Origin: Reyranella sp. CPCC 100927
Lineage (GTDB): Bacteria; Pseudomonadota; Alphaproteobacteria; Reyranellales; Reyranellaceae
Length of the DNA stretch: 64,000 nucleotides
Assembly (NCBI RefSeq): GCF_007859315.1
Contig: NZ_VOHA01000018.1
Coordinates: forward strand, 1-64,000
Direction of reading: 5' to 3'
This document shows positions 1 to 64,000 of the stretch, piece after piece. The notes under the pieces are model-generated. The model was given only the letters and a program-made list of their open reading frames with translations. It was not told where the DNA came from and did not search any database. Both the position numbers and the translations under genes were made by a program. Each line of letters starts with the position of its first letter. Within the stretch, counting starts at the first letter, position 1.

Positions 1-235
1 ACACCACCAGGCTCTTCAGCACGTCGTCCACCTGGTCCAGGTTGACGGTCAGCTTCAAGGTGGCGTCATTCTCGACCGACGCTTCGTACTCGAAATAACC
101 CACGCCACCCGACGACAGCATCACCCGCTTCAGCGCCAGTTCCTGCGCCAGCGCCGACGTCGACGCCAGCAGCGCGGCGGTCAGACCCGCCACGGCGGCC
201 AGCCGGCGGCGGGAGGATTTCTTTGGTTGTGACAT
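1..235 (-). CDS. Secreted DUF4139-like protein, N-terminal part (cut by window edge)
   Basis: A minus-strand frame opens at ATG 235 and runs off the left edge after 78 codons. It begins MSQPKKSSRRRLAAV, followed by a hydrophobic Ala/Leu stretch and a likely signal peptidase site at ALAQE, so the product is probably exported. The mature start, with RVMLSSGGVGYFEYEA and then LDQVDDVLKSLVV, resembles the N-terminus of DUF4139-domain proteins, whose function is poorly known. The assignment comes from memory of that motif only; the diagnostic C-terminal domain lies outside the window. The next gene (500-1186) is divergent, so the 264-base gap may hold promoters for both. Confidence 0.6.
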   Translation of the reverse strand, partial: MSQPKKSSRRRLAAVAGLTAALLASTSALAQELALKRVMLSSGGVGYFEYEASVENDATLKLTVNLDQVDDVLKSLVV

Positions 236-377
236 GAACAGTCTCCCGGACCCATAAACCGAGCGGATACTCACGCCCGATCATGACCATTTCACGGCGC
301 CCGGCAAGCGCACGTGCAGATTGCAGGACGGAAAGCAGGAAAGACGCAGGATTTTGCAGCAACGGCCCGGCGACGAT

Positions 378-393
378 ATTGCCATTTGGCAAT
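378..393. promoter_or_regulatory. Operator-like palindrome in a divergent promoter gap
   Basis: ATTGCCA-TT-TGGCAAT is a perfect 7-bp inverted repeat with a 2-bp spacer. It is AT-richer than its surroundings and lies between the divergent genes starting at 235 (minus) and 500 (plus). The size and symmetry suit a dimeric repressor site. No regulator is adjacent, so the binding protein is unknown. Nothing else is recognisable between 236 and 499. Confidence 0.35.
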
Positions 394-499
394 GGCCGGC
401 AGTTCCTGGCTCAGGTCGCCCGCGCAAGCACGTCCGGCGCATTCATGCCCTGCGTACCGCCGGGCGCCACAACCGATGCGCGCCTGCTATACGGACCGA

Positions 500-1186
500 A
501 TGCGCGACCTTGTTCTATTGCCTGGCTTCATGTGCGACGCCGACCTGTGGGCCGATATGGCCGACGACCTGCAAACCCTGGGACGCCTGCACCACGGCAA
601 CGTCTATGACGACGACAGCCTGGACGGCATGGCGCGGCGGGTGCTGCGCGACGCACCCGAACGCTTCGTGCTGGTGGGTTTCTCGATGGGCGGCTTCGTC
701 GCCCGGGCGCTGGCGTTGATGGCGCCCGAACGCGTGTCCGGTGTCGCCTTCGTCGCCTCGTCGGCGCGCGGTTACTCGGCGAACGAAAACACGGATAAGC
801 AGGCGAAGTTCACCGTGCGGCGGTCACGCTCTGACAACGCACCGTCACTGTCGCGTGCGTTGCATCCCGATCGCGAACGCGACCCGGTGTTGCTGGAGCG
901 CCTGCGCGCCATGTCGAGGCGACTGGGCAACGAGGTGCTGGCCCGCCAACTGGCGCTGGTGCGGCACGACGGCTATGCCGATCTCGAGCGCATCACATGT
1001 CCGGCGCTGGTGGTGGCGTGCCGACAGGACCGCATGCGGCGCTTCGAGGAGACCGAACGCATGGCGCAGCACCTGCCGCATGCCCGCTTCGCGGTGATCG
1101 AGGATTGCGGCCACATGGCGCCGCTGGAACGGCCACGCGAACTCGCCGCCCTTCTGGCCGACTGGATCGATACCGAACGCTTGTGA
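500..1186 (+). CDS. Alpha/beta hydrolase
   Basis: A 228-residue alpha/beta-hydrolase-fold protein, probably a cytoplasmic esterase or lipase-like enzyme of unknown substrate. It starts with the usual first strand MRDLVLLPGFMCD, has the nucleophile elbow GFSMGG (Ser about residue 58), an acid-bearing strand near ALVVACRQDRM, and the catalytic His in CGHMAPLERP near the C-terminus. The frame is open further upstream (to 314), but only from ATG 500 does the protein begin with the family's first strand, so 500 was chosen. It stands alone; the next gene is convergent and separated by a palindromic repeat. Confidence 0.85.
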   Translation: MRDLVLLPGFMCDADLWADMADDLQTLGRLHHGNVYDDDSLDGMARRVLRDAPERFVLVGFSMGGFVARALALMAPERVSGVAFVASSARGYSANENTDKQAKFTVRRSRSDNAPSLSRALHPDRERDPVLLERLRAMSRRLGNEVLARQLALVRHDGYADLERITCPALVVACRQDRMRRFEETERMAQHLPHARFAVIEDCGHMAPLERPRELAALLADWIDTERL

Positions 1187-1222
1187 TCTTAGAAGTGGTT
1201 GAGTTGTGGCAGGGCGATCACC

Positions 1223-1348
1223 GTCGTCCTGAGCGCAGCGAAGGACCTTGCGGTGCCGGTATCCACACTGTCAGCGCTGATGAGCGCCAGCATCGCGATG
1301 CTTTTGCACCATCCACCGCAAGGTCCTTCGCTTTCGCTCAGGACGACG
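1223..1348. repeat. Long palindromic dispersed repeat, class A copy 1
   Basis: GTCGTCCTGAGCGCAGCGAA (from 1223, continuing to 1255) is mirrored with a few mismatches at 1314-1348, giving inverted arms of about 33 bases around a roughly 58-base centre. A second copy sits at 60951-61074. Such GTC(A/G)TCCTGAGCGCAGCGAAGG elements are common between genes in alphaproteobacterial genomes. Here the right arm enters the 3' end of the SufU gene and supplies its stop codon. Confidence 0.8.
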
Positions 1349-1757
1349 AGGCGCTACTCAGCGCATCCTTGAGCGCCTCGAACGGCAGGATGACGCAGTC
1401 GTGGCGGCTGCGGTAAGGCCGCACCGGAGCGAAGGCAGCGAAGTCGCCTTCGCCGCCGGCGGTGCCGCCCAGGACGGCGTCGATCTCGGCGCGCAGTGCC
1501 GTCATGTCGTTCTTGGCACGGCCTTGCGCGCGCGACGTCAGCGCCACGGCGGATGCCTGGCAGAGCGCGCAGCCGCGCACCTGGTGCGCGATCTCGGCGA
1601 TGCGGCCTTGATCATCCAGGCGCACATCGATGGTGACGCGATCGCCGCACAGCGGGTTGTCGCGCCGGGCCGATGCCGTCGGCGCCTCGAGCTTGCCGGC
1701 GCCGGCCCGGCTCTTGGCCAGTGCCACGATGCGGTCGTGATAGAGCGCGTCGCTCAT
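1338..1757 (-). CDS. sufU: SufU/IscU-type iron-sulfur scaffold protein
   Basis: A 139-residue NifU N-terminal-domain protein that would accept persulfide sulfur from the adjacent cysteine desulfurase for Fe-S assembly in the cytoplasm. The three expected cysteines are visible: NPLCGD (about residue 37), the CALCQAS segment (about residue 63), and HDCVILPF near the C-terminus (about residue 121). Its ATG overlaps the TGA of sufS by 4 bases (1754-1757), so the two are translationally coupled. The last residues (A-S-S-S) and the stop codon are encoded by the arm of a dispersed palindromic repeat, so the C-terminus was probably reset by repeat insertion. It is the last gene of the minus-strand accessory operon. 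Confidence 0.9.
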   Translation of the reverse strand: MSDALYHDRIVALAKSRAGAGKLEAPTASARRDNPLCGDRVTIDVRLDDQGRIAEIAHQVRGCALCQASAVALTSRAQGRAKNDMTALRAEIDAVLGGTAGGEGDFAAFAPVRPYRSRHDCVILPFEALKDALSSASSS

Positions 1758-2974
1758 GCGAATCTCCGCACCGCCTCGCGCACGCCGTCAAGCAGCGCGT
1801 CGACATCGGTGTTGTCGTTGTAGGGCGCGATACAGGCCCGCGTCGTGCCGGCGATGTCGAAACGGTCCATCAGCGGCTGCGCGCAATGATGGCCGGCACG
1901 CACGGCGACACCGTAGGAGTCGAGGATCTGCGCCGTATCGTGCGGATGGACGTTGTCGAGCACGAACGACACCACCGGCAAGCGCCCCTGCAGCCCGGCA
2001 GGGCCAACCAGCCGGGCGCTCTTCACGGCGGCAAGGCCGTCCATCAAGCGCTGCGTCAGGCCCATCTCGTGACTGCCTACGGCGGTCCAGTCGAGCTCCA
2101 TCATCCAGCGACAGGCAGCGCCGAGGCCGATGGCGGGGCCGATCGGCGGCGTGCCGGCCTCGAAGCGCCGCGGCGGCGGTGCCCAGGTGATCGCCTCGAA
2201 GCTGACGCTGCCGATCATCGAGCCGCCGCCCATGAACGGCGGCATCGCCGCCAGCAGCTCCGGGCGGCCCCACAACGCGCCGATCCCGTTCGGGGCGTAG
2301 GCCTTGTGGCCGGCGAAAGCGTAGAAATCGACGCCCAGCGCCGGCAGATCGATCGGCCCGTGCGGTGCCCGCTGGGCGCCATCCAGCATCACCTTGGCCC
2401 CGACCGCACGGGCGGCCGAGACGATCGCGGCGACATCGGCCACGGCACCGGTGACGTTGGAAACATGCGCCACCGAGATCAGCCGCGTGCGCGCGTTGAC
2501 GATGGACGACAGCGCCGACACGTCGATGCGGCCGTCGTCGGTAACCGGCAGCGGCCGCAGCTTCAGGCCGGCACGCTGCGCCAGCTGGTACCACGGCACG
2601 ATGTTGGAATGGTGCTCCAGCACCGACAGCACGATCTCGTCGCCCGGCTTCAGCAGGCTGCCATAGCTCTGCGCCACCAGGTTGATCGCCGCGGTGCAGC
2701 CGCCGGTGAAGATCACCTCGTCGGCGGCAACGCCCAGGAAGCGCGCGACATCGGCACGCGCGGTCTCGTAGGACTCGGTTGCCGCTTCGGCCAGCGCGTG
2801 CACGCCGCGCAGCACGTTGGCGCGCGCCGTGGTCTCGTAGGTGCGCACGGCGTCGAGCACGGCCAGCGGCGTCTGCGCCGAGGCGCCGTTGTCGAGGTAG
2901 TGCAGTGCCTTGCCGTTGACCGGCCGCGCCAGGATCGGGAACTGCCGGCGCAAGCTCGCGACATCAAAACTCAT
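1754..2974 (-). CDS. sufS: Cysteine desulfurase SufS (class V aminotransferase fold)
   Basis: A 406-residue PLP enzyme that takes sulfur from L-cysteine as a persulfide. Seen: the substrate-side HYLDNGASAQTP at the N-terminus, SVLEHHSNIVPW, the PLP lysine in AGHKAYAPNGIG, and the persulfide cysteine in RAGHHCAQPLMDRF near the C-terminus, as in SufS/CsdA types. Start chosen at ATG 2974 (MSFDVASLRRQFPIL); the frame stays open to 3130, but that part is repeat sequence. It lies downstream of the XdhC and molybdopterin genes, so besides Fe-S assembly it may sulfurate the molybdenum cofactor, as NifS4 does with XdhC in Rhodobacter capsulatus; that role is inferred from context. Confidence 0.92.
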   Translation of the reverse strand: MSFDVASLRRQFPILARPVNGKALHYLDNGASAQTPLAVLDAVRTYETTARANVLRGVHALAEAATESYETARADVARFLGVAADEVIFTGGCTAAINLVAQSYGSLLKPGDEIVLSVLEHHSNIVPWYQLAQRAGLKLRPLPVTDDGRIDVSALSSIVNARTRLISVAHVSNVTGAVADVAAIVSAARAVGAKVMLDGAQRAPHGPIDLPALGVDFYAFAGHKAYAPNGIGALWGRPELLAAMPPFMGGGSMIGSVSFEAITWAPPPRRFEAGTPPIGPAIGLGAACRWMMELDWTAVGSHEMGLTQRLMDGLAAVKSARLVGPAGLQGRLPVVSFVLDNVHPHDTAQILDSYGVAVRAGHHCAQPLMDRFDIAGTTRACIAPYNDNTDVDALLDGVREAVRRFA

Positions 2975-2990
2975 GACGCCTCCGCAGGAA

Positions 2991-3127
2991 TTTCGGACCG
3001 CGCGCGTCCACGCGCGCACTCGCCCGAAGCGACAGCGAAGGGCGATTTCATAGGTCGGCGCTGACGCGCAACAGGCGAAAGCAACGCTTTTGCCGGAGAT
3101 GCGCGCGTGGACGCGCGCGGTCCGAAA
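2991..3127. repeat. Perfect 28-bp inverted repeat, class F
   Basis: The 28 bases at 2991-3018 (TTTCGGACCGCGCGCGTCCA...) are repeated exactly, inverted, at 3100-3127, enclosing 81 bases. It fills the gap between the MobA-like fusion gene and sufS. The arms carry GGACCGCGCGCGTCCACGCG, a type of GC-palindrome often dispersed in genomes of this group. It could fold in the polycistronic RNA and change expression of sufS-sufU relative to upstream genes. Confidence 0.85.
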
Positions 3128-3137
3128 CATGAACCGC

Positions 3138-4802
<1,665 letters not shown>

Positions 4803-4822
4803 CGCGAACCTCGCGTGTTACC

Positions 4823-4913
4823 CACCCTTCGAGACGCGCGCTGCGCGCGCTCCTCAGGGTGAGGACGAAACCTCATGCTGAGGAGGCCGCGCAGCGGCCG
4901 TCTCGAAGCATGG
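4823..4913. repeat. Dispersed repeat, class B
   Basis: CACCCTTCGAGACGCGCGCT followed by GCGCGCTCCTCAGGGTGAGG and then the partly inverted form (CCTCATGCTGAGGAGGCCGCGC, GCGGCCGTCTCGAAGCATGGG). It contains several nested hairpins and fills the gap between the MobA-like fusion gene and the larger XdhC gene. The sequence type (TTCGAGACGC...CTCAGGGTGAGG) is widely dispersed in Alphaproteobacteria; only one copy was seen in this window. Confidence 0.7.
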
Positions 4914-4938
4914 GCAACAAACCAGGTGCCGCTGGCCA

Positions 4939-5664
4939 TCACGCCGCCTTGACCTTGCGCTCGGCCGGTTCGTTAAGCGCGGCGCGGGCCTGGATGATTT
5001 CGGCCAGGATCGAGATCGCGATCTCGGCCGGCGACTTGGCGCCGATATTGAGCCCGACCGGACCGTGGATGCGCGCGAACTGCGCTTCGGTGATGCCGGC
5101 TTCCAGCAACCGCGCCTTGCGCTTGTCGTGCGTGCGCCGGCTGCCCAGCGAGCCGACATAGAAGGCATCGGACCGCAACGCCACATCGAGCGCCGGGTCG
5201 TCGAGCTTGGGGTCGTGGGTGAGCGTGACGACGGCCGTGGTAGCGTCGGGCTTCAGCTTCTCCATCGCCTCGTCCGGCCAGTCCTGCAGGACGGTGACGT
5301 TGGGGAAGCGATAATCGGCGGCGAACGCGCGGCGCGGGTCGATCACGATCACATCAAGGCCCGTCATCGCCGCCATCGGCACCAGCGCCTGCGCGATGTG
5401 CACGGCGCCGACCACGATCAGCCGCGGCGGCGGGATGAAGGCCTGCAGGAACACCTTGCCGACGCTGGTGTCGACCGTGTCGCTGCGGCCGCTGGTCAGC
5501 GCTTCGCGCGCCAGCGCCACGACGTCGGCATGCGTCGCCAGATCGCCCGTCGCGCTATCGGCGCTGACCAGGGCTTCGGCACCGTCGGCGATGCGCTTGG
5601 CCAGCACGATCGCGTGGCGACCATCACGGGCGGCCTGTACGGCCTTCAGTGTCTCGAGCTTCAT
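4939..5664 (-). CDS. XdhC family protein, Rossmann-domain part (CoxF-like)
   Basis: A 241-residue protein matching the C-terminal XdhC domain. Seen: RLIVVGAVHIAQALVPMA (nucleotide-binding-like GAxHIAQ turn), VIDPRRAFA, the THDPKLDDPAL signature, and YVGSLGSRRTHDKRKARL. XdhC binds molybdenum cofactor, presents it for sulfuration and inserts it into xanthine dehydrogenase-type enzymes. The N-terminal XdhC domain is encoded separately just upstream (5671-5997, 6 bases away), so this is a split XdhC, as commonly seen in CO dehydrogenase-like loci. The first 90 residues carry a shorter extra region of unclear role. Confidence 0.88.
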   Translation of the reverse strand: MKLETLKAVQAARDGRHAIVLAKRIADGAEALVSADSATGDLATHADVVALAREALTSGRSDTVDTSVGKVFLQAFIPPPRLIVVGAVHIAQALVPMAAMTGLDVIVIDPRRAFAADYRFPNVTVLQDWPDEAMEKLKPDATTAVVTLTHDPKLDDPALDVALRSDAFYVGSLGSRRTHDKRKARLLEAGITEAQFARIHGPVGLNIGAKSPAEIAISILAEIIQARAALNEPAERKVKAA

Positions 5665-5670
5665 GGCGGC

Positions 5671-5997
5671 TCACCCGACCCGCTCGACGAACACCTGCAC
5701 CTTGCCGCCGCAGGCCAGGCCGACATCCCAGGCCTGTTCGTCGGTGACGCCGAAATCGAGCAGCCGCGGCTTGCCGTCGCGGATGGCGTCGACGGCTTCC
5801 TTGACCACGGCGCCCTCGATGCAGCCGCCCGACACCGAGCCCATCATGTTGCCGTCCTGGTCGACCACAAGCTGGCTGCCCACCGGTCGCGGCGAGGAGC
5901 CCCAGGTCAGGGTCACCGTCGCCAGCGCGACGCCGCGGCCTGCCGCCTTCCATGACGCCGCCGTGCCGAGAATGTCCTCCGCTGCTGCTGCCGTCAT
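5671..5997 (-). CDS. XdhC/CoxI N-terminal-domain protein
   Basis: A 108-residue stand-alone XdhC_CoxI domain. It contains the family pattern TLTWGSSPRPVGSQL, then GSVSGGCIEGAVVKEA with the conserved cysteine, and ends with GLACGGKVQVFVE. In single-chain XdhC this module precedes the Rossmann domain; here the two halves are adjacent separate genes that probably form one functional unit acting on the molybdenum cofactor of the CoxSML enzyme. The ATG at 5997 is well placed for the domain. Confidence 0.88.
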   Translation of the reverse strand: MTAAAAEDILGTAASWKAAGRGVALATVTLTWGSSPRPVGSQLVVDQDGNMMGSVSGGCIEGAVVKEAVDAIRDGKPRLLDFGVTDEQAWDVGLACGGKVQVFVERVG

Positions 5998-6068
5998 CTT
6001 CCTCTCCGTCCGCTGTCGTTACGTTATATATGCCAAGATATCACGCGTTCAATTGTATGCATCCAACC

Positions 6069-6090
6069 CCTTTCCCTACTCCGGGAAGGG
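6069..6090 (-). terminator. Hairpin between coxE and the XdhC genes (weak terminator candidate)
   Basis: CCTTTCCC at 6069-6076 pairs with GGGAAGGG at 6083-6090 (one G-T pair) around a 6-base loop, just beyond the coxE stop codon. It is followed on the minus strand by AT-rich sequence (to about 6010). It may reduce read-through into the XdhC pair, or simply be part of a dispersed repeat; there is no clean T-run. Confidence 0.35.
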
Positions 6091-6092
6091 TC

Positions 6093-7334
6093 TTAGGCCG
6101 CCCGGGCGCGCGCCTGCCAGGCGACCAGGCCATCCATGCGCCGCGCACCGGGCGCGCCCAGCGCTTCGACAAGATCGGCCAGACTGTCGAGGTTGTGCAC
6201 CGGCCGGAAGTCGTCGACATGGGCGATCATGGCGCGGTTGCCCAGCGAGCGCGGCTCGTAGCCTTCATAGCGCAGCAGCGGGTTCAACCAGATCAGCCGG
6301 CGGCAGGACTTGTGCAACCGCTCCATCTGGTCGTCCAGCCCCACCGCGCCGTCGCGATCCAGCCCGTCGGTGATCAGCAGCACCACGGCGCCCTGCCCCA
6401 GCACGCGGCGCGACCACAGGCGGTTGAACTCCTCGAGCGTCGTGCCGATGCGCGTGCCGCCCGACCAATCCTCGACCTGGGCCGAGGCCTTGGCCAGCGC
6501 CACGTCGACATCCTTGTTGCGCAGCGCGCGGGAGATGTTGGTGAGCCGCGTGCCGAAGGTGAAGCACTGCACGCGATCGCGGTCGTTGGTGATGGCGTGC
6601 ATGAAATGCAGGAACATCCGGCTGTACTTGCTCATCGAGCCCGAGATGTCGCACAGGATCACCAGCGGCGGCGGGCGCAGGCGCTGCACGCGGCGCGCCA
6701 GGTCGATGACGCCGTGCGGCTTCAGCGAACGGCGGAACGTGGCCCGCATATCGATCTTCGGCCCATGCGGCGACGGTGCCGTGCGGCGCGTGCGCGCCTC
6801 GCGGATCGGCAGGCTCAGGCGGCGGATCGCCCTCATCGCCTGCGCGATCTCGGCCGCCGACATCTGCTCGAAGTCCTTCTTTTGCAACAGCTCGCGGTCG
6901 GAGAACGTCAGCGTCGCTTCCATCTCGACTTCGGGCGGCGTGTCGGCGTCGTCGGGCGCCTCGCCCTGGCCCGGCTGCAGCGCCTCCTGCAGGCGGCGGC
7001 TCATCTGCTTCTTGTCCTCGGGCGCCTCGCCGGTGTCGATCTGCGGCAGCAGCATGCCCATCATCTTTTCCAGGAGCTTGGGATTGCGCCAGAAGATGTG
7101 GAAGGCCTGGTCAAAGATCTCGCGCTGGTCGCGCCGGTTCACGAACACGCTGAACAAGGTCCAGTAGAGGTCCTCGCGCCGCTGCAGGCCGGCCGCCTCG
7201 ACCGCGCGCACCGCCTCGATCACCCGCCCCGGCCCGATCGGCAGCCCGGCGGCGCGCAAGGTGCGCGCGAAATTCATGATGTTGGCCACCAGCTTGCCCT
7301 CGGCCGGCGGCTTCTGGGCGGCGGTTATCGGCAT
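6093..7334 (-). CDS. coxE: CoxE-like VWA domain protein
   Basis: A 413-residue cytoplasmic protein with a C-terminal von Willebrand A domain. The MIDAS metal site is visible as DISGSMSKYSRM (about residue 229) and continues with SGGTRIGTTLEEF and LLITDGLDRD. The N-terminal half has the usual CoxE pattern (FARTLRAAGLPIGPGRVIEA and FVNRRDQREIFDQAF). In CO dehydrogenase systems CoxE works with the MoxR ATPase CoxD to mature the active site of the large subunit after protein synthesis. It lies directly downstream of coxD, with a palindromic repeat in between. Confidence 0.92.
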   Translation of the reverse strand: MPITAAQKPPAEGKLVANIMNFARTLRAAGLPIGPGRVIEAVRAVEAAGLQRREDLYWTLFSVFVNRRDQREIFDQAFHIFWRNPKLLEKMMGMLLPQIDTGEAPEDKKQMSRRLQEALQPGQGEAPDDADTPPEVEMEATLTFSDRELLQKKDFEQMSAAEIAQAMRAIRRLSLPIREARTRRTAPSPHGPKIDMRATFRRSLKPHGVIDLARRVQRLRPPPLVILCDISGSMSKYSRMFLHFMHAITNDRDRVQCFTFGTRLTNISRALRNKDVDVALAKASAQVEDWSGGTRIGTTLEEFNRLWSRRVLGQGAVVLLITDGLDRDGAVGLDDQMERLHKSCRRLIWLNPLLRYEGYEPRSLGNRAMIAHVDDFRPVHNLDSLADLVEALGAPGARRMDGLVAWQARARAA

Positions 7335-7362
7335 CGGTTCCGCCTGCCCGAGGAAGAAGAAG

Positions 7363-7461
7363 ATTCACCACAGAGACACGGAGGGCACAGAGGAAGACCA
7401 CTTGCGCGCCTATGGCGCGCGAAACCTCTCATCTCTCTGTGTCCTCTGTGTGGTGAACTCT
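7363..7461. repeat. Inverted dispersed repeat, class C (CACCACAGAGACACGGAGG type)
   Basis: TTCACCACAGAGACACGGAG (7363 onward) and its inverted counterpart near 7434-7461 (CTCTGTGTCCTCTGTGTGGTGAA) flank a GCGCGC-rich centre. It occupies the gap between coxD and coxE. This AC/AG-rich element is compositionally unlike the GC palindromes of the rest of the window, which suggests a separate repeat family. Confidence 0.7.
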
Positions 7462-7476
7462 TCATCATGCCCACCA

Positions 7477-8403
7477 TCACCCCGCGGCGTGGCCGACGAG
7501 CATTTCGCTCTTCACGCGCTCGAGGATCTGGGCGGCCTCGCTGCCCTGCAGGCGTTGAATGTCGTCCTGGTACTTCAGCAGCACGCCCAGGGTGTCGTTG
7601 ATGGCGCGCGGGTCGAGGTCGAGCACGTTGAGTTCGCTGAGCGCCGTAGCCCAGTCGATCGACTCGGCGACACCGGGCGCCTTGAACAAGTCCAGGTGGC
7701 GCAGCTCCTGCACGAAGCCCACGACCTGGCGGGTCAGCCGGGCCGGCGCGCCGGGCGCCTTGACGGCGAGGATCTGCTGCTCGCGCGCCGCATCGGGATA
7801 GTCGACCCAGTGATAGAAGCAGCGGCGCTTGAGCGCGTCGTGGATCTCGCGCGTGCGGTTCGACGTGATCACCACGATCGGCGCCTGCGGTGCCTTCATC
7901 GTGCCGAGCTCAGGGATGGTGACCTGGAAGTCCGACAGCACCTCCAGCAGGTAGGCCTCGAACGGCTCGTCGGTGCGATCCAGTTCGTCGATCAGCAGCA
8001 CCGGCGGGCCCTCGGGCTGCGGCTGCAGCGCATCCAAGAGCGGCCGGCGGATCAGGAAGCGCTCGTTGAAGACGTCGCTGCCCAGCATGTCGCGATCGAC
8101 GGTACCCTGGGCTTCGGCCAGCCTGATCTCGATCATCTGGCGCGCGTAGTTCCACTCGTAGACTGCCGAGGACGCATCCAGGCCCTCGTAGCATTGCAGC
8201 CGGATCAGCCGTCGCCCGAGGGTCTGGGCCAGGACCTTGGCGATCTCGGTCTTGCCGACACCCGCCTCGCCCTCCGTGAACAGCGGCCGGCCCAGCTTGA
8301 GCGCCAGATACAGGACCGTCGCGAGGCTGCGGTCGGCAACATAGTCACCGCCGCGCAGCAGCTCGAGCGTGGCGTCAATCGAAGCAGGAATCCGGCTGGT
8401 CAT
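7477..8403 (-). CDS. coxD: MoxR-family AAA+ ATPase CoxD
   Basis: A 308-residue AAA+ ATPase. Walker A is GEAGVGKTE (about residue 44), Walker B LLIDELDRTDE (about residue 135), and sensor 1 IVVITSNRTREIHDAL. Length and motifs match CoxD, which together with CoxE is needed to build the Cu-S-Mo or related active site in CO dehydrogenase-type enzymes. It is the first gene of the minus-strand accessory operon that continues with coxE, the XdhC pair, the MobA-like fusion, sufS and sufU. The divergent SDR gene begins 152 bases away, so the operon promoter should lie within 8404-8555. Confidence 0.92.
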   Translation of the reverse strand: MTSRIPASIDATLELLRGGDYVADRSLATVLYLALKLGRPLFTEGEAGVGKTEIAKVLAQTLGRRLIRLQCYEGLDASSAVYEWNYARQMIEIRLAEAQGTVDRDMLGSDVFNERFLIRRPLLDALQPQPEGPPVLLIDELDRTDEPFEAYLLEVLSDFQVTIPELGTMKAPQAPIVVITSNRTREIHDALKRRCFYHWVDYPDAAREQQILAVKAPGAPARLTRQVVGFVQELRHLDLFKAPGVAESIDWATALSELNVLDLDPRAINDTLGVLLKYQDDIQRLQGSEAAQILERVKSEMLVGHAAG

Positions 8404-8555
8404 TCACAGGCTCATGGTGGTGGGAAGCGGATATTAGCGGACGGACGGAACGAATAGCCATGCGGTTTTAGCGGTCCCGATGCCCTTCCGGAGCCCCTCG
8501 ATGAGCCGGTAAAATCGTCGCAGCAGCGGCGCCGAACACGCGCCCGACGGGAGAC

Positions 8556-9305
8556 ATGCGCATGTATGGCGATACGTTCAAGGGCAAGGTGGCGGTGGTG
8601 ACCGGCGGTGCCCGGGGGATCGGATTGGCCTGCGCGCAAAGCCTCGGCAACCTGGGCGCTTCTGTCGCGCTCTGGGACCGTGACGCGGTCGTGGCGACCG
8701 AGGCCGCCGCCGGCATGGCGCATGCCGTCGGTATCGGCATGGATGTGACGCAGGACGCCGACGTCCGGCGCGCGCTGGCCGACACCGAGAAGGCCCTGGG
8801 CCCGGTCGACATCCTGGTGGCGAGCGCCGGCATCACCGGCCCCAACAAGACCGTGGTCGACTACACTGTCGACGAGTGGAAGCAGGTGATCGACGTCAAC
8901 CTGGTCGGCCTGTTCCTGTGCAATCGCGCCGTGGCGCCGGGCATGGTGGCGCGCAAGTGGGGCCGCATCGTCAACATCGCCTCGATCGCCGGCAAGGAAG
9001 GCAACCCCAACGCCTCGGCCTACTCGGCCTCCAAGGCCGGCGTGATCGGCTTCACCAAATCGCTGGGCAAGGAACTGGCCACATCGGGCGTACTGGTGAA
9101 CTGCGTCTGCCCGGCCGCCATCCGCACCGACATCTTCAAGCAGATGACCGAGCAGCACATCGCCTTCATGCTGTCGAAGATCCCGATGGGCCGTTTCGCC
9201 ACGGTCGAGGAGGCCGCCGCCATGGTCACGTGGCTCGCCTCGCCGCTGTGCAGCTTCAACAACGGCGCCGTGTTCGACCTCTCCGGCGGTCGCGCAACCT
9301 ACTGA
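8556..9305 (+). CDS. SDR family oxidoreductase (3-oxoacyl-ACP reductase-like)
   Basis: A 249-residue classical short-chain dehydrogenase. The NAD(P)-binding TGGARGIG is at about residue 16, the structural NAG-like motif appears as ASAGITG, and the catalytic Tyr and Lys are in AYSASKAG, preceded by the catalytic Ser in NIASIAG. FabG-like length suggests a soluble ketoacyl or sugar/alcohol dehydrogenase; the substrate is unknown. A GGGAG Shine-Dalgarno sequence precedes ATG 8556. It stands alone and converges with the TetR gene, sharing a GC hairpin at the junction. Confidence 0.9.
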   Translation: MRMYGDTFKGKVAVVTGGARGIGLACAQSLGNLGASVALWDRDAVVATEAAAGMAHAVGIGMDVTQDADVRRALADTEKALGPVDILVASAGITGPNKTVVDYTVDEWKQVIDVNLVGLFLCNRAVAPGMVARKWGRIVNIASIAGKEGNPNASAYSASKAGVIGFTKSLGKELATSGVLVNCVCPAAIRTDIFKQMTEQHIAFMLSKIPMGRFATVEEAAAMVTWLASPLCSFNNGAVFDLSGGRATY

Positions 9306-9314
9306 CCCGCACGT

Positions 9315-9334
9315 GCCGGCGCGTCAGCGCCGGC
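9315..9334. terminator. Bidirectional GC hairpin between convergent genes
   Basis: GCCGGCGC-GTCA-GCGCCGGC, a perfect 8-bp stem with a 4-base loop, lies 10 bases past the SDR stop. The TetR stop codon sits in its loop. There is no T-run, so if it terminates it would act as a weak or bidirectional barrier between convergent genes. Confidence 0.45.
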
Positions 9335-10055
9335 GCTGCTTGCGGCCCGCGGGCCCGTCGCATTGCGGCGCCAGGTTGGCGCCCAGCGCCGGCAGGACCC
9401 CCTGCACGCTGACGTCCACCATGCCGCGGATCAGCGTCTCGCGGTCGGACCACGGGAAGTCCGGCTCGGCGATCAGGGCCGCCACCAGGCCATGACAGGC
9501 GAGGAAACTCAGCTCGGCGCAGGTCACGGCGGGATGCGGCAGCTTGATGCCTTCCCGGGCGATCGCCTCGTAGACCTGCACGATCTTGCTGAACACCATG
9601 CCGCCCTTGGCGCCGGGCTGCGAGAGGTCGCTGGGATCGGTACGATGTCCGGTGAAGCGGATCGGTTCGGGCGTCGTCGCCGTCTCCAGGAACATGATCC
9701 GGTATTCGTCGGGATTCTCCAGCGCGAAGCGAATGTAGGCCTCACCCATGCGCCGCAGGCGCTGGCAGGCCGGCAGGGGTTCGCGTTCGATCTCCTCGAC
9801 GCGTGCCAGCAGGCGGCTGAAGATGCGATCGCACAACTCGATCAGGATCGCATCCTTGTCCTTGAAATAGAGATACAAGGCCGGCGCCGAGACCCCCACC
9901 CGATCAGCCAGGCGCCGCATCGTCGTGGCGCGCACCCCCTCCTCCAAAAACAGCGCCTTGGCGGCTGCAATAATCTCCTCGCGTCGCGTATGGCCTTCGC
10001 CGCGCGGTTTACGGGCCGGCATCTTTGTCGCAGTCGCCTTCCTGGAAAATCCCAT
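9324..10055 (-). CDS. TetR/AcrR family transcriptional regulator
   Basis: A 243-residue TetR repressor. The N-terminal helix-turn-helix reads HTRREEIIAAAKALFLEEG then MRRLADRVGVSAPALYLYF, typical of the family, and a ligand-binding C-terminal domain follows (EIEREPLPACQRLRRMGEAY). Start chosen at ATG 10055, which has a GAGGG Shine-Dalgarno; in-frame ATGs at 10079 and 10022 are alternatives. It is divergent from the RND efflux pair at 10196, with a palindrome in the shared gap, so it probably represses both itself and the pump. The C-terminus ends in a basic tail (GRKQRRR). Confidence 0.9.
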   Translation of the reverse strand: MGFSRKATATKMPARKPRGEGHTRREEIIAAAKALFLEEGVRATTMRRLADRVGVSAPALYLYFKDKDAILIELCDRIFSRLLARVEEIEREPLPACQRLRRMGEAYIRFALENPDEYRIMFLETATTPEPIRFTGHRTDPSDLSQPGAKGGMVFSKIVQVYEAIAREGIKLPHPAVTCAELSFLACHGLVAALIAEPDFPWSDRETLIRGMVDVSVQGVLPALGANLAPQCDGPAGRKQRRR

Positions 10056-10096
10056 CGTCCCTCTTGACGCGCCCGTCATCGCTTGTATGTAATCAT

Positions 10097-10109
10097 CGTT
10101 AAGTTAACG
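10097..10109. promoter_or_regulatory. Operator-like palindrome between TetR and RND genes
   Basis: CGTTAA-G-TTAACG is a perfect inverted repeat around one base, followed by a further TGTTAAGTT half-site at 10111-10119. It is the only AT-rich patch in the 140-base divergent gap between the TetR gene (start 10055) and the adaptor gene (start 10196). This is the expected position for autoregulation by the TetR protein; binding itself is inferred. Confidence 0.5.
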
Positions 10110-10195
10110 CTGTTAAGTTCAATTTCCAAGGCCGTCAACCGCAAGCTTACGCTTGGCGGCCGCGCTGCGCCACGCGCGAACCGAGGAGAGCCCCG

Positions 10196-11353
10196 ATGCG
10201 CCGTCGACGGACCCTTCTGGTAGTGGGTGCGGCGATCGTCGTCCTGGCCGGCGGTGGCGCCGGCGCGGTGATGTGGCGATCGGCTGCTCCCGCCAAGGCG
10301 CCGGCGGCGGCGGCCACCGCCGCGGTGACGCCGCGGCCGGCCCGGGTGCAGGAAGTCGTGCTGCAACCCGCCACGCAGCGCATGACCCTGGCCGGCGTGG
10401 TGGCGCCGCGCATCGAGACCAATCTCGGCTTTCGCGTGAACGGCAAGATCATCGCCCGCGAGGTCGATGTCGGCTCCCGGGTCGTGGCCGGCCAGGTACT
10501 GGCGCGGCTGGACCCCAATGACCTGCAGCTGGCGCGCGACAACGCGGCGGCGGCGCTGTCGGCCACCGAGGCCGAGGAGGCCCGGGCACGCGCCGACCTG
10601 GAGCGCTATGCCGGCTTGCGCGGGTCGGCGGCTTACGTAGCGCAAACCTATGATCAGCGCCTGTCGACCGCGAATGCCGCCAGGGCACGGCTCGATCAGG
10701 CGCGCGCGCAACTGGCCACGGCCGAGAACAATCTCAGCTACGCCGCCCTGATGGCCGATGCGCCGGGAGTCATCACCGGACTCACCATGGAAGTCGGCCA
10801 GGTGGTGTCGGCGGGCCAGCAGGTGGCACGACTGGCGCGCACGGAAGAACTCGAAATCCAGGTCAACATTCCCGAGCAGCGCCTGGGCTTCGTCGGCGCG
10901 GCCAGCGACGTCGCGTTCGACCTCTGGGCCCAACCCGGGCACAGCTTCAAGGCGCGCCTGCGGGAACTGGCGCCGGCGGCCGATCCCGCCACACGCACCT
11001 ACGCCGCCCGCTTCAGCCTGATCGAGCGGCCACCGGTTGCAGCCCTGGGCATGACGGCCAGCCTGATCGTGGAACGCCGTTCGGATGACAAGGTCGCCGA
11101 ACTGCCCATGACGGCGATCTTCCAGCAAGGCCCCAACCCCGCCGTGTGGGTGGTCGACCGCGCCAGCAACACCGTCGCCCTGCGCCCGGTCCGCGTCCTG
11201 CGCTGGCGCGACGATACCGCGGTGATCTCGGCCGGCCTGTCGGACGGCGACCTGGTGGTCACCGCCGGCGTGCACAAGCTCGAGGCCGGCCAGCGCGTCA
11301 CCCCCCGGCCCGCCGCCAACACCAGCCTTGCCACGAGCGCCGCCGACGGCTGA
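10196..11353 (+). CDS. RND efflux periplasmic adaptor subunit (MFP)
   Basis: A 385-residue membrane fusion protein linking an inner-membrane RND pump to an outer-membrane channel. It begins with a basic segment and one hydrophobic helix (LLVVGAAIVVLAGGGAGAV) that anchors or exports it. It has the first lipoyl half (NLGFRVNGKIIAREVDVGS), a coiled-coil hairpin (about residues 105-170, with EAEEARARADLERYAGL), the second lipoyl half (DAPGVITGLTMEVGQVV), then beta-barrel and membrane-proximal domains. GAGGAG precedes ATG 10196. The permease gene starts 38 bases after it; no outer-membrane factor gene is nearby. Confidence 0.93.
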   Translation: MRRRRTLLVVGAAIVVLAGGGAGAVMWRSAAPAKAPAAAATAAVTPRPARVQEVVLQPATQRMTLAGVVAPRIETNLGFRVNGKIIAREVDVGSRVVAGQVLARLDPNDLQLARDNAAAALSATEAEEARARADLERYAGLRGSAAYVAQTYDQRLSTANAARARLDQARAQLATAENNLSYAALMADAPGVITGLTMEVGQVVSAGQQVARLARTEELEIQVNIPEQRLGFVGAASDVAFDLWAQPGHSFKARLRELAPAADPATRTYAARFSLIERPPVAALGMTASLIVERRSDDKVAELPMTAIFQQGPNPAVWVVDRASNTVALRPVRVLRWRDDTAVISAGLSDGDLVVTAGVHKLEAGQRVTPRPAANTSLATSAADG

Positions 11354-11391
11354 CGCACCGCCTTCACCGAAGGCGACGTTAGAGGAACGCC

Positions 11392-14300
11392 ATGACCGAC
11401 CGCTTCAATCTCAGCCGTTGGGCACTGGAGCACCGTGCGCTCACCGTGTTCTTCATGGTGGCGCTCAGCATCGCCGGCGTCTTCTCCTACTTCAGCCTGG
11501 GACGCGCCGAGGATCCGCCGTTCACCATCAAGCAGATGATCGTGTCGGCGCAGTGGCCGGGCGCCACGGCGCCGGAGATGCAGCTGCAGGTCACCGACAA
11601 GCTCGAGACCAAGCTGCAGGAACTGCCCTACTTCGACAACGTCACCAGTTACACCAAGCCGGGCGAGACGGTGATCTTCGTGCAGGTGCGCGATGACGTG
11701 CCGCCCAAGCTGGTACCCGACCTGTGGTACCAGGTGCGCAAGAAGATCGGCGACATCCGCAACACATTGCCATCCGGCGTCCTTGGACCGTCGTTCAACG
11801 ACGAGTTCGGCGACACCTATTCGCTGATCTGGGCTTTCGAGTCCGACGGCTTCAGCGACGCCGAGCTGAAGGAGATGGTGAAGGCGGCCCGGCTGCGGCT
11901 CCTGCGGGTGCGCGACGTCGTGAAGGCCGACATCTTCGGTGCCCAGGACGAGCGCATCTACCTGGAATTCTCGCACGCCAAGCTCGCCATGCTGGGCCTG
12001 AGCGTGCAGCAGTTGCTCGACGTCGTGCAGAAGCAGAACAACGTGGTGCCCGCCGGCGTGGTCGAGGGCACCTCTTCGCGCGTGGCGGTGCGTGTCGATG
12101 GCGCGCCGGCAACACCGGAGGCGCTGGCCCGCATCCCGATCGACGCCGGCGGCCGCACGCTCACCCTGGCCGACGTCGCCGAGGTCAAGCGCGGCTATGT
12201 CGATCCACGTGCCTTCTCGATGCGCTACATGGGCAAGCCGGTCCTGGGGCTGGGCATCGTGATGGCGAGCGGCGGCGACATCACCACCTTGGGCAAGGCG
12301 CTCGATGCGGAGATGGCACGCATCCAGGCCGACCTGCCGATCGGCGTCACGGTGCACAAGGTCGCCAACCAGCCGGCGGTGGTCGACAACTCGTTCTCGG
12401 AGTTCGCAACGTCGCTGGCCGAGGCGCTGGCGATCGTGCTGGCGGTGAGCTTCCTCAGCCTGGGTCTGCGCACCGGCATCGTCGTTGCGCTGTCGGTGCC
12501 CCTGGTGCTGGCCATCACGTTCACCGCGATGGAAATGATGGGCATCAATTTCCATCGCATCTCGCTGGGTGCCCTGATCATTGCGCTGGGCCTGCTGGTC
12601 GACGATGCCATCATCGCCGTCGAGATGATGCTGGTGAAGCTGGAAGAAGGCAAAAGCCGCTTCGAGGCCGCGACGTTCGCCTACACGTCGACGGCGTTTC
12701 CCATGCTGACCGGCACCCTGGTGACAGCCGCCGGCTTCGTGCCGGTGGGGTTCGCCAAGTCGAGCGCCGGCGAGTACACCAACGCCATCTTCTGGGTGAC
12801 CGCGATCGCGCTGGTCGTGTCATGGTTCGTGGCGGTGCTGTTCACGCCGCTGATCGGCTACCGGCTGCTGCCGGCGCCCAAGCACCACCAACCGAACGGC
12901 AAGACTGCCCCACACGGTAATCCTGTCATCCCGGGCGCAGCGCGGGATCCAGGGTCGGCGCCGCTGCGCGGGAAGGAAACACACCATAACCCCTACGACA
13001 CGCGGCTCTATCGCGCCTTCCGTCACGTCGTCGCCTGGTGCCTCACCCATCGCTGGTTCACCATCGGCACCACGGTCGCGGCGTTTGTCGGCGCGCTGTT
13101 CGCCTTCCAGTTCGTGCAGAAGCAGTTCTTCCCGCTGGCCAACCGGCCAGAGCTGATCATCGACCTGAAGCTGGCGCAGCAATCATCGTATGCCGCCACC
13201 GATGCCGAAGTGCGCCGCTTCGAGGACTGGCTGGCGCGCAACGACAAGGTCTCGACCTACGTGTCGTACATCGGCGCCGGCTCGCCGCGCTTCTACCTGC
13301 CGACCATCCCCGAGCTGCGCAACAGCAACTTCGGCCAGGTCGTGCTGGTCACCAAGAGCATCGAGGCGCGCGAGGCGCTGGTCAAGGAACTGGACGCATT
13401 GTTCGCCAGCGATTTCGAGGCGGTGCGCGCTCGTGTCCAGCGGCTGCAGAACGGACCGCCGACCGCTTATCCGGTGATGTTCCGCGTGCTGGGGCCCGAT
13501 CCACAGGAGATCCGTCGCATCGCCGACCAGGTGCGGACGGTCTTCAAGGCCAATCCCAGCACCCGTGACATCAACTTCGACTGGTTCGAACTCGGCAAAT
13601 CGGTGCGCCTGCAGGTCGACCACGCCAAGGCCCGCGCCTTGGGCGTCAATCCGCAGGACCTGTCGATGGCGCTGAACACGCTGCTGTCAGGCATCACGGT
13701 CACTCAGTACCGCGAAGGCGACGAGTCGATCGACGTCGTGGCACGCGCCGTCGCCGCCGAGCGCCTGAGCCTCGAGGGCCTGGACAGCGTCACGGTGCGT
13801 GGCGCCAACGGACCGGTGCCGCTGTCGCAGGTCGCGCGCCTGCAGCCGCAACTGGAGGAACCGATCCTGTGGCGCCGCAGCAAGGAGACGCTGATGACGG
13901 TGCGCGCCATGGTGATCGACGGCGTGCAGGGCCCTGACGTCACGGCGCAGATCGACCAAGCCCTGGCACCGATACGCGCCGCATTGCCGGTCGGCTATCG
14001 CATCGACGTCGGCGGCGATCAGGAGGAAAGTGCCAAGAGCCAGCGCTCGATCTTCGTGCTGATGCCGCTGATGCTGCTGCTGATGCTGACCTTCCTGATG
14101 CTGCAGCTGCAGAGCTTCTCGCGGGTGACGCTGGTGCTCCTGACGGCGCCGTTGGGCATGATCGGCGTGGCGCTGTTCCTGCTCGCCTTCGATGCCGCCT
14201 TCGGCTTCGTCTCGCTGCTGGGCGTGATCGCGCTGTCGGGCATGATCATGCGCAACTCGGTGATCCTGGTCGACCAGATCGACCAGGACATCGCGGCCGG

Positions 14301-14589
14301 CCGCGCCGCCTGGGACGCCATCGTCGAGGCCACCGTGCGCCGCGCGCGGCCCATCCTGCTGACCGCCGCCGCCGCCATCTTCGCCATGGTGCCGCTGTCG
14401 CGCTCGGTATTCTGGGGGCCGATGGCGATCGCGCTGATGGGCGGCCTGCTGGTCGCCACCGCGCTCACCCTGCTGTTCCTGCCGGCGCTCTATGCGGCCT
14501 GGTTCAAGGTCCGCAAGCCACAGGCACAATCGGCGGTGCCGCGCACGATCGATGACAGGTTGCCGACAACCGCCGTCGCGGCCGAATAG
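11392..14589 (+). CDS. RND efflux permease (HAE1/AcrB-like)
   Basis: A 1065-residue inner-membrane proton-driven exporter. TM1 follows the N-terminal WALEHRALTVFFM; the proton-relay Asp pair in TM4 is visible in LGLLVDDAIIAVEMM; the repeated second half begins near HRWFTIGTTVAAFVGALF. Two large periplasmic loops with the usual WPGATAPEMQLQVTD pattern are present. Between the two halves (about residues 505-530), in the cytoplasmic linker, lies a segment NPVIPGAARDPG that is encoded by a dispersed palindromic repeat inserted in frame. Export substrates are unknown; the regulator is probably the divergent TetR protein. Confidence 0.95.
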   Translation: MTDRFNLSRWALEHRALTVFFMVALSIAGVFSYFSLGRAEDPPFTIKQMIVSAQWPGATAPEMQLQVTDKLETKLQELPYFDNVTSYTKPGETVIFVQVRDDVPPKLVPDLWYQVRKKIGDIRNTLPSGVLGPSFNDEFGDTYSLIWAFESDGFSDAELKEMVKAARLRLLRVRDVVKADIFGAQDERIYLEFSHAKLAMLGLSVQQLLDVVQKQNNVVPAGVVEGTSSRVAVRVDGAPATPEALARIPIDAGGRTLTLADVAEVKRGYVDPRAFSMRYMGKPVLGLGIVMASGGDITTLGKALDAEMARIQADLPIGVTVHKVANQPAVVDNSFSEFATSLAEALAIVLAVSFLSLGLRTGIVVALSVPLVLAITFTAMEMMGINFHRISLGALIIALGLLVDDAIIAVEMMLVKLEEGKSRFEAATFAYTSTAFPMLTGTLVTAAGFVPVGFAKSSAGEYTNAIFWVTAIALVVSWFVAVLFTPLIGYRLLPAPKHHQPNGKTAPHGNPVIPGAARDPGSAPLRGKETHHNPYDTRLYRAFRHVVAWCLTHRWFTIGTTVAAFVGALFAFQFVQKQFFPLANRPELIIDLKLAQQSSYAATDAEVRRFEDWLARNDKVSTYVSYIGAGSPRFYLPTIPELRNSNFGQVVLVTKSIEAREALVKELDALFASDFEAVRARVQRLQNGPPTAYPVMFRVLGPDPQEIRRIADQVRTVFKANPSTRDINFDWFELGKSVRLQVDHAKARALGVNPQDLSMALNTLLSGITVTQYREGDESIDVVARAVAAERLSLEGLDSVTVRGANGPVPLSQVARLQPQLEEPILWRRSKETLMTVRAMVIDGVQGPDVTAQIDQALAPIRAALPVGYRIDVGGDQEESAKSQRSIFVLMPLMLLLMLTFLMLQLQSFSRVTLVLLTAPLGMIGVALFLLAFDAAFGFVSLLGVIALSGMIMRNSVILVDQIDQDIAAGRAAWDAIVEATVRRARPILLTAAAAIFAMVPLSRSVFWGPMAIALMGGLLVATALTLLFLPALYAAWFKVRKPQAQSAVPRTIDDRLPTTAVAAE
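12918..12975. repeat. Intragenic palindromic repeat, class D, in the RND permease
   Basis: CCTGTCATCCCGGGCGCAGC followed by GCGGGATCCAGGG forms a hairpin (ATCCCG...CGGGAT), continuing into GCCGCTGCGCGGG. This is the well-known GTCATCCCGGGCGCAGCGCGGGATCC type of intergenic repeat, but here it lies inside the permease reading frame and keeps it open, adding about 20 residues to the loop between the pump's two halves. Confidence 0.8.
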
Positions 14590-16527
<1,938 letters not shown>

Positions 16528-16682
16528 GACTGCGTTTCCCCCGTCGACCTGATTGCGATGCACCGGCTCGTCCGCACGCACAGACGCTGCCCGGACTCCG
16601 CAGCCACTGCCAGCAGACGACGGCGAAAGAATAACCGTAACACAAAGTGCCCGGCGGTAAATGGCCCGGCCTGTCTCACATT

Positions 16683-16710
16683 GCGACAGTTGTGACAGCA
16701 GACCTGTCGC
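16683..16710. promoter_or_regulatory. Upstream activator sites for the sigma-54 regulator
   Basis: GCGACAG at 16683-16689 is inverted exactly at 16704-16710 (CTGTCGC); TGTGACA at 16691-16697 and TGTCTCACA at 16673-16681 add further TGT/ACA half-sites. They lie 52 or more bases upstream of the -24 element at 16762, a normal place for enhancer sites of an AcoR-like activator. In the rest of the 16528-16838 gap only the promoter below was recognised. Confidence 0.55.
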
Positions 16711-16761
16711 GTTGTGGCACAGCCACGGCCAACAGATCGCGCGTTTCGCTGCATTCACGCA

Positions 16762-16777
16762 TGGCACGAACCTTGCC
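16762..16777 (+). promoter_or_regulatory. Sigma-54 (-24/-12) promoter
   Basis: TGGCACG-AACC-TTGCC matches the sigma-54 consensus TGGCACG-N4-TTGC(A/T) in all but the last base, with the invariant GG and GC pairs 10 bases apart. It lies 62 bases upstream of the esterase ATG (16839), on the correct strand, and next to a divergent sigma-54 activator gene. This is one of the clearest promoters in the window. Confidence 0.88.
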
Positions 16778-16838
16778 GTACGGCTTCACAAACGACAGCG
16801 CGCCGTGCGCGCTGTCACCAACAAACGGAGGACTGCCC

Positions 16839-17750
16839 ATGCCGAGCCCGCAATCGGCTGCGTTGAAATCCTTGTACGCGAGTTGGTCGGCTGCCTTGGC
16901 CGAGAACCCGACCATGCCGCTGGACGACCTGCGGCGCATGTTCGACCACTGGGGCGATGTCACCGGCGAACCCGGCGGCGTCGACTACATCGAAGTCGAT
17001 GCCGGCGGCATTCCCGCGATGTGGGCTGTCCCCAAGAACTGTGACCCGGACCGGGTCGTGCAGTGCACGCATGGTGGCGGCTACGTCACCGGATCGATGT
17101 ACACGCACCGCAAAGTGTACGGACATTTCGCCAAGGCGATCGGCTGCCGCGCGCTTATTCCCGACTACCGGCGCGCGCCCGAGCATGTCCATCCGGCGCC
17201 CGTCGACGATGCGACGCGCAGCTATCGCTGGCTGCTGGATCAGGGCATCAGGCCGCAGCATGTCGCCTTCACGGGCGACTCGGCCGGCGGCGCGCTCGCC
17301 GTCACGACGCTGTTGCGCGCACGCGAGCAGCGCCTGCCCTCGCCGGCCGCAACCATGCCCCTGTCGCCCTGGCTCGACATGGAGGCGGCGGCGCCGACCT
17401 TCAGTTCGAACCGCGACCGGGATGCATTGGTCCAGCGCGAGATCGTGTTGGGCATGGCGAGTACCTTCCTGGGCGAAGGCGGCAATCCCAAGGACAGTCT
17501 GGCCAATCCGCTGCTGGCAGACCTGCGCGGCCTGCCGCCCATGTACATCCAAGTCGGCGGCGACGAAACACTGCTCGACGACAGCCGCGCGCTGGCCGAC
17601 AAGGCACGCCGCGCCGGCGTCGACGTCACGCTCGAGATCGAGCCCGAGATGCAGCACGTCTACCACTTCCTCGCCGGCCGCGCGCCGGAAGCAGACGCCG
17701 CCATTGGCCGCCTCGCCACCTGGGTCCGCCCCAAGCTTGGGCTGGGTTGA
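16839..17750 (+). CDS. Alpha/beta hydrolase, hormone-sensitive lipase family (esterase)
   Basis: A 303-residue esterase. It has the HSL-family oxyanion motif as HGGGYVTGS (about residue 76), the nucleophile elbow GDSAGGALA (about residue 148), an acidic residue in GGDETLLDDS and the catalytic His in EPEMQHVYHF. It would hydrolyse a short acyl ester in the cytoplasm. CGGAGGA precedes ATG 16839. It is first in a sigma-54-controlled unit with the flavin-dependent oxidoreductase at 17903; a monooxygenase making an ester and an esterase splitting it would fit, but the substrate is not shown by sequence. Confidence 0.92.
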   Translation: MPSPQSAALKSLYASWSAALAENPTMPLDDLRRMFDHWGDVTGEPGGVDYIEVDAGGIPAMWAVPKNCDPDRVVQCTHGGGYVTGSMYTHRKVYGHFAKAIGCRALIPDYRRAPEHVHPAPVDDATRSYRWLLDQGIRPQHVAFTGDSAGGALAVTTLLRAREQRLPSPAATMPLSPWLDMEAAAPTFSSNRDRDALVQREIVLGMASTFLGEGGNPKDSLANPLLADLRGLPPMYIQVGGDETLLDDSRALADKARRAGVDVTLEIEPEMQHVYHFLAGRAPEADAAIGRLATWVRPKLGLG

Positions 17751-17756
17751 TTTTCC

Positions 17757-17881
17757 CTTCCCCACGCAAGCGTGGGGAAGGTGGCCGAAGGCCGGATGGG
17801 GAGTCGACGTGATCTCAGTTACCAAGATCACCACGGCTCCCCTCCGCCCCTTCGGGGCACCTCCCCAACTTCGTTGGGGAG
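17757..17881. repeat. Dispersed palindromic repeat, class E copy 1
   Basis: A perfect 11-bp stem CTTCCCCACGC-AA-GCGTGGGGAAG (17757-17780) at one end and CTCCCCAAC-TTC-GTTGGGGAG (17861-17881) at the other flank a centre with GCCGAAGGC and CCCCTTCGGGG hairpins. It lies between two genes of the same sigma-54 unit. Related elements occur at 38657-38799 and 39979-40174. Confidence 0.8.
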
Positions 17882-17902
17882 GAACATGAAGGAGGGAACG
17901 CC

Positions 17903-19192
17903 ATGAAGTTCATGCTCTTCGTCTTGCCGACGGTACCCGCTTCGCTGGAGGATCGCGAACGGCTGCGGCCGATCGGGCGCAACAACGAGCGCTACCAGCA
18001 GATGCTGGACGAACTGCGCAAGCTTGCCATGTTCGCCGACGACGCCGGTTTCGATGTGTTCGCAACCACGGAGCATCATTTCCATTCCGAAGGCTACGAG
18101 ACGTCGGTGGCGCCGCTGCTGCTCTATGCCGACCTCGCCGCACGCACCAAACGCATCAAGTTCTCGCCGCTGGGACTGGTGCTGCCGTCCTGGGATCCGA
18201 TCCGCGCTGCTGAAGAGCTGGCCGTTCTCGATCACCTGACCAAGGGCCGGATGTATGCCGGCTTCGCGCGCGGCTACCAGGATCGCTGGGTGAACGTGCT
18301 GGGGCAGCAGTACCACGTCACCGGCGCGCCGATGGACGGTTCCTCGATCGACAACCACAACCGCAAGGTCTACGAAGAGAATCTCAAGGTCATCCGCAAG
18401 GCGTGGACCGAGGAGTCGTTCGACTACGATGGCGAATACTACAAGGTGCCCTATCCCTACAAAGAAGGCATCACGCGCTGGCCGGTCCATGAATGGACGC
18501 GCAAGTTCGGTGCGCCGGGCGAGATCGACGACAACGGTGTGATCCGCAAGATCTCTGTCGTGCCGCGACCCTATCAGGAACCGCACCCGCCGCTGTTCCA
18601 GCCCTTCTCGGTCAGCGAGAACACCATCCGCTACACGGCGCAGTCGAGCATCGTTCCCTGGATCCTGGTCTCCCATCCGCCCGACTTCCAGCGCCTGTGC
18701 GGGGTCTATCGCGACGTAGCCGGCCAGGCCGGGCGCAAGCTGGGACTGGGCGAGGGAGTCGGCGCTTTCCGCGCCGTCCATTTCGGCAAGACCGAGGCCG
18801 AGGCCGTCGACCTGCTGCGCCGCACGAACTTCGCCGGCTTCAACCACTATTTCGGCGGCTTCGGGTTCTGGGAGGCCTTCCGCACGCCCGAGGACCTCGC
18901 CAAATACCCAGCCAACCCGTTCACACCCCTGCCACCGTCGGAGTGGACGCTGGAGCGCATGCGCAAGGTCAAGTACGCGTTGGCCGGGACCGTGGACCAG
19001 GTGAAGGCTGAGATCGAGGCGCTGCACAAGGTCGGTGGCGATGGCGACCTCGAATGGTTCGGCTGGTTCTTCGACCAGGGCTTCATGTCGTGGGACGAGG
19101 AAATGCGCCAGATCGAGATGTTCGCCAAGCACATCATCCCGGCCTTCCGCTCCACCTCGAGTCCGCCGACGCGGGCCAAGGAGAAGGTGTAG
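17903..19192 (+). CDS. LLM-class flavin-dependent oxidoreductase (luciferase-like)
   Basis: A 429-residue bacterial-luciferase-fold flavoenzyme, expected to use reduced FMN supplied by a partner reductase to oxygenate or oxidise a substrate. Family features: MKFMLFVLPTVP start, the FATTEHHFHSEGY segment (about residue 53), RIKFSPLGLVLPSWDPIRAAEELA (residues about 85-108, typical of the family) and GKTEAEAVDLL in the C-terminal half. GGAGGG lies just upstream of ATG 17903. It shares the sigma-54 promoter with the esterase and is followed by a strong terminator, so it closes the unit. No flavin reductase gene is adjacent. Confidence 0.9.
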   Translation: MKFMLFVLPTVPASLEDRERLRPIGRNNERYQQMLDELRKLAMFADDAGFDVFATTEHHFHSEGYETSVAPLLLYADLAARTKRIKFSPLGLVLPSWDPIRAAEELAVLDHLTKGRMYAGFARGYQDRWVNVLGQQYHVTGAPMDGSSIDNHNRKVYEENLKVIRKAWTEESFDYDGEYYKVPYPYKEGITRWPVHEWTRKFGAPGEIDDNGVIRKISVVPRPYQEPHPPLFQPFSVSENTIRYTAQSSIVPWILVSHPPDFQRLCGVYRDVAGQAGRKLGLGEGVGAFRAVHFGKTEAEAVDLLRRTNFAGFNHYFGGFGFWEAFRTPEDLAKYPANPFTPLPPSEWTLERMRKVKYALAGTVDQVKAEIEALHKVGGDGDLEWFGWFFDQGFMSWDEEMRQIEMFAKHIIPAFRSTSSPPTRAKEKV

Positions 19193-19216
19193 AAACAGAG
19201 CCGAGTTGTCGCAGCG

Positions 19217-19249
19217 GGACGCGCCACGGGGTGGCGCGTCCTTTTTTTT
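19217..19249 (+). terminator. Strong intrinsic terminator
   Basis: GGACGCGCCAC-GGG-GTGGCGCGTCC, a perfect 11-bp stem with a 3-base loop, is followed by eight T residues (19242-19249). It begins 25 bases after the stop of the flavin oxidoreductase gene and separates the sigma-54 unit from the ECF42 regulon. Confidence 0.95.
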
Positions 19250-19287
19250 GAGCGCGACCGCCCGCCGCCGCTTTTTTCCACAGTCTT

Positions 19288-19315
19288 TGTCGGAGTCCGG
19301 CATGCGCTGTCGTCC
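19288..19315 (+). promoter_or_regulatory. ECF42-type promoter 1 (autoregulatory, YCII-sigma operon)
   Basis: TGTCGG (19288-19293), 17 bases, CGTCC (19311-19315). The same two boxes with exactly the same 17-base spacing occur at three other gene starts nearby. It lies 25 bases before the first YCII gene and drives the operon that includes the sigma factor itself. Confidence 0.8.
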
Positions 19316-19340
19316 TTGAGACAACGACGATGGGACAGCC

Positions 19341-19709
19341 ATGCTCTATGCCATCTTTTGCTACAATTCCGAGGCGGATGTCGGTGCCATGACACAGGAG
19401 GAGGATGCCGCGCTGACGGCCAAGCTGCGCATCGTCGAGGACAGGCTGGTCGCCGGCGGAACACTGGGCCCCTCCGCACGCCTGCAACCGACGACCGCCG
19501 CCAAGACCCTGCGCTTCGGCCCCCGGTTTCAGCTGGTCGACGGCCCCTTCGCCGAAACCAAGGAGCAGCTTCTGGGTTTCTATATCGTAAACTGCGCGAC
19601 GTTCGAGGACGCCGTCGACGCGGCCCGGGTGCTGGCCCTTCCCCGCACCTCGGGTGCGCTCGAGATCCGGCCGATCGAGTCGTTCTCCCTGGGGAGCAGC
19701 CTGCCGTGA
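19341..19709 (+). CDS. YCII-related (DGPF) protein 1
   Basis: A 122-residue single-domain YCII/DGPF protein, ferredoxin-like fold, function unknown. Seen: MLYAIFCYNSEADV start, LQPTTAAKTLR, the name-giving DGPFAETKEQLLGFYIV, and the C-terminal GALEIRPIESF. Genes of this family are the standard neighbours of ECF42 sigma factors. Its TGA overlaps the GTG start of the sigma gene (19706-19709), so the two are translationally coupled and probably act together. Confidence 0.92.
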   Translation: MLYAIFCYNSEADVGAMTQEEDAALTAKLRIVEDRLVAGGTLGPSARLQPTTAAKTLRFGPRFQLVDGPFAETKEQLLGFYIVNCATFEDAVDAARVLALPRTSGALEIRPIESFSLGSSLP

Positions 19710-20983
19710 CCGATCTTGCCTGGATCGATGCCGCCCTGACATCCGCGCGTCCGCAAGCGATCGGCGCCTTGTTGCGCTACTTCCGCGATCTCGACGCGGC
19801 GGAAGAGGCCTACCAGGAGGCCTGCCTGCGGGCGCTGAAGACCTGGCCCGTCAAAGGCCCGCCACGTGACCCGACCGCCTGGCTGATCTTCGTCGGGCGC
19901 AACGTCACGCTCGACGAGGTCCGCCGCCGCAGCAAGCAGCAGGCCCTGCCGCCCGACGAGATCATATCGGACCTCGAGGATACCGAGACCGACGTCGCCG
20001 ACCGGCTCGACGCCTCGCACTACCGTGACGACGTGCTGCGCCTGCTGTTCATCTGCTGCCATCCGGATCTGCCGGCGACCCAGCAAATCCCGCTGGCGCT
20101 GCGCATCGTGTCCGGCCTGTCGGTCAAGGAGATCGCACGCGCCTTCCTGGTGAGCGAAAGCGCCATGGAACAGCGCATCACCCGCGCCAAGCGGCGGGTC
20201 GAGGCGGCCGACGTTCCGTTCGAGACCCCTGGTGCACCGGAACGGGCCGAGCGGCTCACCGCGGTCGCCACCATGATCTACCTGCTGTTCAACGAAGGCT
20301 ATTCGGCAAGCGGCGGCGATGTGCATGTCCGCGTGCCGCTGTGCGAGGAAGCGATCCGGCTGGCCCGGCTGCTGTTGCGGCTGTTCCCGGCCGAATGCGA
20401 GGTCATGGGCCTCACTGCGCTGCTTCTGTTGCAGCACGCGCGTACGGCGGCCCGCCTCGACGCCGATGGCGCCATCGTGCTGCTGGAGGATCAGGACCGC
20501 CGCCGTTGGAACAAGGGCCTGATCGCCGAAGGGCTTGTGCTAGTCGACAAGGCGCTGCGGCATCGGCGCCCCGGCCCCTATCAGGTACAAGCCGCGATCG
20601 CGGCAGTGCATTCCCGTGCCGTCCGACCGGAGGATACCGACTGGGCGGAGATCGACCAGCTCTATGCGGCGCTGGAGACCATGCAGCCCTCGCCGGTGAT
20701 CACGCTGAACCGCGCCGTGGCCGTCGCCAAGGTCCGTGGGCCGGCAGCGGCACTGGACTTGATCGAGCCGCTGGCCGTGCGACTGGATGGCTATTTCCAC
20801 TTTTTCGGCGTCAAGGGTGCGCTGCTGATCCAGCTGGATCGTGCCGAAGAGGCCCGGGTCGCCTTCGACCGCGCGATCGCGCTTGCCCGCACCGCCGCGG
20901 AGGCGGCCCATATCCGGCTTCACATTGATCGGCTGATCAAGGACCACCAGAAAAAAACCAAGGATAACAAGGCCTCGGCGTAG
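19706..20983 (+). CDS. ECF42-type RNA polymerase sigma factor with long C-terminal extension
   Basis: A 425-residue ECF sigma factor. Residues about 10-80 are region 2 (ALLRYFRDLDAAEEAYQEAC, then TAWLIFVGRNVTLDEVRRR); about 105-165 are region 4 with the helix-turn-helix VKEIARAFLVSESAMEQRI; residues about 180-425 are the DUF6596/TPR-like extension (YLLFNEGYSAS, LTALLLLQHARTAARLD, PSPVITLNRAVAVAKVRG). That extension and the coupled DGPF gene mark the ECF42 group, which lacks a classical anti-sigma factor and is thought to use the extension for control. Start GTG 19706 overlaps the YCII stop; the frame is open to 19316, but the overlap and family length favour 19706. Confidence 0.93.
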   Translation: MTDLAWIDAALTSARPQAIGALLRYFRDLDAAEEAYQEACLRALKTWPVKGPPRDPTAWLIFVGRNVTLDEVRRRSKQQALPPDEIISDLEDTETDVADRLDASHYRDDVLRLLFICCHPDLPATQQIPLALRIVSGLSVKEIARAFLVSESAMEQRITRAKRRVEAADVPFETPGAPERAERLTAVATMIYLLFNEGYSASGGDVHVRVPLCEEAIRLARLLLRLFPAECEVMGLTALLLLQHARTAARLDADGAIVLLEDQDRRRWNKGLIAEGLVLVDKALRHRRPGPYQVQAAIAAVHSRAVRPEDTDWAEIDQLYAALETMQPSPVITLNRAVAVAKVRGPAAALDLIEPLAVRLDGYFHFFGVKGALLIQLDRAEEARVAFDRAIALARTAAEAAHIRLHIDRLIKDHQKKTKDNKASA

Positions 20984-21014
20984 CCTGGGGTTACCCGGAA
21001 AAAAGCGAAGCCAT

Positions 21015-21042
21015 TGTCGGTTTGCCGCCCTGCCGTTCGTCC
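21015..21042 (+). promoter_or_regulatory. ECF42-type promoter 2
   Basis: TGTCGG (21015-21020), 17 bases, CGTCC (21038-21042), 41 bases before the first DUF899 gene. The boxes are extended alike in the other copies (TTGTCGG and TTCGTCCT). It should start the DUF899-GFA-hydrolase-YCII unit. Confidence 0.8.
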
Positions 21043-21082
21043 TCTGGGCGACGCATCTGGACGACGCCAACGGAGGATCGCC

Positions 21083-21784
21083 ATGGATCAGCCTCGTATC
21101 GTGTCTCGGGAGGAGTGGACCCGTGAGCGCAAGGCGCATCTGGCCAAGGAGAAAGAATTTACCCGGCTGCGCGACCAGCTGAGCGCCCAGCGTCGTGAGC
21201 TGCCCTGGGTCAAGGTCGACACCACCTACGTATTCGACACCCCGAAAGGGAAACAGACGCTGGCCGACCTGTTCGATGGCCGCAGCCAGCTGATCGTCTA
21301 CCATTTCATGCTCGGGCCCGATGACACGGAAGGCTGCCCCGGTTGCTCCTTCCTGGTCGACCACGTCGACGGTGCCAACCTGCATCTGGCACACCATGAC
21401 GTGACGTTCGTTGCCGTATCGCGGGCGCCGTTGGCCAAGCTCAAGGCGTACAAGAAGCGCATGGGCTGGCACTTCCCGTGGGTATCGTCCGGCAACACCA
21501 CCTTCAACTACGACTACAACGTGTCCTTCACCCAGGAGGACGTGGCAAAAGGCGCGGCCACCTATAACTATGAAAAGCTCGATGAGGCGATCGACGATCT
21601 GCCCGGCATCAGCGTCTTCTACAAGGATGCCAACGGCGACATCTTCCATACCTATTCCAGCTACGCCCGCGGCGGCGACATCCTGATCGGCGCCTACAAC
21701 TACCTCGACCTCACGCCGAAGGGCCGCAACGAATCGAGCACCATGGACTGGGTACGCCGGCACGACCGGTACGACACGCCGTAG
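21083..21784 (+). CDS. DUF899 thioredoxin-fold protein 1
   Basis: A 233-residue DUF899 protein. It has VSREEWTRERKAHLAKEKEF, the core YHFMLGPDDTEGCPGCSFL with a CPGC pair (about residue 92), HHDVTFVAVSRAPLAKL, and the C-terminal FHTYSSYARGGD and YLDLTPKGRNE patterns. The family is predicted to be thioredoxin-like; its substrate is unknown. GGAGG precedes ATG 21083. A paralogue lies at 23930-24634, and both have an ECF42-type promoter directly upstream. Confidence 0.9.
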   Translation: MDQPRIVSREEWTRERKAHLAKEKEFTRLRDQLSAQRRELPWVKVDTTYVFDTPKGKQTLADLFDGRSQLIVYHFMLGPDDTEGCPGCSFLVDHVDGANLHLAHHDVTFVAVSRAPLAKLKAYKKRMGWHFPWVSSGNTTFNYDYNVSFTQEDVAKGAATYNYEKLDEAIDDLPGISVFYKDANGDIFHTYSSYARGGDILIGAYNYLDLTPKGRNESSTMDWVRRHDRYDTP

Positions 21785-21800
21785 GATCGAAGAGGAACCG

Positions 21801-22202
21801 ATGAAGACCTATCGCGGCAGCTGCCATTGCGGCGCTGTTCAGTTCGAGTGCGACCTCGACTTGGCCGAAGGCACAAGCAAGTGCGACTGCTCGGCCTGCA
21901 CCAAGGGGCGGTTCTGGAAGGCGATCGCCAAGGCCGACGGCCTGCGTCTGCGGCGGGGTGAGGATGCGTTGACAGACTATCGTTTCGGCAGCGGGACCAT
22001 CCACCATCTCTTTTGCCGGACCTGTGGCGTGAAGGTGTTCGGCCGCGGTCATATGGAGGCACTGGGCGGCACCTTCTTCGCCATCAACCTCGCCTGCCTG
22101 GATGACGTGACGCCAGCGGAACTGTTGCAGGCCCCGATCGCCTATCAGGATGGCCGCAATAACAATTGGTCGTCGCCGCCCGCCGAAACGCGGCATCTCT
22201 GA
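21801..22202 (+). CDS. GFA family zinc-binding protein
   Basis: A 133-residue protein of the glutathione-dependent formaldehyde-activating (Gfa/CENP-V) family. Zinc-binding cysteines are seen in GSCHCGAVQFEC (about residue 9), CDCSACTKGRFW (about residue 30) and the later FCRTCGVKVFG. Members bind two zinc ions; a few add thiols to formaldehyde, most have unknown roles. It follows the DUF899 gene by 16 bases with a good AGAGGA ribosome binding site. Confidence 0.9.
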   Translation: MKTYRGSCHCGAVQFECDLDLAEGTSKCDCSACTKGRFWKAIAKADGLRLRRGEDALTDYRFGSGTIHHLFCRTCGVKVFGRGHMEALGGTFFAINLACLDDVTPAELLQAPIAYQDGRNNNWSSPPAETRHL

Positions 22203-22216
22203 CAGGGACGCCGGCG

Positions 22217-23404
22217 ATGACGCGATCACGGGGTTTCTCTCCCGCCCGGCTTGCCCGCATGACCGATGTCATGCGCCGGCAGGTCGAGCGCGGCATGATG
22301 GCCGGCGCGGTCATCGCGCTGGCGCGCCGCGACGACGTCCATGTCGAGGCGATCGGCCTGCGAGATCGCGATACGGGCGCACCGATGCAGCGCGACACGA
22401 TCTTCCGGATCGCGTCGATGACCAAACCTATCGCTGCGGCCGCCGCCATGCTGCTGGTCGAGGAGACGACGCTGCGGTTGGATGATCCGGTCGACCCGTT
22501 GCTGCCGGAACTTGCCGATCGCCGTGTATTGAAAAGGCTCGACGGCCCCCTCGACGATACCGTGCCGGCCAATCGGCCGATCACATTGCGTGACCTGCTG
22601 ACCATGTGCGCGGGCTTCGGCCTTATCATGGAGCCATCGGGCGACTATCCAGTCCAGAAGGCAGTGAACGCCGCCCGGATCGGCGTTGGGGTGAACCCGC
22701 CGCCTCACGCACCCGATGCGCTGATGAAGCACTACAACGCCCTGCCCCTGATGCATCAGCCGGGCGAGAAATGGCTGTACCACAGCAGCTACGACGTCCT
22801 GAGCGTGCTGGTGGCACGCGCCGCCGGCATGCCGTTCGAGGCTTTCCTGGCGGAACGGATGTTGATGCCGCTCGGCATGAAGGATACGGCATTCAACGTT
22901 CCCGACGCCAAACGCGACCGCCTGGCGACCGGTTACGAACACGATGGTCCAGCCGATCGACTCGTGGTCAGCAGCGAAGCCGACGTGGCGGGCATCGCCA
23001 GCGGCAGCGCCGGCCTGGTTTCAACGGTCGATGACTACCTCGCCTTTGGCCGCATGATGCTGCGCAGTGGTCGTCATGGAGCGCAGCGCATTCTGGCACG
23101 ACCAACCGTGGAGGTGATGACGACCGACCAGGTGACGCCGGCACAGAAGGCGGCTTCGCCCTTCGTTCCCGGCTTCTGGGACAATCGCGGTTGGGGCTTC
23201 GGTGTCTCCATGACGACGCGCCGCGACAGCATCGCCGCATCGCCGGGCCGCTACGGCTGGGATGGTGGATTTGGGACGTCCTGGTGGTGCGATCCACACG
23301 AGGACTTGGTTGCCATCCTGCTGACCCAGCGCCTGTTCGACCCAGTCGTCGATGGCATCTTCTCGGATTTCGCAACACTGGTCTATCAAGCGATCGACGA
23401 TTGA
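22217..23404 (+). CDS. Serine hydrolase, beta-lactamase family (class C fold)
   Basis: A 395-residue beta-lactamase/esterase-fold enzyme. The catalytic SxxK is SMTK in RIASMTKPIAAAAAM (about residue 76); the Tyr motif is YHSSYDV (about residue 194); an HGAQ-like segment and GWGFGVSM follow, and GWDGGFGTSWW replaces the KTG strand, as in the EstB/PBP-related group. No signal peptide is evident, so a cytoplasmic esterase is more likely than a true beta-lactamase. Start at ATG 22217, 15 bases after the GFA gene. It is part of the second ECF42-promoted unit. Confidence 0.88.
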   Translation: MTRSRGFSPARLARMTDVMRRQVERGMMAGAVIALARRDDVHVEAIGLRDRDTGAPMQRDTIFRIASMTKPIAAAAAMLLVEETTLRLDDPVDPLLPELADRRVLKRLDGPLDDTVPANRPITLRDLLTMCAGFGLIMEPSGDYPVQKAVNAARIGVGVNPPPHAPDALMKHYNALPLMHQPGEKWLYHSSYDVLSVLVARAAGMPFEAFLAERMLMPLGMKDTAFNVPDAKRDRLATGYEHDGPADRLVVSSEADVAGIASGSAGLVSTVDDYLAFGRMMLRSGRHGAQRILARPTVEVMTTDQVTPAQKAASPFVPGFWDNRGWGFGVSMTTRRDSIAASPGRYGWDGGFGTSWWCDPHEDLVAILLTQRLFDPVVDGIFSDFATLVYQAIDD

Positions 23405-23441
23405 TTGTACAAGCAGGCGGCACCAACCGAACCGAGGCCAT

Positions 23442-23807
23442 ATGCTTTACGCCATCTTCATCTACGGTCCCGAGGCCGAAGTCGCGTCCTGGAACGAGAA
23501 GCAGCATGCCGACGTTGTCACCGAGCACACGGTCCTGCGGGAGAAGCTGACCGCGCAGGGCAAAGTCGGCCCCGTGGTGCGCCTGATGCCCACCACGACC
23601 GCAGTCACGGTGCGCAAAGGCAACGAACCGGTTGTCATCGACGGCCCGTTTGCCGAAACCAAGGAGCAGCTGCTGGGCCTCTATACGGTCGACTGTGCCA
23701 CGCTGGACGAAGCGATCGACATTGCGAAGGCCATGCCGTGGGGCACTTTCGAGATTCGCCCGGTCTTCCGGTTCTTCCCGGGAGCCGCCTTGCCGGAACA
23801 AGCCTGA
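23442..23807 (+). CDS. YCII-related (DGPF) protein 2
   Basis: A 121-residue YCII protein, paralogous to the one at 19341: MLYAIFIYGPEAEVASW start, LMPTTTAVTVRKG, DGPFAETKEQLLGLYTVDC, and TFEIRPVFRFFPG at the end. Function unknown. ATG 23442 aligns with the start of its paralogue; upstream in-frame codons belong to the preceding gene's end. It closes the unit driven from 21015; the next ECF42-type promoter begins 35 bases after its stop. Confidence 0.92.
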   Translation: MLYAIFIYGPEAEVASWNEKQHADVVTEHTVLREKLTAQGKVGPVVRLMPTTTAVTVRKGNEPVVIDGPFAETKEQLLGLYTVDCATLDEAIDIAKAMPWGTFEIRPVFRFFPGAALPEQA

Positions 23808-23841
23808 AAATCAAATCGGCTGCAGAAAATATCACCGTCGC

Positions 23842-23869
23842 TGTCGGCACGTCATCGCGTCGTTCGTCC
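23842..23869 (+). promoter_or_regulatory. ECF42-type promoter 3
   Basis: TGTCGG (23842-23847), 17 bases, CGTCC (23865-23869), with the same TTCGTCCT extension as copies 2 and 4. It lies 61 bases before the second DUF899 gene, on the coding strand. Confidence 0.8.
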
Positions 23870-23929
23870 TGTGAGTAGCCGCCACGATCCTGGTGCTCGG
23901 GGTGGCAACCCAGGCGGCAGGAGCGTGCG

Positions 23930-24634
23930 ATGGACGGTTCGAGAGTGGTATCCCCCAACGACTGGCTGGCGGCACGCCGGCAGCTCCTGGAACGCGAGAG
24001 AGAGCTCATCCGGCTACGCGATGAGGTGAGCACAGCGCGGCGGAACCTGCCGCGCGTGCGGGTCACCAAGCCCTATGTCTTCGACGGGCCCAACGGCAGG
24101 GAAACCCTGGCGGATCTCTTCGGCAAGCGCCGCCAACTGATCATCTACCACTTCATGTTCGGGCCGGGCTGGAAAGAAGGCTGCGTGGGATGTTCGTTCC
24201 TGGCCGATCATATCGACGGCCTGCGCGTGCACATTGCCCACCGCGATATCTCCCTGGTGGTCGTCGCACGTGCCCCGATGCCTCAGATCGAAGCCTTCCA
24301 GGAGCGAATGGGTTGGCGCTTCAGGTGGGTGTCGTCATCCGGCAGCGACTTCAACTACGACTATCACGTCTCGTTCACGCGCAACGACATGATCGCGGGC
24401 CTCGTCTACTACAACTACGAAATCCGCGAGTTCATGAGCGAGGACCTGCCCGGCGTCAGCGTTTTCTACAAGGATGACGCCGGCGGCATCTTCCACACCT
24501 ACTCCGCCTATGGCCGCGATGCGGAGTCCCTGTGCGGCGCCTACAGCTACATCGACCTGACGCCGCTGGGCCGCCAGGAGGAAGAAGGCCATTGGCAGGC
24601 GTGGGTGCGTCACCACGATCGGTATATCGACTAG
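23930..24634 (+). CDS. DUF899 thioredoxin-fold protein 2
   Basis: A 234-residue DUF899 paralogue of the protein at 21083. It shares VSPNDWLAARRQLLERERE, YHFMFGPGWKEGCVGCSFL with a CVGC pair, HRDISLVVVARAPMPQI, FHTYSAYGRDAESL and YIDLTPLGRQEEE. Function unknown; likely a soluble thiol or redox protein. AGGAG precedes ATG 23930. It is followed by the third YCII gene after 46 bases; the pair repeats the DUF899-YCII pairing seen upstream. Confidence 0.9.
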   Translation: MDGSRVVSPNDWLAARRQLLERERELIRLRDEVSTARRNLPRVRVTKPYVFDGPNGRETLADLFGKRRQLIIYHFMFGPGWKEGCVGCSFLADHIDGLRVHIAHRDISLVVVARAPMPQIEAFQERMGWRFRWVSSSGSDFNYDYHVSFTRNDMIAGLVYYNYEIREFMSEDLPGVSVFYKDDAGGIFHTYSAYGRDAESLCGAYSYIDLTPLGRQEEEGHWQAWVRHHDRYID

Positions 24635-24680
24635 GCGTTCCCGAAACCGTCGCGCTGGCCACATGCCGCAAGGACGTCCC

Positions 24681-25040
24681 ATGAAATACCTGTGCCTCGT
24701 CTACCTTGACGAGACGAAACTCGATACGCTCTCTCGCAGCGAGTCAGCGACCCTGGTCAAGGAGTCCGTCGGATACGACGACGTACTGCGCCAGAGCAAC
24801 CATCTCATCGTTGCGCATGCTCTCAAGCCGACCAAGTCCGCCCGAACCGTGCGGGTCCGAAAGGGTCGCGTGCTCAAGACCGACGGTCCCTTCGCGGAGA
24901 CCAAGGAACAACTCATCGGTTTCCTGCTGATCACCGCCAAGGACATGGACGACGCTGTTGCCGTCGCCGCCAAGATTCCATTGGCCCACATGGGAAGCAT
25001 CGAGGTGAGACCGATCCAAACGGCCGGCGATTCATCCTGA
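24681..25040 (+). CDS. YCII-related (DGPF) protein 3
   Basis: A 119-residue YCII protein: MKYLCLVYLDETKLDTL start, KPTKSARTVRVRKG, TDGPFAETKEQLIGFLLIT and GSIEVRPIQTAG. It is more divergent than the other two and belongs to the YciI subgroup beginning MKYLCL. ATG 24681 was preferred over 24663 because it matches that start. It has no ECF42-type promoter of its own and is probably transcribed with the second DUF899 gene. Confidence 0.92.
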   Translation: MKYLCLVYLDETKLDTLSRSESATLVKESVGYDDVLRQSNHLIVAHALKPTKSARTVRVRKGRVLKTDGPFAETKEQLIGFLLITAKDMDDAVAVAAKIPLAHMGSIEVRPIQTAGDSS

Positions 25041-25055
25041 ACCGGTCCGTCGTTT

Positions 25056-25083
25056 TGTCGATCCGCCCCGATGTCATTCGTCC
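25056..25083 (+). promoter_or_regulatory. ECF42-type promoter 4
   Basis: TGTCGA (25056-25061), 17 bases, CGTCC (25079-25083), 37 bases before the epoxide hydrolase ATG. The -35 box is the exact TGTCGA reported for ECF42 targets in Streptomyces; the other three copies have TGTCGG. Its position also excludes the upstream in-frame start codons of the hydrolase gene. Confidence 0.8.
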
Positions 25084-25120
25084 TCGGATGGAATCCCTGA
25101 CGGAGGCCCCGAGCAGTATC

Positions 25121-26392
25121 ATGACGAACGAACACAATGCACAGCACTGCAGCGACATCAAATTGCGGCGGCGCACCATGCTGCTCGCCGGCAGTGCGGC
25201 GACGGTCATCGCGGGCGTGCGCGCTTCACACCAGGCCGTCGCACAAGCGGGCCCCGGTCCGATCACCGCCTTCACGTGGCGGGCACCGCAAAGCGCCCTT
25301 GATGACCTGAAACGGCGTCTCGACCAGGTGCGCTGGCCAGAGCACGAAACCGTGACCGATTGGTCGCAGGGCGTCCCGCTCGCCCGACTCCGCGCCCTGG
25401 TCGAGCACTGGCGCACCACGTATGACTGGCGCCGCTGCGAGGCGGCTCTCAACGGCCTGGGGCAGTACAAGACCCTGATCGACGGGCTCGACATCCACTT
25501 CCTGCATGTGCGCTCACCGCACGCCAACGCCCTGCCAATCATCCTCACTCACGGTTGGCCGGGGTCGGTGATCGAGTTCCTCAAGGCCATCCCGCTGCTG
25601 ACCAACCCCACGGCGCACGGTGGGCGCGCCGAAGACGCCTTCCATGTCGTGGTGCCGTCGCTGCCGGGATTCGGTTTCTCCGGCAAGCCGGCAGAACGCG
25701 GTTGGAACGCCGAGCGGATCGCCCGAGCCTGGGCCGAACTGATGCGGCGCCTGGGTTATAGCCGCTATGTCGCCCAAGGTGGTGACTGGGGTGCCTTTGT
25801 GACCACCGCCCTGGCGCTGCAGCGTCCGGCAGGACTCGCCGCCATCCATCTCAATATGCCGCTGGTGCTGCCGCAGCCGCTACCGACGACCGGGTCATCC
25901 CCAGTCGAGACGCGTGCGATCGCGGAGCTGACACGCTTCCTGCAGGACGGCGCAGGGTATTTCCAGATCCAGGCGACCCGCCCGCAGACGATCGGCTATG
26001 CGCTGGTGGATTCCCCGGTGGGCCTTGCGGCCTGGATCTATGAAAAATTCCATGCCTGGACCGATAACAAGGGCGATCCGGAGACGGCGCTGACCCGCGA
26101 CGAGATGTTGGACGACATCACGCTCTACTGGTTGACGGAGACAGCCGCTTCATCGGCGCGCATCTATTTCGAGCAGGCCGCCACCGGCATCTTCGGCGTG
26201 GTCGTCGACTTCCCGGTGGGCTGCAGTGTCTTTCCGCGCGAGATCGTGACGGCGCCGCGGAGTTGGGCCGAACGCGTCTACCCCAAGCTGATCCATTGGA
26301 ATGAGCTCGACCGCGGCGGTCATTTCGCGGCGTTCGAGCAGCCCGTGCTGTTCGCACAGGAATTGCGCACGTGTTTCCGCTCCTTGCGCTGA
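25121..26392 (+). CDS. Epoxide hydrolase family protein with Tat-like signal
   Basis: A 423-residue alpha/beta-hydrolase of the epoxide hydrolase group. The N-terminal KLRRRTMLLAGSAATVIAG, ending at AVAQAG, looks like a Tat signal peptide, so the enzyme is probably periplasmic. The EHN cap region (residues about 45-150) precedes HGWPGSVIEF (oxyanion HGxP), the nucleophile Asp in GGDWGAFVTT, and the catalytic His in RGGHFAAFEQP. It would hydrate an epoxide to a diol. Start at ATG 25121, downstream of the promoter; GGAGG lies 14 bases upstream, rather far. It is the last gene with an ECF42-type promoter. Confidence 0.9.
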   Translation: MTNEHNAQHCSDIKLRRRTMLLAGSAATVIAGVRASHQAVAQAGPGPITAFTWRAPQSALDDLKRRLDQVRWPEHETVTDWSQGVPLARLRALVEHWRTTYDWRRCEAALNGLGQYKTLIDGLDIHFLHVRSPHANALPIILTHGWPGSVIEFLKAIPLLTNPTAHGGRAEDAFHVVVPSLPGFGFSGKPAERGWNAERIARAWAELMRRLGYSRYVAQGGDWGAFVTTALALQRPAGLAAIHLNMPLVLPQPLPTTGSSPVETRAIAELTRFLQDGAGYFQIQATRPQTIGYALVDSPVGLAAWIYEKFHAWTDNKGDPETALTRDEMLDDITLYWLTETAASSARIYFEQAATGIFGVVVDFPVGCSVFPREIVTAPRSWAERVYPKLIHWNELDRGGHFAAFEQPVLFAQELRTCFRSLR

Positions 26393-26407
26393 TAACGCTT
26401 GACCTGA

Positions 26408-26431
26408 CGGGGCACTTCCGCCGGTGCCCCG
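26408..26431 (+). terminator. Hairpin after the epoxide hydrolase gene
   Basis: CGGGGCAC (26408-26415) pairs exactly with GTGCCCCG (26424-26431) around an 8-base loop, 15 bases past the stop. There is no T-run, so it may be a weak or Rho-assisted end of the ECF42 regulon. Confidence 0.5.
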
Positions 26432-26479
26432 CAGTTCCTATGTTTCCGGTGACCAGGAGACAGCAATGGAGGATTCGCC

Positions 26480-26761
26480 ATGAAAGCGATTTGGCGTGGC
26501 CAAGTCATCGCCGACAGCGACCAGACCCTCGAGGTCGACGGCTACCGGTACTTTCCGCGCGACGCGGTGCGCATGGATCTGCTGCGGTCGACGCCCAAGA
26601 CCGAGAACGATCTGAAGTGCCCGCATGGCGTGCAGTTCTACGACGTCGCCGACGGTGCCGCCAGCAGCCCACGGGCTGCGTGGTCTTACGAGGCGCCGCG
26701 GGCCGCCATGAAACCGGTCGATCATTGGATCGGCTTTTGGGAAGACGTCGAGATCAGTTGA
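26480..26761 (+). CDS. DUF427 domain protein
   Basis: A 93-residue DUF427 protein. Seen: MKAIWRGQVIADSDQTLEVDGYRYFP, the central CPHGVQFYDV, and DHWIGFWEDV at the C-terminus, which fit the usual 90-residue DUF427 domain. Function unknown. ATG 26480 is preceded by a GGAG-like site. It is cotranscribed with, or at least on the same strand as, the following GNAT gene 38 bases later. Confidence 0.88.
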   Translation: MKAIWRGQVIADSDQTLEVDGYRYFPRDAVRMDLLRSTPKTENDLKCPHGVQFYDVADGAASSPRAAWSYEAPRAAMKPVDHWIGFWEDVEIS

Positions 26762-26798
26762 TCACGGTCGGCCTGCGCCGACGTCGGATGGAGGGATC

Positions 26799-27380
26799 AT
26801 GACGTCTGTCGTATCAAACATTGCACCCGCCGACGCCGAGCGCGCGTTTCAGGTCGTTCTGCGCGCGTTCGAGCGCGATCCCATGGCCCGCTGGTCGTTT
26901 CCCGACGCGCAAACCTATCACGATCACTTCCCCGTCGTGATCCGGGCGCTCGGGGGCCGATCCTTCGCCCAGGGTGGCGCCCATGAAGTCGACGGGTACG
27001 CCGGCGTCGCCTTGTGGCTACCGCCCGGTGTCGAGCCGGATCACGAGACCCTTGAGGCCCTCATGACCACCAGTGACCCGACACCGCTTCAGCGCGAGGT
27101 CGCTGCCGTCGTGGAGCAGATGGCGCATTACCATCCCCCCGAGCCGCATTGGTTTCTGCCGTTCATCGCCGTCGACCCGGCGCATCAGCACAAGGGGCAT
27201 GGATCGACACTACTGGCGCATGCACTGCGCCAGTGCGACCGCGACCACCTGCCGGCCTATCTGGAGTCGAGCAACCTCGCCAACATTCCGCTGTACCAGC
27301 GCCATGGCTTCGAGGTTCTGGGCACCATCCAGGTCGGGTCCTCGCCACCGCTGACCCCCATGCTCCGCAAGGCCCGCTGA
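26799..27380 (+). CDS. GNAT family N-acetyltransferase
   Basis: A 193-residue acetyl-CoA-dependent acetyltransferase. The acetyl-CoA pyrophosphate loop is VDPAHQHKGHGSTLLAHAL (Q-x-x-G-x-G), preceded by the strand HWFLPFIAV; the last part YLESSNLANIPLYQRHGFEVL is typical. The substrate is unknown. GGAGG precedes ATG 26799. No ECF42-type promoter was found upstream of it. Confidence 0.9.
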   Translation: MTSVVSNIAPADAERAFQVVLRAFERDPMARWSFPDAQTYHDHFPVVIRALGGRSFAQGGAHEVDGYAGVALWLPPGVEPDHETLEALMTTSDPTPLQREVAAVVEQMAHYHPPEPHWFLPFIAVDPAHQHKGHGSTLLAHALRQCDRDHLPAYLESSNLANIPLYQRHGFEVLGTIQVGSSPPLTPMLRKAR

Positions 27381-27477
27381 CAGCGAGCGCGCCATCGCGA
27401 TCACGTGAACCGGCGTCACTGGACCCGGTTCGTCTTACAGGCAGACAAATCGCCAACCATCGTCGCAACGGAGGTTG

Positions 27478-27897
27478 ATGATGGACGAAGCCCTGGCACG
27501 TGCCCTGTCGCGGGCGCTTCTGGTGCTGCGCATCACCCTGGGCGTTTTCCTGCTCCAATGGGGCGTGGAGAAGTTCGTGGTGCCGCAGAATACCACCGCG
27601 ATCTGGGGTTACTTCTATGGCCTCAACGTCTCGCAGAGCGTGGGGTACGTGTTTGGCGTCGCCGAGATCGCCATTGCGCTCTGCCTCTTCCTCGGCCTGT
27701 TTCGCACGATCGCCTATGGCGCTGCGGTGGCCCTGCACACGCTCAGCGTGGTCGTGTCCTGGCGCCAGCTCATCAATCCATGGGCGGATGATTTCAGCCA
27801 TCTGTTCATCGCCGGCGTGCCCGTTCTGGGCGCGATGATCGCCCTCTTTCTGCTGCGGCACTGGGATCGCGGCGTCATGGCGCAGAAACCGGCGTAG
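27478..27897 (+). CDS. DoxX-like four-helix membrane protein
   Basis: A 139-residue inner-membrane protein of the DoxX type. Four hydrophobic segments are seen: ALLVLRITLGVFLLQWGVEK, VFGVAEIAIALCLFLGLF, YGAAVALHTLSVVVSW and LFIAGVPVLGAMIALFLL. The first is followed by FVVPQNTTAIWG. The role of such proteins is uncertain; some act with oxidoreductases or in thiosulfate or stress metabolism. GGAGG precedes the tandem ATGs at 27478/27481. Confidence 0.82.
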   Translation: MMDEALARALSRALLVLRITLGVFLLQWGVEKFVVPQNTTAIWGYFYGLNVSQSVGYVFGVAEIAIALCLFLGLFRTIAYGAAVALHTLSVVVSWRQLINPWADDFSHLFIAGVPVLGAMIALFLLRHWDRGVMAQKPA

Positions 27898-27928
27898 CGA
27901 AACGCAGCCCACATAATCATTTTCGTAA

Positions 27929-27958
27929 TTGACAATGATTTCCAATTATGGAAATCAT
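27929..27958 (+). promoter_or_regulatory. Promoter with ArsR-type operator palindrome
   Basis: TTGACA (27929-27934) is a perfect -35 box, directly followed by ATGATTTCC-AATTAT-GGAAATCAT (27935-27958), a perfect 9-bp inverted repeat with a 6-bp spacer that fills the space down to the expected -10. A dimer bound there would block RNA polymerase. It heads the operon that encodes an ArsR repressor as its second gene, so autorepression is likely. Confidence 0.72.
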
Positions 27959-27990
27959 ATGCCATCGCCAATGTCTTCATGAGGCCTGCC

Positions 27991-28437
27991 ATGACCATCA
28001 CGATCGTGCCCGCCTTGAGCTATGCCGATCCCAACGCTGCCGTCGCTTTTCTCGAGGCGGCGTTCGGCTTCGAACCCGGGCTCAGCGTCACCGACTCCGA
28101 AGGGCGCGTGCAGCACGCCGAGCTCACCTACGGCAACGGCCGGATCATGCTGGGGATAGCGGACTGGGCTGACTGGGCGAAAAGCCCCAAGGCGGTGTCG
28201 GGCGCCAACACGCAATGCGTTCATGTCGAGGTGGGCGACGTCGACAAGCATTGCGCGCGAGCGCGCGCCGCGGGCGCCGAGATCCTGGCCGAGCCGACCG
28301 ACCAGTTCTACGGCCACCGCACCTATCGCGCCCGCGATTGCGAAGGCCATGTGTGGACGTTCGCGCAGCCGGTGCGTGAGGTCTCGCCGGCAGAAATGGA
28401 AGCCGCCACCGGCCTCAAGGTCAGGGAACGGCCGTGA
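27991..28437 (+). CDS. VOC family (glyoxalase-like) protein
   Basis: A 148-residue vicinal-oxygen-chelate fold protein: TITIVPALSYADPNAAVAFLEAAFGFEPG start, then AELTYGNGRIMLGI, HVEVGDVDKHCARARAAGA and TYRARDCEGHVWTFAQPV, with a metal-ligand-like His and Glu. It could be a glyoxalase, bleomycin-resistance-like binder or dioxygenase relative. ATG 27991 is chosen because GAGG lies 6 bases before it; ATG 27979 is in frame but lacks one. Its TGA overlaps the GTG of the ArsR gene, and it is the first gene after the operator. Confidence 0.88.
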   Translation: MTITIVPALSYADPNAAVAFLEAAFGFEPGLSVTDSEGRVQHAELTYGNGRIMLGIADWADWAKSPKAVSGANTQCVHVEVGDVDKHCARARAAGAEILAEPTDQFYGHRTYRARDCEGHVWTFAQPVREVSPAEMEAATGLKVRERP

Positions 28438-28775
28438 CATCACCGGACATCGACCGGACGCTGGCGGCACTGGCCGATCCGGTACGCCGGCAGACCATCG
28501 ACATGCTGCGCCGCGGGCCGCGACGGCCCGCCGAACTGGCTGCCGCGTTCGACGTGAGCGGACCAGTGATGAGCAAGCACCTGCGCGTGCTGCGCAAGGG
28601 CCGGCTGATCGAGGAAGTGGCGGTCGAAGACGACGCGCGCATGCGGCTCTACCGCCTGCGGCCGGAGCCGTTCGAGGGCCTGGGTGAGTGGCTCGAGCAG
28701 GTGCAGGCCTTCTGGAACGATCAGCTCGGCGCCTTCAAGGATCATGTCGCACGCAAGCAGCGGGGCGGCCGGTGA
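28434..28775 (+). CDS. ArsR family transcriptional regulator
   Basis: A 113-residue winged-helix repressor. The region DIDRTLAALADPVRRQTIDML with the recognition helix VSGPVMSKHLRVLRKGRLIEEV is typical of the ArsR subgroup that pairs with SRPBCC (AHSA1) proteins. No metal-binding CxC motif is seen, so a metal sensor is unlikely. It begins with GTG 28434 overlapping the VOC stop and ends overlapping the next GTG (28772-28775); it probably represses the palindromic promoter at 27929-27958. Confidence 0.92.
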   Translation: MTSPDIDRTLAALADPVRRQTIDMLRRGPRRPAELAAAFDVSGPVMSKHLRVLRKGRLIEEVAVEDDARMRLYRLRPEPFEGLGEWLEQVQAFWNDQLGAFKDHVARKQRGGR

Positions 28776-29254
28776 GCGCCAAGGTGATGGTGGCGGTCAC
28801 GGTCGCAGCCGATCCCGTCACGGCATTCGAGATCTTCACGCAGGAGGTCGATGCGTGGTGGCGGCATGGGCCGAAGTACCGCTTCCGCGGCAAGAGGTCC
28901 GGCATCATGCGGTTCGAGCCCGGCGTCGGCGGCCGGCTGGTCGAAGTCTACGACGCGGCAGCCGGCGATCTATTCGAGGTCGGCAAGATCCTGACGTGGG
29001 AACCGGGCGCGCGCCTCGCCTTCGAGTGGAAAGGCCCGAACTATCGCCCCGGCCAGGTGACCATGGTCGAGGTCCGCTTCATCGCGACGCAGGACGGCAC
29101 GCGGGTCGTCGTCGAGCACAGTGGCTGGGAGAGCCTGCCGGCTGGGCACCCGGCGCGCCACGGCATGAACGAGGTGCCGTTCCTTCACAGCATGGCCGGC
29201 TGGTGGCGCGAACAGCTCGCCAGCGTGAAGGCACACGACCGGAGGACTCCATGA
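28772..29254 (+). CDS. SRPBCC family protein (AHSA1-like)
   Basis: A 160-residue START/SRPBCC-fold protein with a hydrophobic ligand pocket: VAVTVAADPVTAFEIFTQEV, a VDAWWRHGPKYRFRG segment, FEPGVGGRLVEVYD, and the C-terminal GWWREQLASVKAH. Such proteins are standard partners of this ArsR subgroup. The GTG start at 28772 overlaps the ArsR TGA, and its stop overlaps the methyltransferase ATG, so all are translationally coupled. Confidence 0.9.
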   Translation: MSAKVMVAVTVAADPVTAFEIFTQEVDAWWRHGPKYRFRGKRSGIMRFEPGVGGRLVEVYDAAAGDLFEVGKILTWEPGARLAFEWKGPNYRPGQVTMVEVRFIATQDGTRVVVEHSGWESLPAGHPARHGMNEVPFLHSMAGWWREQLASVKAHDRRTP

Positions 29255-30276
29255 CACCCCAGGAACTGCCACCGCCCATCATCCTCTTCCGCATGGTGAC
29301 CGGCTACTACGTGTCGCGCGCGGTTCACCTCGCGGCCGAGCTTGGCATCGCCGACCTGCTGGGCCAGGGGCCGCTGCACTACGAAGCACTGGCGAGCCGT
29401 ACCGCAACGCATCCGTCCTCGCTCAATCGCGTGTTGCGCCTGCTGGCGGGCGCCGGCGTGCTGAGCGAGGAGGATGGCGGCCGCTTTGCCCTGACACCCG
29501 TCGGCGCCTGCCTGCGCCGCGACGTGCCCGGCTCCATGCATGCGGCCGCATTGCTCTTCGGCGGCAACACGCAGCAGGCCTGGGGCGAGCTCCTGCACAG
29601 TGTGCGAACCGGCGAGCCGGCATACCGCCGCGTCTTCGGCGCCGATGCCTTCACCCATCTGGAGCAGCATCCCAACGACGCCAGGACCTTCGACCTCGCC
29701 ATGGCCGGCTTCACGCGGATGATCGCCGGTGCCGTCGCCGCCAGCTACGACTTCTCCCCGTTCGCCACCGTGATGGACGTCGGCGGCGGCAACGGCATGC
29801 TGCTGGAGGGTGTTCTGACGGCGCATCCCACACTGCGCGGCATCGTGTTCGACCTGCCGCACGTCGTGGAGCATGCCCGCGCCCGCCTCGTCGAGACAAG
29901 CCTCGCCGATCGCTGCACGGCAGCTGCCGGCGACTTTTTCGCTGACGTGCCCGCGGGCGCCGACGCCTACATGCTGAAGCACGTCATCCACGACTGGAAC
30001 GACAAGCGCGCCACGGCGATCCTCAAGAACTGCCATCGCGCCATGACGCCCGACGGCAAACTGCTGCTGGTCGAAGGCGTCTACCCGCCGCGCATCGACG
30101 GCTCGGACACGGCCTTCTCGGCGGCGGCCAACGACGTGAACATGCTGGTCTGCACCGGCGGCCGGCAGCGCTCGGAACAGGCATTCCGCGACCTCTACAA
30201 CGCCGCGGGTTTCCGGCTGACGCGCATCGTGCCGACGCCGGCCCGGGTCTGCGTCATCGAAGGCGTGAAGGCCTGA
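29251..30276 (+). CDS. SAM-dependent O-methyltransferase (acetylserotonin OMT-like)
   Basis: A 341-residue class I methyltransferase of the Methyltransf_2 type. Residues about 1-90 form the dimerisation winged helix (AVHLAAELGIADLLGQG, SSLNRVLRLLAGAGVL); the SAM-binding motif is VMDVGGGNGMLLEG (about residue 172); the catalytic His sits in LKHVIHDWNDKRA. Such enzymes methylate hydroxyl groups of small aromatic or polyketide compounds. It ends the VOC-ArsR-SRPBCC-methyltransferase operon and is followed by a hairpin. Confidence 0.9.
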   Translation: MTPQELPPPIILFRMVTGYYVSRAVHLAAELGIADLLGQGPLHYEALASRTATHPSSLNRVLRLLAGAGVLSEEDGGRFALTPVGACLRRDVPGSMHAAALLFGGNTQQAWGELLHSVRTGEPAYRRVFGADAFTHLEQHPNDARTFDLAMAGFTRMIAGAVAASYDFSPFATVMDVGGGNGMLLEGVLTAHPTLRGIVFDLPHVVEHARARLVETSLADRCTAAAGDFFADVPAGADAYMLKHVIHDWNDKRATAILKNCHRAMTPDGKLLLVEGVYPPRIDGSDTAFSAAANDVNMLVCTGGRQRSEQAFRDLYNAAGFRLTRIVPTPARVCVIEGVKA

Positions 30277-30282
30277 ACGACG

Positions 30283-30305
30283 AAGGGCGGCCGCGGGCCG
30301 CCCTT
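30283..30305. terminator. Bidirectional hairpin terminator between methyltransferase and coxM
   Basis: AAGGGCGGCC-GCG-GGCCGCCCTT: perfect 10-bp arms with a 3-base loop. It lies 7 bases past the methyltransferase stop and 22 bases from the convergent coxM stop. AA/TT ends give short U-runs for both strands. Confidence 0.8.
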
Positions 30306-30326
30306 CTCGATGGGATAATGGTCCGA

Positions 30327-31121
30327 TCAGCCGGCCGCGGCGACGGCGCGCTTGGCCATCACGGTGACCAGGTGGGCGCGGTATTCCGGGCTGCCATGGA
30401 TGTCGCCGTTGAGCCCGTCGGCCGGCACCTTGATGCCGGCGACGGCGTCGGGCGACCAGGTCTTGGCCAGCGCGTCTTCCATCGCCTTGACGCGGAAGGC
30501 GCACGCACCGGCGCCGGTCACCGCCACGCGCGGGCCCGACGCGGTCTGCGCGACGAACACGCCGACCATGGCGTAGCGCGAAGCCGGGTTGGGGAACTTC
30601 ATGTAGGCGGCCTTGGTGGCCGTCGGGAAGCTGATCGACGTGATCATCTCGCCTTCCTTCAAGGCCGTCTCGAACAGGCCCTTGAAGAAGTCGTCAGCCG
30701 CGATCTTGCGTTCGTTGGTGGTGATGGTGGCGCCCAGCGCCAGCACCGCCGCCGGATAGTCGGCCGCCGGGTCACTGTTGGCGACCGAGCCGCCGATGGT
30801 GCCGCGGTTGCGCACCTGGCCATCGCCGATGTTGGCGGCGAGCTTGGCCAGCGCCGGGATCGCCTTGGCGACGTCGGCCGAGGCCGCGACCTCGGCGTGC
30901 TTGGTCATCGCGCCGATGGTGACGGTGTTGCCGTCGACCTTGATGCCGCGCAGATCGGCGATCGCACCGAGGTCGACCACGTCCGACGGTTGCGCCAGGC
31001 GCTGCTTCAGAGTCGGGATCAAGGTCATGCCGCCGGCCATGAGCTTGCCGTCCGACGCCTTCTTCACTGTCGCTATGGCGTCAGCGACCGACTTCGGCTT
31101 GTGATACGCGAAATCGTACAT
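30327..31121 (-). CDS. coxM: CO dehydrogenase-like medium (FAD) subunit CoxM
   Basis: A 264-residue FAD-binding subunit of a molybdenum hydroxylase. It starts MYDFAYHKPKSVADAI and carries the two FAD motifs AGGMTLIPTLKQRL (about residue 29) and TIGGSVANSDPAADYP (about residue 108). It passes electrons from the 2Fe-2S subunit to an acceptor. It is the last gene of the coxG/coxS-coxL-coxM group and starts 28 bases after coxL ends; this S-L-M order differs from the M-S-L order of form I CO dehydrogenases. Confidence 0.93.
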   Translation of the reverse strand: MYDFAYHKPKSVADAIATVKKASDGKLMAGGMTLIPTLKQRLAQPSDVVDLGAIADLRGIKVDGNTVTIGAMTKHAEVAASADVAKAIPALAKLAANIGDGQVRNRGTIGGSVANSDPAADYPAAVLALGATITTNERKIAADDFFKGLFETALKEGEMITSISFPTATKAAYMKFPNPASRYAMVGVFVAQTASGPRVAVTGAGACAFRVKAMEDALAKTWSPDAVAGIKVPADGLNGDIHGSPEYRAHLVTVMAKRAVAAAG

Positions 31122-31148
31122 TGCTGCTTCCTCCTGAACCCTGAGCGC

Positions 31149-33509
<2,361 letters not shown>

Positions 33510-33564
33510 CGTGCCCTCCCTCGAGGAACCGTCGTCCGCTTGCTTCTCTTGTTTCGGACAGGAC

Positions 33565-34050
33565 TCAGACGCCGGCGGCTTTCATGGCCGAGGCGCCGGC
33601 GACAATCGCCTTCACGATGTTGTGGTAGCCGGTGCAGCGGCAGATGTTGCCTTCCAGGCCGTGCCGCACGATCTCTTCGGTGACGTTGTAGTTGTGGCGC
33701 TTCACCAGATCGATGGCGCTCATCACCATGCCCGGCGTACAGAAGCCGCACTGCAGGCCGTGGTTCTCGCGGAACGCCTCCTGCATGGGGTGCAGTTCCT
33801 CGGCGCTCTTGGCCAGGCCCTCAATGGTGGTGACCTTGCCGCCCTCGGCCTGCACCGCCAGCAAGGTGCACGACTTCACCGACACGCCGTCGACGTGCAC
33901 GACGCAAGCGCCGCACTGGCTGGTGTCGCACCCGACATGCGTGCCGGTCAGGCCAAGATGCTCGCGCAGGAACTGGACCAGCAGCGTGCGCGCTTCAACG
34001 TTGCCGGAGACGGTCTTACCGTTCACGGACATGGACACGGACATCGTCAT
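33565..34050 (-). CDS. coxS: CO dehydrogenase-like small (2Fe-2S) subunit CoxS
   Basis: A 161-residue iron-sulfur subunit with two 2Fe-2S clusters. The plant-type ferredoxin cluster is bound by CDTSQCGAC plus a later Cys in VKSCTLL; the second cluster is bound by QCGFCTPG and NICRCTGY. Start at ATG 34050 ([12 protein letters not shown]), with GGGAGCA upstream. It lies upstream of coxL, 55 bases away, and downstream of coxG across a hairpin repeat, so it may have its own promoter. Confidence 0.93.
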
Positions 34051-34243
34051 TTCGCAGTGCTCCCTACCGCCACATATGGTGAAGGCGGCCGTCCTGACGA
34101 CGTGCCGCGCGTCCGCAAGTGGCTCACAGCATGGCAATTTGCAGCAGTATGGGTCAAGGGGATTGGCACACGGCGGGTGAGGTCTCCCCGCTCGATGCGC
34201 CTCGTCCTTGGCCCCTCACCCTCCGACGCATCGCGTGGGCCCC

Positions 34244-34269
34244 TCCCTCTCCCGCTGGCGGGAGAGGGA
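34244..34269. repeat. Perfect 12-bp hairpin between coxG and coxS (possible terminator)
   Basis: TCCCTCTCCCGC-TG-GCGGGAGAGGGA lies immediately beyond the coxG stop (34272). The preceding 34180-34243 is CCCCTC-rich and resembles other CCTCNCCC elements in this window. It may attenuate transcription between coxG and coxS. Nothing else was recognised in 34051-34271. Confidence 0.6.
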
Positions 34270-34271
34270 TT

Positions 34272-34952
34272 CTAGCGGATGGCGAAGTAGGCGATGACCA
34301 GGATCGCCACGCCGGCACCGATCAGCAGCCAGTGCTTGTAGCCGCGCTCGGCCGAATCGGTGGCGGGCCGGGCCGATGAGCCGGTGCTGTTGACACCGCT
34401 GCCCGCGCTGGTGCTGGCCGCGGCGGGTGCTGCAGCCGGCGCGGCGGGCTCGGGCGCCGGTGGCGGCGATGCATCGCCGGCTTCCGCCGTGTCGGCTGCC
34501 GGCGCGCCGCCGCCACCCACGACCTCGGAGAACTTGCTGAAGAACTCGTCGGCCAGCTTCTTGGCCGTGCCGTCGATCAGCCGGGCGCCGATCTGCGCGA
34601 TCTTGCCGCCGACCTGGGCGTCGGCCGTGTAGTTCAGCACCGTGCCGCCACCGTCGGCCTCGGTCAGCTTCACCACGGCGCCGCCCTTGGCGAAGCCCGC
34701 GGCGCCGCCCTGCCCTTCGCCCGAGATCCGGTAGCCGTTGGGCGGGTCCATGTCGGACAGGGTGACCTTGCCGCCGAACTTGGCACTGACCGGCCCGATC
34801 TTCATGCGCACGGTGGCCTTCAGCTCATTGTCGCCTGACTTCTCCAGCGTCTCGCAGCCCGGAATGCATTGCTGCAGCACCGCCGGATCGTTGAGCGCTT
34901 CCCACACCTTTTCACGTGACGCCGGGATTCGGTATTCGCCGGAAAATTCCAT
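34272..34952 (-). CDS. coxG: CoxG-like SRPBCC membrane-anchored protein
   Basis: A 226-residue protein. Residues 1 to about 145 are the CoxG SRPBCC domain (MEFSGEYRIPASREKVWEAL, IPGCETLEKSGD, FGGKVTLSDMDPP, GGKIAQIGARLIDGTAKKLA). An Ala/Pro-rich linker (about 150-200) leads to one C-terminal transmembrane helix (WLLIGAGVAILVIAYFAIR) that would anchor it to the inner membrane. CoxG is known to recruit CO dehydrogenase to the membrane and to bind quinones in aerobic CO oxidisers. It is the first gene of the structural cox group here. Confidence 0.92.
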   Translation of the reverse strand: MEFSGEYRIPASREKVWEALNDPAVLQQCIPGCETLEKSGDNELKATVRMKIGPVSAKFGGKVTLSDMDPPNGYRISGEGQGGAAGFAKGGAVVKLTEADGGGTVLNYTADAQVGGKIAQIGARLIDGTAKKLADEFFSKFSEVVGGGGAPAADTAEAGDASPPPAPEPAAPAAAPAAASTSAGSGVNSTGSSARPATDSAERGYKHWLLIGAGVAILVIAYFAIR

Positions 34953-35031
34953 GTTCAGTCCTTTCGCAACGACCCTACTGGCGTCGGCCTAGCGGACGGT
35001 CAAACCGGTCGGACGGCGGGCCGGTGGGGCC

Positions 35032-36987
35032 TCACCACTTCCCGGTAAAGGATTCCGGCGGTGGCTCGGCCAGCGGCTGGCGCAGGGAGACGTAGATCGT
35101 AGCGATATAGGGCACCGCCATCAGCAATGCCATGGCCGAAAACCAGTTGGCTTGCACATTGGTGAACAAAGCCCGGATCACCCATTTGCCGCCATCCGGC
35201 GCCGGCCAACCTGAAGCCAGGCGGGCGGCGTCGCCGTGGAGCTTGATGGCCCCCTCGGTCAGGCTGAGCGCGATGGCACCGCCCACCAGCAGGGCCGTCA
35301 GCAGCAGCTCGGGCCACAGCGGCGCGAAGCGGCTGTGGACCTTCTCCATGTGCACGTAGCCCTTGCCGCCGTCGTAGCCCAGCAGGCGCCCGAACGACAG
35401 CGCCTTGGCGACCGACTGCACACGCGGCACGTGGCCCGTGCGCAGCAGCGAGGCGAGCTTCCATACCATCAGCACGACGCTGGGCACGGCGAAGTCCATG
35501 ATCGGGAAGTCGCGGTAGCGGCCATCGATGGCGATGATGCGTGCGGTATCGCCGATGCGGATGACGCCGATGTACCAGTCCACGGTCAACACGATCAGGT
35601 GGAAGACGCAGAGCACCGTGAACGCCAGGTACATCACCTGCAGCAACAGGTCGGGACGTTCCGGGATCCGTGCCCGCGGCAGGCCGCGCCAGGCGCTCCA
35701 CGCCTCGCGCACCCGGGCGCCGTACAGCGACGCATCCGCCATGCGGTTGGTCAGGCTGTCGCCGATGCCGCGCAACAACGGATAGGCGAACAGCACGCCC
35801 ATCACGACGTAGAACACGACACCGACGGCCCGCATGGCATAGAAGGCATGCTCGTAGTTCAGCCATGTCGCCTGAACCAGGCAGGTCACGACAGCCTGGG
35901 CGAAGAGACCGAAGGCGACGATGGCCACCGCTCCCGGGCGGCGGCGCGAGATGGCGAAGCCCAGCGCCAGCAGCACGCCACCGACGCTCGAGACAGCGAA
36001 CAAGGCCCGCCAGGCGGGCTCGGCACTGACCTTGGCGCCGATCTCGAACTTCTGGTGCCGCGCGCCGTCATACAGGCCCCAGGCACCGCCGACGGTGCCT
36101 TCCTGGTGGCTCTTCCAGCCCTGGTCGAACGCCTCGACCAGGTTGTATTCGAGCTTGGCGGTCTCGGCGAGCCGCTTGAAGAGCGCGTAGTAGCGGGCCT
36201 GCTCGACCAGCCCCGGCCGCGCATCGGCGCGCATGCGCCCGGCGCTGGGCCAGCCGGTCTCGCCGATCACCACCCGCTTGTCGGGGAAGGCGCGCTTCAC
36301 GCGCTCGACCACGTCCATGATGTGGGTCTTGATGGCGAGCTTGTCGTAGGCCGGATCGCCATTGGGATCGATGCGATCCATGCCGATCGGCTCATCCTCC
36401 CAGTAGGGCAGGATGTGGATGGTGATGATGTCGACTTCCTGCGCCACCTGCGGGTTGCGCAGCCAGTACTCCCACACCTCGGCGTAGGTCACCGGCTGCT
36501 TCACCTGGCGCTTGACCTGGCGGATGTAGCGGATGAGCTGGTCGGCGTTGAGGTCCTTGCGCAGCAGCACTTCGTTGCCGACGATGACGCGATCGACGTT
36601 GTCGGCATAGCGGTTGGCATGCTCGATCAGCGCCGAGATCTGCTCCAGGTTCTCGCGCTCGACACTGTTGAGCCAGGCACCGTGCCAGACCTTCAGGCCG
36701 TACTTGCCGGCCAGCCGCGGCACCGCCTCCATGCCCTCCAGGCTGGTATAGGTGCGCACCGATTGGGCGCGGCCCTGCATCAGCTTCAGGTCGGCCTCGA
36801 TCTGGGCGGCGTTGGGGAATTCCCGCGTGAGCGGGCTCTGGCCCGGGCGATAGGGCGCGAAGGACAGGCCCTGGACCGGCCCCGGATGCCACGCGATCGC
36901 GCGCGGTTCGTTGGGGATACTCCACCACAACCAGTTGAGGGCCGTCACGACGACGAGAACGAGAATGGCGGCCAGTGCACGCTTCAT
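35032..36987 (-). CDS. GH17 glycosidase/transglycosylase with multi-pass membrane domain
   Basis: A 651-residue membrane protein. One N-terminal helix (residues about 4-22) precedes a periplasmic GH17 domain (about 35-330) with the acid/base Glu in VIVGNEVLLRKD (Glu139) and the nucleophile Glu in IGETGWPS (Glu243). The rest (about 335-640) holds several hydrophobic helices (VLLALGFAISRR, VVFYVVMGVLFAYPLL, VLMVWKLASLLR and others). Similar proteins act on beta-1,3-glucans, for example in cyclic or periplasmic glucan remodelling. It stands alone; the gap to coxG (80 bases) shows nothing notable. Confidence 0.85.
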   Translation of the reverse strand: MKRALAAILVLVVVTALNWLWWSIPNEPRAIAWHPGPVQGLSFAPYRPGQSPLTREFPNAAQIEADLKLMQGRAQSVRTYTSLEGMEAVPRLAGKYGLKVWHGAWLNSVERENLEQISALIEHANRYADNVDRVIVGNEVLLRKDLNADQLIRYIRQVKRQVKQPVTYAEVWEYWLRNPQVAQEVDIITIHILPYWEDEPIGMDRIDPNGDPAYDKLAIKTHIMDVVERVKRAFPDKRVVIGETGWPSAGRMRADARPGLVEQARYYALFKRLAETAKLEYNLVEAFDQGWKSHQEGTVGGAWGLYDGARHQKFEIGAKVSAEPAWRALFAVSSVGGVLLALGFAISRRRPGAVAIVAFGLFAQAVVTCLVQATWLNYEHAFYAMRAVGVVFYVVMGVLFAYPLLRGIGDSLTNRMADASLYGARVREAWSAWRGLPRARIPERPDLLLQVMYLAFTVLCVFHLIVLTVDWYIGVIRIGDTARIIAIDGRYRDFPIMDFAVPSVVLMVWKLASLLRTGHVPRVQSVAKALSFGRLLGYDGGKGYVHMEKVHSRFAPLWPELLLTALLVGGAIALSLTEGAIKLHGDAARLASGWPAPDGGKWVIRALFTNVQANWFSAMALLMAVPYIATIYVSLRQPLAEPPPESFTGKW

Positions 36988-37039
36988 GGTTCGTTTTAGC
37001 AGCCCTGGCCGCGAGGTCGATGGGGAAAAGTGACGGCCC

Positions 37040-37091
37040 GGGAGCGCGGGCGTCCCGCCCGCTCATGAGCGGGCCGGACGCCCGCGCTCCC
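37040..37091. repeat. Near-perfect palindromic repeat, class G
   Basis: GGGAGCGCGGGCGTCC (37040-37055) is inverted exactly at 37076-37091, and the centre CCCGCTCATGAGCGGG is itself a perfect palindrome. It lies between the M81 gene end (37109) and the GH17 gene start (36987), both on the minus strand, and could act as a terminator for the former. Confidence 0.8.
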
Positions 37092-37108
37092 AGGACATAA
37101 AACACCCC

Positions 37109-38635
37109 TCACGCTGGCGCCCACGTCGTCTCCTCGTCGAGCGGATAGACGGGGCGCGGCAGGCGGCGCCAGGGGAAGGTCGCGAGGTTGGGCGACGTGA
37201 GCCCCGGGCAGTCGACCTCGTAGGTCCGCTCGGCCGGCACGTAGCCGTCGAAGCCGGCGCGGAAATGGCCGCGGCTCTTGACGACAATCGTGCGCGCCAG
37301 TGCGGGATCCAGGCCGAACTGCTCGAACTGCATGGGATCCAGGCACTGCTGGCGGTGGGTGATCACCACCAGCTTGATGCCGTCGAGATCGAGCAGCGCC
37401 GAGGGCCCCATCTCGCAGGCCATGCCGCGGGCCAGTCCGCGGCGACCGACATAGCGGCCGTCCGACAGCGCGGCGACCGTGGCATCGCATTCCCAGGCCT
37501 GCGAAAACGCGTCCTGCTCGCGCGTATTGAAGCGGGCATGAAACGGCGCACCGCGGCCCAGGCGATGCGCTTCCTCGGCCACCGCCGCGTCGTTGAACAC
37601 GCCGCAGATCACGCCCTTGGCGCCGGCGTCCTTCAGCGCCTTCAAGAGCTGCACCGTGTTGCCGCGGCCGCCGCCACCGGGATTGTCGGCGACATCGGCG
37701 AGGATGATCGGCGGCAGGCCCGGATCGTTGCCGACGGCGACCGCCATGCGCACGGCATCCTCCAGCGACGTCATGCGCCGCTTGAAGCGCTCGCGCATGT
37801 CCCAGGCGCGACTGCTGATGTCGCGGGCCAGGGCCTCCGCCGCAGCCAGATCGCGATCGCGCGTGGTGACGATGGTGGTGAGGCCATTCTTCGGGGTGTC
37901 GCTGTAGGAGAACCCGGCCATCACCGACACATTCATGACCTTGCCACCGACCTTCGAGAGGCCGTAGTTCATGACGTCGGCATACGGGCCGGTCGCGGTG
38001 AGCAGCGAGATCTGCGGCGCCACCAGCGGAATCTTCACCATCGCCGTGGCCGTGCGCACGCCGCCCAGCAGTTCGCGCATGTGCTGCGCCGCCTCGACGC
38101 CACGCTCGCGGATATCGGTGTGCGGGTTGCAGCGGTAGCCCACGAACACCGAGATGGTGTCGACCATGCGCGGCGAGACGTTGGCGTGCAGGTCGAAGGT
38201 GCCGATCACCGGCATGTCGGGCCCGACGATGCCGCGGATCATCTCGTAGAGATCGCCGTCGGGATCATCGCTCTGGGTCGACAATGCAGCGCCGTGTGAA
38301 GAGACATAGACGCCGTCGAACGGTCCCTGCTTGCGCAGGCCATCCTCGAACTCGGCCAGCAGTTCACGGAAATAGCCGTGCTCGACCGGCCCGCCGGGCT
38401 GCGCCGAGGCGATGCGCAGCGGCACCGGCGTCCAGGCGCCCGTGCGATCCATCTCGGTCACGAAGCCCGGCATGTCGGGCATCAGGCACGGCGCCGGCTT
38501 GCGTGCCTCGACCAGCAGCGCGTTGCCGCGCATGTCAACGTCGTTGGCGAAGTCCTCGCGCGTGCTGACCGGCGCGAAGCGGTTGCACTCGATGGCGAAG
38601 CCCAGCAGGGCAATGCGCGGGGATGTGGCGGTCAT
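37109..38635 (-). CDS. M81 family metallopeptidase (MlrC-like)
   Basis: A 508-residue protein similar to MlrC, the microcystin-degradation peptidase family. Seen: RIALLGFAIECNRFAPV start, VYVSSHGAAL, GTFDLHANVSPRM with the likely zinc-binding Asp/His, GYRCNPHTDIRERG, and ADNPGGGGRGNTVQLL near the start of the C-terminal MlrC domain. It probably hydrolyses a small peptide or amide in the cytoplasm; the substrate is unknown. Start at ATG 38635; further upstream the open frame is only the translated repeat. Confidence 0.9.
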   Translation of the reverse strand: MTATSPRIALLGFAIECNRFAPVSTREDFANDVDMRGNALLVEARKPAPCLMPDMPGFVTEMDRTGAWTPVPLRIASAQPGGPVEHGYFRELLAEFEDGLRKQGPFDGVYVSSHGAALSTQSDDPDGDLYEMIRGIVGPDMPVIGTFDLHANVSPRMVDTISVFVGYRCNPHTDIRERGVEAAQHMRELLGGVRTATAMVKIPLVAPQISLLTATGPYADVMNYGLSKVGGKVMNVSVMAGFSYSDTPKNGLTTIVTTRDRDLAAAEALARDISSRAWDMRERFKRRMTSLEDAVRMAVAVGNDPGLPPIILADVADNPGGGGRGNTVQLLKALKDAGAKGVICGVFNDAAVAEEAHRLGRGAPFHARFNTREQDAFSQAWECDATVAALSDGRYVGRRGLARGMACEMGPSALLDLDGIKLVVITHRQQCLDPMQFEQFGLDPALARTIVVKSRGHFRAGFDGYVPAERTYEVDCPGLTSPNLATFPWRRLPRPVYPLDEETTWAPA

Positions 38636-38656
38636 GGGATGCTCCTTCTTCTTATT

Positions 38657-38799
38657 ACCTTCCCCCGCTTGCGGGGGAAGGTGGCGCGTCGCGCCGGATA
38701 GGGGGGGTCCAACGGAAATGGTGTTCGTCATCCACGTCAACGCTGTTGCAACACCCCCCATCCGCCCTTCGGGCACCTTCCCCCGCAAGCGGGGAAGGT
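38657..38799. repeat. Dispersed palindromic repeat, class E copy 2
   Basis: ACCTTCCCCCGC-TT-GCGGGGGAAGGT (38657-38682) at one end and ACCTTCCCCCGC-AA-GCGGGGAAGGT (38775-38799) at the other; inner segments GGCGCGTCGCGCC and CCGCCCTTCGGG also fold. It separates the M81 gene from the AAA ATPase gene. Same family as 17757-17881. Confidence 0.8.
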
Positions 38800-38805
38800 A
38801 ATCAG

Positions 38806-39960
38806 TTAGCGTGTCGGCCATGTCCATAGCGGTGGTTCGTCATCGACGATGATGGTCTCGCCCAGCTGCTTGTCCAGCACGATACGCCGCGCGTTGCGCT
38901 GGCCGTCGAGTTCGCTTACCAGCGGCTGGGCATGCGAGACGACGATGACCTGCGTGCGTCGCGCCGCCTGGATGATCAGCCGCGCCAGCGGCGCCAGGAG
39001 GTCGGGATGCAGGCTGGTCTCCGGTTCGTTCAGCACCATCAGTGCCGGCGGCCGCGGCGAGAGAAGTGCGGCGATCAGCAGCAGGTAGCGCAAGGTGCCG
39101 TCGGACAGCTCCGCCGCCTTCAGCGGGCGCAGCAGGCCGCGCTGGTGCATCTCGAGCTCGAAGTAACCATCGACGGCGGCGACCTCGACCGCGGCACCGG
39201 GAAAGGCATCGGCGATTGCCGCGTCGAGCGCTTCGGCATCGCCGGTCTCGCGGATGGTCTGCACCGCGGCCGCCAGATCGGTGCCATCACCGCTCAGCAC
39301 CGGCGTGTAGGTGCCGACCTGGGGTCGCCGCGCCGGCGCCTCGTTGTCGCTGCGGAAATGGTCGTAGAAGCGCCAGTCGCGCATGCGCTCGCGCAGCACC
39401 AGCAGTTCCACTGCCTCGCGCGGATCGCTGCAGTGGGTCATCATGCTGTCGAATGTCGCGAGGTTGGTGAAAACCTGGCGCCATTCGCCGCCGTCGTCGC
39501 GGATACGCACACCAGGCCCGTTGCGCACGGCGAAGGCGTTGGCGCGACCCAGCACCTCGCCGGTCCACACGCTCTCGGCCTTGATCACCGGATCGCGCGT
39601 GAACGCCGACCGGGACGGGATCGGCAGGCCGAGGTCGATGGCATAGCCGTAGTCCTCGCCCGAGAAACCCAGGCGCACGCTGATCGGGTTCTTGCGCACG
39701 GTGCCCTGCACCGGCTGCTCGCCGCGCTTCATCGCGCGCGAGAAGGATTCCGGCCCCGCCCACAGGGTGGACGGCAGGCCGCCTTCCCGGGCCAGCGACT
39801 GCACCACCCTGCCCTGCGCCACGTCGGCCAGCAACCGCAGGGCGCGATAGAGGCTGGACTTGCCGCTGCCGTTGGCGCCGGTGACCACCGTCAGCGGCTC
39901 CAGCATCAGGCGCACGTCGCGCAGCGAGCGATACCCGGCAATGGCCAGACGCGTGATCAT
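38806..39960 (-). CDS. AAA family ATPase (RecF/AAA_21-like)
   Basis: A 384-residue ABC/SMC-type ATPase without a long coiled coil. Walker A is TGANGSGKSSLYRAL (about residue 32), the signature-like LSDGTLRYLLL is about residue 290, Walker B is LMVLNEPETSLHPDL, and the switch His is in VIVVSHAQPL. The family includes DNA-repair and defence-related ATPases, but no nuclease, TOPRIM or toxin partner is next to it, so no role can be given. It is flanked by class E repeats on both sides. Confidence 0.85.
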   Translation of the reverse strand: MITRLAIAGYRSLRDVRLMLEPLTVVTGANGSGKSSLYRALRLLADVAQGRVVQSLAREGGLPSTLWAGPESFSRAMKRGEQPVQGTVRKNPISVRLGFSGEDYGYAIDLGLPIPSRSAFTRDPVIKAESVWTGEVLGRANAFAVRNGPGVRIRDDGGEWRQVFTNLATFDSMMTHCSDPREAVELLVLRERMRDWRFYDHFRSDNEAPARRPQVGTYTPVLSGDGTDLAAAVQTIRETGDAEALDAAIADAFPGAAVEVAAVDGYFELEMHQRGLLRPLKAAELSDGTLRYLLLIAALLSPRPPALMVLNEPETSLHPDLLAPLARLIIQAARRTQVIVVSHAQPLVSELDGQRNARRIVLDKQLGETIIVDDEPPLWTWPTR

Positions 39961-39978
39961 GGGATGCTCGGACTAAAT

Positions 39979-40174
39979 CCTCCTCCCCAGCTTTGCTGGA
40001 GAGGTGCCCCGATACGACGTTTCGACGCCAAGCGTCGAAACGTCGGTGGGAGGAGGGGAGCCGACGCGGTCTTAATTACTGAAACCACGTCGGCTCCCCC
40101 TCCGGCTCAGGTACTTCGACGCAAAGCGTCGAAGTACCGAAACGGCCACCTCCCCCACTGCGTGGGGGAGGGTT
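39979..40174. repeat. Composite palindromic repeat, class E copy 3, with two inner stem-loops
   Basis: The outer parts CCTCCTCCCCAGCTTTGCTG and CACCTCCCCCACTGCGTGGGGGAGG frame an inner inverted pair (GAGGGGAGCCGACGCGGT against ACCACGTCGGCTCCCCCTC). Two extra stem-loops are inserted: CGACGTTTCGACGC-CAA-GCGTCGAAACGTCG (40015-40045, 14-bp stem) and GGTACTTCGACGC-AAA-GCGTCGAAGTACC (40110-40138, 13-bp stem). The two share only TTCGACGC and its complement; the other stem bases differ on both sides and still pair. Confidence 0.8.
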
Positions 40175-41261
40175 ACGCCTTCGCGTTCAAACCCTCGATG
40201 GCCTGGCGCACGGTCTGGTGGCCGCGGAACAGGATCATCTCCTTCCACTCGTCGGTGTCGGGATAGAACTGCTTGCGCATGGCGGCGCGGATCGGCTTGG
40301 CCTCGGCGCCCAGCGGATCACCGTACTTGTGCAGCCAATGATCGCCGCGAAAGGCGCGGCGGCCGCTTTCGCGGTCGTAGGTGCCGAACTCCAAGGTGGC
40401 CATCGTCACGCGGGCATTGGGCAAGGCGCGGTTGTAGCCATAGTGGCCCAGGCCGTCGCGGGCCTGCGAGGATGTCTGGCCGCGCTTGGACTCCGTCACC
40501 GACTCGCCCCAGAACGCGCGCACGCGCTGGGAGCCGCCGGTATCCGGGTCATAGTGCGTGATCAGCTCGCCATAGCCGAACGGGCCCAGGCCGGTGTGAA
40601 AATCGATCACGGCAATGTCGCTGCGGCGCGCCAGGTGGCGCTCGATGATGGCGTGCGTCGTGCGGTTCGACCACGACGGACCACCGCCGCCGAAGAAGAA
40701 GCCGTCGGCGTGGGTGTACTGCCCGCCCGACATGGCGCGGTTGAAGTCGACGTCGCCGACCTGGGTGCGGTAGGCCCTGAGCCTGGCTTCGGCGGCTTCG
40801 AACGCCGGCCCGCTCAGCGCCGACGGCACCAGAGCGTCGGCGATCTCGAGGTAGCCCGGATTGTCGGGATAGGGTTTGCCGTGATCGACATAGTTGCGGT
40901 TAAGGTCGTTGCCCTCCTCTGTCACCCGGCGCAGCCAGGCGAAGCCGTAGGGATTGATGGCGTGGATGAAGAGCGCCGCGGTGTCGCGCCGCAAAGCCGC
41001 CACGCCCTTGCGGGCCAACCAGTCGACCTGGAAGCCCGAGCCGCAGAAGCCCTCGACGCCGTGAGTGGACGAGACCGCCACCACCACCTTGCTGGCATCG
41101 TCCGGCCCCAGCCACGCCACGTCGGTCGACAGCGCCTCGCCGCCCGGCCCGCGCGCCGCGGTGTCGTAGCGGGACATCGTGGCACCGGCGATGCGGGCGG
41201 CGGCGAGGAACTTCTCGCGCGCCTCGCTGTAGTCGGCGGCAAAGGTTGGGTATGCGGACAT
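40173..41261 (-). CDS. DUF2817 (M14-like) metallopeptidase
   Basis: A 362-residue protein of the DUF2817 family, which belongs with zinc carboxypeptidases (M14). Candidate zinc ligands are in SSTHGVEGFCGSGFQ (His, Glu; about residue 68) and IDFHTGLGPFGYGEL (His); EGNDLNRNYVDH is the substrate-binding RNxN-like motif. No signal peptide is evident. Start at ATG 41261, because the 31 codons before it lack the family pattern. The gene stands alone next to the 530-base gap. Confidence 0.88.
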   Translation of the reverse strand: MSAYPTFAADYSEAREKFLAAARIAGATMSRYDTAARGPGGEALSTDVAWLGPDDASKVVVAVSSTHGVEGFCGSGFQVDWLARKGVAALRRDTAALFIHAINPYGFAWLRRVTEEGNDLNRNYVDHGKPYPDNPGYLEIADALVPSALSGPAFEAAEARLRAYRTQVGDVDFNRAMSGGQYTHADGFFFGGGGPSWSNRTTHAIIERHLARRSDIAVIDFHTGLGPFGYGELITHYDPDTGGSQRVRAFWGESVTESKRGQTSSQARDGLGHYGYNRALPNARVTMATLEFGTYDRESGRRAFRGDHWLHKYGDPLGAEAKPIRAAMRKQFYPDTDEWKEMILFRGHQTVRQAIEGLNAKA

Positions 41262-41791
41262 CGACAAACTCCGGTGGCGGGGCCTGGGCCCGAGACTAGG
41301 ACGGCCGGGCGGCGCGAAGAAGAGCCGCCGGCGAGGAGACCCGACATGCAGCACGCCGCCACGCGCATTGGCAGAAAGGGCAGATACGGCCAGAAAGTCG
41401 ATTTATAATTTGATTACAAGGTCTTGGACGATATTGCTCGGCGCGGCCAGGTGGCGGCAGAAAGAGGCTCGTAAAGGCCAGAAAGTCATGCGCTCACGGT
41501 GGCACCTGATATGGATGTGCAAGGCGACGGCACCCGTGGATCGCGCCCGCCAGATCGGTGTGTCCTCCTGCGAGGCATATATATTGTTCTCGTTCCCGAA
41601 ACAACCGGAACGAAACAAAACATTTCAGATGAGTCCGGGTGCCGCCGCACCGGATCCAATCAGATTTCTGAGATGTGCCACGGAAGGCATGCACGAAGCT
41701 CCGCGCAGAGGCTGGCGACCGCTTTGCGAATAGGCAGCGCCCATTGTCTCGATGGCAGAGTTACTTCGCTAACCCTGCCGGCGTATCGGCC
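41262..41791. other. 530-base gap without a recognisable gene
   Basis: Short frames exist on both strands, but none has a recognisable motif or a ribosome binding site, and base composition drops to AT-richer stretches (41400-41420, 41575-41640). The 12-mer GGCCAGAAAGTC occurs twice, at 41388-41399 and 41476-41487, each preceded by GGCAGAAAG, so a block of about 30 bases has been duplicated 88 bases apart. It may be decayed DNA; no terminator with a T-run was seen for the HlyD gene ending at 41792. Confidence 0.5.
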
Positions 41792-43168
41792 CTACTGCTC
41801 GCGGAAGGCGCGCACGAAGCTGTCGCGCAAGGGCTGCAGCAGGTACTCGAAGAAGGTGCGCTCGCCGACCAGGATGACGCCCTCGACCGGCATGCCGGGC
41901 GTCAGATGGACGCCGTTGAGGCGCGCCAGCTCTTTTTCGTCGAACACGATATGCGCGCGGTAGTAGGACCGTTGCGTCCTCTCTTCGAGCACCGCATCGG
42001 CGGACACGAACGTGACCTTGCCGCTGATGAAGGGCACCAGGCGCTGCTTGAAGGCCGGCAGCCGGATCTCGGCCGACAGGCCGCTGTGGACGACGTCGAT
42101 GTCGCCCGGCCCGACCTGGACCTCGGCCACGAGGCGATCATCCACCGGCACGATATCGAGGATCGCGTCGCCCGGCTTGACGACACCACCGACCGTGAGG
42201 ATGCGCGAGTTCAGCACCGCGCCGGCGACCGGCGCGACGATCTCGCGGCGCACGGCGATGTCAGCAGCCTGCTTCTCGCGCTCTTGCGCGTCGATCACCT
42301 TCTGCCGCACGTCCGTGAGTTCGCCGGAGACATCCTGTGTCTGCTGATCACGCAGCGATCTCATCTGCGCCAGGTTCTCGGCGATGCTCGCCTGACTGCG
42401 CTTGACCTGCGATTCGAGGTCGCTGCGATTGCCGATCAGCGACGCTTCCTGCCGCTGCAAGCCCAGCAGGCGCGCCTTCTTCTCGAGCCCCAGCCGCACG
42501 ACTTCGGCAACGATGACGATCTCGCTGCGCAGCAGCGTGATCTGTTCGTCATGCGACTTCATCTGCGATTCGGCGCTCGTGATCGTGGCGTTGAGCTGTA
42601 CGATTTTCTCGGCAATGACGCGCATCTGGCTGTCGAGCGCGGTGCGCCGGCTGATGAACAGGGCCGTCTGCGCAGCGATCGCGTCGGCAACGCGCGGATC
42701 CTGTTTGGCCTCGATGATCTCAGGTGGCCAAGCGATCTCGCGCAGCCCGGCGAACTCGCTGTTCAGGCGAGCGTACTGCGCCATCAAGGTGACGCGCTGC
42801 GACTTGGCCGATGCGTGCTGCGCCATGCTGGCGACATCGTCGAGACGGGCCAGGACCTGTCCCGCCGTCACCTTGTCACCGTCGCGCACGAGGATCTCGC
42901 GCACGATGCCGCCCTCCAGATGCTGCACGGTGCGACGGCTGCCTTCGACCTTGATGACCCCCGGCGCCAGAGCAGCCGACGACAGCGGCGCAACCACGCC
43001 CCACACGCCGAACGTGCCGCAGAACAGCGCGATGGCGAGCAGGCCGATCGCCATCGGCACGAAAATGCGCGGGCCGTCCCTGAAACCGACCTTCGTCTTG
43101 GTCGGCGCCGGCGGCCTGACGGGCAGATAGTCCGTGATCGGGATGACGGATTGGGTTCGCGGAGTCAT
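41792..43168 (-). CDS. Type I secretion periplasmic adaptor (HlyD/PrtE-like)
   Basis: A 458-residue membrane fusion protein for a type I secretion system. A cytoplasmic N-tail (about 40 residues) leads to one transmembrane helix (GLLAIALFCGTFGVWGVVA), then the barrel-sandwich strand GVIKVEGSRRTVQHLEGGIV (residues about 75-95), long coiled-coil segments (about 130-310), the second lipoyl half, and the C-terminal PGMPVEGVILVGERTFFEYL typical of HlyD/PrtE proteins. Its ATG overlaps the TGA of the ABC exporter gene (43165-43168). With that exporter and an outer-membrane TolC homologue (not in the window) it would export the RTX protein encoded upstream. Confidence 0.94.
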   Translation of the reverse strand: MTPRTQSVIPITDYLPVRPPAPTKTKVGFRDGPRIFVPMAIGLLAIALFCGTFGVWGVVAPLSSAALAPGVIKVEGSRRTVQHLEGGIVREILVRDGDKVTAGQVLARLDDVASMAQHASAKSQRVTLMAQYARLNSEFAGLREIAWPPEIIEAKQDPRVADAIAAQTALFISRRTALDSQMRVIAEKIVQLNATITSAESQMKSHDEQITLLRSEIVIVAEVVRLGLEKKARLLGLQRQEASLIGNRSDLESQVKRSQASIAENLAQMRSLRDQQTQDVSGELTDVRQKVIDAQEREKQAADIAVRREIVAPVAGAVLNSRILTVGGVVKPGDAILDIVPVDDRLVAEVQVGPGDIDVVHSGLSAEIRLPAFKQRLVPFISGKVTFVSADAVLEERTQRSYYRAHIVFDEKELARLNGVHLTPGMPVEGVILVGERTFFEYLLQPLRDSFVRAFREQ

Positions 43169-44940
43169 GACACGCCTTGTCCCAGCCGCCCGACGAAAGC
43201 GTTGCTGTTGTCGGCGGCAGCCGCCGCGGCCGCAGCCGGCGTTTGCATCACCGGTTTGATCAGCCGCTTCAACACGTCATCGCGCGGCCCGAGCACGTCG
43301 ATCGCGCCATCGCGCAACACCATCACCTTGTCGACCGCATGCACGATGGCGGGGCGGTGCGTGATCAGGATCACGGTGCTCCGCATCGCCTTCAGTTGCT
43401 CCAGAGCGCGGATCAGCGACTGCTCGCCGTCGGTGTCCATATTGGCGTTGGGTTCGTCGAGCACGATGAACTTGGGCTTGCCGAACAGCGCCCGCGCCAG
43501 GCCGATGAGCTGCCGCTGGCCGCCGGACAACATGGCGCCGCCCTCGCCGATCTCAGTCTTGTAGCCTGCCGGCAGCTTCAGGATCATCTCGTGACAGCCG
43601 GCGAGCTGGGCCGCGGCGATCACGTCGTTCGGGTCGGCATTGTCGAGCCGCGCGATGTTGGTGAAGACGGAGCCGTCGAACAGCTCGACGTCCTGCGGCA
43701 GGTAGCCGAGATGCCGGCCGAGATCCTCGCGCGGCCACCCGAACATGCTTGCGCCGTCGAGGCGAACCGAGCCGACCGTCGGCTCCAGCGCGCCGATGAC
43801 CAGGCGCACCAGCGTCGTCTTGCCCGCGGCCGACGGTCCGAGCAGGGCCAGTGACTCACCGGGTTCGAGGCTGAACGACACGCTCTTGATCATCGAGACC
43901 CGGCTGCCGGGGAACGTGTAGTTCAAGCGGTCGACCGCCAGCCGCCCCTTCGGCTCCGGCAACGGAATGCCCGCTGGACGCAGGCGCGGCTGGGACAGGT
44001 GGGCATTCAGGCGTTGATAGGACTGGCGGGCGGATACCACCTGCCGCCACGTGCCGATCATCTGCTCGACCGGCTGCAACGCGCGGCCCATGATGATGGA
44101 CGACGCCACCATCGCACCGCCTGTGATCTCGTTCTGCAGGGCCAGGAAGGCGCCGACACCCAGGCAGGCAACCTGAATGGCCACCCGCACGAATTTGCTC
44201 AGGGCCAGCACGACGCCGGTGGTGTCCGATGCCTTGAGCTGGTCGGCGGCCACCCGCGCACCCTGCTCTTCCCAACGGCGGCGCACGGCCGATGCCATGC
44301 CCATGCTGTCGATGACCTCGGCATTGCGCGACACCGCCTCGGTGTGGCGGCTCAGGCTCATCGAGTCGGCGTTGGCGCGCTTCAGATACTTGGCAGTCAA
44401 CGCGTTGTTGAGCAGTGTGACGCCAAACAGCAGAGCCGAGCCACACAACGCGATCCAGCCGATCAGGGGGTGGAACATGAAACACAGGCCGAGATACAGC
44501 GGCACCCACGGAATGTCGTAGACCGACATCATGGCCGGGCTGCCGAGGAAGTTGCGCCATGTCGAGAGGTCGCGCAGGCCTTCCATGGTGTAGCGGCTAC
44601 CCCGGAGTTGCGCTTCCAGTCCGCGTTCGAAGGTTTCCGGTCCGACCGCCTGCTCGAGCCAGGCACTGGTGCGGCTCATGACGACCGTACGGACGCCGTC
44701 GAGCACGCCCTGAAAGCCCAGCGCCAGCGCCACGATCAGGCTGAGGTAGAGCAGCGTATCGACGCTGCGCGACGCCAGGACGCGATCGTAGAGTTGCATC
44801 ATGTACAGCGACGTCGTCAGCGTCAGCACGTTGACGAACAGGCTGAAGACCCCGACACCGGCAAGGTGACGGTGACTGTAGCGCAGCGCGCGCTGCAGCA
44901 CCGTCGAGTCTTGCTCTGCCTGATTTGACCGGCCGAACAT
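43165..44940 (-). CDS. Type I secretion ABC transporter (PrtD-like permease/ATPase)
   Basis: A 591-residue fused permease/ATPase. The membrane domain (about 25-310) begins GVFSLFVNVLTLTTSLYMMQLYDRVL, typical of PrtD/LapB-type exporters without the C39-like domain. The ATPase has Walker A LLGPSAAGKTTL (about residue 365), signature LSGGQRQLIGLARAL, Walker B FIVLDEPNANMD and switch His ITHRPAIV. A run of Ala (AAAAAAAA) sits near the C-terminus. It is coupled to the HlyD-like gene and lies downstream of the HlyC-like and RTX genes on the same strand, making the export machinery of that cassette. Confidence 0.95.
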   Translation of the reverse strand: MFGRSNQAEQDSTVLQRALRYSHRHLAGVGVFSLFVNVLTLTTSLYMMQLYDRVLASRSVDTLLYLSLIVALALGFQGVLDGVRTVVMSRTSAWLEQAVGPETFERGLEAQLRGSRYTMEGLRDLSTWRNFLGSPAMMSVYDIPWVPLYLGLCFMFHPLIGWIALCGSALLFGVTLLNNALTAKYLKRANADSMSLSRHTEAVSRNAEVIDSMGMASAVRRRWEEQGARVAADQLKASDTTGVVLALSKFVRVAIQVACLGVGAFLALQNEITGGAMVASSIIMGRALQPVEQMIGTWRQVVSARQSYQRLNAHLSQPRLRPAGIPLPEPKGRLAVDRLNYTFPGSRVSMIKSVSFSLEPGESLALLGPSAAGKTTLVRLVIGALEPTVGSVRLDGASMFGWPREDLGRHLGYLPQDVELFDGSVFTNIARLDNADPNDVIAAAQLAGCHEMILKLPAGYKTEIGEGGAMLSGGQRQLIGLARALFGKPKFIVLDEPNANMDTDGEQSLIRALEQLKAMRSTVILITHRPAIVHAVDKVMVLRDGAIDVLGPRDDVLKRLIKPVMQTPAAAAAAAADNSNAFVGRLGQGVS

Positions 44941-45145
44941 GCTCTTATCGCCTGACAGGTCCGAGAAACGCCCTGCAGCTTGTGTCTATGCACATGGCAT
45001 GACGGCCGGTCATTTTCTTCCCCCCAACTTTCCGTAAAGCCTCTCGCGTCAGCGCCATGCAAACGAACGCCGCGCGCCCCATCTTTTTTGCTTCCGCAGT
45101 CCGTTTTGTTGTTTATTCGCCAGATCGTTTGTTTCTTCACGATGC

Positions 45146-45709
45146 TTACGACGGCGCTGCCCCACCATACGTCCTGATCGTCACCTTGCCGTCCTTGCCG
45201 CGCACGCGCATCTTGACCAGCCGATCCTTGAAATCCTTGGCCGCGAGCTGATCGAGGAACGTCGGGATGGCGCGACGATCGCCGGCCGCGGCCATGATCC
45301 AGACGTTCTCGCCCGACGTCCAATCGGCCGGACGGAGCTTCGGCGCCTCGGTCTGCGTGTCGGAAAGCGTCTTGTCGAGGCGATCCGAAACGCGCGCCCA
45401 GAGCACTACGGCAACAGGCATTAGCCTGCTCGCTGACGTGCCCGCTTCGCCGACACGCGAGGCGGGCACGGCGGCGTGGGCCACGCCGTACTGGCGAACC
45501 ACAAGGGGCGGGATCACCAGCCACTCGAGGTCGGCAAGCGTCGCGTTGCGGAAACCCTTGTCGCGCATCAGCACGGCCACAACCTGAGCAAATGACTCCG
45601 CGAAAACGTTCCGGGAAGCGCCCTTCGGGCTGTCGGTCGCGCTCGCGAGGGTGGAGCGTTGTCCGACCGACCCGTTCGTGCCGGCACTCGTCATTGATTG
45701 GTTCAGCAT
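45146..45709 (-). CDS. HlyC-like toxin-activating acyltransferase, probably catalytically degenerate
   Basis: A 187-residue protein resembling the HlyC/RtxC acyltransferases that attach fatty acyl groups to lysines of RTX toxins: FAESFAQVVAVLMRDKGF, DLEWLVIPPLVVRQYGV, LWARVSDRLDKTL, WTSGENVWIMAAAGD and KDRLVKMRVRGKDGKVTI. By my alignment with E. coli HlyC, the catalytic His23 corresponds to Phe (KGFRNA against PLHRNW) and Asp92 to Ala (VWIMAAAGD against WFIDW). If right, it may be inactive or act as a chaperone. Start at ATG 45709 with AGGAAGG before it; ATG 45721 is in frame. It sits between the RTX gene and the exporter. The flanking gaps (44941-45145, 45710-45918) show nothing notable. Confidence 0.68.
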   Translation of the reverse strand: MLNQSMTSAGTNGSVGQRSTLASATDSPKGASRNVFAESFAQVVAVLMRDKGFRNATLADLEWLVIPPLVVRQYGVAHAAVPASRVGEAGTSASRLMPVAVVLWARVSDRLDKTLSDTQTEAPKLRPADWTSGENVWIMAAAGDRRAIPTFLDQLAAKDFKDRLVKMRVRGKDGKVTIRTYGGAAPS

Positions 45710-45918
45710 GACCTTCCTCATCTCGATGGGCCATGGCCCGCGACGTCAGCCGAGCCAGCGGACGTCGTGAATGGATGTGCGCTCATGGATTGGGATGAAT
45801 GAACACCGGAGTGACTGGTGAGCGCGCCGGCTGCGCGGTCGGGACGCGGGCCACGCGCCGACCGGCAGTCGGCCCCGACACCAACCTGCCTGCGCAGGTC
45901 AGTGCCGGATCGTAACGG

Positions 45919-48900
45919 TCAAAGCAGGAAATCGGTCTGCAGGAGCGGCGCCGCGTAGTTGTGCAGCCTGACTTCGAAGTCGGCCGCATTGCCGTTCGAA
46001 CCACCGACATTGGCCTGGACCAACGTGCCACCCTCGCTGTCGAGCGCGTAGCGGACCTGCCCGGCAGCCGTGAATGCCGCCGTGCCGATGAACGTGAAGT
46101 CCTGGTTGCCGCCGACACCCGCGTTGGCATCGATCGACACGAGATCGAAGACATCCTGGCCCCTGGCGAAATCGAGAACGACGTCTCGATTCCCAGTCCC
46201 GATACCCGAGTCACCGATTGCGTCGAACTCGAAGCGATCGCCGCCGGCACCGCCGAAGAGGACGTCGGCCCCTGCATTGCCGCGCAGAACGTCGGCACCG
46301 TCGAAGCCCAGCACAAGATCTGCGCCCGACCCGCCGACAAGGGACGGATTGTTGCCGATGGTGCCGGCGACCAGGTTGAAGGTCTGCGCGCCGAACTTCA
46401 TTGCTTCTATGCCGCCCAGGACGTCCATGCCGTCGGGGCCGGTTATAATCACGTACGAGCCCTTGGAGTAGAATTGATGGCTCGTAACCGGGCCCGAGAA
46501 GACGGCCGTATCGTTGCCGGAGCCGCCGTCGATCGTGTCGTTGCCCTCACCACCTTCGAGCAGGTCCTTGTCGCCCCGCCCAGAGAGTGTGTCGGCACCG
46601 GCGCCGCCCTTGAGCGTATCCCGACCGTTGGTACCGGTGAGATTCTGCGAGGGCTCGGGTTGATCACCGGGCTCGCCGGGCCCGGCGAACGCACCGTTGA
46701 CCACGTCCTGCGGCCGCAGCGCTCCGACCAGCGTGTCGCTGCCGCCATTGGAGGTGAAGTTGATGCTGTGCTCCGAGGTCAACCCTGCGATGTTGACGGT
46801 GTCATCGCCGCCGTTGCCGACCATGGTCACGGTGTTGGGCCGCAGGCTGGTGCCGGAGAAGTCGCCGACCACCGTGAAGGTGTCGCCTGCCGCCGTGCCT
46901 CCCGCGGCCGTGGGATCAACGCCGTTGATGCGGATTTCCTCGATTTCCCGCAATTCGGCGATGATGTTGGCGGCGCCCGTCCCGTTGCGCGTGACAACGA
47001 TTTCGGTGCCGGCATTGAAGCCCGCCGTGCTGTTGCCGGGAAGCGCATCCCACGCCGCCCGGGTATAGACGTAGTATTGCTCGGCGCCGGCGGTGCCATT
47101 GATGACGAAGATATCGCCCGCGGCGCCTTCCGTGCCGCCGTTGATGACGTCGCGTCCATCGGGTCCGGCGGCATTCCAGATGAAAGTATCGCTGCCGTCG
47201 TTGCCGTTGAGCGTGTCGTTGCCCGTACCGCCGATGATCGTGTCGTCACCGGCATTGCCGTTGACTGTATCGGCGCCGCCCAGGGCATCGATCGTGTCGT
47301 TGCCGGCCGTGCCGTTGTGTGTCTGGCCAGTGTTGTTGCCGGTGATCACATTGCCGGCCGTTGCCAGGAGGAAGTCGCTGATGTCGATGGCGGCGTTGTT
47401 GGATCCGTTGATGCGGATCGTTCCCTGCACCGCCGACGCAGGACCGTTCTCCCGGATCGTGATCAGCGTGTTGGCGGCACCGCCGATCGTCGACTCGAAC
47501 ACCCGGCTGGTAAAGTTCGCCGCCGTAACGCCAAGGCCGCGGAGATCGATCAGATCCTGGGTTGCCGCCGTGCCGCCCGCCGAGTCGAAGCTGTTGATGA
47601 CGTCGTCGCCAAAGCCGGTGGCATTGTACACGATGGTGTTGAAGCCGCCGCCGACGTCGACCAGGTCATTGCCGGCGCCGCCAATGATCGTGTCATTGTC
47701 GTCACCACCGTTGAGCGTGTCGACGCCCTCGCCGCCATCCAGCAGGTCGTTGCCGTCGAAACCGCTCAGCGTGTCGCTGCCGCCGGCGCCGAAGAGCTGG
47801 TTGGCCGCGTCGTTGCCCTGGATGACGTTGTTGAGCGTGTTGCCGGTGCCGTCGGTCGCCGTTCCCGTGAGATCAAGGTTTTCGACACCGGTGCCCAGCG
47901 TGTAGTTGATCGACGACACGACCCGGTCGATCCCGGTCGAGTCGGCCGCGGTCTCGTTCACGACATCGCCGGCATCATCGACGACGTAGACGTCGTTGTC
48001 GGCGCCGCCTGCCATGCTGTCGGCCCCAAGGCCGCCATCGAGCGTGTCAGCGCCGGCCAGTCCCACCAGCGTGTCGTTCAGATCACCGCCGGTGATGACG
48101 TTGCCGAGCGTGTTGCCGGTGCCGGCGAAGGCCGACGCGTCGATGCCTGTGTAGGTCAGGTTCTCGACGTTGGCCCCCAGGGTGTACGCCGCGAGTTCGG
48201 TCAGCACCTCATCGGTGCCGGTGCCGGCCCCGGCGGCCTCCACGATCACGTCGGCGATATCATCGACGACATAATCGTCATTGCCGGCGCCACCGACCAT
48301 CGTGTCGAGATCGGCACCGCCGTCCAGCGTGTCGTTGCCCGCGCCGCCGACCAGCAGGTCGTCGCCGTCACCGCCGTTGAGGGTGTCGTCGTCGTCGTGG
48401 CCGAACAGCAGGTCGTTGCCGGTGTTGCCGTTCAACGTATCCTCGCCGGTGGTCCCCACGAGAATGGTGTTCACCAGCGGCACCGTGGCGTCACGCGTGC
48501 CGTTGTCGTCCGTGCTCAAGGCATAGTCGTCGTCGAGCAGGTAGCCGTTGAACGTGGCGCCGTTGAAGTTCACGAACTCGACCGCTTCGCCCGCCGTGTC
48601 GAAGTGATCGTTGACGGTGACCTGCTGGCCGTTGAACTGGATCACCAGGTTGTCGTTGCCACCGCCAGTGGTGACTTCGAAGAAGTTGAGGGCGGTGAGC
48701 GTGGCCGGCGCAACGCCGGCGGTGATCGATATGCGATCGGTACCGCTGGTTTCTTGGATCGTGTCCGTCCCGTCGCCGGGAGAGAACGAGTAGGTGTCGT
48801 CCCCTGCCCCGCCGTTGAGCGTGTCGTTGCCGGTGCCGCCGACCAGGATGTCGTTGCCGCCCAGGCCGTTCAGCGTATCGTTGCCGCCAAGACCCAGGAT

Positions 48901-51900
48901 GAGGTCGTCACCGGCAGTGCCGTTGAGGGTCTCCCCTGCCCCGGTTCCCACGACGAGGCCGACGGTGCCGTCGAGGAACTGCAGGCGTTCGATGTTGCGC
49001 AACCGGTCCGATCCGTCGAGCGAATCCTCGACGATGTGGGTCACGGTGACCTCGCCGGCAGCCGTGGTGCCGAAGGCATACTCCGACCGGTTGCCCTGGT
49101 ACCGGGCAATGTCAATATCGCCGGCCGTCGTGTCGATCTTGATGTCGCGGACGATCGAGAGCTGGGCTGGATTGATCTCGCCCGAGAACATCCGGTCCGC
49201 CAGCGTCGTCATGCTGGCATGGGTCTCGATCGGCGCGCCCACGCGCTGGCCGTTGACATCCAGATTGAAGACGCCGATGCGGACGTCGAGCCACCGGTCG
49301 CCATCGATGATGTCATCGCCGGCGCGGCCCATGATCGTGTCGCTGCCGTCGCCGCCGAGGATGATCTCGCCGGCGTTGTAGACGACCGTGCCCGCCGCGA
49401 GCGCGGCGACCTGCGCGTCGGTGAGACCCAGGACCTGGGCCAGGCCCGCGATCCGTTGGATCCCCTCCCTGGTAAGCGCGCTGCCGGTATAGCCTTCCGT
49501 ACCGCCCAGCGTGGCCGACACGCGTTCTTCTGCCAAAGTGTCGGCGCCGACCAGGATGTCGTTGAACCTGGTGCCGGACAGGCCCTCGACCGATTCATAG
49601 GCGTCGAGCGTGCCGTTCGGGGGTGGCGTCGGGTTCTCGTCGAACACGATGCCGCGGGTCAGATCGGCGTCAACGGCAAGGGTGTTGTCCTTGTACGTCG
49701 CCCAGTCCCAGCCGGACATGCCGGCCATCTTGCCGCGTCCGGGGCTGCCGACCATGATGTCGTCGCCGCCTTCGGCGATGAACTCGTCGAAGCCGCCGTC
49801 GCCCAGGAAGACGTCGTGTCCCACGACGCCGTCGCGGGCGAAGATCTCGTCGAAATTGTCACCCGGTGCGCCATCGAAGGTGCCGGTTTCGATCCAGTCG
49901 TCACCCTCGTTGCCCAGGATACGCTCGGCGTTCTTGTTGCCGTAGATGAAGTCGTTTCCTTCACCGGCGAAGACCTCCGACCCCATGTCGGTGCCGAGGA
50001 AGATGAAGTCCTGCCCGGCGCCGCCCATGACCAGGTCGAGGCCGGGGCCGGCATGCACGACGTCGTTGCCATCGCCCGCCTTGATGTTGTCGTCGCCGCC
50101 GGTGTCACGGATGATGTCGTCGCCGGCGCCGCCATTGATGATGTCGTTGCCGAAGCCGCCCTCGAGCCGGTCGTTGCCGCCGTCGCCGTACAACGTGTCG
50201 TCGCCGATGCTGGCGATGAGGATATCGGCCGCGTCGGTACCACCCAGGACCACGTGCTCGTCGCCGGTGTAGCGCAGGTAGTTCGTGTCGGTACCCGGCG
50301 TGGCCGGATTGTTGCGGATGACAAGAGGCGTCAGGAGACTGCCGCCGAGCGGATCATCGGTGGCAAGGCGATTGTCGGCGGACTCGTCGACCGCGGTCGT
50401 CGGGTCATCTTCGAGAATCCCGTCGCGACCGGGAATGACGCTGGGGTTGAATTGCTTGGTCCGATCGACCTCCAGGATCAGGCCGGGTGTCGAGAACACA
50501 TCCGACGGCAGATGGGTGGCGTCGGTATTGCGCATGATCATGGCGGCGAAGGAGTTGTTCTCCATCTCGCCGAACAGATGCAGGCCGTCGAGCCGCTGCA
50601 GGTAGTAGAAGCGGTCGCCGTTCTGCAGCTTCTCCATCTGCATTTCGAAGACGAAGTTGAAGGTCGACCCCAGCATGCCGCCGAAAGGCATGATCCTTTC
50701 GGCAAGGCCGCCGATCCAGAGATCGACGTTGTTGAGGCCACCCAGTGCATTGGCCGCGTTGTAGGCGCCGGTGCCGTTGAGGAAGTCGACCGCGTCGGCC
50801 GGGACCACGAAGGCTGGATCGTCGGCAAAGATGCCCACCGGGACACCCGTGATGAGCGTCAGCGCCGCGTCGCGCTTGCCCTCGAGGGTCGTCTGGCCGG
50901 TGATCAGCGGATGCGTGCCATACGCCGCGATGAAGTTGATGATCGACGCTTCGTTCTTGAGGTTGCCGGCGAATTCGACCCAGCTCTCGTAAGGCTTGAG
51001 GATCGAGTCGTTGTTGGTCGCCGCGTAGAATGCCGCCCTGGCGTCGTTGAGCGAGGGCACGCCGGTGTCGCGGCCGCGCGCCAAGTTGATGGTCGCGAGG
51101 TCGAGCGGCAGCCCCAGCAGGTTGTTGCGCAGGGCACTGGTGACGAACTCGTCGATCTCGTTGCCGACCTGGCGGGTCATGCCGCGGATGATCGAGCCGG
51201 CCATCTGGTCGTCGGGCAGCTCAGCGAACTCGAGCGGATTGAGGAAGCCTTCGATCAGGCCGATGTGCTCGGCGTTGAAGTCCGGGTCGTACCGGTCGAT
51301 CGACTCGGTCAGCATCGAGTGACCGAAGCGATACACGACGTGCGCGAACTCGGCGACGATGGTCGGGTCGATGGTCACGTCGAAGCCGTCGGGAACGACG
51401 AAGACGTTGATGTTCGGCTGGATCTTGCGGGCGAACTCCTCGAACACGAGATGCTGATACTGCATCTCGGTACCGAACTTTGCCGCCTGGAAGAGGCGTT
51501 CGCCGTTCCAGTCGAGCGTGGCGACCTGCGCCGGAGTCGGCAGAGCGGCAAGCGGCACGTCCAGCCATTCGTTGATGAAGGCGAGATCGTTGGTGGCCAG
51601 CACCACCGACTTCGTGTGCTCCAGCAGCCGATTGTGTTCGGCATGGAATACGTGGTGGACAGCGGTCAGCCCGATGTTCTCGTTGCCGCGCCCGTCGCCG
51701 GTGACGTAATGGGCATCCAGCAGCTCGTTGTCGTACTCGGTGCTGCCGTTGCCGGGGTTGCCGAGACCGATCTCGGTGTCACCATCGGCGATCTTGCCGA
51801 CAGGCACCGCCGTGTGGGCGATATCATCGAGGAAAGCATGACCCGTCCGCTCGGCGAGATGCGTGACGGTCGGCGGTCCCGACGGATTGGGCGTCACGGT

Positions 51901-53238
51901 CACCATGCTCAGCGGCGCGTCCGGGGTGCCGGACGCGAGCGTCGGCGGCGGCCCCACCATCACGACTTGCGGGAAGCCGGTCACCGGATTGGGGATGAAG
52001 TTACCATACTCATCCGTCGCCAGCAGCGGCAGGTTGCCGACGTGATAGTCGGTCAAGTCGATGCCCAGCATCTCCCTGGCCTGGGCCTTGACTTCGCCCC
52101 AGGTCGGCAATCCGCCATTGGCGCCGTCAAGCAGGGCCCCGGTTGCTTCCGGCCGACCGCTGGCATTCAACGCGTATTCGCGCAGGAACACCTGGTGCGA
52201 GGCGTGTGAAGTGTAGGTCTGGTTCTGGTCGACGAACGACGTCGTCGTATTGACGGGACGCACATCGTCGTCGGTGCCCATCACCCCGTCGATTCCTGGC
52301 GACACCGTCGCCCGCGTCAGCACCATGAAGTTGGTCGGGCTGGTCGGGTCGTAGAGCGGATCGTCCGTTTGCAGCGGGATGAACACGGTGCCGCTGCCGC
52401 CCTTCGAAACCAGGTCGAGGCCGTGATCGAAGAACTGACCGAACAGCGTGAACCAGGAATTGAATGACGCCGACAGGCCCTCGTCCGGCGCGCTGTTGGG
52501 CAGATGGATGTTGATGCCTTCCATCTCGATGCCGTTGGCCTCGAGCAGGTCATCAAGAGGACCACGCGCTGCGGTGAGAGCTCCATCGGCGGTGTCGAAC
52601 GCGTCCTGCGTCAGCGCCGCGGCCGCTGTCGCCGCGTCGAGTGCCACCTGCGTTTCGGGCGTCGGATTCGTATCGTGCGCCTGCTGCGCCGACTCGAGCG
52701 TGCGCTGCGCCTCGACGTTGGCCCGGTGCGTGTCCTGGACGTCCTCGAACAGCGGCTTAACGAGCTGATATTCCGCCTTGATGGTCAGTGCCGTCGCCAG
52801 CTCATTGCCGGGCGCGGCGCCGGCGCGCTGGAGCGCGACCATGATCGCGGCGGGATTATCCAACGTCTGGTCGACGATCAGGTTCGAAATCGTACGAACA
52901 CTCGAGTCGACGACAATCGAGTTCGGATTGTTCGACGGATTATAGTTCGGTGCCGTGGGAATTGGCGGCTGCGGACCCGGACCATCCATGTCCAGCGGCG
53001 TCCCCTGCGCTGGTCGGAAATCCGTGCCGAGAGGCTCGGGAAACGGGTTGTCGGCGGAGCCCCATTCCGGATGCAGAAGGTTGTTGTACTCGCCGTTTAC
53101 GGTCCGCAACCCCCAGGAGATATTGTAGGCGGGAATGAGACCGCCGGGACCGAACAAGGGCTGGCCGTTAGCGTGCGCTTCAGAGATCTTGATTTGCTCA
53201 AGAATGAAGTCCAGGTCGGACCTGATGTAGGTTACCAT
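45919..53238 (-). CDS. Giant secreted haem peroxidase-RTX repeat protein
   Basis: A 2439-residue protein without N-terminal signal. Residues about 165-235 look coiled-coil. An animal-type haem peroxidase domain (about 255-960) has FGQFFDHGLD (distal His272), VHHVFHAEHNRL (about 530) and YRFGHSML (proximal His, about 637). From about residue 1000 come many RTX nonapeptides (for example GGDGNDRLEG-like GNDIINGGAGDD), in blocks to about 2280, then a serralysin-type C-terminal region ending LLQTDFLL. It would fold in calcium after type I export through the adjacent ABC/HlyD genes. Similar bacterial proteins are adhesins or oxidative-defence enzymes. The Arg usual two residues before HNR in peroxidases is Ala here. 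Confidence 0.93.
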   Translation of the reverse strand: MVTYIRSDLDFILEQIKISEAHANGQPLFGPGGLIPAYNISWGLRTVNGEYNNLLHPEWGSADNPFPEPLGTDFRPAQGTPLDMDGPGPQPPIPTAPNYNPSNNPNSIVVDSSVRTISNLIVDQTLDNPAAIMVALQRAGAAPGNELATALTIKAEYQLVKPLFEDVQDTHRANVEAQRTLESAQQAHDTNPTPETQVALDAATAAAALTQDAFDTADGALTAARGPLDDLLEANGIEMEGINIHLPNSAPDEGLSASFNSWFTLFGQFFDHGLDLVSKGGSGTVFIPLQTDDPLYDPTSPTNFMVLTRATVSPGIDGVMGTDDDVRPVNTTTSFVDQNQTYTSHASHQVFLREYALNASGRPEATGALLDGANGGLPTWGEVKAQAREMLGIDLTDYHVGNLPLLATDEYGNFIPNPVTGFPQVVMVGPPPTLASGTPDAPLSMVTVTPNPSGPPTVTHLAERTGHAFLDDIAHTAVPVGKIADGDTEIGLGNPGNGSTEYDNELLDAHYVTGDGRGNENIGLTAVHHVFHAEHNRLLEHTKSVVLATNDLAFINEWLDVPLAALPTPAQVATLDWNGERLFQAAKFGTEMQYQHLVFEEFARKIQPNINVFVVPDGFDVTIDPTIVAEFAHVVYRFGHSMLTESIDRYDPDFNAEHIGLIEGFLNPLEFAELPDDQMAGSIIRGMTRQVGNEIDEFVTSALRNNLLGLPLDLATINLARGRDTGVPSLNDARAAFYAATNNDSILKPYESWVEFAGNLKNEASIINFIAAYGTHPLITGQTTLEGKRDAALTLITGVPVGIFADDPAFVVPADAVDFLNGTGAYNAANALGGLNNVDLWIGGLAERIMPFGGMLGSTFNFVFEMQMEKLQNGDRFYYLQRLDGLHLFGEMENNSFAAMIMRNTDATHLPSDVFSTPGLILEVDRTKQFNPSVIPGRDGILEDDPTTAVDESADNRLATDDPLGGSLLTPLVIRNNPATPGTDTNYLRYTGDEHVVLGGTDAADILIASIGDDTLYGDGGNDRLEGGFGNDIINGGAGDDIIRDTGGDDNIKAGDGNDVVHAGPGLDLVMGGAGQDFIFLGTDMGSEVFAGEGNDFIYGNKNAERILGNEGDDWIETGTFDGAPGDNFDEIFARDGVVGHDVFLGDGGFDEFIAEGGDDIMVGSPGRGKMAGMSGWDWATYKDNTLAVDADLTRGIVFDENPTPPPNGTLDAYESVEGLSGTRFNDILVGADTLAEERVSATLGGTEGYTGSALTREGIQRIAGLAQVLGLTDAQVAALAAGTVVYNAGEIILGGDGSDTIMGRAGDDIIDGDRWLDVRIGVFNLDVNGQRVGAPIETHASMTTLADRMFSGEINPAQLSIVRDIKIDTTAGDIDIARYQGNRSEYAFGTTAAGEVTVTHIVEDSLDGSDRLRNIERLQFLDGTVGLVVGTGAGETLNGTAGDDLILGLGGNDTLNGLGGNDILVGGTGNDTLNGGAGDDTYSFSPGDGTDTIQETSGTDRISITAGVAPATLTALNFFEVTTGGGNDNLVIQFNGQQVTVNDHFDTAGEAVEFVNFNGATFNGYLLDDDYALSTDDNGTRDATVPLVNTILVGTTGEDTLNGNTGNDLLFGHDDDDTLNGGDGDDLLVGGAGNDTLDGGADLDTMVGGAGNDDYVVDDIADVIVEAAGAGTGTDEVLTELAAYTLGANVENLTYTGIDASAFAGTGNTLGNVITGGDLNDTLVGLAGADTLDGGLGADSMAGGADNDVYVVDDAGDVVNETAADSTGIDRVVSSINYTLGTGVENLDLTGTATDGTGNTLNNVIQGNDAANQLFGAGGSDTLSGFDGNDLLDGGEGVDTLNGGDDNDTIIGGAGNDLVDVGGGFNTIVYNATGFGDDVINSFDSAGGTAATQDLIDLRGLGVTAANFTSRVFESTIGGAANTLITIRENGPASAVQGTIRINGSNNAAIDISDFLLATAGNVITGNNTGQTHNGTAGNDTIDALGGADTVNGNAGDDTIIGGTGNDTLNGNDGSDTFIWNAAGPDGRDVINGGTEGAAGDIFVINGTAGAEQYYVYTRAAWDALPGNSTAGFNAGTEIVVTRNGTGAANIIAELREIEEIRINGVDPTAAGGTAAGDTFTVVGDFSGTSLRPNTVTMVGNGGDDTVNIAGLTSEHSINFTSNGGSDTLVGALRPQDVVNGAFAGPGEPGDQPEPSQNLTGTNGRDTLKGGAGADTLSGRGDKDLLEGGEGNDTIDGGSGNDTAVFSGPVTSHQFYSKGSYVIITGPDGMDVLGGIEAMKFGAQTFNLVAGTIGNNPSLVGGSGADLVLGFDGADVLRGNAGADVLFGGAGGDRFEFDAIGDSGIGTGNRDVVLDFARGQDVFDLVSIDANAGVGGNQDFTFIGTAAFTAAGQVRYALDSEGGTLVQANVGGSNGNAADFEVRLHNYAAPLLQTDFLL

Positions 53239-53839
53239 GTTGTAACACCCCCCAATAAACCCAATGACTTCTCTTTGTTATGCAAAAGGTGCCTTGTGGT
53301 CAGACTACTGTCAATTGATTTTGGCTAAAACTTGCGCATTTTCAAAGACTTAAACTTAACAATTAACATTAACAAAAATTGTAAGTGCCGTGAATCCAAG
53401 TAATGATTCGTGAAAAACTATAGCGCCAAAATTTTTTATTTACGTCATCTGGCGATGGCGATGTGCCCACGTCCGCTACAGGTCGCGCCAGTGAGCGGCC
53501 GCGACCATCTGCCCGTCCGGACAACTGCTTGCTGATCGTGATACTCGCCGAAGTTGGATCGACTACATCCCTAGTTTCGGTGGCTTATCTGTTCGGGCCT
53601 TTTTGAAGAAACGCAGGAAATGTCGCTCTTTTATTTGCCACAGAGTTGTATTCGCTGAAGATCAGTGGCGACCCTGTAACTTGGTATCTCTTGCTCGTTG
53701 CCGGCAAGGTGAAACAGGAAACGGCCTCGTGCCGCCACGCCGTCGGCGGCGACATCAGGATGAGCGCCGCAGTTCACCGCGGTGGCAGTCCTCTCGCTTG
53801 CCGATAGAATGACGCCGTCGGCCATGGCGAGGACGAGTT
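53239..53839. promoter_or_regulatory. AT-rich gap between the RTX gene and the GH1 gene
   Basis: This 600-base divergent gap holds no convincing gene. Bases 53300-53460 are much AT-richer than the rest of the window and include TTAACAATTAACATTAACAA and similar runs; on the minus strand this gives repeated GTTAAT steps and TTGACAGTAG about 80 bases upstream of the RTX start, so the RTX promoter and regulator sites probably lie here. The RTX start is preceded by GGGGGGTG as ribosome binding site. The remaining 53460-53839 part, before the GH1 gene, shows nothing recognisable. Confidence 0.55.
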
Positions 53840-55291
53840 ATGAGTGCACTGACGCGGCGCGGTTTTGCCAGGATGGCTGGGACGACAGCGGTCTGCGTTT
53901 CCGCGACAGCGGGTGACGCCGCGGCCCAGCCGACCACGGACATTGCCCAGCGGTTCCCCCAGGACTTCCTGTGGGGCACGGCGACGGCATCGTACCAGAT
54001 CGAGGGTGCCGTCACCGAAGACGGCCGCGGTCTCTCGATCTGGGATACGTTCTCCCGCACGCCCGGGAAGGTCCGCAACAACGACACCGGCGATGTCGCC
54101 ACAGGCCACTATCACCGCTTCAAGGACGATGTGCGGCTGATGGCGGCGCTGGGGGTGAAGGCCTACCGGTTCTCGATCGCCTGGCCGCGCGTCTTCCCAC
54201 AGGGCACCGGCGCCGCCCATCCCAAGGGGCTCGATTTCTATAACCGGCTGATCGACGAGCTGTTGGCGCACGGCATCGCGCCCTGGGCCACGCTCTACCA
54301 CTGGGACCTGCCGCAGGCGCTGCAGGACCGCGGCGGCTGGGAGTCGCGCGACACCGCGCGCGCCTTCGCCGACTACGCCGGCCATGTCGCGGCACGCATC
54401 GGCGATCGCGTGAAGCACCTCTTCACCCACAACGAGATCTCGGCGTTCATCGAGCTGGGCTACGGCCAGGGCATCCACGCCCCCGGACTCAAACTGCCAC
54501 CGAAGCGCCTGAACCAGGCCCGCCACCACGCCGTGCTGGGCCATGGGCTGGCCGTGCAGGCGATCCGCGCCGCGGCGCAACCAGGCACCCGGGTCGGGCC
54601 GGCCGAGAACATCAATGTCTGCGTGCCGGTGATCGAGACCGAAGAGCACATCCGCGCCGCCGAGCGCGCCACCCGCGAACTCAACGCCGGCTACCTGACG
54701 GTGATGCTGGAGGGCCGCTATACCGAGGCGTTCCTGGCCTGGACCGGCGCCGATGCGCCCTCCTTCACGGCCGAAGACCTGGCCGCGATCGCAAGCCCGG
54801 TGGATTTCGTCGGCATCAACATCTACGCGCCGCACAACTACGTGCGGGCGGCACCGGACACGCCGTCAGGCTTTGCTCTGGTGCCGATCACCGCCACCTT
54901 CCCGCACATGCAGACGCCGTGGCTGAAGGTCGGCCCCGAGGCGCTCTACTGGGGACCGCGCCACGTCGCCAAGCTGTGGAACGTCAAGGACATCTACATC
55001 ACCGAGAACGGCTGCGCCGGCACCGACACACCGGCCGCCGACGGCATCGTCTACGACACCGACCGCGTGATGTTCCTGCGCAACTACCTCACCCAGCTGC
55101 AACGCGCGACAGCGGCCGGCGTACCAGTGCGCGGCTACTTCCTGTGGAGCCTGCTGGACAATTTCGAATGGGCCGACGGGTATGCCAGCCGCTTCGGGCT
55201 ACACTACGTCGACTACGTGACCCAGAAGCGCACACCGAAGCTGAGCGCAGGGTTGTACCGTGAGATCATCGCTCGGAATGCGCTGGCGTAG
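53840..55291 (+). CDS. GH1 family beta-glucosidase with Tat signal
   Basis: A 483-residue glycoside hydrolase family 1 enzyme. The N-terminal LTRRGFARMAGTTAV, ending near AAAQP, is a Tat signal peptide, so the enzyme should be folded before export to the periplasm. GH1 features: FPQDFLWGTATASYQIEGA, YRFSIAWPRVFP, the acid/base Glu in THNEI (Glu199; usual motif T-x-NEP), and the nucleophile in YITENG (Glu389), then GYFLWSLLDNFEWADGY. The Pro after the acid/base Glu is replaced by Ile, an unusual but not disabling change. A fragment of a paralogue is at 57114-57228. It stands alone. Confidence 0.94.
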   Translation: MSALTRRGFARMAGTTAVCVSATAGDAAAQPTTDIAQRFPQDFLWGTATASYQIEGAVTEDGRGLSIWDTFSRTPGKVRNNDTGDVATGHYHRFKDDVRLMAALGVKAYRFSIAWPRVFPQGTGAAHPKGLDFYNRLIDELLAHGIAPWATLYHWDLPQALQDRGGWESRDTARAFADYAGHVAARIGDRVKHLFTHNEISAFIELGYGQGIHAPGLKLPPKRLNQARHHAVLGHGLAVQAIRAAAQPGTRVGPAENINVCVPVIETEEHIRAAERATRELNAGYLTVMLEGRYTEAFLAWTGADAPSFTAEDLAAIASPVDFVGINIYAPHNYVRAAPDTPSGFALVPITATFPHMQTPWLKVGPEALYWGPRHVAKLWNVKDIYITENGCAGTDTPAADGIVYDTDRVMFLRNYLTQLQRATAAGVPVRGYFLWSLLDNFEWADGYASRFGLHYVDYVTQKRTPKLSAGLYREIIARNALA

Positions 55292-55453
55292 GGAATGTGC
55301 TGCGTCACCTCTCGCTCAAACAGATGCATGTACCTGCTCATCACGACAGGAGCTATTGGACGCGTGTCACCCGTTCACCACGCGTCAAAAGCCTGGAGCC
55401 GCCCCCATCCTGGCGCTACGCGTCGGACACTCGCGAATGAACAGCACTTGGGT

Positions 55454-56428
55454 CTATTTCGGAAGCACTCCTTCGCGCCGTGCCAATTCGATAAGCGATG
55501 GGCGGATGGCATCGAGGTCCATGTTTTCGCCAAGCTTGGCCAGGCGATTGTCCCATTCAATGCTGCCGTCACGAAAATATGAGTTCCGGCGCATGCTGGT
55601 GTCGCGCGGATACGGTGCGGAGAACATTGATATGCCGTGCTCTACGATCATTGCTTGAGCGGTCAGGCCAAGCGCGCGCAACCCCGCCGCTACCTCTGGT
55701 GCAAGATCACCCGAGGCGTTGAAGAATGCTCGATGAAGGCCGCCGTTGAAGATCTGGCATTCGAAGTAGCTCACTGCGTGGATGGTCCTGAGCGACTTGG
55801 GAAGATGGGTACGAGCCTCGTCGCTCATCGTGGCCAACCGCTCGACGAGCCAATCCAGTCGATCGTCGTCGTCGAGTTCGGCGCGAACCCGTACTGCCCA
55901 CGCGGCTAGCGTCGGCGTGTGTGCAACATAGGCCACGATCGCGTCGGCGAACTCTTCGCCAGACCCGAAGGCGGCATCGAGCGCGGCGAAGTCGGCATTT
56001 TCGCTGGAAGCAAGAGCGACAGCCGCCCGGAGCGCCTCAGCCTGGCGTGTGAAGCCAGCCTCCGAAAGCGCCCCGAGAATCGGTTCAACCTTCGCGAAGA
56101 TATCGACTTGCTCGAACATCTCCGCCATCCGTCGGCGCTCATCCTCGGTCACGCCTGGCGCACTTGCCATGGGTTCGAATGATTGCCGGCAGGAGCGACC
56201 GACCTCGACGAAGCCACTGATACGACCGCTCATCATGTTGCCCTGGAGCGTGTTCAGCCAATAGAGCGTTGTCAGCTCTGCCCGTTCTCCCGCGTCAGGA
56301 TCGGCCCTCAGTCCCGCCGCGATGACATACGACTGGGACATCGTAGCGATTTCGGTGGGGATGATCATCGGCTGGCTTTCATCTGGCCTGTATCCGGCGT
56401 GTTCCGTCCATAGATCTTCCCATCGCAT
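55454..56428 (-). CDS. DUF4375 domain protein (DMP19-like)
   Basis: A 324-residue soluble protein. The C-terminal half carries a DUF4375 (DMP19) domain with FECQIFNGGLHRAFFNASGD and EVAAGLRALGLTAQA, resembling the family's N-N-G-G-F/L-x-x-F/Y pattern; the N-terminal half (MRWEDLWTEHAGYRPDES onward) has an uncharacterised helical region with a Cys (RSCRQSF). DMP19-type proteins bind other proteins, in one case the regulator NHTF; no role is known here. Start at ATG 56428; frames further upstream lack any domain pattern. Confidence 0.75.
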   Translation of the reverse strand: MRWEDLWTEHAGYRPDESQPMIIPTEIATMSQSYVIAAGLRADPDAGERAELTTLYWLNTLQGNMMSGRISGFVEVGRSCRQSFEPMASAPGVTEDERRRMAEMFEQVDIFAKVEPILGALSEAGFTRQAEALRAAVALASSENADFAALDAAFGSGEEFADAIVAYVAHTPTLAAWAVRVRAELDDDDRLDWLVERLATMSDEARTHLPKSLRTIHAVSYFECQIFNGGLHRAFFNASGDLAPEVAAGLRALGLTAQAMIVEHGISMFSAPYPRDTSMRRNSYFRDGSIEWDNRLAKLGENMDLDAIRPSLIELARREGVLPK

Positions 56429-56857
56429 ATCTATGGCCGTTTCGTGTTCACGAACCAGTCGGGAGTGAACAGCGCTTGAGCCTTCTGCTTGGACGGTCTT
56501 GCAGGATCGGCGCCAGCAAATCGTAGTTACAAGTCGATCGCTTCTGCGAAGAACTCGCCGGTGACCGACGGATGTGTCGCAAGTGCCTGTTGAAAACACG
56601 ACCGCCACGAGAAGGCGGTTGTCACACGGCGGCACTTCCACCCTGCCGTTCGTGCTCTCATCGGTTCCGGCGAACGCGACATTCAGCGCAATATCGCCGA
56701 CCTGCGATCAAGTCGGGCCGGCCGATGTAGGCCTGCAGGCCATGTTCGTCCATGTAGGGGCTGATCGCGCCGGTCAGGTCGACTGCCGAATCGGGTGCGT
56801 CGCCGCCCAGCGCCCAGTAAACTGCTGCCGCACGCCGCAGCGTGTTAGGAATCATTC
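56429..56857. other. Gap before the remnant region
   Basis: No recognised gene. A 65-codon minus-strand frame (56658-56855, starting MIPNTLRRAAAVYWALGG) has a plausible amino-acid mix and could be the leftover start of a lost gene, but it matches no family I know. The rest of the gap holds no clear promoter or repeat. Confidence 0.4.
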
Positions 56858-56859
56858 AA

Positions 56860-57089
56860 ATGCCATGATGAGATTGCCGCCTTGCCCGCCGTTCCTGCCC
56901 GCATCCTGCCGACGATCGTCATCTCGCAGTTCGCCGCGACATCGCTGTGGTTCGCCGGCAATCGTTTCGATCGCGCTGCTGGGCCGGCTGATCGAAACCG
57001 CCGGGCCGCAATATGTATTCCTGATGCTGATGCCCGGGCCGGTGCTCGGGCTGGCGGCGTTGCGGCGGCTAGCCGCGAAGCCGGCGTGA
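56860..57089 (+). pseudogene. MFS transporter remnant (start and end joined, out of frame)
   Basis: A first piece (56882-56955) encodes RILPTIVISQFAATSLWFAGN, the typical first helix of an MFS transporter (QFAxTSLWFAGNAV). At about 56955 the reading shifts by a frame and continues as VSIALLGRLIETAGPQYVFL and MPGPVLGLAALRRLA, typical of the last MFS helices, ending at the TGA 57087-57089. All of the middle (normally about 350 residues) is missing. This is a large internal deletion; no product is expected. Confidence 0.7.
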
Positions 57090-57113
57090 GGGACGCGGCG
57101 GCATCGCGCCACC

Positions 57114-57228
57114 ATGGCCGAGGATCCAGTCGCACTGGCAAGCCCTGCGGATTTCGTCGGCATCACCATCGACACCCCGCACAACGACGTGCTGGCGGCG
57201 CCCGACAGATCCTCTGGCTTCGCGCGGG
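57114..57228 (+). pseudogene. Fragment of a second GH1 beta-glucosidase gene
   Basis: The reading MAEDPVALASPADFVGITID then TPHNDVLAAPDRSSGFARV aligns directly with residues 309-350 of the intact GH1 enzyme at 53840-55291 (AEDLAAIASPVDFVGINIY, APHNYVRAAPDTPSGFALV). Identity is high over about 38 residues, with substitutions such as Tyr to Asp, and nothing on either side extends the match. It is a decayed copy or a relic of recombination directly behind the MFS remnant. Confidence 0.8.
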
Positions 57229-57801
57229 TCACTGACACTGTGCTGCGATGCGTGCTTGCTGCCAGGCGTTGTGCATCGATTGGCTCAGCTTCCCCTGATT
57301 CAGAAGAGACGTGAATGAGGCCTGCACGGTGGCAGCAACAGGCCCGATGGCGTTGAGTTGTACAAGGGTTCGATCAATCGAAAGATTGCAAAGCGCGTGG
57401 GGATTTGCCGGTTGCGTCACAATCAGGAGGGAATTGGGTTGTCCCTGCTGACCCCATCGACCGGTCAGAAAGCTGTGTGCCTCACAAGCACCCTGTTTTA
57501 CCGTCAGGTGGAGGTCCGTCGGGGTTCTCTGCGGCGTTGACGGTTTGAAGGTCATGTGAAAATCGACAAGACGAGGGTGAAAACTGCAAACCAGATGATT
57601 TTGAATGTAGTTGTGTTGGAAAGTAGGTTCGTTGAGCGCGTAGCACACGTTGTTGGCGAGGGCGCTCGCATAGAGCAGAAAAGCGTCACACGCTGGGACG
57701 TAGTTCCCTTGCGCCGCCGGTGGCCCCCACTGCGCCTGACCAGAGCCAGCAAGGGTCATTGAAAGTGCGATTGCCAAGGAACGCACCGATCGACGTCGCA
57801 T
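57229..57801 (-). CDS. Secreted hypothetical protein
   Basis: A 190-residue protein with a signal peptide (RRRSVRSLAIALSMTLAGSG, cleavage near GQAQWG). The mature part has six cysteines, in PACDAFLLYA, NNVCYALN, HLVCSFHP, QGACEAHS, HALCNLS and AAQCQ, suggesting disulfide bonds in the periplasm or outside. No family is recognised. ATG 57801 is preferred over 57819 because the signal peptide then starts with its basic residues. Codon use is less GC-biased than most neighbours. Its stop abuts the GH1 remnant. Confidence 0.65.
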   Translation of the reverse strand: MRRRSVRSLAIALSMTLAGSGQAQWGPPAAQGNYVPACDAFLLYASALANNVCYALNEPTFQHNYIQNHLVCSFHPRLVDFHMTFKPSTPQRTPTDLHLTVKQGACEAHSFLTGRWGQQGQPNSLLIVTQPANPHALCNLSIDRTLVQLNAIGPVAATVQASFTSLLNQGKLSQSMHNAWQQARIAAQCQ

Positions 57802-57926
57802 CTGTAACTCCCAGGGCAAGCAGCCTTGATCGTCTCAAAAGAGACGCTGCGGCTTGACCAGCACCAGGCTCGCCGCAACGCCGATGGCTTTTGTGGACAG
57901 CCGACGCTTCGCCTGAAGCCTTCAAC

Positions 57927-58454
57927 TTAGGAAGGCTGCAGCGTGCTGGCTGGATAGACGGCGAAAAAGTAAGCAGAAAAGAAAAAGCTGTCCTTGATTT
58001 TCCAGTCATGCTTCGAGATTTCGGTCGACACAACCATCGACGCAACGACGGTTTCCACCGTCTGGTCGTTCACCGTATCCTGGGACTGCACGGATTGAAT
58101 GTCGTTCGTACTGCCGATCGAACTTTCACCAATCACGCCCTTCAAGACGTCAATGGCGAGGCCGACGGCAGCAATGGCTGTTCTCGGATATTCACCGGCA
58201 ATGGCGCTATTGATGGCGTCCTTGGCGCCTTCCTTGTACTCGTCCAGGACTGAATCGGACGCATACTGAACGGTCGTATCAAATTGAAAGTAGAGTGCTT
58301 CCTGTGCCGGTGGCATGTCTATTTTGAAATATGTTTTAAATGAATCAGTAATTTGCTGCTGGTATTTGGAAATCAGTTCATCAATCTTATGCTTGAGATC
58401 GTCCATTTTTGAAATTTCTTTTTCGATGTCTGCGTTCGAGTGCTTATCGGACAT
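57927..58454 (-). CDS. Hypothetical protein with N-terminal coiled coil
   Basis: A 175-residue protein. The N-terminal DIEKEISKMDDLKHKIDELISKYQQQITDSF (given here as positions 10-40) has heptad-like spacing and suggests a coiled coil; the middle holds DEYKEGAKDAINSAIAGEY, and the C-terminal part has WKIKDSFFFSAYFFAVYP. It contains no cysteine, no signal peptide, and is clearly less GC-rich than the genome average, so it may be acquired. No family recognised. ATG 58454 chosen because it begins the polar segment MSDKHSNADIE; ATG 58469 is in frame. Confidence 0.6.
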   Translation of the reverse strand: MSDKHSNADIEKEISKMDDLKHKIDELISKYQQQITDSFKTYFKIDMPPAQEALYFQFDTTVQYASDSVLDEYKEGAKDAINSAIAGEYPRTAIAAVGLAIDVLKGVIGESSIGSTNDIQSVQSQDTVNDQTVETVVASMVVSTEISKHDWKIKDSFFFSAYFFAVYPASTLQPS

Positions 58455-58469
58455 TGTCGGATCCTCCAA

Positions 58470-58804
58470 CGAAGGTTGATGCGTTCTGAAGGGATCGATT
58501 GCCGAGAGACGACAGATTTGTGAAAGCTCGATGGACGTTCAGCGTTGGGCCAGTGCAGCAGCGCTGACCGTCGTGACCGCCCGTCTGTCGGGTCAGGTTG
58601 AGACCACCGGCGTTTCGCGCGACCTGCCGTCCATTCGCGAAGCCGCCGACACATCGTTATAAAAAATAAATGCGCGATTAAGTCGTTACGCGTCGTCAAT
58701 AACACGCAACGTCTATTGGACGTTAGGCCGGCCGTCTCCGGAGACTGGTCTTAGCGTCTCAGGCAGCGGCGTGTCGGCGGTCGACCGAACATGTGAGTCT
58801 GCGC
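58470..58804. other. Gap with AT-rich patch and small hairpin
   Basis: The 335-base gap between a hypothetical gene and the AraC gene holds no gene. It includes an AT-rich patch (GTTATAAAAAATAAATG, about 58657-58673) that could be a promoter for the minus-strand gene at 58454, and AACGTC-TATTG-GACGTT (58708-58724), a perfect 6-bp inverted repeat just beyond the AraC stop, possibly a terminator or operator. Confidence 0.4.
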
Positions 58805-59815
58805 CTAAGAGGAGGCCCGCGCCCTCGCCATGTCGCGGCAGTCGCTCGGACTGATGCCAAAGCGGCGCCTGAATGCCTTGCCGAATGCGGACAAGTCGGT
58901 GTAGCCGGCATTGAAGGCAATCAGCCCGATCGGCTGTGACACCGCGGTCTCGAGCAGCATGCGGGCGCGCTGCAGGCGAACATCACGCAGAAAGCCAGCG
59001 ACCGTCTGGCCGCGATGAGCAAACAGACGATAGAGATGCGCCCGCGAACACCCGATCGCAGAGGCAATCCTGTCCGCGGTCAGATCGTCTCGCCAGTAAT
59101 GCGTTTCGACATAGTGTCGCGCCGAGTCGAAGAAACGGTCCTCGAGCCGCTCGCGCGCCTCGAGCGGCTTGCCCCCCAGTTTGGCCAGGAGCGTCATCGC
59201 GAGCGCGGTGGCGGCTTGCATGGCGGCCGCGCCCTCTCGTCGATCCAAAACCGAACCGTGTTTTGCCAGGGCACGCAGATACGCCAGCATGACTGGCGTC
59301 AGGCCGCCTTTCGGCAGGAGGCGCACCGGCATACCTGGCGCTGTGAGATCGCCGCTTCCCATCGCAGCCATCACTGTGGCGCGCGACAAGGCCAGATACG
59401 ATATCTCCGTGACGGTAGAGGCGCAGGAGATCGCAGGACGGTCGCAATCAAACAGGACAAGGCCGCTGCGGGAGTCCAGGATGGTGGCCTCATCTCCATG
59501 GGAGAACTGGAAGGTGCCGCGGCGTATGCAGCCGACCAGGACGAGATCACTGTCGCGCTTGCCAAAGGTGCCTCGAACGGGGTCGTTGCGAAGGTTCGCG
59601 AAGACGGCGCCATGGCCGTCCGCGCAACCGACGATCTCGCCCCGGAAGTTCTGTCCCGCGTCCGACCCGGGCAGCCTGTCGATATAGGAGCCGACGAACA
59701 ACTGCCGCCAGTAATCGAAGCGTTCTCCTGCCGCCACGGTGTCCGTTGTTATCCGGCTGAACTCAAGGGATTGCGGCGCCGGTTGCCGCGCCGGCTCTGG
59801 AGGAGAATGCTGCAT
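58805..59815 (-). CDS. AraC family transcriptional regulator
   Basis: A 336-residue regulator with an N-terminal AraC-binding-like (AraC_binding_2) domain (RFDYWRQLFVGSYIDRL, GTFQFSHGDEATILDSRSG) and a C-terminal double helix-turn-helix. The latter reads DRIASAIGCSRAHLYRLFA and then IGLIAFNAGYTDLSAFGKAFRRRFGISPSD (positions about 290-320), the family signature. It probably activates a catabolic or stress gene in response to a small ligand; no target is adjacent, and the MBL gene at 60025 is on the same strand but upstream of it. Confidence 0.93.
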   Translation of the reverse strand: MQHSPPEPARQPAPQSLEFSRITTDTVAAGERFDYWRQLFVGSYIDRLPGSDAGQNFRGEIVGCADGHGAVFANLRNDPVRGTFGKRDSDLVLVGCIRRGTFQFSHGDEATILDSRSGLVLFDCDRPAISCASTVTEISYLALSRATVMAAMGSGDLTAPGMPVRLLPKGGLTPVMLAYLRALAKHGSVLDRREGAAAMQAATALAMTLLAKLGGKPLEARERLEDRFFDSARHYVETHYWRDDLTADRIASAIGCSRAHLYRLFAHRGQTVAGFLRDVRLQRARMLLETAVSQPIGLIAFNAGYTDLSAFGKAFRRRFGISPSDCRDMARARASS

Positions 59816-60024
59816 GGCACTGTTCCCAAAGTCGGATGGTTGTCACCCAAACCTTGTGGTTGCCCCTGCCGCGAGGCGGCCGAAACGCGGCGCCCGCGGG
59901 TCGTCAACCACGGTCTTCTCCCCCGCCGGCCGTCGTTATAACAGATGCGCCGTGCGCCAGGAACGCTCCGGATACGGAACCGCCAGCACCGCCGCCAGCC
60001 ATGGCCCGATTCGGGTACGGAAAT

Positions 60025-60825
60025 TCAGATCGCCTGGAAGACGAACGCTTCGCCGTTGCGTGTCACCCGCCCTATGCCGGGAAAGTCCAGGTGCGCGCCC
60101 GCGACGAGATAGTTCGGCTGCACGGCACGCTCCATGAGCATCAACCGCGCTTCGCGCGCCTTCGACTGGTTGCTGTCGAACTCCCACGCGACTTCCGGAC
60201 GTGCGAACTGAATGGAAGGGACATGCATGGTGTCGCCCCAGGCCAGCAGGCGTCCGGCGCCACTGTCGATCTCGTAGGCCGTATGTCCCGCCGAATGACC
60301 CGCGGCCTTGACCGCCGTGATGCGCGTGCTGACCTGAAACCTGTCGTCGATCGGCCGGGTGCGATCGCGCAGCGACGCCAATCGACCACGGAAAACCGAC
60401 AGTTCTTCCTGCCCGACGAAGACGTGTTCCATGCGCGGAAACGCCGCCGAGCCGTCGGGGGCGATGAGTCCGTTCACATGGTCCTCATGCGTGTGGGTCA
60501 GCGCGACGTGCGTGACGCTGTGCCTGTCGATCCCCGCTTCCTGCATCGCCGCCAACAGCGCGCCCATGGTCGGCAGCCAGCTGTTCGACGCGCCGGTGTC
60601 GATCAGGACAGAGCGCTCCGCCTCGATGATCAGGAACGCATTGACCGACAGCCGCAGCTGGCCGCCCACCAGCGCAACCCCGGCCGGTACCGTCTTGAAC
60701 GCCAGCCCGGACACCTGGCGCAGTCTCGTCGGGGGCATGTCCACGTAGCCATCGCGCAGCGCTACGACCTTCACGTCGCCGAACGCAAACGAGGCATGGT
60801 TAGGTCCGCTCGCAATCAATTTCAT
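60025..60825 (-). CDS. MBL-fold metallo-hydrolase
   Basis: A 266-residue metallo-beta-lactamase-fold enzyme. The metal-binding motif is THTHEDHVNG (HxHxDH with Glu between), a further His is in GHSAGHTAYEI, an Asp in WGDTMHVPS, and a last His in GAHLDFPG. This group includes lactonases such as quorum-quenching enzymes and alkyl sulfatases; the substrate is unknown. ATG 60825 is supported by GAGG five bases upstream; more ATGs lie in frame up to 60915. The 59816-60024 gap between it and the AraC gene shows nothing recognisable. Confidence 0.9.
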   Translation of the reverse strand: MKLIASGPNHASFAFGDVKVVALRDGYVDMPPTRLRQVSGLAFKTVPAGVALVGGQLRLSVNAFLIIEAERSVLIDTGASNSWLPTMGALLAAMQEAGIDRHSVTHVALTHTHEDHVNGLIAPDGSAAFPRMEHVFVGQEELSVFRGRLASLRDRTRPIDDRFQVSTRITAVKAAGHSAGHTAYEIDSGAGRLLAWGDTMHVPSIQFARPEVAWEFDSNQSKAREARLMLMERAVQPNYLVAGAHLDFPGIGRVTRNGEAFVFQAI

Positions 60826-60950
60826 GGCGCCCTCGGTTTGAGACACGGCGAACCTGTCCGGCATAGCGCCGGCCATCATGGCGAGCCTCTGCGCGTGATG
60901 GCAACCTCTCCGCACAAAGCTGTAGAGCGCGTTGATGAAAGCGGGCTGCC

Positions 60951-61074
60951 GTCATCCTGAGCGCAGCGAAGGATCTTGCGGTGTTGGCATAATCGCCGTC
61001 GGCGCCGGTGATCACCAGAGCCGACGACCTTTGGACGGCCCACCGCGAGGTCCTTCGCTGCGCTCAGGACGACG
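60951..61074. repeat. Long palindromic dispersed repeat, class A copy 2
   Basis: GTCATCCTGAGCGCAGCGAA, continuing GGATCTTGCGGTG (60951-60983), is inverted at 61040-61074 (CACCGCGAGGTCCTTCGCTG, then CGCTCAGGACGAC). It lies between the MBL gene start and the end of the beta-lactamase-fold gene, both on the minus strand, 40 bases from the latter's stop. Copy 1 is at 1223-1348. Confidence 0.85.
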
Positions 61075-61113
61075 GCAGCGGCGATTCCATTAAACGATGA
61101 ACGTTCCTGCCGA

Positions 61114-62484
61114 TCAGGGAACGCGCGGACAGTAGCGGTAACGCCCACCCTGGTGCCAGAGCAGGCGATCGACAACACCGTCCGTGTTGCGGAGAAAGGT
61201 GCCCTGCGCGTCGACGAAGCGCATGAAAAAGCGATTGTCGGCCTCGGCGAACAGTTCGTACTCGGGCTGTCCGCTGCCGCGCACGAACAACCGGCCCGCT
61301 TCGGCGCGGATCACCAGTGCGAATGCCGGGGTCATCCGGTAAGTGCCCTCGTACTGCGCGAGAAGGGCGGGATCGACGCTGACCTGAGGCGGGTATTCGG
61401 CGAGCGTGAAGGCCGGATTGGTCAGCCGCAGCCCGAGGTCGTTCACCGGGTTTGCGGCATTGGCGAGCACAATGGCACCGGCGCGACGACGCGTGGAGAA
61501 CCCGGCGTAGGATGCGTAGCTGCCGGTGAGACCATCCTTCCAGACGATCTCGTCGCCATGGTCCGATGTCACCGCCCAGCCCAGGCCCGCCTTCGTGCTG
61601 GCGCGATCGGTTGCACGACGGGTCTGCAACAACAGATCGGCGGCGGCGCGCAGCGGGCTGGCGGCATCGGCAAAGCATGTTGCGCGCATGAACTTGAGAA
61701 GATCGTTCGCGGTCGAGCGCAGCGCACCGGCGCCGGCAAGGGCGGCGAAATCCCAGTTCGTTCCAGCCTTGAGATTGGAGAGATGCCCCCGGGCAAGGCG
61801 CTCCCGCATCGAACCCGTCAGCGTGATGCGCGTGTCGGCGAGCCCCAGCGGCACGCAGATGCGCGACACGACAAGATCCTCGTAGCGCGCGTTGGCCTTG
61901 AGCGACAGGACGTGGCCGAGCAGGCCGAAGCCCAGGTTGGAATATTCATAGTGCGCACCGGGATCGAAGCGCAGGGCATGCCCCGACAGGAAGGCATAGA
62001 GGTGCGCGGCCGCGTAGGCAGCATAGGGATTGCTGCCACCGTCCCGAAGGTTATCGGGGATGCGCGGCAAGCCTGACGTGTTCGTCGCGAGGTCCAGGAA
62101 GGTGATCTGCCTGCCGTTGCGGGTCGGCATCCTGACGTTGGCGGGAAGATCGTTTGCGACCGGATCGTCGAGCTTGACGTCGCCGCGCGTCACCATGTCG
62201 GCCAGCAACAGGGCCGTGAAGACCTTGGTGATCGAACCGATCTCGAACACGCTATCGCCATCCAGCGGGTGGCTGTCGGCGCCGCCGCCGGCACCATGGG
62301 CGACGATCTTGTGCTGGCTGGAATCGAATGAGCAGACGACCATGCCGACGCTCTGGCGGGCAAGGTCGATGCGATCCCGCAGGATCGCGCGCGTTTCATC
62401 CTCGGACACCGGATCGGCGTGCGCTTGCGTCGCGAACACCGCGCCGGCGGCCACTCCCAGAACAAGATCTCGACGGCGAAGCAC
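61114..62484 (-). CDS. Exported serine hydrolase, beta-lactamase class C fold
   Basis: A 456-residue enzyme. With GTG 62484 as start the N-terminus is VLRRRDLVLGVAAGAVFATQAHADP, given here as a signal peptide of about 23 residues with a Tat-like RRRD. The catalytic SxxK is in IGSITKVFTALLL, the YxN motif is YEYSNLGFGLLGHVL, and a KTG-like turn is WKDGLTG. After about residue 350 follows a small beta-barrel (YEGTYRMTPAFALVI), as in EstB/D-aminopeptidase relatives. It is likely a periplasmic esterase or peptidase. The frame runs on to 62769, but without the family pattern. Confidence 0.88.
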   Translation of the reverse strand: MLRRRDLVLGVAAGAVFATQAHADPVSEDETRAILRDRIDLARQSVGMVVCSFDSSQHKIVAHGAGGGADSHPLDGDSVFEIGSITKVFTALLLADMVTRGDVKLDDPVANDLPANVRMPTRNGRQITFLDLATNTSGLPRIPDNLRDGGSNPYAAYAAAHLYAFLSGHALRFDPGAHYEYSNLGFGLLGHVLSLKANARYEDLVVSRICVPLGLADTRITLTGSMRERLARGHLSNLKAGTNWDFAALAGAGALRSTANDLLKFMRATCFADAASPLRAAADLLLQTRRATDRASTKAGLGWAVTSDHGDEIVWKDGLTGSYASYAGFSTRRRAGAIVLANAANPVNDLGLRLTNPAFTLAEYPPQVSVDPALLAQYEGTYRMTPAFALVIRAEAGRLFVRGSGQPEYELFAEADNRFFMRFVDAQGTFLRNTDGVVDRLLWHQGGRYRYCPRVP

Positions 62485-62828
62485 GGGACAACCTGATGAT
62501 CTGAACGGATCGGGCAACGCGTCGAGAGAGTAGGCAAGGTGCTTTTTGAAGACAAGCGCCGCTCCTGGATCCCCGTTACGCTCGCACGACCATTGCGACT
62601 CACGGTCCAGCGAGAGCCGGTATTGGTTGCGCCAACGCTGAAAATCAGCTATCAGCGCGCCCCCGCAACGCCATGATGGAGGCGGCCTTGTTTGCAACCG
62701 CGCGCTTCCCGGGTTCGATCCGCGACAACTGACGCGCGGCCCGGGGTTCGATCCCGGGCGAACCCACAACGCCCGACACCGCCTGCCCTGTCGCCAGGTC
62801 GCTGGACCTGCGTTTGCGGAATGCTGTC
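62485..62828. other. Gap with two tRNA-like CGGGTTCGATCC segments
   Basis: No gene is seen between the divergent hydrolase and PcfJ-like genes. CCCGGGTTCGATCCGCG (about 62704-62720) and CCCGGGGTTCGATCCCGGG (about 62739-62757) repeat a T-arm-like core 35 bases apart. The second pairs as a hairpin (CCGGG with CCCGG), but no D-arm, anticodon arm or acceptor stem can be assembled, so it is not a working tRNA. Promoters for both flanking genes should also lie here. Confidence 0.45.
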
Positions 62829-63956
62829 ATGACCTCGTCTCTCTCGCGGGCCTCCCGCCCGGAGGCCGCGCGTTCGCGCCTGCTGGAACGCCAGCTCCGA
62901 CGATACCAGAAGCCCTTTCAAAGTGCCGTGCGGGCGCTGGCCCGGCGGCACACGCGGCTGGCGGACCTTGCCGCAAGCTTTCCGGCGCTGCTGTTTGCGC
63001 TCGCCGTCCCGCGGCTGGGAGTCAAGCCCGAGCCCGCGATCGCGCGCGTGATCCAAGGTCAAAGCCTGGCCGAGATCGCCGCTGCGGCCGGCATACCGCT
63101 GTGGCTGCGCAAGCTGTCGCCCGAAGCGCTGGCCCGTCCGATCCGGAAACTGCCCGACGGCGCCCTGTTTCGCCGGCAGATCGTGAACCACCTACCACCC
63201 TCAACCAAGCTCGCGCCGGCGTGGCTGGAGGCCGTGACGGACGTGGCCACGTTCGCCCACGAGGCGGCGGCCGTGTGGATCGCACGCGAGTTCGTCCGCG
63301 AACCCAAGCACGTGGAACCGGCGCGACTGCGGCTCCTCAGTCTCTGGTTATGGTTTTCCTGCCAGCCGGAGACGTTCGGTTACACGTTGATCGACAAGCC
63401 ATGGACCCTCGACATGCGCATCGGCACCGCATTTACCGCCGCGAATGCGTGGCACACGACCCTGGAGCTGCACCTCAACCTCGGCCACCAGCCGATTGCA
63501 GACGTATGGCTCCGCGCCGGCCGCGTGGGCGGGTACGACTTTCTGCCGCTGACCTCGATTGCGGCCATCATCGAAGAAGCCGCCGCCATGAGGAATTGCG
63601 TGCGCACCTATGGCAACAGCCTGGCGCACAATCGCTCACGGCTCTGGAGCCTGCGACGGGATGGCGAGCGCATCGCCACGCTATGCGTTGCCGCTCGCAA
63701 CGAGCCGCTGCTGAACATCGTCGAGCTCAGAGGCCCGGGAAACGCCGAGGCGCCGATCGACTCGTGGTGGGCGGCACGTCAATGGTTGCACATGCACGAT
63801 CTGCCCCAGATCAAGACGGGGCGACGTGAGTCGGCGCCGCTCGATCGCGCCACCTGGATCGCGCTGTGGCGCCCCTACTGGCTCGCCCAGCGCCGCATTC
63901 CGAACTGGCTGCCGATCGTGCCGTCGCGCACGGCGCTCGACGCGCTCGACGCGTGA
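62829..63956 (+). CDS. PcfJ-like protein
   Basis: A 375-residue basic protein. The C-terminal part has EEAAAMRNCVRTYGNSLAHN followed by RSRLWSLRRDGERIATLCV, the conserved C-x-x-x-Y pattern and strand of PcfJ-like proteins, first described on a conjugative plasmid of Enterococcus. The N-terminal half is Ala/Arg-rich and helical (RLLERQLRRYQKPFQSAVRA). No signal peptide or membrane segment. Function unknown; often plasmid or mobile-element linked. ATG 62829 is favoured; ATG 62814 is in frame with no better ribosome binding site. The last 44 bases of the window (63957-64000) hold nothing visible. Confidence 0.72.
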   Translation: MTSSLSRASRPEAARSRLLERQLRRYQKPFQSAVRALARRHTRLADLAASFPALLFALAVPRLGVKPEPAIARVIQGQSLAEIAAAAGIPLWLRKLSPEALARPIRKLPDGALFRRQIVNHLPPSTKLAPAWLEAVTDVATFAHEAAAVWIAREFVREPKHVEPARLRLLSLWLWFSCQPETFGYTLIDKPWTLDMRIGTAFTAANAWHTTLELHLNLGHQPIADVWLRAGRVGGYDFLPLTSIAAIIEEAAAMRNCVRTYGNSLAHNRSRLWSLRRDGERIATLCVAARNEPLLNIVELRGPGNAEAPIDSWWAARQWLHMHDLPQIKTGRRESAPLDRATWIALWRPYWLAQRRIPNWLPIVPSRTALDALDA

Positions 63957-64000
63957 TCGGCGGCGCCTCAGGTGACGCTATCGTCGACCCGCCCTTGACA

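Follow-up and report, generated by a model that had tools for sequence, protein, structure and literature searches.

The first 64,000 nucleotides of contig NZ_VOHA01000018.1 of Reyranella sp. CPCC 100927 (the window, meaning this whole stretch of DNA) carry an ECF42-type sigma factor gene and four promoter-like sites of the form TGTCG(G/A)-N17-CGTCC, and the whole is very probably best explained as an ordinary ECF42 system whose predicted regulon is large and scattered beyond its own locus. The boxes, their spacing, their placement, their conservation and their co-occurrence with the sigma clade were established by computation. The predicted regulon amounts to about 14 units, with four in the window and about ten scattered over the genome.

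The sigma factor gene and the four sites of its locus

The sigma factor (425 aa; 19706..20983, on the + strand, as are all window features given below) was found by Pfam to contain the ECF-type regions 2 and 4 (Sigma70_r2, PF04542, 45 bits; Sigma70_r4_2, PF08281, 42 bits), matched TIGR02937 at 53.4 bits (cut-off 42.9), and had a C-terminal extension of about 200 residues, with DUF6596 at residues 183-283 and conserved columns until about residue 410 among 27 sequences. A TPR_2 match in the C-terminus was weak (14.9 bits, E 0.031, cut-off 27). Its GTG start overlaps the stop of the adjoining gene for a YCII-domain protein of 122 aa (19341..19709; PF03795, 55.2 bits), and together the three Pfam domains, the ECF42-type extension and this overlapping neighbour bear out the ECF42-type identity proposed by a first-pass annotation of the DNA. 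Membership of ECF41 was rejected, as a Pfam search of the sigma factor gave no SnoaL_2-type C-terminal domain. No anti-sigma gene was found by Pfam among the 10 proteins of 17903-26392. A profile search with the sigma factor matched ECF sigma domains and, weakly and near the profile end, designed proteins, and a single-sequence search at E 0.001 gave no solved-structure relative of the sigma factor or of the first DUF899 protein.

Downstream lie genes for the first DUF899 protein (21083..21784; PF05988, 334 bits), a GFA-family protein (21801..22202; PF04828, 56.6 bits), a serine beta-lactamase-fold hydrolase (22217..23404; PF00144, 228 bits), a second YCII protein (23442..23807; 47% identity to the first), a second DUF899 protein (23930..24634; 55% identity to the first), a third YCII protein (24681..25040; PF03795, 72.2 bits) and an epoxide-hydrolase-like alpha/beta hydrolase (25121..26392; PF06441, 130 bits with the frame taken from 25088), in which a twin-arginine-like leader was read by eye. 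The beta-lactamase-fold hydrolase is probably an esterase; its best NCBIfam match was methyl acetate hydrolase AcmB (144.6 bits, under the cut-off of 550).

Motif searching on both strands gave only four matches to TGTCG(G/A)-N17-CGTCC in the window, all with a spacing of exactly N17 and at the positions of the first-pass annotation: 19288..19315 (before the YCII-sigma unit), 21015..21042 (before the first DUF899 gene), 23842..23869 (before the second DUF899 gene) and 25056..25083 (before the epoxide hydrolase gene). Each lies 25-60 bases upstream of a unit's first gene, the distances from box end to ATG being 25 (YCII, 19341), 40 (DUF899, 21083), 60 (DUF899, 23930) and 37 (epoxide hydrolase, 25121). 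The last distance takes 25121 as the likelier start if the fourth box is a promoter, because the in-frame ATG at 25088 is only 4 bases beyond that box. Shuffled versions of the window held a mean of 0.23 sites (sd 0.49), and four were reached in 0 of 100 shuffles; allowing up to one mismatch to TGTCGR-N17-CGTCYT revealed no additional window sites. The four had been described as identical, which does not hold, because the spacers differ, the fourth alone has A at −35 position 6 (TGTCGA; the other three read TGTCGG) and the first has no TT ahead of CGTCC. Likewise, the first unit does encode the sigma factor, as claimed, but as its second gene, with the YCII gene leading.

Just upstream of the first promoter, after a luciferase-like monooxygenase gene, lies an intrinsic-terminator-like hairpin (19216..19242; 12-pair stem and T run), for which strength and place alone argue, because four terminator-like sites were found against 5.7 expected in shuffles.

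Sites across the genome

The strict form of the motif, TGTCGR-N15-TTCGTCC, as in three of the four window sites, had 11 matches in the 9.08 Mb genome and 0 in the reversed control. As 8 of these 11 lie outside the locus and upstream of genes, the regulon cannot be called self-contained, contrary to the first-pass annotation. When spacing before TTCGTCC was scanned, N15 gave 11 matches and the other 14 spacings 18 together, with 8 in the reversed control over all 15 (Poisson p 1e-7). By script, 9/11 strict sites were placed just upstream of genes, compared with 1/18 at other spacings (Fisher 5e-5); manual inspection assigned the two that the script missed (L100 and L102) to YceI and AHSA1 genes, giving 11/11 (Fisher 3.5e-7), and the same manual check of two unassigned control sites found one ambiguous (L099) and the other without a convincing gene. 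The genes behind the unlinked strict sites encode VOC, DoxX, AHSA1, RibD_C, DUF1801, YceI and DUF1428 proteins.

A genome scan with the looser TGTCGR-N17-CGTCC, which had been suggested as a check, did exceed its control (39 matches, 11 controls), but many matches fell inside genes and the pattern was rejected as too noisy to serve alone as a genome-wide predictor. Among the 28 looser matches without TTCGTCC, a gene followed in 3/14 with TGTCGG (including the first window promoter) and 4/14 with TGTCGA. TGTCGG-N17-CGTCYT gave 16 matches (5 controls), three of them without a convincing target (C4:172101, C12:432674 and C34:53151) and one, at C27:34007, before a gene with a broken reading frame.

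Conservation, co-occurrence and competing explanations

In line with the promoter comparison that the first-pass annotation had proposed for related ECF42 loci, the sigma gene was preceded by TGTCGR-N17-CGTC in 73 of the 80 named loci kept, every other spacing occurring at most twice, and by TGTCGG-N17-CGTCC in 17/17 close loci, the window locus counted. The bases preceding CGTCC and the final bases varied among relatives, and 10 of the 43 strict sites in 41 annotated relative loci lay inside called genes. In six genomes of the family a strict site precedes a gene whose product shares 67-74% identity with the unlinked AHSA1 target.

This retention of the box in 73/80 named relatives counts against a rival reading that denies autoregulation of the YCII-sigma unit and takes the box there as weak or vestigial, with transcription by the housekeeping sigma factor; we consider this reading rather unlikely. 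In its favour, any regulator requires some basal expression, and in Sinorhizobium meliloti the level of SMc01151, which heads the rpoE10 unit, was not increased by overexpressing the ECF42 factor RpoE10; the box there overlaps the mapped start (PMC6180224). A search of 17500-27500 found 0 sigma-70-type promoters with 1.5 expected, which also speaks against a housekeeping promoter, although the consensus is a poor test for a G+C-rich alphaproteobacterium. Autoregulation by the window sigma is our preferred, predicted reading.

In a set of 61 genomes, a broader strict pattern gave 39 sites in 14/17 genomes with the sigma clade (controls 2), 12 sites in 5/15 with only distant ECF42 factors (controls 5), 3 sites in 3 of the four genomes with 43-55% identical sigmas, and 2 sites in 2/25 with none of these sigmas (controls 4). 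Of the 12 distant-ECF42 sites, all kept in these counts, G007 and G013 supplied 7 as near-identical repeats, and 3 (G007, G009 and G011) were one conserved sequence within a gene. Within the family, the contrast in this set was weaker (12/15 versus 7/21, p 0.008). A narrower pattern, TGTCGG-N15-TTCGTCCT, chosen after the 61-genome result was known, was then applied to 387 Alphaproteobacteria and occurred in 18/29 genomes with a close sigma relative (11/29 having no strict site), 0/43 with only other ECF42-like sigmas and 4/315 with neither (Fisher 6e-19 for co-occurrence with the sigma clade, window genome excluded). Summed over the 29 clade genomes, TGTCGG-N17-CGTCYT had 172 matches against 42 controls. 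The window genome had the most (16, 5 controls), with G343 at 13 and G403 at 11, so that calling its regulon the largest is a statement about this sample only.

The window genome has a second ECF42 (C12:574150), 40% identical to the window sigma, whose unit carries its own TGTCGA-N17-CGTCC site. Among more distant ECF42 loci, 14 in number with this second one counted, 11 had an upstream site, which read TGTCGA in 10/11, in contrast to TGTCGG in 17/17 close-clade loci, and the second ECF42 probably reads the TGTCGA version. Tried as a signature of the second sigma, TGTCGATT-N15-CGTC gave 5 matches in the genome and 0 controls; one (C45:470470) is inside a gene, the rest belonging to VOC, SDR and EipB-like genes and the second YCII-sigma unit. 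Streptomyces venezuelae ECF42 factors are reportedly directed to TGTCGA at −35 and CG(A/T)C at −10. As the fourth window promoter is TGTCGA, the second ECF42, or both sigmas jointly, might drive some promoters and that one especially; we judge this improbable, since the fourth promoter ends in TTCGTCCT, as do unlinked strict sites, and TGTCGG-N15-TTCGTCCT occurred in 0/43 genomes with only other ECF42-like sigmas. That the boxes are a chance or codon-usage artefact of a G+C-rich genome, as the many within-gene matches of the looser pattern might suggest, is contradicted by the window shuffles, spacing peak, placement, conservation and co-occurrence and can be dismissed, in agreement with the earlier claim of matching promoters.

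Predicted regulation and comparison with known systems

In the ordinary ECF42 system that we favour, a sigma factor bearing a regulatory extension at its C-terminus, whose gene shares a unit with that of a YCII protein, would direct RNA polymerase to TGTCGG-N17-CGTCCT, with transcription expected to start about 8 bases beyond the box by analogy with S. meliloti. The window sigma would probably drive its own YCII-sigma unit, three more window units and about ten units dispersed over the genome. The predicted targets are mostly small detoxification-like families (VOC, AHSA1/SRPBCC, DUF899, YCII, DoxX, RibD_C, DUF1428, DUF1801, YceI, GFA and epoxide hydrolase), and these families suggest a detoxification role. 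The C-terminal extension, and not an anti-sigma factor, probably controls activity, with YCII proteins perhaps as mediators; a review notes a conserved YCII neighbour for the ECF42 group and leaves the interaction partner unidentified (PMC8999054). We tentatively propose, at a little under even confidence, that in many Alphaproteobacteria a scattered ECF42 programme joins YCII, DUF899, DUF1428, DUF1801, AHSA1, VOC, DoxX and YceI proteins in one electrophile/xenobiotic response, and that genomes with two ECF42 factors separate parallel regulons by one −35 base (TGTCGG or TGTCGA, by sigma clade).

ECF42 factors are widespread, and the specific promoter takes a genome sequence to a target list, here of about 14 predicted units including an AHSA1 target whose site is kept in six relatives. 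With so specific a promoter, expression tests can begin from defined promoters, and families about which little is understood, DUF899 and DUF1428 among them, gain a common regulatory context.

The alphaproteobacterial setting had been presented as a surprise, but it is not new, because S. meliloti RpoE10 was already published with TGTCGG-N17-CGTC(C) before SMc01149, SMc01151 and SMb20475 (Table 1 of PMC6180224, from whose sequences we counted N17). The window promoters are of this published type, agreeing with it in boxes and spacing, and their use by the window sigma is predicted. In S. meliloti, too, a YCII-related gene lies upstream of the sigma gene, and the targets, on two replicons, include ligand-binding and glyoxalase-like proteins (PMC6180224). 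Overexpressed RpoE10 raised six genes, and for four of these, in two operons, the rise was 2-fold or more, compared with about 14 predicted units here, and the targets named in the available part of that report do not include DUF899, GFA, epoxide hydrolase, DoxX, YceI or DUF1428 (PMC6180224). Searches of the open-licence literature listed no paper on a genome-wide ECF42 regulon beyond that study. The S. venezuelae ECF42 factors (Sven_0747, Sven_7131 and Sven_4377) likewise have a C-terminal extension about 200 residues long, which in their case is rich in TPRs (PMC8999054), and Pseudomonas putida ECF-10, of the same group and with a genomic context said to resemble that of rpoE10, has a reported stress and biofilm phenotype (PMC8999054, PMC6180224). 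The ECF42 locus of Chelativorans salis (L158) resembles the window locus in having five co-directional sites, which by eye precede (first gene per site) a YCII-like gene followed by the sigma gene, two more YCII-like genes, one DUF899-like and one VOC-like gene, but its first site ends in CGTCTT and its gene order is different.

The ECF42-type sigma factor and its four sites

The protein encoded at 19706-20983 (+) carries ECF sigma regions 2 and 4 followed by DUF6596, with conservation continuing beyond this domain to approximately residue 410. TPR repeats, a mark of ECF42 according to PMC8999054, gave sub-threshold matches only. Taken together with the YCII gene that overlaps it, the lack of an anti-sigma gene and the type of promoter, membership of ECF42 is well supported.

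The first-pass annotation had correctly placed four TGTCGR-N17-CGTCC sites on the + strand, and a scan of the window found no further one. By gene order, the predicted units are YCII and sigma behind site 1 (19288-19315), DUF899, GFA, beta-lactamase-fold hydrolase and YCII behind site 2 (21015-21042), DUF899 and YCII behind site 3 (23842-23869) and an epoxide-hydrolase-like gene behind site 4 (25056-25083). A terminator-like hairpin (19216-19242) lies between the upstream luciferase-like monooxygenase gene and site 1. The region 3' of the array (26480-29254) contains DUF427, GNAT, DoxX and VOC genes followed, by eye, by an ArsR-like and an SRPBCC-like gene, families of the same sort as those of the regulon; no ECF42 box with up to one mismatch was found before these genes.

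Sites across the genome and a second ECF42

The whole genome (9.08 Mb, 81 contigs) held 39 matches to TGTCGR-N17-CGTCC versus 11 to the reversed pattern, and requiring TTCGTCC (strict sites) left 11 versus 0. The regulon, which had been described as self-contained, appears not to be so, as only three strict sites (sites 2, 3 and 4) are in the window and eight are elsewhere. These eight (contig:position) precede genes for VOC (C10:88353), DoxX-like (C12:478043), AHSA1 and then GNAT (C23:36205), RibD_C (C23:79313), YceI then VOC (C34:142999), AHSA1 (C45:115337) and DUF1428 (C45:426314) proteins, and, with a perfect promoter match, a DUF1801 gene (C27:34008, L097) whose broken reading frame reflects either assembly error or decay. 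Less strict sites precede a 3-dmu-9_3-mt/VOC gene (C36:3233) and another DUF1801 gene (C12:433166), and no convincing target was found behind C4:172102, C12:432675 or C34:53151. Including the window's four, there are approximately 14 predicted units.

Varying the spacer over 15 lengths gave 29 matches versus 8 reversed, with 11 at the window's spacer length and 18 across the remaining 14. Script scoring placed 9/11 strict sites just before a gene versus 1/18 other-spacing sites (Fisher 5e-5). The two strict sites missed by the script were those before YceI and the C45 AHSA1, as judged from reading frames and Pfam; two unassigned control sites, read likewise, were ambiguous (L099) or without a convincing gene (L107). 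With hand checks included, the result was 11/11 versus 1/18 (Fisher 3.5e-7).

A second ECF42-like gene with a YCII gene before it is present on contig 12 (C12:573598-575289, L020 and L022; C12:574150), and this pair carries a TGTCGA site. Loci with more distant ECF42s had a site in 11/14 cases, 10 of the 11 being TGTCGA. The pattern TGTCGATT-N15-CGTC matched five times in the whole genome (control 0), with four sites preceding genes (VOC, SDR, EipB-like and the second YCII-sigma unit) that may form the regulon of the second ECF42. The TGTCGA at distant-ECF42 loci, together with these sites before genes, suggests two parallel regulons separated by one base; site 4 of the window, combining TGTCGA with TTCGTCCT, could answer to either ECF42.

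Conservation of the predicted promoter in other genomes

TGTCGG-N17-CGTCC was found within 1.5 kb upstream of sigma in all 17 close loci (sigma at least 65% identical, window's own included, 1.5 kb upstream fetched), in one of them (L028) at 825 bases. Named genomes gave 468 confirmed stretches, of which the best 80 were used: 73/80 loci had TGTCGR-N17-CGTC within 700 bases upstream of sigma, any other spacing occurred in at most 2 of 80 each, and the box ended CGTCCT or CGTCTT in 66. Co-directional arrays of at least three sites were present in 12/80 of these loci, none of the 12 having one on the opposite strand, and of at least four in 5/80, so the window's array is not unique. In six genomes of the family, strict sites also precede proteins that share 67-74% identity with the C45 AHSA1, and in G001 one precedes a protein with 90% identity to the C23 AHSA1. 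One sequence matching the strict pattern is present in near-identical copies, five in G007 and two in G013 (L062, L080, L231, L232), which look like a dispersed repeat and not promoters. Contigs titled Mycobacterium sp. KBS0706 (L177) and Frankia sp. RB7 (L144) encode sigma proteins 75% and 73% identical to the window's, and these names may be wrong for those contigs.

Searching with the sigma protein, the closest named relative among the matches listed is Vineibacter terrae (Alphaproteobacteria; 88% identity), where one site lies 371 bases upstream of sigma. The short frame between them (L122 4630-5004) begins YCII-like but then departs and does not make up a normal YCII gene; the YCII partner thus looks disrupted in this closest relative. 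None of the other window units was found in the 5 kb after the V. terrae sigma, so the DUF899 and epoxide hydrolase units were either gained by the window genome or lost from V. terrae.

Co-occurrence was assessed in 387 evenly drawn alphaproteobacterial genomes at least 90% complete, comprising 29 with the sigma clade (E <1e-190), 43 with only other ECF42-like proteins (E up to 1e-60) and 315 with neither; the clade boundary was set at a score gap with both tables already in view. TGTCGG-N15-TTCGTCCT was present in 18/29, 0/43 and 4/315 genomes respectively, with site totals of 36, 0 and 4 against 1, 1 and 6 for the controls. This pattern was chosen once a previous test of 61 genomes, using TGTCGR, had given 12 sites, mostly repeats, in genomes whose only ECF42s were distant ones. 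The Fisher p of 6e-19, with the window genome excluded, ignores kinship and overstates independence, as the genomes are related.

Comparison with S. meliloti RpoE10

The alphaproteobacterial ECF42 RpoE10 of S. meliloti (PMC6180224) has the same boxes and spacing as the window: its Table 1 gives TGTCGG, 17 bases (our count) and CGTC for SMc01149, SMc01151 and SMb20475, and the marked start of SMc01149 is, as counted here, 8 bases past CGTCC. Overexpression of RpoE10 is described there as raising six genes but not its own unit; of the six, the four that rose at least 2-fold belong to two operons. For the window system, we infer promoter use, autoregulation and function. As RpoE10 shares its boxes and spacing, the window system is of a known kind, an ECF42 with a predicted regulon larger than that described for RpoE10 in this source.
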